From Liolophura sinensis (lineage: Eukaryota; Mollusca; Polyplacophora; Chitonida; Chitonidae), in contig NC_088301.1 in the NCBI RefSeq assembly GCF_032854445.1, forward strand, positions 59,780,512-59,844,511: DNA of 64,000 nucleotides, read 5' to 3'. The notes below the pieces were generated by a model. That model worked only from the letters and a program-made list of their open reading frames with translations. It made no database searches and was not told where the DNA came from. The translations under genes and the position numbers were made by a program. Below, piece after piece: positions 1 to 64,000 of this stretch (position 1 is the first letter of the stretch; each line of letters starts with the position of its first letter).

Positions 1-103
1 AACAACTGCGAATTCTCTGTTAATCAGCAAAGTGATTCAATTATCACAGAACCACTCAAATGGTCTGAATACCACGGTCAACAGGAAAATCCTTTCAGAA
101 AAC

Positions 104-228
104 ATTTATTTATTTGATTGTAGTTTTATGCCGTGCTTAAGAATATTTTACTCATACGACGGCAGCCAGTATCAGTGGGAGGAGACCAGGCAGAGCCTGG
201 TGGGAAGCTCACCACCATCTGCAGGTCT
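104..228 (-). mobile_element. Truncated SINE copy
   Basis: Contains ttatttatttgattgtagtt, atgccgtgcttaagaatatt and cgacggcagccag, up to ccaccatctgcagg. Only the 3' (tail and body) half remains. Confidence 0.8.
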
Positions 229-1060
229 TACATAGAATATTATTGGATGGTTTTAACGTGATCCAACTTAAATCTGAATTAACATTATGAGCTGCAAAAG
301 AGGATCATGAAGGATAGAAAAAAATTAAAGTTTTAAACTAGAATATTTTCAGAAAGCTGACCAGGTAATTTGGACAGTAATGAAAAATGATAGCCTTGGA
401 TGTGCCAATTGTCAGTGGGGAGTAAATGTTCTTTAAAGTGCTTCCAATCAAAGGTTAACACACATTCAATTCGCCAACAACAGTAGATTCATTCATTGCT
501 GCAGCGTGCAATTTCTCATCTGAGCTTGTAACTGAGAATGCCTCCTTACTTATCAGTGGACAGATTGAGTGAAGTATGATGAGATATACTGTAACAGATG
601 GTATTATCAGTGTATTAAAACTCTGATGGAGTTGTTAAAATTCTTTGTGCATGAAAATGTTGAAGTAGTATCAACTGTGTGATGAAGCATGCAAGCTGAG
701 CCAATTGTTCCCCAGCACTGGATCTGAGGCCATCTGTCTCGCACTTAGTAAGGGTTAAATCCTCTACTGGCACCATCTTACATTGCTTGATATGCAAATG
801 CACAAAGAGAAAGCTGTGAACCACATTACATCCTCGCCTAAGTCCACCCTTGTAAGATGCTGACCACGAAAGCAGGATAACAAACTTAGGCAAAAGAGTT
901 CAACTGTGCGATCTACAAAACACAAAACACATATATGTATATTTATTTTACTAACATTTTATGCCTTCAAAACTTTCTCTCATAACACTGTCAGATTTTT
1001 GGATGGGGACATGGGGGACAGGGATCAAAAACACAATGTACACTCTTCAACTCCCAATTA

Positions 1061-1317
1061 TTTATTTTTTTGATTGGTGTTATACGCCGTACTCAAGTAT
1101 TTCACTTATACAATGGCGGCCAGCATTATGGTGGGTGGAAACCGGGCAGAGCCCGGGGGAAACCCACCACCATCCGCAGGTTGCTGGCAGACCTTCCCAA
1201 GTAGGGCTGGAGAGGAAGCCAGCATGAGCTGGACTTGAACTCACAGCAGCCGCATTGGTGAGACTCCTGGGTCAATGTGCTGCACTAGCGCGCTAACCAA
1301 CTGACCCACGAAGGCCC
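1061..1317 (-). mobile_element. Full-length tRNA-derived SINE with perfect 13-bp target-site duplication
   Basis: Read on the minus strand, this has a tRNA-like head (ggcctt..gtgggtcagttggttagcgcgc), a body with gctggcttcctctccagccc and a tail segment gaaatacttgagtacggcgt followed by an AT-rich end. The 13-bp sequence caactcccaatta is repeated exactly at 1048-1060 and 1318-1330, so both ends are defined and the insertion is young. Confidence 0.93.
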
Positions 1318-1330
1318 CAACTCCCAATTA

Positions 1331-4130
1331 AATTGCGTTTCTCAGAATGCTGTCTAGCACACCCAGAAAACCTAAAACTGCTACAGCAACTCACTCTGCC
1401 CAAGGAAAACTGGTTTATACAAGAATTTTTAAATAGTCTAATACTGTCAAATGTTCAGGTTACACAGGTCTGCAAACACTGTCATGCATTCAACCAAAAT
1501 ACTAGTGAAGCCTCACTATAGTGCGCCGCTTTGAGGACGGGTCCCGAACGCGTTATAGGTTCCTGAGCGCCTTACAGGCTACCTCGCACTATTATGAAAT
1601 GAGCTTGGGATCCAGTATATACGGCTACAGGATATCTTACAGGGCATGATTCTGATACTGAACAAAGTTTTATCAATGCAGCATGTGTTTTCGTCAAATG
1701 CTTTCTTACTGTTAGTTTACTATAAACGCATGGGATTTTGTGTCACCTAAGGATTCAAGCGTTCCTGCACCGTCCCATGAGTCATATCCCGTGAAGCTAG
1801 CCTCGTATCGCGTAATCACAGGCCTGAGCTGGTCTACAGAACACCGTTCATGTTAAACATTTCCACAAGCTGAATTCAAGTAACGAAGATGCATTCACTT
1901 TATTTTTAAATAAAAAAAGCTTCAAGACATATGGTATCCAATTCATACATGTCTCCTCGTATCAGAAGGGGCTTCATGTATGATGTCATGCTTTCTTGTG
2001 TTCTCCACTCTTCAAATTAAACAGGTATAACAGTAAACTGGGTGACAAACAAACAGTGGCTGTTGACTGCATGTTTCATTGTAGCAAAAGAATAAATGTA
2101 CTTGCGAGTATCGGTGTGGTCAGTCTACTTTACATTATTGCACTGTTTAACCTTTCAACCACTATCCAGTTGCGTGTTTTCAGTAAACTATCACTGATGT
2201 TTGGCGCGGTACTACTGAAACTCTATTACAGAACTGCACTGGTAAAGCCATTCATACACAAGGTTGGTCAGTTGCAAGAAGCACTTTAGTGACTTGCTGA
2301 TGCCCAATTAATCTAATGGGTAAGAATTCATGGTTAACCTGACAGAAGTAACTCCTGGAACTTAGATGCCTCAGATTCAAAATGGCCCTACTGCAGACGA
2401 CCATCAACAAAAAAAAAAAAATAATAATATTCACCATTTTAAAGCATATCATGCCAAATCAATGTATTACATGAAGGAAAGAGAAGAAAAATTAAGAAGC
2501 CGTTCTCAAAGGTCTGATTGAGTTCAGTTCAACTCTCACATCAACATACCAAACCCGTAAGCCAAATCTCACTCCATGCTGTTTCACACCTCGTTTTAGA
2601 GCCATTCAATAATCTGATTAAAGCTATTAGCATTTACTGAATGTATACAAACATTAATCCCTTTATGAGGTATGCCTGCCATAAAATTTGTTCTGCATGG
2701 CTGACAAAGCCACACACACACACGGAAGTAATGCTGCAACAACATCACATGTGCGTTTGAAATCAAATCGCTCGCAAAGAAAATGTAACCAGCTACAACC
2801 TCTTCCACTGTACGTAGAAAAATCCATTTCTCTTTGCTTATACTCACATAATATTCAAAAGATTAAGCCTAAAATATTAAATAACACATGGTTCACACAA
2901 CAACAGTAGGAAAATGAGGCAACTGATGTCGCGTTATTTACGCAAATTCTTGATGAAAAATCTTTACTCGTTTGCAGTTTTAGCTGTTATCACATGAAAG
3001 TACACCACAGGTTTTTGGGGACAAGATTTGGGCCGTATTATATCCGACTGCGCGCTACATCTAGGTGTCTTATAGTGAGGCTACACTGTAATACATACAA
3101 CCCACCGAATGCGCATGTTTTACTACGGACAGACAAATATGACTTACGACTTGCTGTGGATACGTTGTGGTATAAACAACATTCTGTTGTCCTGGGGTAT
3201 CCGTTGTTAAAATATTGGCTGGAATTGTTTGAGCTGCAAAGAAAAGCATATCAGTATGAACTACAAGTGACTTATTAATTCACCAGCATGTCATCTGAAT
3301 CTAAAGTCAAAATCCTCTAAAATTTATGGATAAATCTTGACTATGGTAAAACAGGACATAAAAGCTTTGAAAAGGCATTCAGGTTTAATATAAACATATC
3401 CCTATCAATGACAATGAATATTATTATTATATATTAATATAACAATTATACTTGAGAATTGAGAGTTTAAATGATTCTTTCTGTGCCCCAAGCTTCTTTA
3501 TTACCTACCATTAAAAAGGGTACTGCGTAACTCTTGTTCTCAAAGGCTTTTTTAATCTTATTATTGTTAACGCCACATTCAGGACTTTTTGGTTCATACG
3601 ATAGCTGTTATATGGAGGCAACTACAGATCTCTCTCAAGCTACCAACAAACTTTCACACGTAATGTACAAATATGCACAGTGTAGTTGTGGAAAACAAAG
3701 GGTCTCATACAAACATGTACTAATGGGTCAAACAGCCTGCCAAGTTGGTTCTCTCTTGTTTAAGACAACACCAGACCAAATGTATATACTGATGGATAAA
3801 ATATCCAACATGAAGTTTAAAAGCATAACTTGTTGTGTTTGTGATGTTGTTTAACTGAGAAATCACAGTTCAAAGTAAGCGAAATCACAAACATTAAAAT
3901 TATCAATTCTGATCAATGAGGCACGAGTAATTCATGTAAAACAAGAATGCAAAACTCTTGTTTGCCTTTGATCCAAATGTGCATAAGGAACAAGTGACAC
4001 AATATCATGTTTCTGCTTGCTTTCACATGACTCATCCCATGTCCTCTTAAGAATTCCAGAAAAAAAAAGCAAGGCTACCAAAGAGCTCACCAGCAGCAGA
4101 CATTTTACTGCCAAACATCATCTAGTCGTG
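1331..4130. other. Left intergenic/3' flank of NFYB, no gene seen
   Basis: AT-rich sequence holding short CA and A-rich runs and open frames under 110 codons without codon bias, splice context or any family I know. The missing NFYB terminal exon could lie here or nearer 4525. Positions 229-1060 are similarly featureless. Confidence 0.5.
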
Positions 4131-4390
4131 AATTTGGTAATTTAAGTTCATTAATATGCAAGCAGTAATGGAACATTCCCTCGTGTCACTGTGCTTTATA
4201 TGCATGTAAAACTTCAGAACAATAACATGCTATATTTTTTGAGATACCATCCCCTAATACACAATACACTGAATCAAGAATTTGGTAATTTTATGGTATT
4301 TAACCTGCCCACAGCAAATCAATGATGGAATATCCCTCTTGTGTTATTGTGCTCTACATTTATGCAAAATTTGAGCTCAATACAAGCAGT
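4131..4390 (+). repeat. Diverged tandem duplication of about 100 bp
   Basis: gaatttggtaattt, then a segment like tggaacattccctcgtgtca and cactgtgct, occurs at 4131-4225 and, diverged, at 4275-4390 (tggaatatccctcttgtgtt). Old; no coding signal. Confidence 0.6.
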
Positions 4391-4635
4391 ACTTTGAAAA
4401 ATACTACCATAAATATGTTGTTTGATTTCCCTCTTATTGGACACTAAACTCGGGTTAAGAAGTAAGCTATGCCTATACTTTGTACAGGTAAGCTAAAAAT
4501 TGGTTTATTGAGTTACTCCATACTTTATTCTGTTTCCACCCCTCTTCCTGAAGAACTTCTTATATTATTTGTTGCCTTTTTTTTTAACTGGAAGCGGACT
4601 AATAAGTCCCATGTCACATGGTCTTAACAACTTAC

Positions 4636-7600
4636 CAAAAGAGTCATCTATACACCCAAGTTCTTCTGATCCACCTGGAGTTGAACTGCCCTTTTCTCCC
4701 TTTGTTGACTGCAATTACAAAATGAACAATAATGAAAGCTTCACATCACACCAAACATGTAATCTATGGTCAACAGGGTAATCCAGCTTCAATAGATATT
4801 ACAAAACTTGTGTTAATCCTGAATACGCAAGTGTAATACTTCATGTTAGTGTTTTCGATTCATTCCACTGCCTTAAACAAAGAAAACTAGTACATTTATC
4901 CAATTCACATGCTTTTTTTCATCACTCACCTCTCTGTATTTTTGTAAAAATTGTTTCAGAGGCTCCACATAGTTGTCAAATCCCAATGTTGACATAGCAA
5001 ACAGAATATCCTCTCCATTGATGGTCTTCCTCTTCTCCTGATGACATCTTTCACTTGCTCTGATGATTGGTTAAGGACATTATACCCATAACAACAACAA
5101 AATTATTATATCATACAGTTTGTGCCATATTTGCTAAACTAAGTACTGATAAACGAAAAACAATTACTCTTTCAGTTAAAATAACTTTTCTTCCAATTGG
5201 CTGCCCCAAGAAGGAATTGATCAAATAAGATGATAGCTATCCAGAGCATGATAACAGAGATCATCTACAATATACAGAATAATGGTATAAAGACGTCCCA
5301 TTATTCACAGGACTTTTGGTCACACATTTTGGCATCAAACAAGAGAACTATTTAGTGCTTAACACACCAAAGGAAGACATGAAGGAAGGTGCACAGCCAA
5401 TGTCCAACCATACCTGTTGTTGTAATAACATTAATTTGCCTCTGACAATCAATGAAAACAAAATTGAAGAGAGAAAATATGAATGTGCACAACAATAACA
5501 TGGAATGCCTGCAATACATTGAAAACATTTGCCACACTTCTTTTTTCAATGATGGGCTTTTTTTCATGAAAGCTGTCCAGCTGACACTGAAACCATCTGT
5601 CTGAAAACATGAACTCAGGTAAGATCTTAAAACAGCATGAACCTCGCTTTCAGTCTTAAAAGCAAATCAGTCTCACCCATATCCATAATAAATCTACTTA
5701 TTTGATTGCCATTTACTTCATACTCAAGAATATTTCGATAAGACCTCAGCAAACATTATGGTGAGAGGAAACTGAGCAGACCTGAGAGGTAGCGTTTAAT
5801 ATGGTGGGAGGAAACCACAACCATCCGCAGGTTGCTGAAAGACATCCCCACGTGACCGGACACGAAGCCAGCATTATGGTGGGAGGAAACCCACCACACT
5901 CTGCAGGCTGACTTTTCCATGTGTGACCTGCGAGAAAGTGCTGACAATCTACATATAACTTGCATTAAGAATGCTCGATTAAAGGATACTCGCTTGTGAT
6001 GAAACTGATGAACTCTGAAACACATTCTTGTACGCATTCCTTAGCATCCTTGGCAATCTAAAATCATAAAAGGAAATCAAACTGACATAATTTTACTGTT
6101 TGACTGGTACAGGTATCTTGTCATTATTTCAGGTATGGCATGTGATATATTCATCATAAATTATAGTCTTAAAACAGAAACAGTAACTGCAGGGTTTTTT
6201 CTCTCACTTTTTCAGAGTACAACTCAGGTTACAAGTCAAAACCTGGCAGGAGATTAGCGCGTTCCTAGAGGCCTTGTACACAGTTTGTAGAGGGCCAGTT
6301 CTAGGACAGTCACCTGCAGTTTCGGCGATCCGTCCACTGTGACTGATCACACACACTTGGCTGAGCAATATTATGCCTAAGCGCTGTCCGTGGAAAGTTG
6401 AGGATGGAAAATTTAGTTCTTTGTTAGAATGATTTGAAAGAATTTTTGAAGGGCTAACACAATACATAAATCTGAAGTAAAGTATTTGATGTGTGTCTTT
6501 TTGATTGCAAAGTGGCAATTTTCTTATAAGTAGTGATTTACGAGTGAGACCACCACAATTGCTAAAACTTGCTCATTCTTCAGCTCCCATAAAAAAAGTT
6601 AGAAAGAGGACAAATATATTTCATTTCTTCCTTAGATGGTTTTCCTTGATGTGGGAGTCTTCTGCCGGTGAAAAATTACCTGCCGCTAGTTTATTTGGAA
6701 AACCTAACTTGACACTTTGACGCTGACAATACGTGCAACAACAACCACCACCACGCAGTATCACACGCAATTCCACGATAAAGGACAAGTTAGATTTTGT
6801 CTTTCTGACTTTATGGAAAATGTATAGTTTGTACAAAACCATGTAGGAACAGCACCCACATAGCAAATGCATGGAGAAAAAAATGATTCATTCTATAAGT
6901 TTTTCCCTCACAGAAGAAGAAATTCTGTAAGACGGATCGGAAGCAAGAGAACACGATCTCCTTTGTAACAAACAGCGTAGGTGGATAAAACGGTTCTGCC
7001 AACATTATTACATAGGAAAATGCCAATTTTTGAATCTCTCTCAGTAATCATGTATCCCCTGGATTTGTGATTTTTGAGCTTTACAGATAGTCTGAGTACT
7101 TCGGCAGAAATTTCATGGTAGCCTACTCGAAAGTGTCATGCAGAGACCTGGAAGAAAAACCCCTGCAATCTTTAGTGTCCAGCAGAAGATTGAAGAACAA
7201 TAGGCACGTGGTATTGCACTTGGAGTAAATAATACCCACAAGTGTCAAACTTTATTGACAGACACTGTATGGTGTTGAAAATCTTCAACAAGAGGAATAA
7301 ATTTCTCTCTCAAAACTGCTGGTGCTGATTTCACTGTTTCTGTGTAAATCCCTCTTCTCTAGGGATTGCCAGGTGGCAACTCTGTTAGCAAGCGTGTAGA
7401 AAATCATTGATTTAGGCTAATCTCGAAGACTTGTAAACACACCAGTCAAATTTAAAAAAGAAAACACCAGCCATTTTGGGTAACTTATTGAAAACACTAG
7501 ATATCTACAGCTAGGCCTACTTGTCCGTTAACCAGATATAACCTAGAGTGAAAGGTCTGATTCTGTCATGAACTCAGAATGCATGATTTTTTCTAGACGT

Positions 7601-10600
7601 CACCTTCAAATAATTTGACAAATGATAAGACACAAGCATGAAGGATCATGCAAAGGAACAGCCATACAAGACCGCTGTCTGCCTGTGTCGGGGTGATGTC
7701 CTGTGTTGGAAGTGCATGGTATTGTACAAGCTTGATTCACAAGAAAGTCATATTGGTTTGTGAAGTTTAAACGCCAATTTGGCAAGTTTACTGTAAAATC
7801 TGTGTGGCAAATTTCTATATTTTATAATACAAATATGTATCAAAATTAGTAAGCCTATGTCGACCATCAACACCAATGGAGAACTTCGATCACATATTTA
7901 CTCCCATAATCAGGTTGATAAACTGATTTTGTTGTGCTCAGGTAGGTTACATTCTGCAAGATAAATTTTCCACCTTCATGGCTATTATATTTTACATGAC
8001 TGAATACACTATGACTGCACTTTCATTATACGGAACCATATTCACACCTTGCAACGATAATCCTACACGCCTGCAGCAGCTCTCTGACACAGTTCCATAC
8101 AGGGTTTGTCAGGTATCAGTAGAGCATCAATCAGTATCATGTAGCACGATACAAGCGGTAAACAATTGGGTTTTAGCCTGAGCTGTACCGTAAGTACTTC
8201 AGTAATCAACATACCTTGCCAGTAGTTGGAATTGACTTCTTCATGATTCTTGCAACATTTGCAATTGGAAGAAATCGGTCCTAAAAATAAGGCAAAAGTA
8301 TTTTGGAGACATTCCCTGAAAATACAAATGTCTTCATGCATGTGATCTATTAAATCTACACATTCCAAAGTACACAAATGAATTAAGTGCTTTTTTTATT
8401 TGTATAAATGCCTGGCACTCTCAGATAGACAGTGTTTCAGCCGTCTTGAGCCAGAATGCAAGGGCATATCTGAATTGGAGGAAAAGAAAAGGAGGGTAAA
8501 AAATAAATTCTTACAATATTGCTGCATTATATGTTTATTAGTTAGTTAGTAAAAGTTGTTTTCTACTCAAGATACAACATCTACAACATTTGGCAATTTA
8601 TGTGTAGTACTGCACCAGACAGCAACACTTAACTAAGACATTGACAGGCAGCCAGTTGAAAATTAGTTGCACTGAACATTCCGTACATAATTTCTATACA
8701 AGGTGCAAAATTACATCCCTCTTTTCAAAGCTGCTATACATCTACTTGGGAGGCATGTCAAAAGTTATCATGTACTATCATACTCGCCAAACCTTCAGCT
8801 CACTTCATACTTATAGTCCTTACAGTGACGGTGACAAGACTATGTATTTCTAATTTACTGCACACCCCTATGATGTACAGTACCCCCAAAGGTTCATCTC
8901 ACATGTAAATACATACCTGTTTCCTCAAATGTTCTTCTTGGATATTTACATATCTCTTCCCTCAAAAATTCATTTTGGATATTACATACCTGTTCCCATA
9001 CAGGTAACATACACATATATATTTAACATGTATATTAAATACCTGTTCCCGCAAGGGTTCATCACTCCGTGATTCATCACCTTCTCCTTCACCAGAATCG
9101 GCTTCTGCCTCATCCCCACCATCTGAAAACATTTAAAATACTTTGTATTTCATATCAAATAGAATTGCACATAAAGTGTAGCATTTAATGTTTGAATATT
9201 TTCTCAGAAAACCGTATAGAGATATAAGAGACATAGTTGAGACTTCCAGATCAACTAACCATCAACATCAATATATTTAGGGAAAGGGCTGAAGACTGAC
9301 TTTTTTTACTGGGTTAAATTCCCTTGTCGTTTAGACGAGGAGAGAGGGTCAACAGACATTAATTGTCTGACACTCAAGACATGGCATTGTGTTGTAATTA
9401 TGATGCCTACCATGTAACTTCAGTTCTGCTGTACAGATTATACGGAATTACAAATTCTTTATAATACATTATCGATTGACAGGAAGATCGTATTCGGTTT
9501 ACCAGAATATTAATTCGCTTAAAATGATAAAATGTTGACATCCACTCGTCAGAGCTGCAGATTACACCCACATTGGGTACATATAATTTAAACCATGCAT
9601 AGTCAAATTACTGCGCAGAATGATGTAAATTTTTCTTTGTGACGTTTGCATTCCATCGAGCGTCATTGTGATGTCGCGCGACCATACAAGTGTTGCCTGC
9701 TGTCAACATGATGCATATGCTGTTAACTGCTTTGTAGTACACAGTACAAAATCTGTCATATTCAGATCAAAATGGCAGGATTATCTGTAGTCCATCTAGT
9801 TGCTGTTTTAAAATTCTGACATTCATCATAACACTTAGTCCATCCCAGCCATTTAAAAGCATGGCGCGAATTTAAAACTTCCATCTCCTTTCCACTCATG
9901 GCAACCCAACTCACCTCCTGTGCACATTTCTATGTATTTTTTGGTGGAATCCTGCAATCTCTTCTCCTAATTTACTATCCCCACCATTGAAACTGATTAA
10001 TTGGCTAAGTTGTGGTCACATTCACTGCTAAAACTTTGGCGGCACTGAGCCCCTTGCTGTCAACAGCCATTTTGAAGTGTCAAGTGACGTACTTCCTGGT
10101 CTGAAAAGTAACTGAGTTTTGGTCTTAAAAACCTCTAGAAAACTATTATTTTACCATTACCTTCTGTAACCACAACTTCTTTTCAATTTAACACAAATGG
10201 GCATAACAAAATGTATATTCAGTGTAGTTAAGTTTGCGCTGTGATTAAGACAGACATCTATCTTTGGGCTTCACTGAGACTGGTTTCATTGAGTTGGAGT
10301 TCAAAAATGTGCAGTGATTGTTTGAGAGGCGAGAGCAGACTCAATGTTACAATTAATACCAGAATTTTAGCACAATGAGCCCATCTACTTGGACTACACT
10401 ATTCAATGTCAATATGGGCCAGGCTAAAAAATATGCTTGCTGTGCATAACCCAATCTTGAAATGACACTCTAAAATGGGCCATACTTGAAATTTTTTATT
10501 CGAATCTTATTTTTTTCCTCTTCCAATTTCAATTTCCTTAAAATCACTCTATTTCATTTGCCTGAATAAAAGAAAGGAATTCACTACAGTCCAACCCTAT

Positions 10601-10838
10601 CCTTTTTTTTTGTTTTTTGTGGCATGGTGGCATTACATCCAAAGATTTTTTTAAGGATGGCCTAGGAAGATGGCAGTGAGACAGGGTCAGTCTATGATAT
10701 CCCGACTGTACCATCCAGTCGGCACAGCTTTATACTCTGTTTTATACCTGTCACAACATAGGAGGCGTTGCTGGCACTTATAAAGGAATCTCCTATTGTG
10801 CCATTATCGCCAGCACCATCTCCACCTGCCCCATCCAT
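4636..10838 (-). CDS. NFYB: Nuclear transcription factor Y subunit beta (NF-YB), six exons found, last exon uncertain
   Basis: Minus-strand exons: 10838-10748 (start ATG), 9122-9043, 8280-8215, 6057-5990, 5059-4930 and 4708-4636; every junction is GT-AG and keeps phase. The first 57 residues are Gly/Asp/Glu-rich. From residue 58 comes the NF-YB histone fold, with [18 protein letters not shown], then [15 protein letters not shown], then [22 protein letters not shown] is known to dimerise with NF-YC through this fold and, with NF-YA, to bind CCAAT promoters in the nucleus. After the fold I see only a short Ser/Gly/Glu tail ([13 protein letters not shown] onward). Exon 6 ends at a good donor (G|GTAAGT). 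The terminal exon is unresolved: a weak candidate at 4547-4525 would add seven residues and a stop, and reading through the donor gives 23 residues and a stop at about 4565. Identification is very secure; the C-terminus is not. Confidence 0.93.
5696..5925 (-). mobile_element. Rearranged SINE fragment in NFYB intron 4
   Basis: SINE segments are present but repeated: tatggtgggaggaaac-like text occurs near 5757, 5800 and 5875, and gcaggttgctgaaagacatc lies between. It looks like a duplicated or nested copy between exons 5 (5059-4930) and 4 (6057-5990). Confidence 0.7.
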
Positions 10839-11211
10839 CTCAGATCACTGTAACAAAGCCAGACAATTTAAAAATACTTGATTATAAGAAAAATAAATAA
10901 CCACCATATATCACATATATCTAACAACATTGGCCCTGATTCTTATTTACAAAAAATAAAGATTATTCATCATTTTGACATTCCCATGATTTACATGCAT
11001 GCTTTAAAGCAAACCATGCACTTATGACAATTGTTTTAACGCAAACATCGTTAAATATACGGTGCATGCACTTATCTGCAAGAGCAAATGACAACTTTAC
11101 TTTCGACTTCTCAATGAAAGATATCTAGGCATAAGAGAGTTAATCTTACGCCTTTAGACGATTTGGCAGGTAGTATCGCAGATTTGAGGAAAGAAAACAC
11201 CGGTACTGATG

Positions 11212-12074
11212 TCACCAAACCGGATATCCAATAGTCCTCAAAACGTATCCTGATCGGGAAGAAGTTTTACTACACATGCATATTGAACTATCACAAAAGA
11301 AACATGGCGGCGTTATCAGCAAGTGCCCCAAACAAAACATGGAGGTCTTCGTCAGCGATTTTTTTCCTAGTTTCAAATTAAATCTTCCGTCGCATGACGA
11401 CTTCTCTGTGTTTTGAAAGTGAAGCACGTGTCGACTATTGGCCGAAGGATAATGGCAACAAACCTATATGTGATTGAGACGAAATTGAGAAATTGGTTGG
11501 TCAACTCAGGAGCCAGTGAGATTTCAGCAGATACCCGCAGCCAGTCAGAGACCGAACAACCTTCAACTCTACGGCAAACGCTCTTCCACGAGTATGACTA
11601 GCCCCACGAACGTTATGGATTACACTGAGCTGTCAATGCTTAAGAAATAGGCACACCTTTATTCTCTGTGCTAAGAGAAAACTGTAGTTTTCGAAAAGGA
11701 AAATTACCAAAATCGTCAGCGTACAAAACCCTTCTGTACAGATCTCTCTTCTTGTTATGTACTTCACCGCTGTGTAACCAAATTCTTGTAAGGGCAGACT
11801 GTTTACCGCGAGAATCCCGATGACCTTGGGTGAAAGTAAATAGTGCCTCTAAAAACTAACATTGTAGTGGGCGTGTTGTAACGATAGCTTTCTGAACGTG
11901 GAGAGATAATTTAAACAGTACAAAATCAAGGAAATCGCTAAAAATTTACAGTTTTTGATGGAATTAAACTAGTGTCTGAAGACCATGCTAAATTACGTCA
12001 CAGAATTACTACACGATGGCTGACTGGGGAATTCCCAGGGAGAACCACGCTCGACTGACCGAGAAACTGTAAAC
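11212..12074. promoter_or_regulatory. Divergent NFYB/UBL4A promoter interval
   Basis: This is the interval between two head-to-head start codons (NFYB at 10838 minus, UBL4A at 12075 plus). Seen here: a YY1-like AACATGGCGGC at 11301-11311, an E-box CACGTG at 11425-11430 and an inverted CCAAT (ATTGG) at 11437-11441. The sequence is less AT-rich than the flanking introns. Transcription starts cannot be placed from sequence. The CCAAT box would allow NF-Y to act on its own subunit gene, but that is inference. Confidence 0.5.
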
Positions 12075-15000
12075 ATGAAACTAATAGCTAAGGTTTTACA
12101 GGGAGATATGTGTTCGATAGAGGTAATACCCATCTCCTTAATGGGTTTAATTGTTCTGATTATTTTAAATGATCGAGGAAGTTGTAGTATCCATACTAAG
12201 AGATCAACAGGTATAGTTGTCAAATGTATCAACAAACAGAATATATGTAACTTCCAATCCAGACACTAGACGTCACTGACTATAGCTACTGCATACTGGA
12301 TAGATTTGTAAATTTTTATTGATTCATTCTTTCATACTCATCATATTCAAAGTTTTCTTTATGGCACCTTTCATTTGATGCCTTTAATGCTGTTTCTCAG
12401 TCATTTACAGCAAGGCTTCCCTTACTAATTCGTCAGAGTTTTCCAGCAACAACAATATATCCCGTTTAAATATTCTTAAGTCATTTGGCGGATGTGCATG
12501 TTAGTTTGGAAATTAATATGTTTGTGCAGTTACAGTTTCATATTTTCTGTTTAATAAGCATGCAAGTCCTTAATTGCTGTCTAATTTTGGTTCAAACGAC
12601 AGAACGTTGGCAAATAGTTCTTCCTGTTTCATATAGTTTGGGAACTCTTCCTGACACTGTTTCGTACAAATGAACCCACCTGACAATAGCCAATCCATCA
12701 GGCGGTACGTCAGTATAGCACACTCCTAGGCAGAGTTCTCAGACTATTTCTCTGTCCCTGTCACATTATTGCAGTATTCTTGAGTGTGGCGTAAAATGCC
12801 AATGAAGTAAATGCATAAATCTGTTGAGCAGTGTATGAAAGAATATGCACCACTGAGGTCAGGATGAGTATGTCAGACTCTCGTTTAGCTTGGTAGGAGA
12901 ACAATATTTTGGCTTGGAAATTTGTGGAAACCAGTCTATGGCATATGTTTGTACAGTAGCTGTAACACAAATAAATCGCCTTGATAGATACAATTTTATC
13001 TTTTACTGGTACCTTACACATTTACAATAGACATACAGCTAAAGCTATGGTTTCACTCTCAGGCCCTCTCCTTTAGCCGCATGATTCACAAATAGTGACC
13101 TCTTTGTTTTGATAGGTTGATCCAACAGAAAGTGTATTGAAGATTAAGCACATTCTTGAGGATAAGACAAAAATTCCAGTGGCCCAGCAGAAAGTCGTGT
13201 TTCAAGGGAAACCATTGGGAGGTAAGGGTCTGCACGTCCCCTTTGTAAACATTGATCTGTATATAAGATGCTTTTGTACGTGATACATTATTATGGCAAG
13301 GTCAGTGATAAATATAAAGTTTTTTCAGTTTACTGGGCTCATAATTTTCTATTGACCTGTGTACTTGATAGTGTGTTTGTACACCTCATTCCACAATTAT
13401 CTATTCAGTGTTTTCTCTTGAACTGTTCCTTATTTTCCACCGACAGAAAATCTGACTACAGTAGTAGCAATTCACCCAGTCAGTAAAACAAAAGGACAAA
13501 CAAAAGTAAAATAAATATTTGATGTTAGTCAGTTATCAGTAACAAAAATTAGTACAGGTTAAGATTATTTTGTAATACCATAAGCAACCTGTTATTGTCT
13601 ACATGTATCTCGAGTTTAACATCTCCACATGTTGGCCAATCATGTGCCTTTCCATGTACAATATAGATACAACTGAATTAGATACATCATGGACATATGG
13701 TTAGCTTCCTGTCTACTAAACTATGGGAACACATGTGTTAACAACATTACATTTCAACATTTCATAACATGTTAAAGGTTACAGTGCTTTTTCTTGTGCC
13801 ATCTTTATTTCCTTTAAACCCTTGCTGATTTTGCTTATCCTCTCAGATTTCAGTACTGTTGGAGAATGTGGCTTGAAGGATGGAAGTCGTTTGTTTGTGG
13901 TTAGGCAGAAGGGCAAAGACTTGGTCAGAGGCAACAATTCTGCTAGCCCCACATCCATTACTAAAGCAATGTCACCAGAAGAGCAAGCTTGGTGGGCAGA
14001 ACTAAGACGATTTTTACTCAGACATTTCACTAAAGAAAATGCAGAGCTTGTGTTACAGGAATATAAAAAGGTTTGTTGTTCTTACTGAGAGACATTTTTT
14101 TCCCTTAAACAAGGTGTATTTGTGAACACAGTAACTTTCTAGTAGGAGATATTTTGGTAGCTGTCATGATAACAATTTCTGCATTCTATGTTAGGAACTT
14201 TTAAACCCTTGAATTGAGACAGGTAAATTGTAAATTTAAATGTCATATATGTTATACATACAGTGGGCTTTCAGAAAAGCACAGTTAATATGCGTGTCTG
14301 AGAGAATAAGGATGATGATAAATATTCGTGGTGTATGTTTACTAACAGCGGAGTATACTTTTTTCTGTAATAAGGCCTTACAATGGCATAACAAGTAGGG
14401 CCTGCAAGGCACCATTTAACAGTTGTCAGCAGTGGGGAATAAACACTAAAAAGAAGAGTGTTTGTCCTGTATACAGTAAACGATGAAAAGTTAGAATTTG
14501 TCAAGGTAAAGTAAAAAGATTGCTCATGGTGGGACGGTATCTCTAATAGACAGTGTATATAAAAGAGAAGCGGTAGACACTTCATGAATGGAGTAAATGG
14601 TATACTGGTCACCTTCAAGATGTAAATAGAAAGTTTGTTGTAGAATAAAAATGCATTTACAGGCAAATTAGTATTTTGAAATTTTATCATTGGTGCTGAA
14701 ACACATATTTTCCAGTAGGATATTACCCAACCTTCCAAATAAAAAAATACCTTTCTAAGATCATTATAAATGTCATAAAAAAATTACCATTCTCGGAATT
14801 AAGTAAAATGGTCATTTTGCCATGGACAAATTTAAATTCAAGTCATTAGATTTTAACACTGACAATAAAATTCATACAATACATGTGTCCATTTCCTTGG
14901 ATTTTTTTTTCTTCATATTGGAATGGACCAAGGATTGTGTGATTCAAACTTTAGATTTGACTAACAAATTTCTTAGGTTAGTAACTGGTCAGTGGTCCAT

Positions 15001-15302
15001 GTGCTAAGTTTGGATTTGAGGATAACCAAGACAATCATGCTACGTCGGCCATGTAGGTGATTGAAGGCAGTTAGGCTGAGAGTTTCAGGATGGATAATAT
15101 GTTTAAGCTGTTTCCTTTAGTGAAAGTTTTTTCTCAGTAAGAGTTCAAGATAACAGATAAGTTAACTAATGTCAAAAAATTGCAAGTTCAGAGATTTTGT
15201 GTAAAGATTTGTACTATTTTGTCTTTTAGGACTTGGACAAGACAATCAACAGCTTGAACTTGGATGACATTGAGCGATTTGCCACAGCGAAGTTAACAGG
15301 AA
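12075..15302 (+). CDS. UBL4A: Ubiquitin-like protein 4A (GET5 homologue), 3' end lost in an assembly gap
   Basis: Exons: 12075-12122, 13116-13221, 13847-14070 and 15230 to the gap at 15303; all phases agree. The protein starts MKLIAKVLQGDMCSIEVDPT and forms a ubiquitin-like domain over residues 1 to about 73 (KIPVAQQKVVFQGKPLG, then GSRLFVV). The C-terminal region holds WWAELRRFLLRHFTKENAE and INSLNLDDIERFA, matching the UBL4A C-terminal helical domain that binds BAG6 in animals. The family delivers tail-anchored membrane proteins to the ER targeting machinery and helps triage mislocalised proteins in the cytosol. About 150 residues are visible; human UBL4A has 157, so only a short tail and the stop should lie in the gap. 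An AATAAA at 15728-15733 could be the polyadenylation signal. The intron between exons 3 and 4 is 1.16 kb and AT-rich, with nothing recognised in it. Confidence 0.93.
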
Positions 15303-15502
15303 NNNNNNNNNNNNNNNNNNNNNNNNNNNNNNNNNNNNNNNNNNNNNNNNNNNNNNNNNNNNNNNNNNNNNNNNNNNNNNNNNNNNNNNNNNNNNNNNNN
15401 NNNNNNNNNNNNNNNNNNNNNNNNNNNNNNNNNNNNNNNNNNNNNNNNNNNNNNNNNNNNNNNNNNNNNNNNNNNNNNNNNNNNNNNNNNNNNNNNNNNN
15501 NN
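15303..15502. other. Assembly gap of 200 N in the last UBL4A exon
   Basis: Exactly 200 N, probably a fixed-size placeholder. The reading frame of the last visible UBL4A exon runs into it at 15302, so the stop codon is hidden. Confidence 0.99.
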
Positions 15503-15861
15503 GTCTTATTACAGTATTGCACATTCATGTAGCTGCATTAAACATGCATTTTATAAGTTTAGCTTCATCTGTAGGTTTTTCCAATGCCTTCCAGAAAAGA
15601 TCGCTTTCACCTGTGATCAGGGCACAAATCTAAAGCAGATAATCCCGTTAGAAGGGTACTTACATAGCACATTTTTGATATCTGTGTGTACACAAAGATC
15701 AATATTTTATGTTTGTAAATGTTCCATAATAAAAAATTACGCCAAGAGTACGGATGTCCAGAGATGTTTTGTTGACACTGATGTTTGATACAACTGACGC
15801 TGAAATCAGGGGAACTGGCTCTGTGGGGATGATCCAGTCTACAAGTACACCTATACCAAAC

Positions 15862-16182
15862 CTGTCCAGAACATTAACACACCAAGCAAGTCAGGTACGC
15901 ACACACACACCAAACCAGGTACACTAACACACCAAACAAGTCAGGTATGTACACACACCAAACCAGGTACACATATACACTAAACAAGTCAAGTGCACAC
16001 ACACACCAAATCAGGTACACACACACACTAAACAAGTCAGGTACGCACACACACCAAACCAGGTACACTCACACACTAAATAAGTCGGGTATGCACACAC
16101 ACCAAACCAGGTACACATACACATTAAAGTCCGGTAAGCACACACACCAAACCCAGTACACATGCACACCAAACAAGTCATA
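15862..16182 (+). repeat. Bipartite CA-rich minisatellite, about 7 units of roughly 48 bp
   Basis: Alternates acacaccaaaccaggtacac and acacactaaacaagtcaggt with variable CA runs. It lies 130 bp past the putative UBL4A polyadenylation signal. Reading frames on both strands are artefacts. Confidence 0.88.
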
Positions 16183-16199
16183 ACTTCTGCTCTGTTCAT

Positions 16200-16445
16200 G
16201 AATCCCTAGTCAAGTGGTTAGCTTGCTACCACAGCAGATTGATTTGAGAGCGTCTCACCAGTGTCGTAGTTATGAGTTCAACACCAGCTCAAGATGGCTT
16301 CCTCTCCCATTGTATGTGGGAAGGTCAGCCAGCAACCTGCAGATGGTCAAGGGTTGCCACATGCTCTCCCTGGTTTCCTCCCAATACTGGCAAAAGTACT
16401 ATATTCTCGAGTACTTAGTAAAACACAAATTAAATAATAAATTCT
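16200..16445 (+). mobile_element. Diverged SINE copy, sense
   Basis: Contains gttatgagttcaacaccagc, atggcttcctctcccattgt, gccagcaacctgcagatggt and ctcgagtacttagtaaaaca, in SINE order. Diverged, and the head is incomplete. Confidence 0.8.
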
Positions 16446-16784
16446 GTTGCAATATCTCTCCCATATCAGTCTGCACTTATAAAACCATAAACATATTACA
16501 AAAACAGGCGGTAATGATGGTTGTGAGCAATGGTCCATAAAACAGGATTCCCCGTGTTTAAATACCATAGTGACCACCGTGTTGTGGGCAGCACCACTGT
16601 CTGGTACTTCATGAAACTAGCCAAAGAGGTACACATTAAATCTAAAGGACATGGAATGGATAGACACCAAAATTTTTTTAAAAGGTAAAACTATGTCATT
16701 GTGAGAAAACATACAACCTGTAATGTTTTAGTAGGAGACGTACAAAGGCCTCTAGATGTCAGTTTCCCTGGCTGTATGTGGCTG

Positions 16785-17582
16785 CTGTGTGGAAACATGC
16801 TCCACCAGGGATATAACTGTGAACTGGCTGCTGTGTGAAACCATGCTCCACCAGGGACTCTGCTGCTCCACCAGGGATATAACTCTGCTGCTCCACCAGG
16901 GATATAACTGTGCTCCACCAGAGATATAACTGTTCATCACCTGAGACATAACCATGCTCCACTAGGTTTATAACTGTGCTGTTCCACCAGGGATATAACC
17001 GTGCTCCACAAGGGATATAACCGTGCTACCACTTTGATCCAACAGGATATAACCATGCTCTACCAGGGATATAACTGTGCTCCAACAGGGATATAACCGT
17101 GCTCCACCAGGGATATAACTGTTCTCCACCTGAGATATAACCATGCTCCACTAGGGATAAAACCATGCTCCACCAGGGATATAACTGAGCTCCAACAGGG
17201 ATATAACCATACTTCACCAGGGATAAAACCATGCTCCACCAGGGATTTAACTGAGCTCCAACAGGGATATAACCGTGCTCCAACAGGGATATAACTGTTC
17301 ACCATCTGAGACATAACCATGCTCCACTAGGTTTATAACTGTGCTGTTCCACCAGGGATATAACCGTGCTCCACAAGGGATATAACCGTGCTCCTACTTT
17401 GATCCAACAGGATATAACTGTGCTGCTCCACCAGGGATATAACCGTGCTCTACCAGGGATATAATCGTGCTCCTACAGGTATATAACCGTGCTCCAACAG
17501 GTATATAACCGTGCTCCACCAGGGATATAACTGTGCCCCAACAGGTATATAACCGTGCTCCACCAGGGATATAACTGTGAAC
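16785..17582 (+). repeat. 22-bp minisatellite with higher-order duplication
   Basis: The unit is gctccaccagggatataacc plus gt, with ccaac/ccacc variants, about 35 copies. A block of about 125 bp at 16925-17053 recurs almost unchanged at 17290-17418 (shared gctccactaggtttataact and actttgatccaacaggatat), offset about 365 bp. Confidence 0.92.
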
Positions 17583-18194
17583 TGACTACTGTTGAACGCT
17601 GTGCTCACAAATTTTTAGCTTGTATGACAATGGTCAGGTTTATGGGTGGAGGAAACCAGAGTGCACCAACAAACCTCCTGACTTCAAAATGTAGCCAAAT
17701 GAGCGAGAGCTGGATTTAAACATGTGACCTCACTGGTCGGGAGCCAGATAGTCTCAGTGAGCTGGCACTTCATCCATCTAATACAGGCAGGCCCCCTACA
17801 CCTGCCTGTATTCAAAGTTCTTGGAAATTGACTACGTTGTACATAAGCAAGAAAATCCAGACTCTCATATCATGACCTTAGACTGACCCACAGGACTGCA
17901 TGTTACAAGCCAGTTCGTGCAGACTGCTGACTTCACTGCCTTTTTCCTATACCAGTACCCAGTAATATAGGTAGCCTACCGTCCTCAGGACTATATGTTC
18001 AGATGGTTCAGCCCAAAATGTTCAGAAAATCACCGTGAAAACTTAAGTAGCATTAATATTATCGAAGATTAGCCACAGCCATCTGTCCCTACCCGCATCT
18101 GATCACACGCTGTACATGTACCTCTGCCTGTAACTTTGGTATAAACACAATCAACAAAGCTGCGACAGAGAGATGAACTAAACCCAAGTTCCAT

Positions 18195-18465
18195 AGAGAC
18201 GTTCATTTATTTGGTAGTTGTTCAACACCATACTCATCAATTCTTCACTTAGCTGTGAGTTTTATGGGTGGAGAAAACCAGGGTGCCCCACATAAATCAC
18301 AGAAAAGGCCCACCCTGTCAACTGCTTTCTGTCACCTAGGGCACACAAGCAGTGAGAGTGGTGGGATCTACACACTCCTTGTCCACGGCTGGTTATGAAC
18401 CCATGCCTCGTGTGTCCTAGCCACTGAAACATAAGCACATTTAACCACTCTGCCCTTACAGAATA
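18195..18465 (-). mobile_element. Second, related SINE type (two diverged copies, here and at 17625-17815)
   Basis: Both stretches share a gtttatgggtggaggaaacc-like core, then a cct-rich body and a tRNA-head-like end (ctagccactgaaacataagc on plus at 18418). They differ from the main family in the middle. Boundaries are approximate. Confidence 0.6.
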
Positions 18466-19361
18466 TAAATGCGTAACTTCGTGTGAATCATTCACTTGGT
18501 TACTCCATTCTTTCTGTTTCTTTGCTTTCTGTAGCTAGTGTGTTGACGCACACAGTGTTCACTTGGGGGACTCATTTGGGCTTTAAGCAAAGCCATAAAT
18601 ACACATCATGACCTGGAAGTTTTCAGCGAGGAAAGTATTTTTGTGTATTGTTAGTGAATATATTGCAGCATATCCTTGAATTGCTGTGAGTTCTCTCTTA
18701 CCAACACCCCCCCACCCCCTTCCTCTCTCTCTCTCTCTGTCTCATGGCATGACCACTCATTTCACCACTGACTGTATACACATGGGAATCTGACGTTTTA
18801 GCCCTTAGCCTTTGTCTTTGGTTTCTTTTCAGAGGTATCTTTGTCTTCACTGCTGAAAGAAAAAAATCATATGCCCAAATACAGTTAGTTTTCCAACCTG
18901 ACCTGAGATTACACAAGTTAAAGCTGCACACAACAACAAAATTGGTCGATATTTCAAGCAGTTATTGAACGGGTGAGAACCAAATGAGAATCAAGGAACT
19001 TGATTAGAGGTTACATAAGTTAAACTTCCTCTTTTACCAAAATTATGGTAACATTTGAACAAAAATCTATTTAATCATAACCTTGAATTATTTCACTGTC
19101 ATAGCATAACCATACTGATTATGTACCACTGTAGAAATTCATGTTACAAAATGTATGTCTGTTTATCAGCCTGTATGCACATTAACACTCAGATGTATAC
19201 AGAATGAAAAACATGTTCAATTTCAGCCATTTTAAGACCTGTCCATTTCATACAGGAATCAAAAAGTGTTGCCTGCAATCGAAGCCTAAAATATAACCAC
19301 AAGCCACCTCAAATTCACCATGGGCCTACCTTTTTTCTGAGATACTACCAGCATATATTTT

Positions 19362-22300
19362 CTATTCCTTGTTCTTCATTCTTGGTGATGTTAGGGAGGT
19401 AGAAGATGGTTTATTAACAGAATTAATCTGCAGCTTCTCTTTCTACAAAAAAGAAAGAAAAACGTTATTGCCATGGCATGGAACAATAAACTGATGAAAG
19501 TATACCAACCACACAAATGTAAATACAGTATGACATAGGCCACAGATTACCTGATTCCGATATCTTAGACTGATGTGATTCCTACTTAACTGAATGATTG
19601 TGGATGGATGTTAGGCTGAGTGATGAATTAGTGTAACTATTGAAAGCGACTTTCGTAGAGATCATAAAAGCCTAGAGATAGATATTGCTTTGTAGAGGAA
19701 CAACAAAGAAAAACCATGTCTCATCTTGCCATCTTGAAACATGTGGGCAACCTGACCTTGCCTAGAAAGAAGGTAATGTGGATGGTATCTCACTATGTGC
19801 TTTACAAAATGTTTAGCTGAATGCCAGCATGCAAAGCTAGATATAATATTCCACCAATGTAACGTAAAGTTCTCTTTCAATGATAATCTAGAAGCTTAAA
19901 TACTACAACTTTGCCCACAGCTGAAACATGAAATAAGAAAAACTTAACCACAATGGTGGAGTCGATAGATCCTATTGATGATAATGGGACAGCTTTTTGT
20001 GCTTCAGAGGGATTGCTTCTTAAATGTGGTGGTTTCTGAAAACAACAACATTTAAAAAAAACAAAAAGTTAATGCTGCATGTAGTGCAATGTTATTGTTA
20101 TCCACATTTGGCCGAGGTTAGCGAGGTTAGGTATTTATTTATGTATTTGATTAGTATTTAATTTTTATTTTAATTTTTCATGTGTATAAATAAGGTCAGG
20201 TTTACAGGTGGAGGCAACCCTTTGGCTTGTACCTGACAATTCTCCTGAGTTAAAAGATGACTCACTTGAAAGGTGCTAAATAGTTTTATATTCACATCCT
20301 CAGGCAATTTACTACTACATTTAGCACAAAGCTGAAAGCATAATCAAAAATTCTTTTGCCATTATTTGCCACAGGGGCCATTTTTACTAATTATACAATA
20401 TTTACCAAATTTATACAATTACATTTTGGTTTTTATTTCAATGTATCCAGCAAAACACTAATGACTTACATTAACATACATTCATTTGGATAGGGACTGT
20501 ACTATAAGACAAGTAACAGAACAACATACTGCACTGGATTCTTGCTGTGAGCTGTTATTTTATGAAATTTATATTTTCAATTCAAAAACTGAATGAAATA
20601 TAAGTTTCATGAATTTGGTTATGTTCATAACTGTCAAAGAGGGAATGGCTGGCATTAATTTGACTTTGTTCTTGGTCAGCTGTGGCATCATTGGCATATT
20701 TCTGGAGGAAAAAAACAGTGCAAGCACATCTCTTACCATGTGATCTGGGCGGTTGTCTTTTTTAATGTTCTTCTGTCTACTTCTTTTCTTCTTTTTCTTC
20801 CTCTTAATTGGGGAACTATCTTCTTCCTACAATGCACACAAATTACACCGTTTTATTAAAAGACCTAGCTTGCATACATTTTCCTAGTTTTGTAAAAAGG
20901 CCCAGAATAAACACTGACTTATTTACAAGATATAAAGATTTCAATGTCATTCTGGTATATTTATCTTACACCCCCTGAGCACTGAAGGAACAATTATCTA
21001 TGCTGTCATTTCACAATTCACAGATAGACAATTACATGTATACATGGGTTTATGTAAAGTATGAGGACTTTCTGTCTTGAGAATGACAGACAAATACAGT
21101 AGCCATATTTGACTATTAACTCACCTTTTTAGACATATCTTCCTCAAGTTTTCTCTTTAATGAAGAACTTTCTCTGATTTTAATTTCATGCAATGTGCTT
21201 GATGATAAAAACAAAGACAAGTCTTCATCCTTTGCAGGCAATGCAGGGGAAGATGCACTCTTCAGTTTTTCATCTGTTCCACTGGAAAATGAAATAAATG
21301 TTGGCCACTAACAATTTACATCAAACACGTTTTGATAAAATACATTCAAAACAACATCAAAGCCTCATTCTGATCAGGTGATAAACAAAACTAAGCCCAA
21401 TATGGTTCAATGCAGTGATCAGTTGTGGAATTGTGCAAATTTTGTGGTCAACAACGCCCTATTTACCTCAACTGAAACCAAAGACATGGTCTGGAGTGAC
21501 ACCTAAACTGACTCTTCGACACTTGCAGGGCCCTTATTTAACAATGGTAGTCACATCGCATGAATCACTCCTTTTCTGACAAAAATGTCCATACCGTTCA
21601 CAAAGATGGTTAATGAAGGATTGTTTTTGATGCTTCAACGCAGCTTGTTTGACAAAACTCTACCGCTTATGATTAGTTAGCCTGAGTATGTTAACGACAT
21701 TTGAGAGCAGGTGATTTTTGGCCACAAAAAAAAAGCACAAAAGCCATCTGCAACGTTTCTGACCGCCTTGCTATCACTGATGATAGCTCCATGCAGATTC
21801 ACAAAGTTTTGCGAAAAATTTCCCAGGATTGAGTTTATTTTATTTATTCGATTGGTGTCTTACACCCTACTCTTATTCACTTCTATGACGGCGGCCAGCA
21901 TTATGGTGGGAAGAAATCAGATGGAACCCGGAGGAAACCCACAACCATCCGCAGGTTGCTGGCAGACCTTTCCATTTACGGCCGGAGAGGAAGCCAGCAT
22001 GAGCTAGACTTGAACTCACGGTGACCGCATAGGTGAGAGGCTCCTGGGTCATTATGCTACGCTAGCGCGCTAACCGAGTCACGGAAACCTCGTGCAAGAT
22101 CGATGATGATTACTGCCGACAGTTAGGTTGTCTTAGGGGTCATAAGTGTAGGTGCACAAGGGCCTTTCTAAATAGCTTACCTTTCCTTGATTAATTTGTT
22201 CAATCTCTTTTTAAGTCTTTTTCGTGTAGATTGGGAGAGAGAGTCACTTTCTAATCTCTTTGTGAGAGATCCTATGGAATGTGACGGGAGGGCGTCATGT

Positions 22301-24191
22301 GATGGTTTCGTTTTCTTCTTGACAATGACAGCAGTTTTACTGTCTTCCTCAGTGTTTACTAAAGAAGGAGCTTTTATTCTGGGACAGCTTTTCTCTTCAT
22401 CTGGCATACAAAGAACACACAATAACCAAAAAGCAGGAACCGTAACAAAAAGAAAAGACAACTTTAGTCACCACAAAAATATCATATTATCACCACCAAA
22501 AAAAGAACCTATTTCTAATTTATTTGGCACTTTATACTACTATTAAAACATATGTAGATTATCTTAAAGGTTTTTGATCTAAAAATAAATTTAAACTTCT
22601 TGTATTTTTGTTTCAGTCTTACGAAACTTTACATGGTAAAGTTAACATACGTGGCTTAATCTACAATTTGATCTATCTATATCCACCTTCTTGTTGTTCC
22701 TTTCGTTTACTTTTCTTGAGTTTCTTTGTCACTTTCTCATCTATGAATGATGAAAGATTTCTTCCATGCTTATCTGGTTCTTTGACATGTACTTCTTTCA
22801 AGATTTCTGCTGTATCTCTCCTGCAATCATCAATAAATTCATCGTTTCATAGATTTTCTGATCATTGAGTGGGCATCAGTTTTGATCATCCACAGCAGGT
22901 ACCATAATTTACTAAATGCCTGTTCACTGTACTATTTGAAATATATTCATCGTGAATTAGTTTGTTGCACAGGAAAACGTACTAAGTAGTAGCAGTTATG
23001 TACACCTCTAAAACTACAGGTAGTTATGTACACCTCTTAAACTATTGGTAGTTATGTACACCTCTAAAACTACAGGTAGTTATGTACACCTCTTAAACTA
23101 TTGGTAGTTATGTACACCTCTTAAACTATTGGTAGTTATGTACACCTCTTAAACTATTGGTAGTTATTTACACCTTTAAAACTACTGGTAGTTATGTACA
23201 CCTCTAAAACTACAGTGTGTTTTGACTGCACATCTTGCCAAATGCCTCTTACACCGCAACACTATAGACTACCTTCATTACCTCTTCGTAAAACCATGAC
23301 CCAATATATCACCCCCATCATCAATGAACACTTTGCAGGAGAAAGCCAAATAACTCTACTTAAGAACAAAAAGCTGTTGTTCCAAGACAGTGATATTGTC
23401 AGTTTCGAAACAATTCTTCTGTCTTCCTGATTTCGCAAAGCGATGCTACACCAGAAATACCACCAAGCCTAGTTAGAATCCCTTTCCAGCAGGTTTTTTT
23501 TTTTTTGTTTTCTCTTTTTTCTACGTTATGATGTTGAGATCGCGTTGATAGGATCACTGTAATTTGCATACATTTCATTTTGCGTTGCTGCGTTATTTTG
23601 AAAAGCCAGCATGGTGAACATGCAGTCTAGAAAAAGGTGTCATTGCAAAACTGATGATTTGATCACCTAGGAACAGCGGCTGTCCCATCTGACGCAAGAA
23701 ATGGTCGATATACCGCAGCTGCACAAAGTCTATGGCAATGATGGTGACACGTATATCCTGGGTGCATGTAGATGTTCAGCGCATCGAGGTAGAATAGATT
23801 CTTAACATTTATCTATCACGTTCGACCTCAATGTTCAGCGCTAGGCCTACTTTAAATAACGTACAGCGATCGCCCTTTGTGACTCTGTGTCAAGTCAGGA
23901 TTATCTAGTCACATTTCATACTGCTAAAGTATCACCATCATATGATGCATTACTCGTAGGCATATTCTTAGTCGTGAGAATGCAAATTAATGGATCTGTT
24001 TACTTCTTTTTTGGCACCGCGTCCTTCGTTTCATTTTTATCAGCTTTGACAGTGTTGTTGATAACGTTCGTAAAGGTAAACCAGGAGGCTGCCACACTAC
24101 TGTAAGTACTGTCAACTTCCACACCAAACTCTACTCCTTCCACAGCCATATCGTGAAATTCTGGTGAATGTCGTGTACCTGTTCTGGACAT
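19362..24191 (-). CDS. Lysine-rich, probably nuclear protein of unknown family (318 aa)
   Basis: I do not recognise this protein. Seven minus-strand exons join with matching phases: 24191-24004, 22820-22687, 22400-22181, 21281-21125, 20826-20737, 20035-19949 and 19442-19362 (stop TAG). The start ATG at 24191 opens MSRTGTRHSPEFHDMAVEG. The first 55 residues are mixed and acidic. The rest is low in hydrophobics and rich in Lys/Glu/Ser, with basic clusters such as KKLKKSKRK, RKRLKKRLNKLIKE and KRKKKKKRSRQKNIKK that look like bipartite nuclear or nucleolar signals. A Leu/Arg heptad-like stretch (TKRLESDSLSQSTRKRLK) suggests a short helix. There is no enzyme motif, signal peptide or membrane segment. 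The start codon is about 775 bp from that of EFCAB10 on the other strand. Weakest junction: the donor of exon 6 (GTG|GTTAAG). Confidence 0.75.
21833..22092 (-). mobile_element. Near full-length SINE in intron of the lysine-rich gene
   Basis: Same family: gattggtgtcttacaccc, tatgacggcggccagcatta, accatccgcaggttgctggc, gagaggaagccagcatgagc and gctagcgcgctaacc, in that order on the plus strand. It lies between exons 3 and 4. No exact target-site duplication was found. Confidence 0.9.
22985..23215 (+). repeat. 28-bp minisatellite, about 8 units, in intron 1 of the lysine-rich gene
   Basis: The unit is actattggtagttatgtaca then cctcttaa, with an actacagg...ctctaaa variant. It lies about 170 bp from exon 2 of the minus-strand gene. 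Confidence 0.92.
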
Positions 24192-24900
24192 GTGAGAAGT
24201 GGAGGCGAGTTTATTTCTTCCATAGAGGGGGCGGGAGGGTGGGGAGAGAGATTTGGGTTACAAAAACAAACAGTACTTAGCACATTGTGCCGTTGCATTC
24301 CACCCCCCCCCCCCCCACCCGCAAAATATCCCTTGCAGATATCTTTTATTTCCTCAGAGGTAGTCCTTTAAGATGAATACAAAAAATATGTTGTGTGCAT
24401 GCTGCAGCCACTTTCCTCGCAAGTTAAACATTTGTAGATACTCTGTACTCGCGTGTAATCGCGCCGCTACACAAGGAAAGCAAAACTAGGACCAAACATA
24501 GAAACGGATAAGACGAATTAATAAGCGATAAATCCTGTTGTTCTGTGGCAGTAATGTTAAACGTTTACCAGTTACAGCCGATATTCACACCTGTATATCC
24601 AAAAAAGGTGGATTACATAATATAAATGGCCTGACAGGTGTGAAAAAGTATAAATGTAATGAAGTATTTTGTCGATTTAATTCAAATTTCAAAATATATT
24701 CTTGACACAGTGTACGTGATCGCATATGCCAATTTGTGCTAATGTGTTCAAATTTGAACAGTTTGTTTTTTATGTTCTGTTTCAGTTTTACCAAAGCATA
24801 TTCACAGTTTAACGTTCCATGAAAAGAAAACTTCTTTTGCTCGGGAAATTTCGAAGATGGGAAAATATCCATGATATGTGTTTGTTGTTAGCCGTTCACT

Positions 24901-24960
24901 ACGTCACGGCAAGTGCGTTCCCTAAGCCAATCACGTGCCTGTAAGGTTGCTATGGTGAGC
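24901..24960 (+). promoter_or_regulatory. Compact EFCAB10 promoter: CRE half-site, CCAAT, E-box and RFX X-box-like motif
   Basis: Within 65 bp of the EFCAB10 start codon lie ACGTCA (24901-24906), CCAAT (24927-24931), CACGTG (24932-24937) and GTTGCTATGGTGAGC (24946-24960). The last has a strong RFX half-site (GTTGCTATGG) and a weaker second half. RFX factors drive ciliary genes through such X-boxes close to the start. The motifs are seen; their use is inferred. Confidence 0.5.
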
Positions 24961-24965
24961 GAAAT

Positions 24966-27262
24966 ATGGCGTCCGAAGAAAAGTTAAGCACATCAGAGAG
25001 AGTCTTGCCTTCTCAGAGTAAGAAACCGAAAATGACGAATGATACGTGGCCATTACAGCAGGAGGCGACAGATTATCTGGAAAAGCACAAAATCATGGAA
25101 CTTTTCAACAACATGACTGCACAGTTGATATTCAATCGACCAGGTAACGCTATGTATTAGTACGAACAATACCATCGGGTGTCACATCTTCGTTACCAGT
25201 AGCCTACTGTTTTTTGTTTTCTTTTACATTGTCCGTAGTCCGAATTTTCTGGATAGAATTTGCAGCACATATTGTGATAATCCTGGCAGCACGCTACAAT
25301 CAGAAAATTCGGACTACATTGGCTAGTCTTCTCTATATGTAATATATGTATCAGTGTCTTTTGTGAGCAACACAACGTAAAAGTTTCAGTTATAATCAAT
25401 ATAAAGGTGTCTGTAATTATGCACATATGTAACAGTATAGTTACTGTAGTTTGGATACATGGTAGCATTTTATATCTTTGAATTGATGGTTTTGGTGTGT
25501 GTAGCATTCTCCTAGCCATAAACCACCCACATTGAGGTATGGGCGCAATGATGGCCCTTCACAGGGAATTGTAGATTCTCTCTATCTTACATCTGATAGC
25601 AGATTGATTAGAGTATCAGATCTGTATCACCTGACTGATAAAGATGTCCCTCATACAGGACAAAATAAGTAATAGGGGCTTTGGTGACAATAATCGGTCA
25701 ACAACACTCATAGGTCAGTGACACTGTTTGTTAAGACCACTTGTGTTCCTCAATTATCGGTAGGTTTGTATGTCAACATAGTAAAGTTTGCAAGTTTACT
25801 TTCAAAAGAACTTGAGTTAAACCTGGTACACCTGTGTCTTCCACCCTTAGAAATCAGCACTATAGCATAAGCAGCAATCAGTTGGCGTATCCATCAGTCA
25901 GTTGTTGTTAGTTGAGTATTTCTGCATTAGTGTGTATGTACACAACAGTTTTAAGTTGTTTTTTTTTTCATACTTTAATTTTGAGTTAACATCTTACAGT
26001 CCCTCTATGTTCATAATATCATCAAGACGGGGGAAAGAGGAAGAATATTTAACAAACTGTTTGATCAAAGCCTGATTGCTGATATAATAATATAGAACGA
26101 ACATCTTTATAAAGTAACAGCATCTTTATAAACTCATGATATCTACATTGATGAGGATCATTAAAAATTAATCAAAATTTTTCTTTCCAGATCATCCTAA
26201 AATCTTCATGACTGAGATGCTTGAGCAGCTTCAGAAATCAAAGACTACACATATGGACTACCCTTGTTTATTTGATGACAGTAATATCCAGTCTGTGTTT
26301 GGCATGTTGGACCCAACAGGCAGTGGTTGCATTTCTCTGAAACAGTATACTGAAGGTTTGCATAATTCATGTTGCATTACTCATTGAATCATATTAACTT
26401 ACCTTTTAATCTTAATAAAGTTTGCTACAATAAAAAGTTGATTATCAAGTTCACCTTAAAAGTTCATATACATGAACTGAAGGATTTAATTTTTCCCTGG
26501 GAGTCTAGGATTCCATATTCCAAAATACTTCCACAAATCAAAGTTATTGGCTGGAATCTGTCTGCATTTCTGGGAGAAATCAGTAAAAGAAAATTATTTA
26601 TGTGAATAGTAAGATCTGTACCAGTCTGAAGACTTAATATTTATCTATGATAAAGCTTACATTTTATCACATGTTTACTTTACTGGTAAAAATTGTTTTA
26701 AAGAGCATAAAGTGATGTGAATCCATTTCGATTCTGGCAAAATTTGGCGAGAAATGAGCCTTGACATGCATGTCCATGTGTGTGGAATGGCGTGTTGATT
26801 TTATGCTTCTTTTATCCTTGTACATGATATGCATCACTGACATATTGTTCTGGAAATTTCAGCTATGAAAACTTTGGGGGTTGTTGGCTATGAGGAGGTG
26901 CCGGCAGGAGGAGACATAGATAAGATTTCTTTTGAAACTTTTCTCAAAGAAGCGTAAGTTACCTTTTGTAACTGTTTGTTTGCTAAACAAAGACAGTGAA
27001 CCACTAGAGACACTTTATCCAGAGTAAGGAACATTGTTTTAGTGTCTATGCTTGTTTTATGCAGTAATCGGTAGCACTTTATTAATTATCAGGAGGATAC
27101 TATACATTTTAATTTGTCAATAATAATAAGATCTCTATCATTTCTGATTTCTTTTCCAGACGGACAGGATTGAATCAGGGCCTCAGCAACTTTCCAGGCA
27201 CAAAAGGCTTCACAGAGGTAGACTTGATGCACAACATATTTGATTTTACTTGGAAAAGATAG
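24966..27262 (+). CDS. EFCAB10: EF-hand calcium-binding domain-containing protein 10-like
   Basis: Exons: 24966-25143, 26191-26355, 26863-26953 and 27160-27262 (stop TAG), giving 178 residues with all phases in agreement. Residues about 31-60 (QQEATDYLEKHKIMELFNNM) match the RIIa/Dpy-30-like docking helix pair found in EFCAB10 and other axonemal or sperm-tail proteins. Residues about 84-120 form one EF-hand-like unit with loop DPTGSGCISLKQ: Asp1, Thr3, Ser5, Gly6 and Ile8 fit, but position 12 is Gln rather than Glu, so calcium binding may be weak. The protein is longer than the roughly 127-residue human form I recall, through about 30 extra N-terminal residues and a longer C-terminus ending FDFTWKR. 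Likely in cilia or flagella, by family and by the X-box-like motif just upstream. The divergent neighbour is the lysine-rich gene. Confidence 0.85.
25235..25317. repeat. Perfect 17-bp inverted repeat in EFCAB10 intron 1
   Basis: GTAGTCCGAATTTTCTG at 25235-25251 and its exact complement CAGAAAATTCGGACTAC at 25301-25317 enclose 49 bp. Possibly a very short non-autonomous element. Confidence 0.85.
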
Positions 27263-28008
27263 GAGAACTACAAGTCTCGCCATGACTCCATTCACCACTC
27301 CAGTGCACATGAACTCTGGTTGTTTTTGTACATGGTTCTGCATAAAATGGATTCATTAGTTTCTTCACAATGGCGCACAATAGATCTCTTCAACTCTGTA
27401 CAGTATTCAGTTTGGATTTTCAGGCATCAAGCTGTCTGGTCAAGTCCAACAGTTCTGACAGCTTTAGACCTATGAAATGAAATTCATAACAATACCATAG
27501 TATTTATTTTGCCATGTGCCAAGTAAAGTTAAGTTGTCATGTGAATTGTGTGAAATGTACATGTAATTTTATGTTGTATTAAATATGAAATATAGATGGC
27601 ATGTGTATGGAATGCTGGGAATCAGCATGTTGGTTGTTTGTAGAGAATGTTTTTATAATATTTGGTGGGAAATTAAAGGGAAAAAAACATGAAAGTCATT
27701 ATCATCAGACACACCACTGAAAACTGTCCTTCATTAAAGTTTTTAAAATACAAGTATTTTTAAATAATAGAATTCTAAGGTGTGCTTTGTTTATAATTTA
27801 TTGGCTATTGATGGCATCAAAGACCTTTTTTGCCATTGTGTTTGGCTAATGGACAAAATTTGTGTTTGTGCATTGTGTGATGTACAGGGAGCATGTCATG
27901 ACCATGTGGTCAAGGAGTTTACCTTGGATTTCAAACCCATTCTGAGAGAGTAAGAGTTTGATTCTCTTGCTTTTCTGTTCTTGAGACTTCAGTGCCATCA
28001 AGTGATCA

Positions 28009-28115
28009 TGGGTGCCATTAATTAGCCGTGGGTGCCATTAATTAACAATAGGTGCGATTAATTGGCCATGGATGTCATTAATTAGCCATGGGTGTCATTA
28101 ATTGGCCATGGGTGC
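28009..28115 (+). repeat. 20-bp tandem repeat, about 5 units
   Basis: The unit gggtgccattaattagccat, with single-base variants, lies about 750 bp past the EFCAB10 stop. Confidence 0.88.
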
Positions 28116-29245
28116 CAATAAGTTTTCAACGGAGGTGTCTTGTGTTGTATAACATGTAGGTCGCTGTGGAAATCTGGGCTTCCACTCATAAGACATATTC
28201 ACTTGTGATGAAGTTCCCTAGGAACTTGCCAAAGGCCCATGGTTTGCTTCAGACAACCCCGATTCCTTCATCTACAACTATCACAGGCGAGGGTCAAGGG
28301 GCAGCCTAGTTGAAGATGACCATAGATGAGATGTCAGCCATTTTGGGGCATCGAGAGAAGGGGTCTGAAGGTCATAGCCATAAAAATGACATGCTGAAAA
28401 TAAAAGCTTTTAAAGGTTTCCCGAGCACATTAATTGAGTATTCAAGGGCCGCATAGGCTCCGGAATTTCCTTGACCTTAGATTGACGTATTCTTGAGCAG
28501 ACATTCGAGGTTATGACACGGAGACATTGGGTTTAAAGAGTAATGAGAGGTAAAAGCGAAATGATTAAAAACAATTTAATGGATTAAAAGCAGGGAGCAG
28601 TGAAATGGTTTGTGTTTCTCCCGAAGAAAGAAATTCCAGTGTTCCCGAAAAAAATTTGAGCCGGACCGAATTGAGGAACTCGATCACATTCCCTGGAACA
28701 AATATATATATATATTTTTTTGGAAATCATGCCCTTGCCGAATCACCATTTTGTACCATGCAGCTGAAGAGTGCGAACAGAAAGCACTAAAATTTTATTG
28801 TGAAAACATAATTTGACCGATATTATAAGAACTAGGTATTGTACACCACCAGATGGGTTTATATACCCAAATAGAAGAAAACCCTACACACGGCGGCAGT
28901 ATACACTAAAATGGAAAAAGTATTTTTGTAAATCGCTGCCAATTTTCACCACCTTAGAATGCTTTGCTTCAACACCCCAAAAAGTGGCTACGGAATATTG
29001 TATGTCGTAAATTTGTATGTACAGCACATAGGTATAATTGGCGTTTCAGTGCATGCAGCAAATTGTTTTTCGTTTTTTCTTTTTCCGCACTTCTTAATTA
29101 GCCGGAGAGCCCCTAAGATGTAAAGAAGCAAAATTAATATCCTGAGATAAAGGTTGAAATCCGTCGTAGTTTACGTTTGCGTGTGGAAGTCACAGATGGG
29201 AGTGGGAGTGTAGTGTAACCGCACGAAAGTGGGTCAACGATGATG

Positions 29246-29445
29246 CGAAGCGATGGTACGATGACACGAAGCGATGACACGGTGCATTTTACCATCGCTT
29301 CGTGCCATCGTGTCATCGCCTCCTGACTAGTTACTAACATCGTATCATCGCTTCGGGCCATCCTGGCGATCCTAGAATCGTGTCATCGCTTCCCTTCATC
29401 GTGCCATCCCGTAGTGCTATCGGCGTGCGATGGGACGATGGTACG
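29246..29445. repeat. Foldback cluster of CGAAGCGATG words
   Basis: cgaagcgatg occurs at 29246 and 29267, and its complement catcgcttcg at 29293 and 29346, with more degenerate copies to about 29445. The two 30-base arms 29250-29279 and 29290-29319 pair at 25 of 30 positions around a 10-base loop. Confidence 0.75.
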
Positions 29446-31132
29446 CGATGATGGCCTTATCTGGATGCCATATTGGAAGGTTACATAGTTCACTAAATCT
29501 CGATGTTTGCTAGGAAACCCTAAGCATGCAAATGGGTAACCCATCAGCACGCTTAAATACATAATTCTATAAAATATTATTCCCAACTATATCTCTCTTT
29601 CAACCATGAAAATCTCATTGCTATTCCTTTGCAGAAGTGTAGATTTGGTATTGCTCTTTTCTTGCAGTTTTGCGAGTCCAAATGATATGTCAAATTATTA
29701 AAGTCTATACCTTGCTTTCATGTTCACCTTTAGATTTGTGAAGTTCAGATGTACCAAACCTAAATCTCGATGGATGCTTGCACGGCCAGTTTTGAAAGCG
29801 CAACTTTTCAAAATGGTTTTCTGCATCCCCATATTGGAGCCTTTATGATTATCATAGGTTTCAGTCTATAGACGACATTGGCGTTAATTTCCCGATATAC
29901 GAGTGTTGGATTTGGTTAATGAATTCTTATAAACCATGTAAAAAATTGTTTGGCTCCCAGTCTCCCAGTATCGCTAGAGAAGTGCGAGAATTAATGATGG
30001 CCTCTTTAAAAGGTATCTTATTTCGTAGCTGATTTTGCCGACGTAGGGGAGTGCGACTCTGATAGGTGATGGATCCTTAGCTGGCATTTATTGTTGGCCA
30101 GGCTAGTATTGAAATTATTTCCACTAGCAGTGACACTCTCAAAAACCTTCAGAGCGCTTCCAGAAGCTCCATCCACCTCCAAACCTCCCTCCAACCCCTC
30201 AAAGGTTGTACTTATGAAATGAAATACTCATGTAACCAGCATGCATTAGGGAAACCCCTCGGCCGTTACCAATTAGAAACAAGGAGCACCAAAGCTCAGT
30301 CAAATTCCACCACTTGAAATCTGCCATCCCAAACCATATAAAGTTAAATCCTCGCCACATGACTGACTAATTACCTTTTAGACGCCTGAAAACCAATGTA
30401 ACCGAAACTACTACAAGAAAACTAAGGGAGTCATTGAAATACGCTGACCAAATTCACACATTAATCGAAACAATGGATCCCAGTGACCAGTGAAGTGTAA
30501 TAAACTGCAATTAACATCACCGCATTTTGTTTTTACCTAATTCTGCTTCAGCCAATGTGTGGGAAGGGTAGTGGGGGGGATGCTTCTACTAGTATGTATG
30601 CATTTACATGAACAGTTAGAATAAAACTCTGACTGGGGCAATTTACAAGAAGCCCTATTTCACTGGTTACGCGTGACCATTTGCCAGCTATCACACTGTC
30701 CTGCTGCCCTGGTTTTACTCTCTTTGCTGTACGTCTTTAATTATATCGTATTCTAAATCCCTCTGCATTCGGTGATCTCATCTCAGTAGACTACCAGCTA
30801 TCCCTACTCATACCTTTGTCCATAGTTGTATATGTTTATTGTTCGTATCTGATGTATGTTTCGTCTACTGTTTGTTTCATCTATTGTTCAGTTGTTAAAT
30901 CAACGATGTAACCCTCTTTCATCAGACTTGTCAATCTGTTGTATGTTTCTTCTGTTGTTCATCTGTTGAAATCGACATCTTAGCCCTCTCTTTAAATTGC
31001 TATCACCAACTGACCATTATGCTTGATGACGGTATTAATATCTACGCCGCTCGTTGAATAAACAGAAGATATGATCCATATAGGCCTAATTGTGACAAGA
31101 AACATGGGTAATATTTTAAAAGCTGTCATCGC

Positions 31133-31160
31133 ACATTTAAACACAAAAGTGTTTAAATGT
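31133..31160. repeat. Perfect 12-bp hairpin, loop AAAA
   Basis: ACATTTAAACAC, AAAA, GTGTTTAAATGT. Intergenic; no U-run after it and no gene next to it. Confidence 0.85.
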
Positions 31161-34099
31161 CTTTAGATGCCAAGAAATATGGCCAGAGCAACCTGTTTCA
31201 CGATTCAGTATTTTGTTGGGTATAGACCTGCATATCAAGTCTGAATACGCATGTAAGCTCCATGAATGTTTCCGGTCAGGCTAGATTGCCAGCCGAGCAG
31301 CTGACTGATCGGTCGACCCGTTTTTTTTTTTGTTTTTTTTTTGTTTTTTTTTTGTGAAGTTGGCATTAAAAGTATCACGTTAAGACAAATGCATTTTATA
31401 TTCTAAACGTAAGGTGATATACAGTATATTATCGTTCTATACATACTACTATTTTACCTTCGATGTGTCCAAAATATAGTTTTCTTTCGTAAGTGGAACC
31501 ACTTTGGTAAAATTACATATTTAAAAGAAATCATACGAGCGATCGCAATCCTGACTACACACATGCAGTGTCATTACATGTTTGACCTAGTAGGTCAAGA
31601 GCGTTCACGAAGTCCATCCTTTCGTGTTACACGCCCTGAACTATACAGGGCTAATCACTAAGTTAGGCGAGGTTAAAGGGTCTAAGACCTTTAGCAGTAA
31701 CTTACACTGTAATCGAACTGGTGCACCGTGTGTTATTCTTATCTCACAAAATAAACTGAAAACGAGCACAGGCTTGTGCTGGTTTGGTGCATATTTACAG
31801 TGTATTCCGCTACAATTATTGCTATACGTATATATGGCAGTATGATAACAATTCACGTTGTTACAAACACAAACTTACAGACATGACACAGAATAAGAAT
31901 GTTTATAAACTAGTCTGTCACAATTATACAATACTAGATATAAACCTGACGCTAAATTGATGAAGGCTGAGACAGTGAATGCATTGTAAAGATCGGTATG
32001 CGTGTACATAATGTATATCACACTAAACGCATCTCTGTGGTAAAGCTGCAATTCATGACTAATAAAGTTGTCAGAAGCTGAGAGCCCACCTATGCTCCAG
32101 GCAAGCTGTAATAAAAAAACAGATGCATGTACACGAATACAAGACTTGCATAAAGGACAGAGACCGAAGTGTACACACTATATAAGCTTGTATCTACGTT
32201 ACAACCTATAGGGCCTATGTGGATGTTAGAAGCCCTCACGGTGAATTGTTGGCATTGTTTTCTTTTGATTTACGTTTTGATTCTTCATTTTCTAATATTT
32301 CTGCATGCACCGTTGAAGATGAACACCGAATCTGAGGTGTAAATATTTTACTAATAATTTTTCCAAAAACTATGCTCCACTGCTTGTGCAGATGTCTGTT
32401 CATGGGCGCAGGCATTACTGTGAGTCTTACATGCATGTTGCTAACAAAACCAACGGCTTCAAAGAACAGGTTAAGAATCATATTCTGCGCAGGAGAATTA
32501 CTTCTAGCAGTCAAGACAAAGCACCAGTTCACACCTTCATGGACATTATAATTCTTCAACACTTAATGTAAGAAAGGTAAATCTAATCATATCTAACCAC
32601 TGGAGGTGGAACAATTTTTGATTAAAATTAAATTGAGACCGAATTACAAACTAAACCTTTCACGCGAAGCGGCTCTGGACATTTACCTCGTTTTCTCCCT
32701 TTCAGTTTATGAGGATCGTGATTTCAAGTTCGTGTACTTTTATTTTTCTCGTGTTTTTTAATGCACAGTGCCTTGAAATTTCGCACACATGTAACTGGAT
32801 ATATTAAGTTAAAATTTGTCGAGTTTTAAATAATATATATACAAGTGAGAGAAAATCAGATTTTACGAACTTTTGACAGTGTTTTTGAAACCAAGTCTTT
32901 CTGAGATGAATCCATATAGGCCTAAATGAGATGGAAAACCATCCATCTTAATCTCACCTTTCATTTAGCTTTTTAGAATACATATATTCATATGACTATC
33001 CGATCTCTACAGGGGGGTTCTAGTGGCCTTAAATACGATATATCTGTATACGAATCTGTGTTTCACTTCCGCATGTGTTTCAAGTCCTACAAATGACATA
33101 ACCCATGTAGTGGCTGCATAGTGTAGCCGACGTTAAGCACGGTCTAAACTTTGCCTTCGCAGGGCCATATGTGTTGAATCTGCAACTCATCCGTCCCTTA
33201 AACATATGTCAAATCCCACACCGGCAAACCCTGTATAATACAATTTAGCAGTTGAAATATTTGAATCCATAAGTCAAACCGGCGTACACATCACCACACT
33301 AACAAAGCACAGGACAGTGAAAGTACTAGTGTTGGCCACACCGTTCTGCGAACGGTAGAGAACCCCAGGGTTAGTGAGTCATCACATTTGGGCTCGTGGG
33401 GGGGCTCATATCCCTTCACATTCACATGGGCTCGTGGGGGGTGTGAATGCAGTCGCTTAATTGTGCTGACTAGGTCTGTAACCTCCTTCGCGAACGACCA
33501 GCAGCCAGCTGGTGGTCATCATGGTAGTCACAAAGGTAAAGGGGTAGTAAGAGTTGTACTGGAGGTTTTGATTCTGTTGTGCGGAAAAGTCATGGGGTGC
33601 ATTTCCTAGGTGATATGTCTGATAACCAATATTTTACACACTGATCCCAACTAGTAGGCCCTAGTAGGCCCTCTCTTCAAGTTTTAACAGTTGGCCTGCG
33701 TTTTATAGTTCTGATGTGACAGTCCGTCTGAAAATCTAACTTTCTGCTGATGTCAGATGTTTGCAAATTTGTATTCAAACATGTATTTGTTTATATAGGC
33801 TACTAAACAAACCACAGCAGTGTAAGGGTTAAAACAGGCATTATCGGGCCGTGAATGTAAACACGTATACATATATTGAACCCAAAAAATAAATAATAAA
33901 TAAATAAAAAACAGTGCAGATCTCCTTTTTCAATTTTCCTTTTTCATGTACAGCAATACTCATTTGTCCATATAGATAATCTGTTTGATAGAGAGTTTGC
34001 GGATTTCCTGTTTTCTGGTGCTCTTACATTTTGAGATATTTATTTGTTTACACTGTATTTATCTGATTGTTGTTTTACATTATCTCTTACTGTTTGTGT

Positions 34100-34350
34100 A
34101 GCTTTTGTGACAACATAAGCAGTCTATGACACTCGCGTGGCCGTTAATGCAGCCTGTCATCTGTGGAAGGCCAGATGCACATGTCTGTTGGTTACAAGTG
34201 GGGAAGTTCAACTGTAGCTTTCCAAAGGTCGATTTACACCAAGCACTCTGGTTATTCTTGCTTTCCTCCACCCTTAGAACTGACTGACATCGTATAAAGT
34301 GAGAAATACTTGAGTATAGTGCTCAAAATCAATCAAATGAAAAATAAAAT
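34100..34350 (+). mobile_element. Degenerate SINE tail upstream of APEH
   Basis: Contains tttcctccacccttagaact, gtataaagtgagaaatactt and gagtatagtgctcaaaatca, the 3' half of the family in sense orientation, about 180 bp before the APEH start. Smaller tail scraps occur at about 12770-12815 (cttgagtgtggcgtaaaatg) and, antisense, at 20140-20225. Confidence 0.65.
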
Positions 34351-34527
34351 CCAGGGCACCTATGCTTGTTCTATGCTATGCTTACTTGACTAAACAGCTA
34401 AACACCTGTCACTGACAAGCACTGCAATAAATGTTAAATGTTTTATTTTGGCATTGCTCTTGTCAGAAATGTTTTACAGCTTGTGGCACCTTGGTTAAAT
34501 TAGCAGTTATTCAAACCTTCGTTGAAG

Positions 34528-37500
34528 ATGGCTTCCACCGAGAGGCCTGTGGTGGGCATATCAGTATGTCACTCATGCAAAAGGTCATCAGTAACTTGCT
34601 AGGTATAGCGCATGGTTTACCCTGAGGCAATCTGGTTTAGCCCCCCCCCCCCCACATATACTACCACCAGTGTGTTAGTTAAAATTCTTGACCCTGGCAT
34701 TTAAACAATAACAAAATAGATAAATGAAAAGATAAATAAAAGAATGCAAAATTTTTTTTAAAAATCTAATTTTTCCCTGATGGATGCAAAAAGCTAGTTT
34801 TAATGTTTTATTAGCATTGTCTTACTAGATAATAAGACAGAATTGGATAGCATTTTATGTGTGTCTATACTGAGTCTTGATACTGTGTATTTTGTATATT
34901 CCATGTGCTCTGAGGATTAGTTTGGCATAAATAGACAATATGAAATGAATGAATGAATGAAACAGATGTGTAATATGCGCCTCTTCATATTTACGATTTG
35001 CAGGTAGAGAATGTTGTATGTCTGTACAGGGATTATGCAAGTTTCCCTTCTCCTGTTTCTGCAAGAATTACATCCATCTCTGATAAAACAACACATGTCT
35101 CAGCCGTCTGGAGCCAAAGAGATTTGGAAAGGAAAGAGAATGTAAAGTTCTCAAAGACTTACTTTGTACCTGGAGAAGGTGCTAAGGATGTTATTTCCAC
35201 AGCTCCGCAGGAAATAAAGAATGAGTATGAATTTCAAACCAATTATATTTTCTGAAAGGGTTTTTGCGTTACCCATTCAATATATAAAAGAAATCAAACC
35301 TGAGAAAATCAGAATAATTTAAGATTTTTACATATACATTGTAGTATGCAAATGAGGTTTGATGACATTACTATTATGGATTACATTGTACATTTGACAC
35401 ATTTAATGTCTTATAAGAATGCCATGTCAAAAACACCAATCAATCACGTCAAGTCACCCATGCCAATCCCGTGATATGCACACTTGGCAAGCCATTACTT
35501 GGCCTATCGGCTAAATCCTGAGCATCAGAGGAGGATGTACTAAGTACTGTTAATGTTACAGTATTGAACATCTTTCTCCTGTTTTAGATTTGGCCTCTCT
35601 AAATCATATCCCTTCACATTTTGATTCATATTTATTGGCTACCTCAGTGCTTGTTAACCAGCTTCCAGATATCGTACTTTGTAAATGTGACAATAATTGG
35701 TAAGGAATATGTAGTTTTTACTGGACTTGAAAGCAGTTGCTCCTTAAGAAAATATTGCCTAGTTTGGTATCATTGACTAAGTCTGCTCTGTTCTTTCAGG
35801 ATTTGGAATGAACTTTCCCCATCAGGTAAATTGAAGGCCATTGTTAGAGATGCCAAGACAAAGAAAGGGGATGAGAAACAGTTTGTTGAAGTAAGCAGTA
35901 ATATGTATATACAAGTATAACATCTCTGACGTTATTATGTTTTGGGTGCTTGAGACAAGTGAGAGCAGGAATGTTTGTACGCGGCATGAAACGATTGTGT
36001 TTGCTTGTTTTCTGTAAATATTTGTAACTGGCAAATTATCAGAAACCATTCTTTTTACCATCTCCACTAAAAACACAGGCATTCCAGTATAAAATGGCCA
36101 TTCACTGTTCAGCCTATATGTGTATATATCTAGATGCTGCTCAGAGAGCAATCAGTATAGAAAATCTGATGTAGTTGCGAAAGTGTCTTAGCCAAAAACT
36201 GGGAGTTTAATGTTGAACTTTTAAAAATGTAATCAATCTAGGAGTACCTCTTCTGTCTCTGCTTTGTTGACTTGGTGTATTCTAGGGTGCGCTTACAGAA
36301 AATTGTTAGTTCAATAAACTTCTGCTGTCCACTGGCTAACGCCAGGAGTTGAAAACATATTTACAGATGTGCTAAATTACATGTTTTTATTTCTTTTTGT
36401 CGTCAGAAGTATACATACAAAATAGAAATATTACATTACTTGGTAATATACATGTAGTTGCAAATTATTTTGTCTTTAATTAACATATTGCATTTGACCC
36501 TAAACTTTTATCCTGACTAAGTTCTTCCTTTGTGAGATTCTGGAGTCCTGACTGGAAGGTAGGATGATGTCCTACTGGGAAAATGTAAGTTTCAGCACCC
36601 AAGGTCATGTATTAGGACTTGATTTGGAAAGATTTGGTATGTGCGAATGAATGAATGATATCACATGGAAACGGAATGATAAGTTCTGTTAGATACAAAT
36701 GACAAGGCAAGAAAATTTCTGTTTTAGATATGGGATGACAATCACAAGCTCAAAACTGTTGATGTTACTGCCATAGATAAACATGGGAAGATCTACGAAG
36801 CTGGAGGTATGGGATTTCATATGCTTCTGATGTGTGCTAACTTCTGAAGATTTTATTTTTCATGATTCTTTATGAGTTGAATGCATAACCAGTTATATTA
36901 ATGGGAAGGTTCATTTTCTAACTAATGCACCTTTCTGTAGACCCTTGTGCAAGAATTTTTCTTGTGCAGTTAATGGGACGTTAAAATCCTTTAGTTAACT
37001 TATTTTTGTGGTTTTAGTCTGACGAAAGGTCATGTGCTTGGTATGAATGGCTGACTGGTCATTGTTTTAGGCTTTGGTTCCTTGACATGGTCCTTGTCAG
37101 AAGAAAAACTGCTGTACACAGCAGAAATGAAACCAGCCAGAACAGCGTCTTACTTTGACACAATAACGGTCACAGGTAATGAGACTTCAGAGGTCATCCA
37201 GGTAAGTCAGTCATGCAGGCATATAATACAGGTATATTATGTCAGAAGCGTATACCGTCCAAAACTGTATGTAAAGTTTATGGAGCATCAGGCAACATTT
37301 TCTGTGACCTTTGACCTCTGGCTGACAAGTTTATATAGGCTGCTTGTGTGCAAGTCAAATTGATTTAATGTAAGGGACACACCTTTTTTGTGAACACCTA
37401 TCATGTTTTACTTCTTAACATTGAAATTTAGTTTTATCTGTGAATCACAATTGTCGAGGCTAATGAGAACTTCCCTATTCACTATCCCACATCTGTTTAG

Positions 37501-40500
37501 TTTGCACACCTGTTTCTCTACCTGTATTCTAGCTGTTGTTAATATGCTAGGGTGATGAGTTTGTCTTCAGAGAGAGTTGGGGAGAACAAATGATCAAGTG
37601 CAGCCATCCAGTGCTGTGTGTGCTAGATTGGAAGACATCAGATATCATGGTCTTGGAGGGCATTCCAGATGATCTCTCACCTGGTCAGGTGTGTTAATGA
37701 ATAATCAATTGGCAATTAAGAACAAACTGGCATTTTCAATACCGATACATTATCATTAATGTCATATGTTTGGAAATTTCTTCATTTTCGAAATACTTAC
37801 ATACTTCAATAGATTTTTGTTCATGAAAACAAAAGACATTTTTCATGATACAAAGTTGTGACATGTGACTGTCTTACTTATCTATGGCTTTTCATAAGGC
37901 TTTAATTTTTGTGTATAGACACACATAAGTTACTATATTAAATTTCAACCTAATTAGAATTATTTCATCTAGCACAGAAAATAATTCCTAATTCTGCAAA
38001 GTGATATGTTTGTTTTCGCTCATGTGACCCAGTGTTTGGCGAGGTTTCGGTAAGTATTTTCATTCGAGCTGAATTTCAGGAAAGTTTCGGACACAGTACC
38101 GGCTTAATTATTCCCTGTACACAGGCCTACTTTGAATTGTGCTTTCCCACAAGCGTTGTGCTTTGTCCCTTGGTGTCTGTATTGTTTGAAAGAATTTTCT
38201 GTATGTGTTAGAGCTATAATTTTAATAGCTGAGTTTATTATTGAGGCAGATTAATACTATTTTCTGTATTGGTGGAGATTAAGTTTGGAGGAGGATGTGA
38301 ATTATGGTCTGTGAAATTTGAAATTATATTCAGTATAGGTTGAAACTAATTTAAAGGCAGGTAGAAATTCCTAAAAAATACAACTTAATTTAAATTATAT
38401 GAAAAAAATTCGTTTCAATTTCACAATTTCAAATTTTATTATATATCCCCTAAAACCCATTGTACTTATTTCACAGCTTAGTTCAAGTCATTTTATCATT
38501 ATTTCTATACATGATATAACATAGTAACTTGTGTATGTCCAGTTTTAGGAGGTGTCTGTGGCTGAGTGGTTAGTGTGGAAGCACAGCACAATAACCTAAC
38601 ACCATTGCAACAGGATGTATGTCCAGTGCAGCTGTGAGTTCAAGTTCAGATCCTGCTGGCTTCCTCTCCAGTTATGTGGACGATCTTCCAGCAACTTGCA
38701 GACCATCAGTGTCTGCCAAACCTAATGCTAGCTGCTGTTTTATAAGTGAAATATTCTTGAGTATGAAATAAATAAATGAATGAAATGTTATGTTGTACCC
38801 ACCTGTGTTGTACTTCAGGCTGTGTGGGCCCCAGGTGACCAGGCTGTGGCATTTGTGGGCTGGTGTCATGATCCCTGGAGACTCGGCCTCACCTACTGTG
38901 TACAGAGAAAGTAAGTCACTTGTGTTTGAATGGTCCCTGGTCACTTGTAGGTGTGCCTGTGGTAAATCGTCCCAAGTCACTTGTAGGTGTATCTGTGGTA
39001 ACTTGTCCCTGGTCACTTGTAGGTGTGTCTGTGGTAACTTGTACTTGGTCACTTGTAGGTGTATCTGTGGTAACTTGTCCCTGGTCACTTGTAGGTGTGT
39101 CTGTGGTAACTTGTCCCTGGTCACTTGTAGGTGTGTCTGTGGTAACTTGTCCCTGGTCACTTGTAGGTGTGTCTGTGGTAACTTGTCCTTGGTCACTTGT
39201 AGGAGTGTCTGTGGTAACTTGTCCCTGGTCACTTGTAGGTGTGTCTGTGGTAACTTGTCTCAGGTCACTTGTAGGTGTGTCTGTGGTAACTTGTCCCTGG
39301 TCACTTGTAGGTGTGTCTGTGGTAACTTGTCCCTGGTCACTTGTAGGTGTGTCTATGGTAACTTGTCCCTGGTCACTTGTAGGTGTGTCTGTGGTAACTT
39401 GTCCCTGGTCACTTGTAGGTGTGCCTGTGGTAACTTGTTCCTGGTCACTTGTAGGTGTGTCTGTGGTAACTTGTCCCTGGTCACTTGTAGGTGTGTCTGT
39501 GGTAACTTGTCCCTGGTCACTTGTAGGTGTGTCTGTGATAACTTGTCCCTGGTCACGTGTAGGTGTGTCTGTGGTAACTTGTTCCTGGTCACGTGTAGGT
39601 GTGCCTGTGGTAACTTGTCCCTGGTGACTTGTAGGTGTGTCTGTGGTAACTTGTCCCCGGTCCATGTAGGTGTGTCTGTGGTAACTTGTCCCTGGTCACT
39701 TGTAGGTGTGTCTGTGGTAACTTGTCCCTGGTCCATGTAGGTGTGTCTGTGGTAACTTGTCCCTGGTCACTTGTAGGTGTGTCTGTGGTAACTTGTCCCT
39801 GGTCACATGTAGGTGTGTCTGTGATAACTTGTCCCTGGTCCCTTGTAGGTGTGTCTGTGGTAACGTGTCCCTGGTCACTTGTAGGTGTGTCTGTGGTAAC
39901 TTGTCCCTGGTCACTTGTAGGTGTGTCTGTGATAACTTGTCCCTGGTCACTTGTAGGTGTGTCTGTGATAACTTGTCCCTGGTCACTTGTAGGTGTGTCT
40001 GTGGTAACTTGTCCCTGGTCACTTGTAGGTGTGTCTGTGGTAACTTGTCCCTGGACACTTGTAGGAGTGTCTGTGGTAACTTGTCCCTGGTCACTTGTAG
40101 GTGTGTCTGTGGTAACTTGTCCCTGGTCACTTGTAGGTGTGTCTGTGGTAACTTGTCCTTGGTCACTTGTAGGTGTGTCTGTGGTAACTTGTCCCTGGTC
40201 ACTTGTAGGTGTGTCTGTGGTAACTTGTCCCTGGTCACTTGTAGGTGTGTCTGTGGTAACTTGTCCTTGGTCACTTGTAGGTGTGTCTGTGGTAACTTGT
40301 CCCTGGTCACTTGTAGGTGTGTCTGTGGTAACTTGTCCCTGGTCACTTGTAGGTGTGTCTGTGGTAACTTGTCCCTGGTCACTTGTAGGAGTGTCTGTGG
40401 TAACTTGTCTCAGGTCACTTGTAGGTGTGTCTGTGGTAACTTGTTCCTGGTCACTTGTAGGTGTGCCTGTGGTAACTTGTCCTTGGTCACTTGTAGGTGT

Positions 40501-43500
40501 GTCTGTGGTAACTTGTCCCTGGTCCATGTAGGTGTGTCTGTGATAACTTGTCCCTGGTCACTTGTAGGTGTGTCTGTGGTAACTTGTCCCTGGTCACTTG
40601 TAAGTGTGTCTGTGGTAACTTGTCCCTGGTCACTTGTAGGTGTATCTGTGGTAACTTGTCCCTGGTCACTTGTAGGTGTGTCTGTGGTAACTTGTCCCTG
40701 GTCACTTGTAGGAGTGTCTGTGGTAACTTGTCTCAGGTCACTTGTAGGTGTGTCTGTGGTAACTTGTCCGTGGTCACTTGTAGGTGTGTCTGTGGTAACT
40801 TGTCCCTGGTCACTTGTAGGTGTGTCTGTGATAACTTGTCCCTGGTCACTTGTAGGTGTGTCTGTGGTAACTTGTCTCAGGTCACTTGTAGGTGTGTCTG
40901 TGGTAACTTGTCCCTGGTCACTTGTAGGTGTGTCTGTGGTAACTTGTCCCTGGTCACTTGTAGGTGTGTCTGTGGTAACTTGTCCCTGGTCACTTGTAGG
41001 AGTGTCTGTGGTAACTTGTCTCAGGTCACTTGTAGGTGTGTCTGTGGTAACTTGTCCCTGGTCACTTGTAGGAGTGTCTGTGGTAACTTGTCTCAGGTCA
41101 CTTGTAGGTGTGTCTGTGGTAACTTGTCCCTGGTCACTTGTAGGTGTGTCTGTGGTAACTTGTCTCAGGTCACTTGTAGGTGTGTCTGTGGTAACTTGTC
41201 CCTGGTCACTTGTAGGTGTGCCTGTGGTAACTTGTCCCTGGTCACTTGTAGGTGTGCCTGTGGTAACTTGTCCCTGGTCCATGTAGGTGTGTCTGTGGTA
41301 ACTTGTCCCTGGTCACTTGTAGGGTGTGTCTGTGGTAACTTGTCCCTGGTCACTTGTAGGTGTGTCTGTGATAACTTGTCCCTGGTCACTTGTAGGTGTG
41401 TCTGTGGTAACTTGTCTCAGGTCACTTGTAGGTGTGTCTGTGGTAACTTGTCCCTGGTCACTTGTAGGTGTGTCTGTGGTAACTTGTCCCTGGTCACTTG
41501 TAGGTGTGTCTGTGGTAACTTGTCCCTGGTCACTTGTAGGTGTGTCTGTGGTAACTTGTCCCTGGTCACTTGTAGGAGTGTCTGTGGTAACTTGTCCCTG
41601 GTCACTTGTAGGAGTGTCTGTGGTAACTTGTCTCAGGTCACTTGTAGGTGTGTCTGTGGTAACTTGTCCCTGGTCACTTGTAGGTGTGTCTGTGGTAACT
41701 TGTCTCAGGTCACTTGTAGGTGTGTCTGTGGTAACTTGTCCCTGGTCACTTGTAGGTGTGTCTGTGATAACTTGTCTCAGGTCACTTGTAGCGTGTCTGT
41801 GGTAACTTGTTCCTGATCACTTGTAGGTGTGTCTGTGGTATCTTGTCTCAGGTCACTTGTAGGTGTGTCTGTGGTAACTTGTCCTGGTCACTTGTAGGTG
41901 TGTCTGTGGTAACTTGTCCCTGGTCACTTGTAGGTGTGTCTGTGGTATCTTGTCTCAGGTCACTTGTAGGTGTGTCTGTGGTAACTTGTCCCTGGTCACT
42001 TGTAGGTGTGTCTGTGGTATCTTGTCTCAGGTCACTTGTAGGTGTGTCTGTGGTAACTTGTCCCTGGTCACTTGTAGGTGTGTTTCCCTATAGGCATGAC
42101 AGATCTACATGAATCACACCCAGCATGTATTTCAGTTGTACTTCTTCAGAAGCTAACTGTTTGTGTGCCAGTCATCATGTACATTACAACAAAGTACTAA
42201 ACATCTCTTACCTGTTAATAGAATAACATATATGCAAATGGCATGATGACACCTAATTGTCTCCAAAGGGTGGCGAGTTAAACTTCAATAAACTTCAATG
42301 ACAGAATTGTCTTTTTTGTTACCAATGGGGTGACTGGCACAGCAATTTACACAGACTTACTCCTGAAGAGGTTAAAATGGGGTAAAGTACTGGGAAAGAT
42401 AATTGTTCCCATATGTTGGTAATGCTCTAACCAGTATGATATGCTTTATTTCTGTTAGAAAGTCACCTATATCTGTTGGATCTTGGTGGAAAGTCCTGCA
42501 GTAAGTGTATAGATATATTTATTGATATGTAATTAATCATCATACAAGTAACAATGCAGTTCAGGAGTAAAGTATGTGTATAAGAAAATAAAGGTAAAAG
42601 TTAAATGGATTAAGGGGGAGAGGTGTTTGGACCAAAATGGGCATGTCCACAGTGTATAATCATACTCAATGACCCTTGTAATCCATTTCATTATGATATA
42701 CACTTAAGTACTTCTTTATCATAGTCTGCTTAATTCAGCCACAGATTTGCAGATGTATTAGTGTGTCCCTTCCCATTGTTATCCCCGTTGTTTATTTTCT
42801 TGTGTTATAAGAGAAGCTTTCTGCAGACAACTGGGCATGTCGTAGTCCAAGGAACAGTCCTGACCATTCTAAGTTAATCTACCTTCAGGTTAAGACCGCC
42901 TTCACCCATTATCAGTGTAGCAGACTAGTCATGGTAAGCATGCCTCATGTCTACAGCTGTGTTCTGAACAATGTAATACACTCAGTAGAGAACGATTACC
43001 TTAATACATCCCATTAATGTCTAGTAAGTGTGAAAGCAGAGCACCACATTACCTTGGTTCTATTCCACACCTAAATCATTAAACAGGTAGTATTAACATG
43101 TTAATGTGAAATCTTTCCCACATTTTAGGTAAATCAAACTTTTGTTTAAGTATGATCAGCAATACATTGAAAAAATTGTACACGTATTAAGAAAATTACA
43201 GGTACGTCACTGTTCATATTAATGTCCAAAGGAATTGTATTATCTGCCTGTCAAATCTCTTCATCTATATTTATTTATTTTATTTATTTTGATTGGTATT
43301 TCAGGCTGTACTCAAGAATATTTCACTTATACGACTGCAGCATCATTATGGTGGGGGGGAAACTGGGCAGAGGCCCGGGGGAAACCACGACCATCCGCAG
43401 GTTGCTGAGCCACGGAGGCCCCCTCTTCATCTATATTCAGATTTATATTCAGAAAAACTAAGTTTCTATTTAAACTGAGGTTGTTGTAATCAAATTTTTG

Positions 43501-46500
43501 GAAACTTGAACACTGTAATGTAAAGTTTCACCGAGGAATTCCAAATTTAGTACAAGACCACAGTTGGATGAAGTATTTTCAAGTTGACCGGGCTGAGTAG
43601 ATCAGATTTGTGGTGCTTAAAGACACTGACTAAAAATAGGAAGTTTTATAAGATTTGCACGTAAAGAGCTGTTTAAAACTCTGGGAGTACTCACTTCTTA
43701 TTGAATCATTGTTGCCACTCTTTGCATTCATCTATCAAAATTTGTCTTTCAAATATTTCCAGAGATAAAGACAGTTTATATATCTATTTTATTTGGAGAT
43801 GTCTTTGGATTTTTTGTTGTATGTTTCTTTCTTCCAGTTTGACTGGAAAACTCAGAAGAATACAGTCGTTGTGGATATTGTAAACAGTAATAAAGGTAAA
43901 GAGATAGGATTGTGTGACAGAGATCATTTTTCTTTATGATGATTTTATTAAATTCCCTAAATAGTAAATCACTGGAGAAATTTTTTCATACAGCTAGTCA
44001 CAATCATATAGGTCACAGTCACAGTGAAAATCATATAACTCACTGTCACAGTCACAGTCATATAAGTGAAAAATTCTTCATTATTGCATTAAACAACAAT
44101 TAAATAAAGTCTGGCGTGTACGTATAGATATGTTGAGGCCTGTGATCTTGGTCTCAAACACCACTCAGTCATATTGGATATGATCTGAACAAGTTTCAGG
44201 AGACCAAGACAAGAATGGAGAAGACTCAAAATAGATTGAAAACTTTCAAGACATCCTTCTGCACGAAGTCTTGTTGGCCTACATATTCTGTTGATCTGTT
44301 CTTGTTCTAGATAAAGTGTTCCAGGGTCTTTTCCTAATCCAGCTTCCATCCAGGTGTTGGTGTGCTGACAGTAAAAGAGTACTTCTGGACTCCTTCACCA
44401 GGAGCAATAAGGTAATAAAAACAGCTTCCGTCCAGGTGATAGGGTGCTGACAATAAGAGCAGTCCTAGACTCCTTCACCAAGAGCAATAAGGAAAACACA
44501 ACAGCTTCTGTCCAGGTGATAATGTGCTGACAATAAGAGAGTAGTCCTAGACTCCTTCACCATAAGGTAAGCACAACATCTTTCATCCAGGTATTAGTGT
44601 GCTGATAATAAGGTATCGTTGATGTAGGAATCTTAGAACATTATTTCTTGTATGTTTATGAGTTGAGGTATTAAGAAAATTGTGCATAATTGTCAAATAA
44701 ATTTTGACTGGAATTCAAACATACAGACCAGAAGAATGATATGTTAGGCAGTTTAATACCCTCACAGGTCTTTATATGCGATGATGGTTATGCCATTGTA
44801 TCATTTGTGTAGCTGTTCACATGTGGTTGAAAGAGAACGTCTCTTTAAACTGTTCACACCTTGTGGAGGGAATATTCTGTAACTGTAACTACATGTACCT
44901 CATTTGTCCTCTCTGCCTCCAGTTTGTCTATGTTGTAAACCTGGAGAGTAAAGAAGTGACGGCACTTCCTGGAGAGGAGGCTCAGGGAGACTGGGTGGTG
45001 CATGATGTCCTTGGTAACAAGGTCATTGCTCAGTACAGCTCACTGGATACACCACCATATCTGGTAAGATGTTTTTTATCAAAGGGGTTGATGACGAATT
45101 ATTGTAAGAAGCCCATCTTAAGAAATTTTTAAGTGCACAATTTATGAAAAAAATATTTGAGAGGAGGAGACGATAGTTGTGCACATCTCTGTAAGGGATC
45201 AAAAGTTGATAAAAACATTATGATGATACAAAATATACATTTAGTAACATATTTTAATGTAATGTACAGAACTGACATCTAATATATGATGGCCATTCAA
45301 TACACAGTAACTGAAGCACATTGAGTAGTGGTGTCCTCAAACCTGTGCATATCCGGAGAGCAGCACATTGGAAGGCATCCAGTTTAGCCTTAAGGGAGAC
45401 ACATGCTGAGTCGTACGCTTCACAACAGTAATCTAAACGTGTTCGGATAAGGGCTCTATACAGAAGTAACAAACTGGTCTTATCTGCTCCCCATGATTTC
45501 CCGGAGATGTAGGGCATCATATTCAAGACCTCTTGACATTTTGTAATAATGAAATTGATATGATCAGACCAAGTGACGTGCTTGTCGAAGATCATACCCA
45601 GGTGTTTCAATTTAGAAGAGACATTAATCGCCCTGTCATTAAGATATAGCAGGGGCAAGTAGTTAGGGGTTAAACATCACACACTCTGTTTTCACGTGTG
45701 AGAACTTCAATCCCCACAACTTACTCCACTTCAGGATGTCATCAAGTCCCTGCTGGATTTACCTTGAAGCTTCAGATAGATTTCCAGAAACGCACCATAT
45801 AGCTTTATCATCTGCAAACAGTGAGCAGTCCAGTTTAGGATTAACTTCTGTAGGCAAATCATGTATTGCTATATTGAACAGTGTAGGTGAAAAGAACACT
45901 TCCCTGCAGAGTGGTCATTGGTACCATCTCTACCTATTCTTACTCTGATGGAGCGATCTGAAAAAAACTTCGTATCCAGCCCAGCATTTTTGCCACCTAT
46001 ACCCATAGCTTGCGTTTTTAATAAGGAGCCCCCCACCCCCCCACCCCTCTCCACTTCATGTCATATGCCTTTTTCTATATCTAAAAAGACTATGGAATCC
46101 ACTCTGCACTTTGGCAAGCAAGCCATTTTTATCTAAAACCAAGTTAGGGGAGTGTTTATCATTTTCTCCATAATTGGACGTTTAGGCAATAGGGACAATA
46201 CGACTGCGGAGAAGATGGGTTCTTACCAGGCTTAGCTACAGGAATAACAGTAGACTGTCTCCAGGCAAAAGGTAGCTGTATACTCATCCAAATGGAATTG
46301 TATAGTGAAAGTAAATCATTGACGCATTGGTCTGGAAGGTTCTTCACCATCGAGTACACAATACCATCTTCACCTGGTGACGAGCCCTTTGGTGTATGAA
46401 GGGCCTGTCTTATCTCAAACAGAGAAAAGTCTTCATTAATTGGCATGTCGTCAAATGCAGTGTTGTCAACTTATGGTGGTGTTGTCTATATCGTCAAGAA

Positions 46501-49500
46501 GTCAGCATCCTAATTGTTTGAGCTACACATATGAAAAATTGTCAGCCAAGATGTTACACTTTTCAGGGTTTGTGACAGAATATTCATCACCACATATAAG
46601 GGTGGGAACATGGTTATTCCTATTTCTTCCACTAATTGCTCTAACCTGTGACCACACAGACTTTACTGATGTGTTTCTATAATGGAGGAGCAGTACTCGC
46701 ACCAGGGGAGCTTCACGCTGACACGCTGAGCCTCTGTCTTACACCTTTTGTATGTTATAATATCTTCCAGTGATCCTGACCGTTGACCTTTGTTCTTAGC
46801 TCGCTTTCTGTTTCTGATGGCGTCAGCGCACTCATTGCTCCACAATGGCATAGGGGGCTCTTACTATGCCACCACAAGCTGTACGAGGCCTGGACTTTCC
46901 AGCAGCAGAATTGATGGCCTTAACCTCATTGTTTGAAAACACATCAACATCTTCACTAAAAAGACTGGTTTTAAGCACCAGTTCACATTCCTTTCTGTGT
47001 GTGAACCAATCAGCTTTTTTAATTTTGCATCAAGGGCGATAACCTTGATGGTTAGTGTGAGGGCAGACTCCAAAAGTAGTAATAATTGGAAATTGGTCAC
47101 TATCACAAGTCATTCGAACACAAACTGAGGTCTACTGCTGACAAATTTCCGGGGCGGATGTCCAGTCGATTGCCCAACCCGTTAATCAGAACAACAAGAT
47201 TATTTTCCTCGGTAAACTCACAACTGCTTTACCACTGTCACCATTATGAGAGCAGCCCCACACCTTGTGATGGAAATAAAATCCCCACAGATGATATATG
47301 ATCCCATTAAAGTGCTGTCCAGGGGAATTTAGATCGGTTAGTCGTAGCTTGTTGCGAGGGTTGTACAGATTAACAACATTAATTGGCTTCCGCGAGGACA
47401 GAGCTAACTGATAGCATTGACATTCAAAAGAATTGAATACAGGAAGCTTTACCTCAGTGTATGAAATGCCATCTTTGATGAACATAGCTAGCTCACCTCT
47501 AGGGGGAGAATTCTCTATCTGTTCTTTTCACTGAGTAGCCTGGAATAGTAAAATCCAAATGAGGTTTAAGGAATGTTTCTTGCAGACAAACTACATGTGG
47601 GAGGGTTCCCACATTGGATATATATCATTTAAATTCTTGGCCGTGGGCGCAAAAGAGACTGATATTCTGCTACAGAATTGTCAGCATCATAAACAGGGGT
47701 AACGAGACAAAATTGATACANNNNNNNNNNNNNNNNNNNNNNNNNNNNNNNNNNNNNNNNNNNNNNNNNNNNNNNNNNNNNNNNNNNNNNNNNNNNNNNN
47801 NNNNNNNNNNNNNNNNNNNNNNNNNNNNNNNNNNNNNNNNNNNNNNNNNNNNNNNNNNNNNNNNNNNNNNNNNNNNNNNNNNNNNNNNNNNNNNNNNNNN
47901 NNNNNNNNNNNNNNNNNNNNGATGTTGTGATGGTTGGGATAGATAAAATTTTGGGGATCGGAGGAAACACCTGACTCACGCATGCTTTTTAAAGCCTCTG
48001 CAAAGGACACCTTTTCAGTAACCTTGATGCACTGTGCCTTTCTTGCTTCCTTCTGCAATGGACATCCAGCGTAAACAGCACTGTGTCGGCCTCCACAATT
48101 GGCACACTTTGGCATTTCTTTATTAGGGCAGGACTCATAATCATGAGCCTGACCACAGCGTGGACGTCTTACATTACCTCTACACTCGGAGGCAATATGG
48201 TTTAGGCGTTGGCACCGGAAACAGCGCAGAACATGGGGGATGTAAGGTTTCACTGTAAACATCTCATAACCAAGCGTAATTTCTGCTGAGAGAGTGTCAG
48301 AATCAAAAGTCAACAATAGGGTATCATTACGAGAAGTGCCGTGTATTTAGTCAATTTCTGAACCTGGAAACACTTATATTTTCTCAAACAAGCTAGAACT
48401 TCCGCCTCCGTAACTTCGTCCACAACACCACAAATAAAACCTCTTGATGAAGATTTGCTTTGTAGCCGACACTTTTTATGCCTACCCAAAATATGGTCGA
48501 GATTCAGTATTTTTTAACCTGTGCCTGGTTTGAGCATGAAACAAGGTAATCTTTGAACTGAATCTTTAAGATTAAGATATTTTATGTTGCCCACTGCCTT
48601 CTGTAAAGCCCAGCTGAATTTTATGGGGTTTACAATTGGGGTCTCGTCTACTGCGGCCATAATCACATTTAAATTCTTTACCTGAGGATCGTGGCTGTTT
48701 ACAGCCTGGGCTCTTTTCCATACTAATAGAGATTAACCTAATAAGATATAAATTCCTAAATAGTGTTTTAGCCTTATTCTAAGTAAGACTTAGTTGTGTT
48801 TGTTTACGGGGATAACAACAACAACAATGTAAATACACACAATAATCTAGGAATAATTGAAATATACAGGCGATTTAACACAAAATAACTGCCCACGGAG
48901 AGACAATAACATCCATATACATACATACAGGAGACAATTTTGTATATAGGTGAATGAAAAGGTAATACTAAACTGATCAGACCATTAAAAAACTACCTCC
49001 AAAACAATAGTCCAGTTTTTTTTTTTCTTTACATTGAATTTTTTGACGGGATATACGGAGCACTTTGATGAAGTTGGATGCCATTGATGTGTAAACTACG
49101 TTGATTGTAACCTTTGTATGAAATTATTATCACGGTTACTATTGTAACATCTACTCATGCACAAAAACAGCTACTTAAAAAGCAAATACAATATATCAGA
49201 TTATTTGGCGTAATTGACACCAACATTGTGAACTAAATCCTGCCATAGAAAAGATGAACATTTGACAGCTTTATTCAGTGCTAACAAATTTGGACATAGA
49301 TATCAATGGTTTTTCCCTTGATGCTCACTTTACAGAAGGTATTCCTTGATTATTTAATAGTACCCATCATATCAGGAGATTCAAGAAGACAGAATTGTAA
49401 AATTTGTCACACCAGTTATTAAAGGAAACTTTGTTTTGCTTTTTTCTTGTAGCTGTGCTAAATTGGCTTCTTTGAATCCACTCTTTATCTTGAGTAGTTG

Positions 49501-52500
49501 AAGGTTATGGGCCATATTCTGTGTATCTTTTATTCCAGGTCAATGTTGATATTCTGTATATCTCTTGATTTTGTTCCAGGTCAACGGTGATATTCTGTAT
49601 ATCTCTTCATTTTGTTCCAGGTCATTGGTGATATTCTGTATATCTCTTCGTTTTGTTCCATGCCAGCAGTGACATTCTGTATATCTCTTTATTTTGTTTT
49701 AGGTCAATGGTGATATTCTGTATATCTCTTTATTTTGTTCCATGTCAATGGTGATATTCTGTATATCTCTTATTTTGGTCTAGGTCAGTGGTGATATTCT
49801 GTATATCTCTTATTTTGTTCTAGGTCACCGGTGATATTCCGTGTATCTCTTTGTTTTGTTCCCAGTCAACAGTGATATTCTGTATATCTCGTCATTTTGT
49901 TCTAGGCCAATGGTGATATTCTGTATATATCCTATTTTGTTCCAGGTTGTGGGTGATAAATTGTATATCACTTGGTCTTTTTCCAGGTTATGTGTGATAT
50001 TCTGTATATCTCTTCATTATGTTCCAGGTTATGTGTGATATTCTGTATATCTCTTTGTTTTGTTCGAGCTTATGGCGAATATCCTGTATATTTCTTTATT
50101 TTGTTTCAGGTCAGTGGTGATATTCATTGTATCTCTTATTTTGTTCCAGGTCAACAGTGATATTCTGTATTTCTCTTCGTATTGTTCCAGGCCAAAGGGT
50201 GATATTCTGTATGTCTCCTTTTTTAGTTCCAGGTTATGTGTGGTATTACGTATATCTCTTCATTTTGGTCCAGGTTATGGAGAATATTCTGTTTATCTCT
50301 TTATGTTGTTCCGGGTCAATGGTGATATTTTGTATATCTCTTTATTTTGTTCCAGATCAACAGTGATATTATGTATGTTCCTTCATTTTGTTCCAGGCCA
50401 AGAGTGATATTCTGTATATCTCTTCATTTTGTTCCAGGCCAAGAGTGATATTCTGTATATCTCTTCATTTTGTTCCAGGCCAAGAGTGATATTCTGTATA
50501 TCTCTTTATTTTGTTCCAGGCCAAGAGTGATATTCTGTATATCTCTTCATTTTGTTCCAGGCCAAGAGTGATATTCTGTATATCTCTTCATTTTGTTCCA
50601 GGCCAAGAGTGATATTCTGTATATCTCTTTATTTTGTTCCAGGTTATGCATGATATTCTGTACATCGCTTCGTTTTGTTCCAGGTTATGGGGGATATTCC
50701 TCCTGCAGGCCAGGAAAGCTCCATCAAATGGAACAAGCTGTCCCAATCTGTTAAGTTGTCGGAGATCACATGGAAGATCATAAAGTTTAACCCAGCACAT
50801 GATAACGAAAATGAGAAGTTCCGTGAGTAAATATAAAAATTATGAAACTTAAAACAGGAGTTATTTATAGTTTCGTCATAAAGGGTTTGTTGTCCTGGAT
50901 TATTGTGCTTCAAAATCACCCACATCCTGGATGTTTGGGTGAGTGCTGTATTATCTCTGGTGTCTTCAGTTTGGTGGGTGGGAGGGGGTGTTGTGCCTGG
51001 TGTCTAGCATGTTGTGTGGGTGGGAGTTGTCTTAAGCATATTAAGTGTATGAAATGTCATGTCTGGTGTCTTCAGTGTGTTGTTTTGATGGGTGGGGTGT
51101 CATGTCTGTTATTTTATGGGTAGGAGGCTGTCATGTCTGGTGATTACAATATGTTTTGTGGGTGAAGAGTCATACTTGGTGTCTTAAGCAGGTTGTTGTG
51201 GTGGGTGGGATGTCATTTACGGCATCTTCAACGAGTTGTTTGAGTGAGTGGAATGTCATGTTTGATGTTGGGTGGGGCAAGGGTGTCATGCCTGATGTTT
51301 AGCATGGTGTGTGGATGGGAAGGGTATTTTGTGTGGTTTTTTAAGCATATGCTGTGAATGAATGCAGGATTATACGATGGAAAGCATACAAATACACAAT
51401 TAAAAGACCAAACTTTTCATTTCATGTCTCTCATTTCTCATAATTTCAGCTGATGTGGATTATGAAGGTATCCTTGTTCTTCCTACTGGATCAAAGCAGG
51501 AAGCCTTACCTCTGGTTGTATTTCCTCATGGTAAGTGGATTTCAAAAGATATGCACAACCAAAAATAAGGAAGTAACATTTGTTACATAAATTTTTGGTG
51601 TATGTTTTGGTCCAAAAACTGGGTTTATTTTGTCAAGCAATAATTGAAAATAACTGTTTAACATTACGTACTCTTACACAGAACATTTTTTTGTATGGGT
51701 ATTTGCCCAGAGAAATTATCACATTGAGCAAATGTCATTTTCCTCGAGGGAATCAATACATCAAGCTCTGCTGGAAAAACCTGTTTGAATACTGTAAATG
51801 TAGAAATTGGTCCAAGGGAACATAAACAGTAATCCGATGTAAACCTATGTGGTAAACCTATGTAGTTTGTGATGGCACCATGTGTAATGGATAACATCTT
51901 ATAACTAATGACGAGCTCGATTGGGTGATGAGCTAGATTGAGCACCTCAGCCCCAGGTGGTAACTGTTAGGCCCTACATATATTTCAATGAACATGATCA
52001 GTGTTACCCTCTGAATATGCTTGAGTATGTATAAATGGTATTGTTATGAAAACCCCGGGTTTTTTGGAGGGGGGGGGGGCATTCATACATGTGGTTGATT
52101 GTATCTTATCTTGTTATACTGGCCAGTGTGTAAATGAAATACTTTGTCATTGAAAAACAATGTAATACATGTAAATCAATTAAATTGAATCATTGGATCA
52201 ATAATTTGATAAATGACCAACAGATTGCCATGTTTGAAACCAGCTCCTGACATAGTATAACTTATGTCAGTAGGTTTGTTTTTTCAGCTCCATGGCCATG
52301 GGTGTGGTTTTCTCACTATAGCCTTTGTCCTGTGTCTTTCACCTGCCAACCTGAGCACTGTTTTAGAAGTTGATTACAGTCGTAGGAATGTATGCCATAA
52401 AACCATATTTAAACATATAAGCAAATCATATACCTTGTGAAAATAAGTTCTTCCAGTTTTAAAAACTGTCACTGTAATGTAGCGTTTTGGTTGATTTGCA

Positions 52501-55500
52501 GGTGGACCTCATACCTGTTTTTCTTCTGGGTTTGCTTTGTACTTCTCTCTGCTGGCTAGGTGTGGATTTGCAGTTTTGCTGGGTAAGGAGTTATCTGAAA
52601 AGCAAAATGTTCACTGAAGAATTACAATTCAGTTTTTGTTAAATTCCAGGATTCACCTGCTGCACAGATTCACTTTGCATGAGGGTTTATATTCTTCTGC
52701 CCTGTACAAGCATATCTATGTTTTTTCCAGTTAACTACAGAGGCTCAGTTGGATTTGGCCAGGATGGAATTGTATCGTTGGTGGGAAATATTGGGAAGCA
52801 AGATGTACAGGATGTCCAGGTAAATGTTTGATGTTTTAATGACTTTATGATTTTGACCCTAGATATTTTGGAGTTGAAACCTGTAACTGCAGGTGTACAG
52901 TAGTGTGACCTCAGACATACAATTTTGAATCTTGGAGAACCTGGATACACTTACTTTAAATTCCGTTAATGATTATTAAATCTTTGTAACATAGACAGTA
53001 GAACTGCATTCAGCCTCATGTTCACAAAAGAACACTATCAGTAGTGGTAGAGCCAGTGTGAATGTAGTTCCTCAAGCAGATTGCATATGGGCATCAGGGG
53101 CTTATTTTGTAAAGCATTCAAATCCTGCGACTGTTGTGGCTTCTTGACAATGTACAGTGCTCACGGACAGCCTTACATTACATTAAATTGGCCTTCACAT
53201 TGTCTTAATTGTCTCCTTGTTGTACAGTCAGCTACTCTGCATGTGTTGAAGTCGGACTTTCTTGATAAAGAGAAAGTCGTTGTCATGGGAGGATCTCATG
53301 GGGGGTTTCTAACAACTCACCTGATTGGCCACTACCCTGTAAGTCTTGGTCCATATTGTGTATCATAATAATAATGTAAAAGTAATAGAGTTTAAGTTTC
53401 AATAGTGATGAAATATTCAGTAAATGCAACTACTATTACAAGATACTGTCAGTGTGAGAATTGATAAATATCATCATTTGACTTTTGCTGGTCTTTATTT
53501 AATAGGTAAATTATTTCTTATTGTTTTAAACAACAAAACAAAAAATTTATGAAAATAATAAATTTATAATGTAGTGTTTTCTTTGCATCATGACTTTGGT
53601 AGCAAGGAATAACAGTACATGAAGGCACCTCTCTAAATTTGGATTAGATAGTAAGGTTTTGTGGCTACTTATGTTTACTATTTCAGGGCTTTTATAAAGC
53701 AGCTGTAGCCAGGAATCCTGTAACTAACTTAGTAGGTAAGTTACTTTATAGGATCATTCTGTTTTATATACTAACGTATTCAGGAGAGAATTTTAAGGCA
53801 GTTATGCTGGGCATTATTCCAGCGTGTCAAAAAATGATGCGTTTAGGAGGAATTGAACATCCTGTCAAGCTATTTCTCTTCCAAACATTTTATGTAATGT
53901 CAGACTACATGGTCATGGCCGACATTTCACATAAAGACATAAATGTAACTTTACACATTAAATAGTCATTTTGCATTAAACAGGTGACAGAATAATGATT
54001 TTTTCTGAGTGTATGAAAAAAATTATTGTTACATATCTGTTAAAACTGCTTTCTTTGGTTGTTTATTTTTAGCAATGCTTGGGTCCTCTGATATTCCAGA
54101 TTGGTAAGTGATTTTTTTAATCTAGTTTATTCTTTAATATTAATTGCAGGAAAGCTGTCCTGTGATTCACTAGATCTGTAAGTTGGCTCAAATGTTTCAC
54201 TCTGAATAAAAGAAATTGAAAAAGTCAGTTGGATAAAAGTGATGAAAGAGAAAGAAAAAAAAAACCACATAGAAATTGTAGTGTAGTTTCCTGTAACAGA
54301 ATAAACTGAGATTTTTGCAAGGTTTTTGATTTCTAAAAAAAATTACACTCGTTCTCTGTGGTCTTCTTATTAACATGTTCACACCTCCTTTGCAGGATAT
54401 ATGTGGAATGTGGTTATGAGTTTGACTTTGTCAATTTGCCAAATCCTGATATGTACAAGACGTTCTGGTCAAAGTCTCCTATCAGATATATTGATCAGGT
54501 GAGTAGTTGGAAAGTAAAGGTGAAACCAATGAAAATACTCACCAAATTAACCCCTCTTAGCAAATGCTCTTGTTCTTACTGATAACTGTAACGGTCTTTC
54601 ACTTCCTGTTTGTTTACCCACCTCACACACACTGAAGAGTTACAAAATACATGTAGCAATGCAGGATTATGCTGGAGGATGCAGTCCACGCAAAGTGATG
54701 AGAGCACTCAGATGTTTGTACATGTACTTGGTGTATGAAAGTAAATGTTGGAAAGTCAAGTCAAGTATTTGTATTCAGTGATTAGGAAAAGTAACACTTA
54801 CTTTGCCCACTTGTATAATAATTACAATGTATATTACAAATATTTTATGTAATTGCTACAAAAATACCAATTTATACCTTCAGATGGAATGTGCTATGTG
54901 GTTTAAATAGGGTACCTTTCATTAGCTAGGAAACAGGAGGTGCAGGTACAGATTCGAGCTTTGAATCCGAATTTGTGGATTCCCCTGCTCTCAATGCGTG
55001 TGGGGTAAGAAGCAGCCAATGAACTGTCTAACGCTTGGTGAAAACCACTTGTATTCCACTAATACTTCATGTGGGTAAATTTGTTAGTAACTTGCCAAAG
55101 ATCAGTGGTTTACCCTGGGCACTAGTCTTTCCTCCACTGCAGTTGGGAAGGGGTTTACTCTGGGCACTAGGCTTTCCTCCACTGCAGATGGGAAGGGGTT
55201 TACCCTGGGCACTAGGCTTTCCTCCACTGCAGATGGGAAAGGGTTTACCCTGGGCACTAGGCTTTCCTCCACTGCAGATGGGAATGGGTTTACCCTGGGC
55301 ACTAGGCTTTCCTCCACTGCAGATGGGAATGGGTTTACCCTGGGCACTAGGCTTTCCTCCACTGCAGATGGGAAAGGGTTTACCCTGGGCACTAGGCTTT
55401 CCTCCACTGCAGATGGGAATGGGTTTACCCTGGGCACTAGGCTTTCCTCCACTGCAGATGGGAAGGGGTTTACCCTGGGCACTAGGCTTTCCTCCACTGC

Positions 55501-57157
55501 AGATGGGAAGGGGTTTGCCCTGGGCACTAGGCTTTCCTCCACTGCAGGTGGGAATGGGTTTACCCTGGGCACTAGGCTTTCCTCCACTGCAGGTGGGAAG
55601 GGGTTTACCCTGGGCACTAGGCTTTCCTCCACTGCAGATGGGAAGGGGTTTCTCCTAAATTCACTAAACAGTGTGGCTTCCATGGCCATATTTATTTTCT
55701 GTTTGTTAAGTTTGATAATGTTTCAACCCTACAAAACATGTATTTACAAACAGAAAATGTATTTCATTGTCTATGTTAGACAGGTGACATTGACCCTAAT
55801 AGTGTAGTTTAAGGTTAGGTGTCAGGTCTGGCATGGGCAGTGCTGGGTGTATCATTCAGTAATGCAGTTTGATATTCATAGTTTTGTGTTAAATCAGGTG
55901 AAGACCCCAACCATGATAATGCTTGGAGCAGAAGACAAAAGAGTCCCTCCAAAACAAGGCGAAGAATATTACCGTGCCCTCAAAGCAAGAAACATTCCTG
56001 CCAGGTGAGACTGGAAATATGTACATGTATTTTGTACTGGAATGGAATGACTAATAGAAGAGAGTTAATGATGACCACACAACAGTTAATTGGATCCACA
56101 TGACATATATTGTGTAAACTTTGTTTCTGGCTATTATTTTGTCACCATATTTTGATTTTGCAACACTCTCATACTGAAGAATGGGTATGATGAACCAGCT
56201 CATAGGAGATCAGTTTCCTGCTTCTGTGTTCATTTGGAATCTACAAAAAGAATTTATTTTATGCATACATGTACTCTGGCAAAAATTTACCTGGCTGGAG
56301 ATTTGAACTTCTGTTATTTCACTATGACAGTCTTTCACAATGACCTTCACATTAGCAATGACAGTCACGTTCACAATGACTTTCTCATTTATATTGACTT
56401 TGACACTTACAGTGACAATCTTTCACAATGACCTTCACATTAGCAATGACAGTCACGTTCACAATGACTTTCTCATTTATATTGACTTTGACACTCACAG
56501 TGACAATCTTTCACAATGACCTTCACATTAGCAATGACAGTCACGTTCACAATGACTTTCTCATTTATATTGACTTTGACACTCACAGTGACAATCTTTC
56601 ACAATGACCTTCACATTAACAGTGTCAATCACACTCACAATGACTTTCACATTAACAGTGCCAATCACACTCACAATGACTTTCACATTAACAGTGCCAA
56701 TCACACTCACAATGACTTTCACATTAACAGTGCCAATCACACTCACAATGACTTTCACATTAACAGTGCCAATCACACTCACAATGACTTTCACATTAAC
56801 AGTGCCAATCACACTCACAATGACTTTCACATTAACAGTGCCAATCACACTCACAATGACTTTCACATTAACAGTGCCAATCACACTCACAATGACTTTC
56901 ACATTAACAGTGTCAATCACACTCACAATGACTTTCACATTAACAGTGTCAATCACACTCACAATGACTTTCACATTAACAGTGTCAATCACACTCACAA
57001 TGACTTTCATATTCACAATTACCTTCACATTTACAATGAATTTCATGTTCCTCTTAGACTCCTGGTGTATCCTGAAGATTGTCATCCTATCATCAAGATG
57101 GATTCTGAATCAGATGCCTTTGTCAACATCATCAGATGGTTCAGTGATCACCTCTAG
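34528..57157 (+). CDS. APEH: Acylamino-acid-releasing enzyme (acylaminoacyl-peptidase), complete, 22 exons, 712 aa
   Basis: A cytosolic S9-family serine peptidase that removes N-acylated residues from short peptides. Exons: 34528-34563, 35004-35224, 35800-35890, 36728-36806, 37071-37201, 37551-37688, 38819-38910, 42463-42500, 42812-42933, 43838-43895, 44311-44411, 44923-45063, 50684-50822, 51450-51530, 52502-52582, 52731-52819, 53228-53338, 53687-53735, 54073-54103, 54396-54498, 55898-56004 and 57058-57157. All phases match. The N-terminal beta-propeller half includes [14 protein letters not shown] and [11 protein letters not shown]. The alpha/beta-hydrolase half has the oxyanion region FPHGGPH, nucleophile Ser569 in GGSHGG, Asp657 in GAEDKRVP and His689 in DCHP. 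These are each 18 residues before human Ser587, Asp675 and His707, so the catalytic domain is collinear. Human APEH is 732 aa. Less certain points: exon 1 ([12 protein letters not shown], chosen for Kozak context, phase and GTATGT donor) and the acceptors of exons 8 and 9. Confidence 0.95.
38547..38788 (+). mobile_element. SINE copy directly upstream of APEH exon 7
   Basis: Sense-orientation copy: tRNA-like head (gtctgtggctgagtggttag), tgctggcttcctctccagtt, gaaatattcttgagtatg and an aataaataaatgaatgaa tail. It ends only about 30 bp before the exon 7 acceptor (38819). Confidence 0.85.
38932..42085 (+). repeat. 36-bp minisatellite in APEH intron 7, about 87 units
   Basis: The unit is ggtcacttgtaggtgtgtct followed by gtggtaacttgtccct. 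It starts about 20 bp after the exon 7 donor and fills most of the 3.55-kb intron. Units of 36 bp keep frame and carry few stops, so long reading frames appear on both strands ([12 protein letters not shown] on plus, [12 protein letters not shown] on minus); these are not genes. Recurrent variants include ctcaggtcac for ctggtcac, gtgataac for gtggtaac, and a 35-bp unit with ggtccatgtagg at about 39660, 39732, 40523 and 41278. Confidence 0.97.
43272..43422 (-). mobile_element. Internally deleted SINE copy with 15-bp target-site duplication in APEH intron 9
   Basis: Same family as 1061-1317, but only 151 bp long. The body jumps from ggttgctg directly to agccacggaggcccc, so about 110 bp including most of the tRNA-like head is absent. 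Flanked by exact ctcttcatctatatt copies at 43257-43271 and 43423-43437. Confidence 0.92.
44340..44613 (+). repeat. APEH exon 11 and three decayed tandem copies of it
   Basis: The 3' part of exon 11 (from the CAG at 44340 to just past its donor) recurs at about 44422-44500, 44502-44577 and, shortened, 44578-44613, at roughly 80-bp spacing. All share TCCAGGT near the start, GTGCTGA, and AATAAGG or ATAAGG at the donor end; copies 2 and 3 also share CTCCTTCACC. Only the first copy keeps the APEH frame ([19 protein letters not shown]). Copies 2 and 3 begin with TGATAG and TGATAA stops. The donor is lost in copy 2 (AAG|GAAA) but kept in copy 3 (AAG|GTAAGC) and copy 4 (AAG|GTATCG). Confidence 0.85.
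45250..48720 (-). mobile_element. Antisense non-LTR retrotransposon (LINE) remnant in APEH intron 12
   Basis: On the minus strand the element reads, from its 5' side: an ORF1-like start ([20 protein letters not shown], 48659 down, with internal stops); zinc knuckles at about 48240-48060 ([14 protein letters not shown]; a second with its first Cys replaced, [28 protein letters not shown]); a 200-N gap; an endonuclease-like stretch (47485-47300, [19 protein letters not shown] region); reverse-transcriptase pieces ([17 protein letters not shown] and [13 protein letters not shown] near 46440-46190; catalytic FADD at about 45809-45820; [15 protein letters not shown] onward at 45610-45300). Stops and frame changes show it is dead. 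CCHC-bearing ORF1 plus APE-type endonuclease fits the I/Jockey group; the exact clade is not settled. Confidence 0.88.
47721..47920. other. Assembly gap of 200 N inside the LINE
   Basis: Exactly 200 N between the zinc-knuckle region and the endonuclease part of the antisense LINE. It does not touch an APEH exon. Confidence 0.99.
49503..50683 (+). repeat. 41-bp minisatellite abutting APEH exon 13, about 28 units
   Basis: The unit is gtcaatggtgatattctgta followed by tatctctttattttgttccag. The last unit ends exactly at the splice acceptor of exon 13 (50684). The exon's own first 16 bases, GTTATGGGGGATATTC, match the start of a unit (for example gttatgtgtgatattc near 49988). Each unit therefore carries a pyrimidine-rich tttgttccag acceptor plus exon-like bases. 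Confidence 0.95.
55107..55652 (+). repeat. 45-bp minisatellite in APEH intron 20, about 12 units
   Basis: The unit is tttaccctgggcactaggct followed by ttcctccactgcagatgggaagggg. It lies between exon 20 (ends 54498) and exon 21 (starts 55898). Units are highly alike, differing mainly at aagggg/aatggg/aaaggg and at gcagatg/gcaggtg. As 45 is a multiple of 3, both strands show artefact reading frames of about 200 codons ([15 protein letters not shown]). Each unit has a ttcctccactgcag segment resembling a 3' splice site. Confidence 0.96.
56326..57040 (+). repeat. Two-stage minisatellite in APEH intron 21, ending next to exon 22
   Basis: At 56326-56600 an 88-bp-scale block (tttcacaatgaccttcacat then tagcaatgacagtcacgttc and on) occurs about three times. 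From about 56600 to 57008 a derived 36-bp unit, aatgactttcacattaacag then tgccaatcacactcac, occurs about 11 times; gccaatc units in the middle are flanked by gtcaatc units. Degenerate units continue to about 57040, only 18 bp before the exon 22 acceptor (57058). The reading frames across it ([12 protein letters not shown]) are artefacts of the unit length. Confidence 0.95.
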
Positions 57158-57678
57158 AAGACAGGTGTGGCCTCTTTTGAATTCCAGCTGAAGCAGTTTC
57201 TACCAATTCAATGTGGTGTGTAGCTCACATCACAGCACAGTCTGGATTGTAACTGTGACTGAAGCTCTGACTCCTAGATTGGATGTTATTTGATACATGC
57301 CTCTTTATGAAGATTTTCTTGAAATACCAACTATCTGCATATAATCAGAATATTTCTTGAAACAAGTAAATCTGTAAATTCTTATGTTCACTTAATCATT
57401 TTAGTAACAAGTATAATTTTTATTTTGAACCTTATTACAAGTATTTAGTTTTATGACATACACAAATTTTACCATCAATGAATTAAAGAAAAGTGTTTAC
57501 ACATGTAAGTGTATACAGTACATTATTGACTGTACTTAGCTTTTTACTGAAGTTGTGAAAATTACATACTGGTATGATTAAAAGGATTCCATCATTTGTA
57601 AAAGTGATGGATGATTTAGCCATTATCATAGTACCATTCATGTTAGTCGGATAGAATCAGCATGTCAGGTTATGTGAT

Positions 57679-58668
57679 GATCTTCTCAGCAGTGGAGGAG
57701 CTATAGGCATAACGTGACCTTCTCAGTACATGTAGTGGAGGATCTCCAGGCATAATGTGACCTCAGTATATGTAGTGTAGGATCTCCAGGCATAATGTGA
57801 TCTTCTCAATGCATGTGATCTTCTCAGTACATGTAGTGTAGGATCTCCAGGCATAATGTGACCTTCTCAGTACATGTATTGTAGGATCTCCAGGCATAAT
57901 GTGATCTTTTTCAGTACATGTAGTGTAGGATCTCCAGGCATAATGTGATGATCCTCTCAGTACATGTAGTGTAGGATCTCCAGGCATAATGTTGTGATCC
58001 TCTCAGTACATATAGTGTAGGATCTCCAGGCATAATGTGGTGATCCTCTCAGTACATATAGTGTAGGATCTCCAGGCATAATGTGGTGATCCTCTCAGTA
58101 CATATAGTGTAGGATCTCCAGGCATAATGTGGTGATCCTCTCAGTACATGTAGTGTAGGATCTCCAGGCATAATGTGATGATCCTCTCAGTACATATAGT
58201 GTAGGATCTCCAGGCATAATGTGGTGATCCTCTCAGTACATATAGTGTAGGATCTCCAGGCATAATGTGGTGATCCTCTCAGTACATATAGTGTAGGATC
58301 TCCAGGCATAATGTGGTGATCCTCTCAGTACATATAGTGTAGGATCTCCAGGCATAATGTGGTGATCTTATCAGTACATGTAGGAGCTCCAGGCATAATG
58401 TGGTGATCTTCTCAGTGCATGTAGGAGCTCCAGACATGATGTGGTGATCTTCTCAGTACATGTAGGAGCTCCAGGCATAATGTGGTGATCTTCTCAGTGC
58501 ATGTAGGAGCTCCAGACATGATGTGGTGATCTTCTCACTACATGTAGGAGCTCTAGGCATAATGTAGTGATCCCCTCAGTAATGTAGGAGCTCGAAGCAT
58601 AATGTGGTGATCCTCTTTGCAGTGTAGGAGCTCGAAGCATAATGTGGTGATCCTCTTTGCAGTGTAGG
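57679..58668 (+). repeat. 46-bp minisatellite downstream of APEH, about 20 units
   Basis: The unit is gatcctctcagtacatatag then tgtaggatctccaggcataatgtggt, with shortened units (tgtaggagctccaggcat) towards the 3' end. It begins about 520 bp after the APEH stop. The next clear AATAAA is at 58933-58938, so the array could be transcribed in a long 3' UTR. An upstream ATTAAA near 57578 would end the transcript before it. Confidence 0.93.
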
Positions 58669-58938
58669 AGCGTAACTTATCAGCTGTGAGTAGGCTCAGA
58701 GGGAAATCGCCATCTGTGACACACCCTATGATAAAGTTTGTGTTGAAGAAGTGATTAAGAGGCCAGTGGTGTTAGTTATTTTTGGATGTGTTTTTGAAAA
58801 TTTGGACTTAATAATTGTTTTGATACAAACTATTTTTGTAAATTCCCTGGTGAAATCTGCATTGTGAGGTCATCATTTTACCTGTCATTAAAATACAATA
58901 TCAATTTCCATTTCTTTGTCAATTGTCTGTGGAATAAA

Positions 58939-61644
58939 AGTTCTGAAATCAAAATCTATTGTCATTTGAGTTATAGATTTTATGAGATAAACATGATCTG
59001 TATCCTACAGATATCACTTTTATGAAATTTGAGTCTAAACTATTTCTTGCTAGTTTCAGATATTCCGAAGGTCATGGGACAAATCAAAATTATTGTGTAT
59101 TTCATAAGTTTGATATCTGAGGATGCTCAACATATTTACCTCATTGAGAACAGTAATTTTCATTAAATTAAGTTTAAAGCCAGGTTCGAACTATTGAAAA
59201 GTAATGTGCATGTAACGAATATGAGGAGAGTCTGAACTTCTACCTTTGGAATGAACAAAACAGTGGAGAAATCACTTCACAGAATGATAATAATAATGGA
59301 TACATGTAACGTATCGCTTTTATTCCTTAATGTGCAGCTGAGGCTGTGGCGATAACATGAAGCAAAATTCTCATTCAATCATTTGATTTGATAATGATCT
59401 GAAATTTACTGAAAAAGCTGATGCCAATAACAGAGGTCTTTGTTGCCAGTGGCCAATTCCTAGATATATCTTAAAGCGAGGTGTATGTTATGTTATTGCA
59501 TATGACATCAAACGTACACATGGTGATTTTGACCAAGGAAAGGTCTGGAATGGTCCATTGTACTGGAAGGTGATGGGACAGAAGCATCATGAAGTTTGCA
59601 CGTAACGATCCTTGATCTTTATACCTGACCACTCATAGATACATGCAAATAAAATGTTACTGAATACTGTGGTAAACCCCAGTTCAAGAAACAAATGATT
59701 CCTAATGTACCTGAGAAACTATCTGGTTGAATGGTCAGAAACTGTGGATCAGGTTTTATCTATAGTAGATTGAACAAAGCATACAATAGTTCAAAGAAAG
59801 CTTTAACATAACCATTGGACACTTCTTGCCGATTTTAGATACATTGTATAGACACAAAATGTGCGTGTGTGCACACGCATACATCTAGATGTGTGAGTAT
59901 AACATAGAGGTAAGGAAATCCTACTTTAAGACTTTTTGTAGAATTTTCATGAATATACGATCTAACCGCATTCTGAGATGGCTGATAAGGGCCACAGTAT
60001 ACCGCAAGTGATGCGAAGGGGCGAAGTTGCGATGCGAAGTGGCTAAGAGACCATAATCCGAAGATACGATGTGAAGGGGCGCCTCGCCGCTTCATCGCCC
60101 TCGATATAACTGGGCCATTACTGCAGGCATATTCCGGCCTTTATCAGCCATCGTATCATTCAGTACGGAGGAAACAGGCCTACCGTTTCACATAAGCTAC
60201 GATCTGTTTGCTACATACCTCACCGATTGAACATATAGCCATTATCACCTGGGAATTTGTCGGTACGCCTATAAAACTGATCAAAATCGATGTGTGGCCT
60301 GTACTATTACGGATACACTTAATACAGAGACTTAGTAACTCAACAGATAATTGTTTACAAGATGTTGCTATTACAAAGAGATTTTCCAAAACATAATAGA
60401 ATATATTTGTACCGTTGTTGATTATTTTCGTTTTTTTCTTCCGTTCCTTGAAGGGCGGCAACAACTACAACTACATAACTACATGATATAATGAACCAGG
60501 GATTAATATGATGTGAGACTAATGTATAAGTGACTGAGTACAAATCAACGTGTAAGACGAAAAGAGAAGTATAATCACAAATGCACCGTATTATAATGAG
60601 TGTGAAGTTTCTTTACATTCTGCTGCCTTCATTGTTCTAGCGGCACTTGAGCCAATCAGCGGCCGACATCGCTTGTAAGCTGGTTTACAGGCGGTCTTAT
60701 ATGAAGACCGTTTCAGATCACGCGCTCCCGACCGATACATGATACGGAGTTCAGTGCAGGGGAATCTGTACATCAAACATGGCAAAGTTATGCTCTCCTG
60801 TATAAAATATAGGCATTCTGGTTCCATCCACCCGACTCTGAAACCACATTCGTCGAAAGCAAATTATTTTGTGAGTATTCGGCAATAAACATCATTACCT
60901 TTCAATCATTCAAGCCGTCGGTTGCCAGAGTATATTGACCCGATTCAGAGGCTTGATCTTGTGGATCTGTAGTCCGCCAAAAGTGATGCCCGTTCAAGTT
61001 TGCTCTTCACGTCATTCGCTTAGTAATACTGTGATTGTCTGATTTTTTATACACATCGCCATTTATAATAACAAAACTGCAAAAAGAACGTTAATAAAAG
61101 GTGTTATTCAACTTAAAGCCAGTCTGAATATTTCAATCTTTTTAATCAGTGATCTGGAAAAAAAAAATGTCAATATGCAATTTTTGTGATTTACTTGTTA
61201 TGTATTTTAATTGTTTAGGTAAAATTGTTTTGTTCCTGTAAAATGTATGAATATATTTCAGAAAAAAGGAAAAATATCTTATAAAGTATGCTTAATTATA
61301 TAAGTACAAAGATATGTGAACAGTTGTAATAACAATAGTGAAATCTTCTTACATTTAATGCAGTATCAATTTTTGCACCATATATTGCTGATATCATGAC
61401 ATATACCTTGCCAGGCAGACCTGTTTCCAATTCATTAATCTTATGTAACATTCCACCTCACCTTCTGCTGAAAAATACCATGGTAATAGACAAGGTGGAT
61501 CACTGAAATTTATTATGGTTGGAAGAAAGGGTAGAGACTAAAAACAAATCCTCGGTCAGAAATGCCTGATACAAAGCATTGGTTTCTAACAGAGCCATAC
61601 CTGGCCCCCCTTATGTCTGCATGCCTACTGTTACTTCACCACTT
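58939..61644. other. Intergenic region right of APEH
   Basis: Holds the MITE-like element and, at about 60640-60860, a GC-richer patch with a CCAAT box (gagccaatcag near 60650) and a small hairpin CGGTCTT/AAGACCG at 60692-60710. The patch could be a promoter, but no exon was found beside it. From 61880 to 63270 nothing was recognised. Confidence 0.4.
59977..60152. mobile_element. MITE-like element with 17-bp terminal inverted repeats
   Basis: GATGGCTGATAAGGGCC at 59977-59993 is matched, inverted, by GGCCTTTATCAGCCATC at 60136-60152 (16 of 17). The 176-bp interior is rich in gcgaag and cgatg words. No coding capacity; no clear target-site duplication. Confidence 0.7.
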
Positions 61645-61878
61645 ATGAATGCATGTCTCAGGAACCTCTCACTAATGCAGTCACTGTGAGTTCAAATCAA
61701 GCTTATATTGGCTTCTCCTCTGCCATTTCTTGCTTGGGAAGGTCTTGCAGCAACCTGTGGATGCTCGTGGATTTCCTGTGGGCCTTGTTGGTTTCCTCCC
61801 ACCATCGTGCTTGCCACTGTCCTGTAAGTGAAATAATCTTGAGTATGGCATAAAACACCAATCATAACATAAATAGCT
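61645..61878 (+). mobile_element. Diverged SINE copy, sense
   Basis: Contains ctctcactaatgcagtcact, gtgagttcaaatcaagctta, tgcttgggaaggtcttgcag, ggtttcctcccaccatcgtg and aatcttgagtatggcataaa in family order. Its apparent reading frame is an artefact. Confidence 0.85.
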
Positions 61879-63269
61879 AATACATGCTTTTACTTGTTGT
61901 ACTTGCTTGTTGTGCTGAGTGTATTTTCAACAGTTTATGTCAGAACAGCTGACTATTATTGTTATTCCAGCCAGACCTGAGAATATTGCTTCATTCTCTT
62001 TTCCCACATTGTGCTTCTGTAGCTTTGATGATGACTGTGTGCATGTAAGCCTGGCTGTACCAACCTGGCTCATATTCCTGACAATATGTCTTCATTGGAA
62101 TCCATAGTATAGAGTATCACATGGACGTTCATGCTTAGTTTCATTTAATTGTTTTAATGGGTGTTCACAAGAAAACTGACCTTTGTAAGTTGTATAATTA
62201 ATTACTCCACACATTGTATATTGTGTCTCATGTAAGTGGTTCATGAGATAATTATTATAATTTATTTATTAAGTGAATTGGTTAATGCCTGATAGACCAT
62301 AACAAAGATACACGTTACATTTGTGTGGTTTTTAAATGTGTTCTTGATGTTTATGTTCAGTGCATGTGATAAAGAGTCTACATCAAGGACACCTGCTAAA
62401 ATGCACTTTTTCTATAATGATGTCTAATATTAGAATAATATATATTTTTTTTTCACCTGGAATTTTAAAATTTCCAAGAATGCACACTCCTCTGTTACCA
62501 CAATCGTGTGGCTCAATCCCTAACTTGTGGGTGTTGTTTGATGGTGAATAACTCTGTAAATCCACAGACCTCTGGTTGTGATAGTGACCTGGCCCAGAGA
62601 GAATGTACTGAACCTGTGGTATATGTTAACTCGTCCAAATGAAATCAATATGTACTTCAGAATATATCATCTATGTATATAAATTTGCTGTGTCTTTGTT
62701 TAAAGTCATTTGAAGGTTAAAATAAAATTCAATGAGGTACACTTGTACGACACTAAATTTTAAGAACAATGTCTATACTGAATATAGTATTATGACATAC
62801 TATAGAATGGCATAGATAAATAACGCTCTACTGCCATTATTCTCTATTGTGATTTAACTTGCTATGTAAGCTTGCCTGATCTGTGCTGATCCAATCAAAT
62901 CTTGCCATTCACGTGTCATCCTGTTCTGACCCATCTATTGTGTATGTTTGAACAGGTATGGTATTTACTGTGTAAGTAAGCTCGCATTTCGATGGTCGTA
63001 CACACTATGGACCTATGTATCTCTATACACTAAGCAGGACTAGGTACATAAATATAGCTATAAATACATAAATGATGTACATAAAGTCTGTTGGATAAAA
63101 ATTAGAGCCCAAAAATTCAGTTTTCTATGAAGGATTAAGTCCAACAAACAATTCCAACTGCAGTTTCAAACTTCATGTTATTTTCAAGGAATATGAATAT
63201 GAATGTCCACAGAGGTGTTTATATAGGATATGTGTTACCAGTAACTAAGGAACATGTTACAGTTGTATG

Positions 63270-63940
63270 TACATGTCAAAACAGGCAGTGTTTTGTTACA
63301 TGGCATAATACATAGATAAATTGTTGCTGGGAACAAGGTCGCACATGTATAAAGCTGTTACGTAGCGAACAATAGATTAATAAGTACCTAAGAGTGTCTA
63401 TCCGCAGGGCGACTAGTGACGATGCGTCTTTATTAGCATCAAACGGATGACCCTGCGGATAATCTGTGACATAATATTTGTACATATACAATGAGTAATA
63501 TGTATACAATGAGTAATAAGAATGAACTGGTTTGACAAAATTAATCAACATGAATTATACAAGCATGTGGTACATCATGATGACTACCAGATCTGCTGGA
63601 GATCTGTGGTCTGGCCAATATATTGTTTGCCACATCCCAAGCAAACAAGTGCATATACAACATTTTTATACAGTGCAGTACAAGTCAAATTTTGCATTAA
63701 ACAAAGAATCTTCTCTCTCACACTGAAAGCTTGATCCTTCTAACATGTGTATGCATGCCCCACATCTAGGTTTATTGCATTTAGAAACCGATGGAGTCAC
63801 AGATTTTTCTGAAAAGTGAGTGCGAGTTACCATTTTTTTTTTTAGGCTTGGAGTCTGTTGTTTGCTATTAATGACCTTAGATTTGGCTAGAACATCTTTC
63901 ATCCTGTCACTGTTTTTGAGAATTGGTAAGGCACTCACAA
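63270..63940 (-). pseudogene. Penelope-like element remnant: linker Cys motif and GIY-YIG endonuclease, frameshifted
   Basis: Minus-strand frame 63938-63666 reads PILKNSDRMKDVLAKSKVIN and then the Cys/His linker KCNKPRCGACIHMLEGSSF. At about 63672 a one-base shift moves to a second frame reading NVVYALVCLGCGKQYIGQTT, the first motif of a GIY-YIG nuclease, and the frame is soon lost. Penelope-like retroelements carry reverse transcriptase, this kind of linker and then GIY-YIG. The reverse transcriptase would lie beyond the right window edge. The C-terminal catalytic part is not visible. Confidence 0.75.
63399..63461. repeat. 63-bp imperfect palindrome with perfect 11-bp ends
   Basis: TATCCGCAGGG at 63399-63409 pairs with CCCTGCGGATA at 63451-63461. 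An inner GATGC/GCATC pair lies at 63421-63425 and 63436-63440. It sits just past the Penelope-like remnant on that element's 3' side. Confidence 0.75.
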
Positions 63941-64000
63941 TGACTGGGAAGATGTTGTTATTTGTTGAAACAAATGGAATTACTTTATATATATATATAT

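Follow-up and report, generated by a model that had tools for sequence, protein, structure and literature searches.

Tandem arrays that repeat the boundary between an intron and an exon are known from amphioxus as "mirages". The available excerpts of two reports (PMC3087553, PMC3902484) place them in Adh3, in the globin genes BflGb6 and BflGb9, in TnC, and in PGBD5, and state that splicing is reportedly undisturbed. The BflGb6 mirage, in the excerpted text of the first of these reports (PMC3087553), joins the 3' end of an intron to the 5' part of exon 2 and counts 6 and 3 units in two haplotypes. In humans, excerpts of PMC2630376 describe two variants of CBS: the 844ins68 allele duplicates an intron-exon junction (its sites are called donors there), with the distal site strongly favoured and normal mRNA made, and a 31-bp VNTR (c.1444_1467+7) of 16-21 units is polymorphic in people. 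Tandem duplication of a stretch holding AG/GT, which multiplies splice sites, has moreover been put forward as a source of intron gain (PMC4974935, excerpted; discussed in the same part of PMC3087553). Among the matches listed from open-licence full text, no mollusc array of this kind was found by title or by the start of the abstract.

Here, a comparable array is described in the chiton Liolophura sinensis, in a window of 64,000 nucleotides, i.e. the whole stretch of DNA that was analysed (contig NC_088301.1, positions 59,780,512 to 59,844,511 of the forward strand). A preliminary description made from the letters alone had seen in it a row of decoy 3' splice sites ahead of the real one; its individual claims are taken up below with the results that bear on them.

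The 41-bp array and the exon that it enters

The gene carrying the array is APEH, which codes for the acylamino-acid-releasing enzyme, as the joined peptides of its exon pieces match chain 7px8 with an E value of 5e-151. The peptides flanking the junction 50683/50684 (19 protein letters) align without gaps to this solved APEH chain, which supports position 50684 as the true start of the exon, in agreement with the preliminary description, where it is numbered exon 13. The exon has one match in the genome assembly, in which no APEH paralog usable as an internal outgroup was found. The features of the locus are collected in Table 1. Within the intron that ends in the array, the stretch from about 45300 to 48750 resembles, by eye, the remnant of a retroelement and includes 200 N at 47721-47920.

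Table 1. Features of APEH around the 41-bp array (positions within the window)
Feature	Position	Strand	Detail
Second exon-edge array in APEH	44340..44562	+	80-bp unit repeating an exon together with its donor; exon ends at 44411; TRF
Preceding APEH exon	44923..45063	+	donor CTG/GTAAGA, phase 0
APEH intron	45064..50683	+	5,620 nt, phase 0, array at its 3' end
Decayed outermost unit	49504..49538	+	exon-like part GTTATGGGCCATATTC, 14/16 match to exon start; exon-like from 49504
41-bp minisatellite	49539..50683	+	28 units (40-42 bp, cut back from 50683)
Exact three-unit block of 123 bp, present twice	50397..50642	+	50397-50519 and 50520-50642, 123/123 identical
APEH exon (exon 13 of the preliminary description)	50684..50822	+	ungapped alignment to 7px8 across the junction; acceptor 13.4 bits
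First 16 exon bases, last and partial array unit	50684..50699	+	in register; TRF extent and identities

TRF reports a 41-bp unit in 28.7 copies with 82% matches (49528-50699), a call that reaches 16 bases into the exon. Each unit is composed of 16 bases resembling the start of the exon and of about 25 bases that copy the acceptor and end in a pyrimidine tract and, mostly, in AG. The extent of the call, the cutting into units, and the register of the 16 exon bases bear out the earlier view that the units consist of a splice acceptor plus an exon start and that the array runs into the exon. The likeness to the first 16 bases of the exon varies among the units: 14 of 16 positions agree in units 10, 16, and 17 and in the decayed copy, 13 in units 1 and 26, and 6 to 12 in the others, including a GTCAA/GCCAA form that is spread across much of the array and matches the exon more poorly (down to 6/16). 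Ten of the 28 units served for a comparison with random 16-mers taken from 79 sampled loci (n=200,000): a best match of at least 13 positions to one of these ten occurs at a frequency of 6.5e-5, and the exon start reaches 14.

In the one haplotype assembled, the exact 123-bp duplication suggests recent turnover within the array. Searched against the genome assembly with a method that skips very common words, 684 array bases match the array only; a dispersed repeat or a satellite borne by a transposable element was set aside on this ground, which given that skipping is not proof.

Decoy acceptors and the outcome of their use

At the 28 unit boundaries, AG lies exactly in place in 23 cases and within 1-5 nt in 3 more, and it is missing at two (49744 and 50315). 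The row of about 28 decoy sites foreseen in the preliminary description is real as a row, with an AG within 5 nt at 26 of the boundaries. The strength of the sites was scored with weight matrices trained on splice sites of the sampled genes (60 acceptors, 51 donors) that had themselves been picked by a generic score, and the resulting values are rough. On this scale, the real acceptor at 50684 reaches 13.4 bits, compared with 10.4 for the median of the 60 training acceptors; 22 decoys exceed that median, and 6 score at least as high as the real site. By this measure, the decoys of the array are comparable in strength to the real acceptor and not clearly weaker.

Branch-point signals were sought as well. 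Taken loosely (UNAY with a purine), a branch-like motif is present with its A at -31 for the real acceptor and at -30 or -31 for 24/28 upstream boundaries, where it falls inside the exon-derived part of the unit; the strict yUnAy motif is absent between -55 and -15 of the real acceptor, which offers only the looser UGAU. Since most units bring a weak branch-like A, a pyrimidine tract, and an AG of their own, the real acceptor is unlikely to be recognized by its strength alone. With 6 decoys scoring no lower than the real site, the locus is a fair test, as had been proposed, of the way in which the spliceosome settles on the last in a row of near-identical acceptors. Position, more than strength, would most likely mark the real acceptor, since no other copy adjoins the complete exon with its donor. 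Exon definition, an established mechanism that pairs an acceptor with the 5' splice site at the far end of the same exon, would have this effect. The real exon also holds a GGGGG run, and no GGGG occurs anywhere in the array.

Whichever of the 26 AG decoys is used, the reading frame runs into a stop codon, within the array for 24 of them and in exon 13 for the other 2, and a stop also follows from all 28 exact unit starts (28/28). All nine AG decoys that keep the frame stop inside the array and leave no open reading frame for an alternative isoform. No alternative protein is therefore expected, and the idea of productive alternative splicing is not supported. Splicing that depends on copy number, also proposed earlier, is unsupported and finds room only through non-productive mRNA, and the rule that every third unit alone keeps the frame is not strict, as the unit length varies from 40 to 42. 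The mRNAs arising from upstream acceptor choices, carrying stops, would be cleared by nonsense-mediated decay.

Recursive splicing, with the unit as a tiny intron, was also considered and set aside: the unit starts are mostly weak donors, the best of them scoring 10.3 bits at 50110 and the others at most 6.9 bits against a training median of 9.0. Lastly, intact bases at the two AG positions are seen in 26 and 24 units out of 28, and the mean over the 41 columns is 1006/1148 (87.6%); by this measure of column conservation, the decoy AGs are neither purged nor specially kept.

Arrays at other exon edges

The second exon-edge array of APEH is of the donor side, and at its donor (44411) one copy of the junction-crossing 32-mer was found at 27/32. 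Three further arrays lie near APEH exons. Beginning 22 nt past the exon end at 38910, a 36-bp unit is repeated 88 times (94% matches, TRF) over 38933-42083; the donor stretch GTAAGTCACTTGTG at that exon end resembles the adjacent unit GTCACTTGTAGGTG, but no copy of the junction-crossing 32-mer reaches 26/32, and the array is only close to the splice site. A 45-bp unit that includes the acceptor-like TTTCCTCCACTGCAG is repeated 12 times at 55107-55651, 247 nt upstream of the exon at 55898 and out of contact with it, and an array of 36/88-bp periods at 56325-57045 stops 12 nt short of the acceptor at 57058, which belongs to the last APEH exon found.

The wider genome was sampled at 79 loci (L001-L079) around conserved exons, drawn from 30/81 myosin, 30/132 kinesin, and 19/19 ABC matches and totalling 254,973 bases with some overlap. 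Arrays with a period of at least 10 are present in 46 of these loci and make up 13.6% of the bases. The published genome of this chiton (as Liolophura japonica) lists 0.08% of "simple repeat, microsatellite, RNA" and 14.04% of unclassified repeats in the excerpted text (PMC11068029), and the species name was later corrected to Liolophura sinensis (PMC12441733); the sampled arrays may sit in the unclassified part of that repeat table.

Arrays that span a junction, checked by translation, were found at 3 of the 79 sampled myosin, kinesin, and ABC exons. The kinesin locus L036 has an array of the same kind as that of APEH, on the acceptor side of the exon EAMSINKSLS and with a 64-bp unit; it falls just below the acceptor cut of the 32-mer test and was verified by hand. 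Of the 8 decoys listed for it, 7 outscore the real site (8.8 or 11.5 versus 7.7), and one scores 6.9. The other two are on the donor side: the kinesin locus L049 (73 bp) carries 19 donor copies besides the real one, of which 3 equal it in score and 16 score lower, and the myosin locus L018 (66 bp) has 7 further donors equal to the real score plus 8 lower look-alikes. L060 was discarded as a donor-side hit because the translation puts the true donor earlier, the donor of L073 was wrongly called, and the array of L026 has only about nine bases in common with its exon.

Whether arrays prefer splice sites was judged by two counts. Copies of the junction-crossing 32-mer were found nearby for 0/72 acceptors and 3/69 donors (L018, L049, and the later rejected L060), and control 32-mers lying 640-1280 nt into the intron had a nearby copy in 10-14/72 (acceptors) and 8-15/69 (donors) cases. 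The array-edge test kept 74/79 acceptors and 68/79 donors, the donors of L031, L060, and L073 having been removed by hand; array edges lie within 60 nt of an exon, or inside it, in 11/68 cases, with P = 3e-4 if exons are closed to arrays and P = 0.08 if arrays may extend into them. A preference for splice sites, suggested by a first count, was thus not established by this fairer test. It is rather doubtful, though conceivable, that minisatellites of this chiton, and perhaps of amphioxus, arise preferentially at splice junctions through some link with transcription or splicing. Arrays of similarly strong, competing sites would then occur at one percent of all junctions in the genome or more, with the exon-proximal copy taken whatever its score.

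Origin of the array and its known relatives

The array is best read as a mirage, i.e. a tandem duplication of the splice junction that would be tolerated since the exon-proximal copy stays in use, a reading to which we assign a probability of roughly 0.8 on the evidence of the sequence. The splice-junction origin in itself is well supported. A segment of 41 bp, comprising the last 25 bases of the intron and the first 16 of the exon, would have been tandemly duplicated, and the array would then have grown by ordinary tandem-repeat turnover, presumably in that order; the register, the exon-like outer copy, and the exact 123-bp duplication are the direct traces of duplication and turnover. The upstream copies would have turned into intron as the copy adjoining the intact exon stayed in use.

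Other readings concern the likeness to the exon and its direction. Arrays are common in this genome, and an ordinary minisatellite might resemble an exon start by chance, yet the likeness lies in register at the array edge and reaches 14/16, at odds of 6.5e-5 for at least 13, so that coincidence is extremely improbable. Sequence identity by itself gives no direction, and the start of the exon might have derived from a pre-existing intronic minisatellite; this reversal is very unlikely, as the exon start aligns with the APEH of another animal with no gap or extra residues, and the outermost copy and unit 1 are more exon-like than the bulk of the array. The register, the outer copies, and the same arrangement in unrelated genes all argue for the direction from exon to array.

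The remaining readings concern function. If the decoys were leaky, a measurable share of transcripts would use upstream acceptors and be destroyed by nonsense-mediated decay, and the length of the allele would lower APEH output with no selection on it. The 22 decoys above the training median and the stops met from all 26 AG decoys are in keeping with this, and the undisturbed splicing reported for amphioxus mirages (in the parts of PMC3087553 and PMC3902484 cited above) and the strong preference for the distal site in human CBS 844ins68 (same part of PMC2630376) speak against it; such leakage is rather improbable. A regulatory device kept by selection, in which the number of units tunes productive APEH splicing, could appeal to the AG retained within 5 nt in 26/28 units, yet the splice columns are conserved no better than the rest of the unit, the units were recently amplified, and similar arrays occur in unrelated genes, as a general mutational process would give. 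This device is highly unlikely, and a regulatory role of the array finds no support. Intronic minisatellites abound in this genome, in which the duplicated junction is most likely a by-product that is tolerated.

Provided that the APEH intron is spliced normally, the spliceosome skips more than 20 upstream acceptors of similar score. Exon definition can account for this behaviour, and a rule of site strength cannot. Further natural experiments, on both the donor and the acceptor sides and with varied copy number and strength, seem to be present in the chiton genome, which would make the rule of acceptor choice testable on existing RNA-seq.

The occurrence of mirages in a mollusc, in several genes, is apparently new and extends a little-known kind of array to another phylum; it suggests that mirages are not confined to cephalochordates. 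The APEH array has the minisatellite-like repeat that characterizes them (28 units of 41 bp, with one partial and one decayed copy besides), a unit that spans the boundary (16 exon-like and about 25 intron-like bases, in register), and splice signals in many copies (AG in place in 23/28 and within 5 nt in 26/28). Relative to what the excerpted reports describe, it is like the amphioxus mirages in repeating an intron-exon boundary in tandem and in having splice signals in many of the copies, and like BflGb6 in taking in the 3' end of the intron and the start of the exon; it differs in its host, a mollusc and not a cephalochordate, and in its size, with about 28 copies of 41 bp versus 6 or 3 copies of 150-160 bp in BflGb6. 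The AG/GT mode of intron gain, as set out in the excerpts, makes a new intron, whereas the APEH array lengthens an existing one at its 3' end. CBS 844ins68, as far as the excerpted source describes it, is likewise a tandem duplication of a junction, with a single extra copy in a 68-bp insertion, and the CBS VNTR, in the same text, is likewise a minisatellite laid across the edge between exon and intron, but on the donor side.
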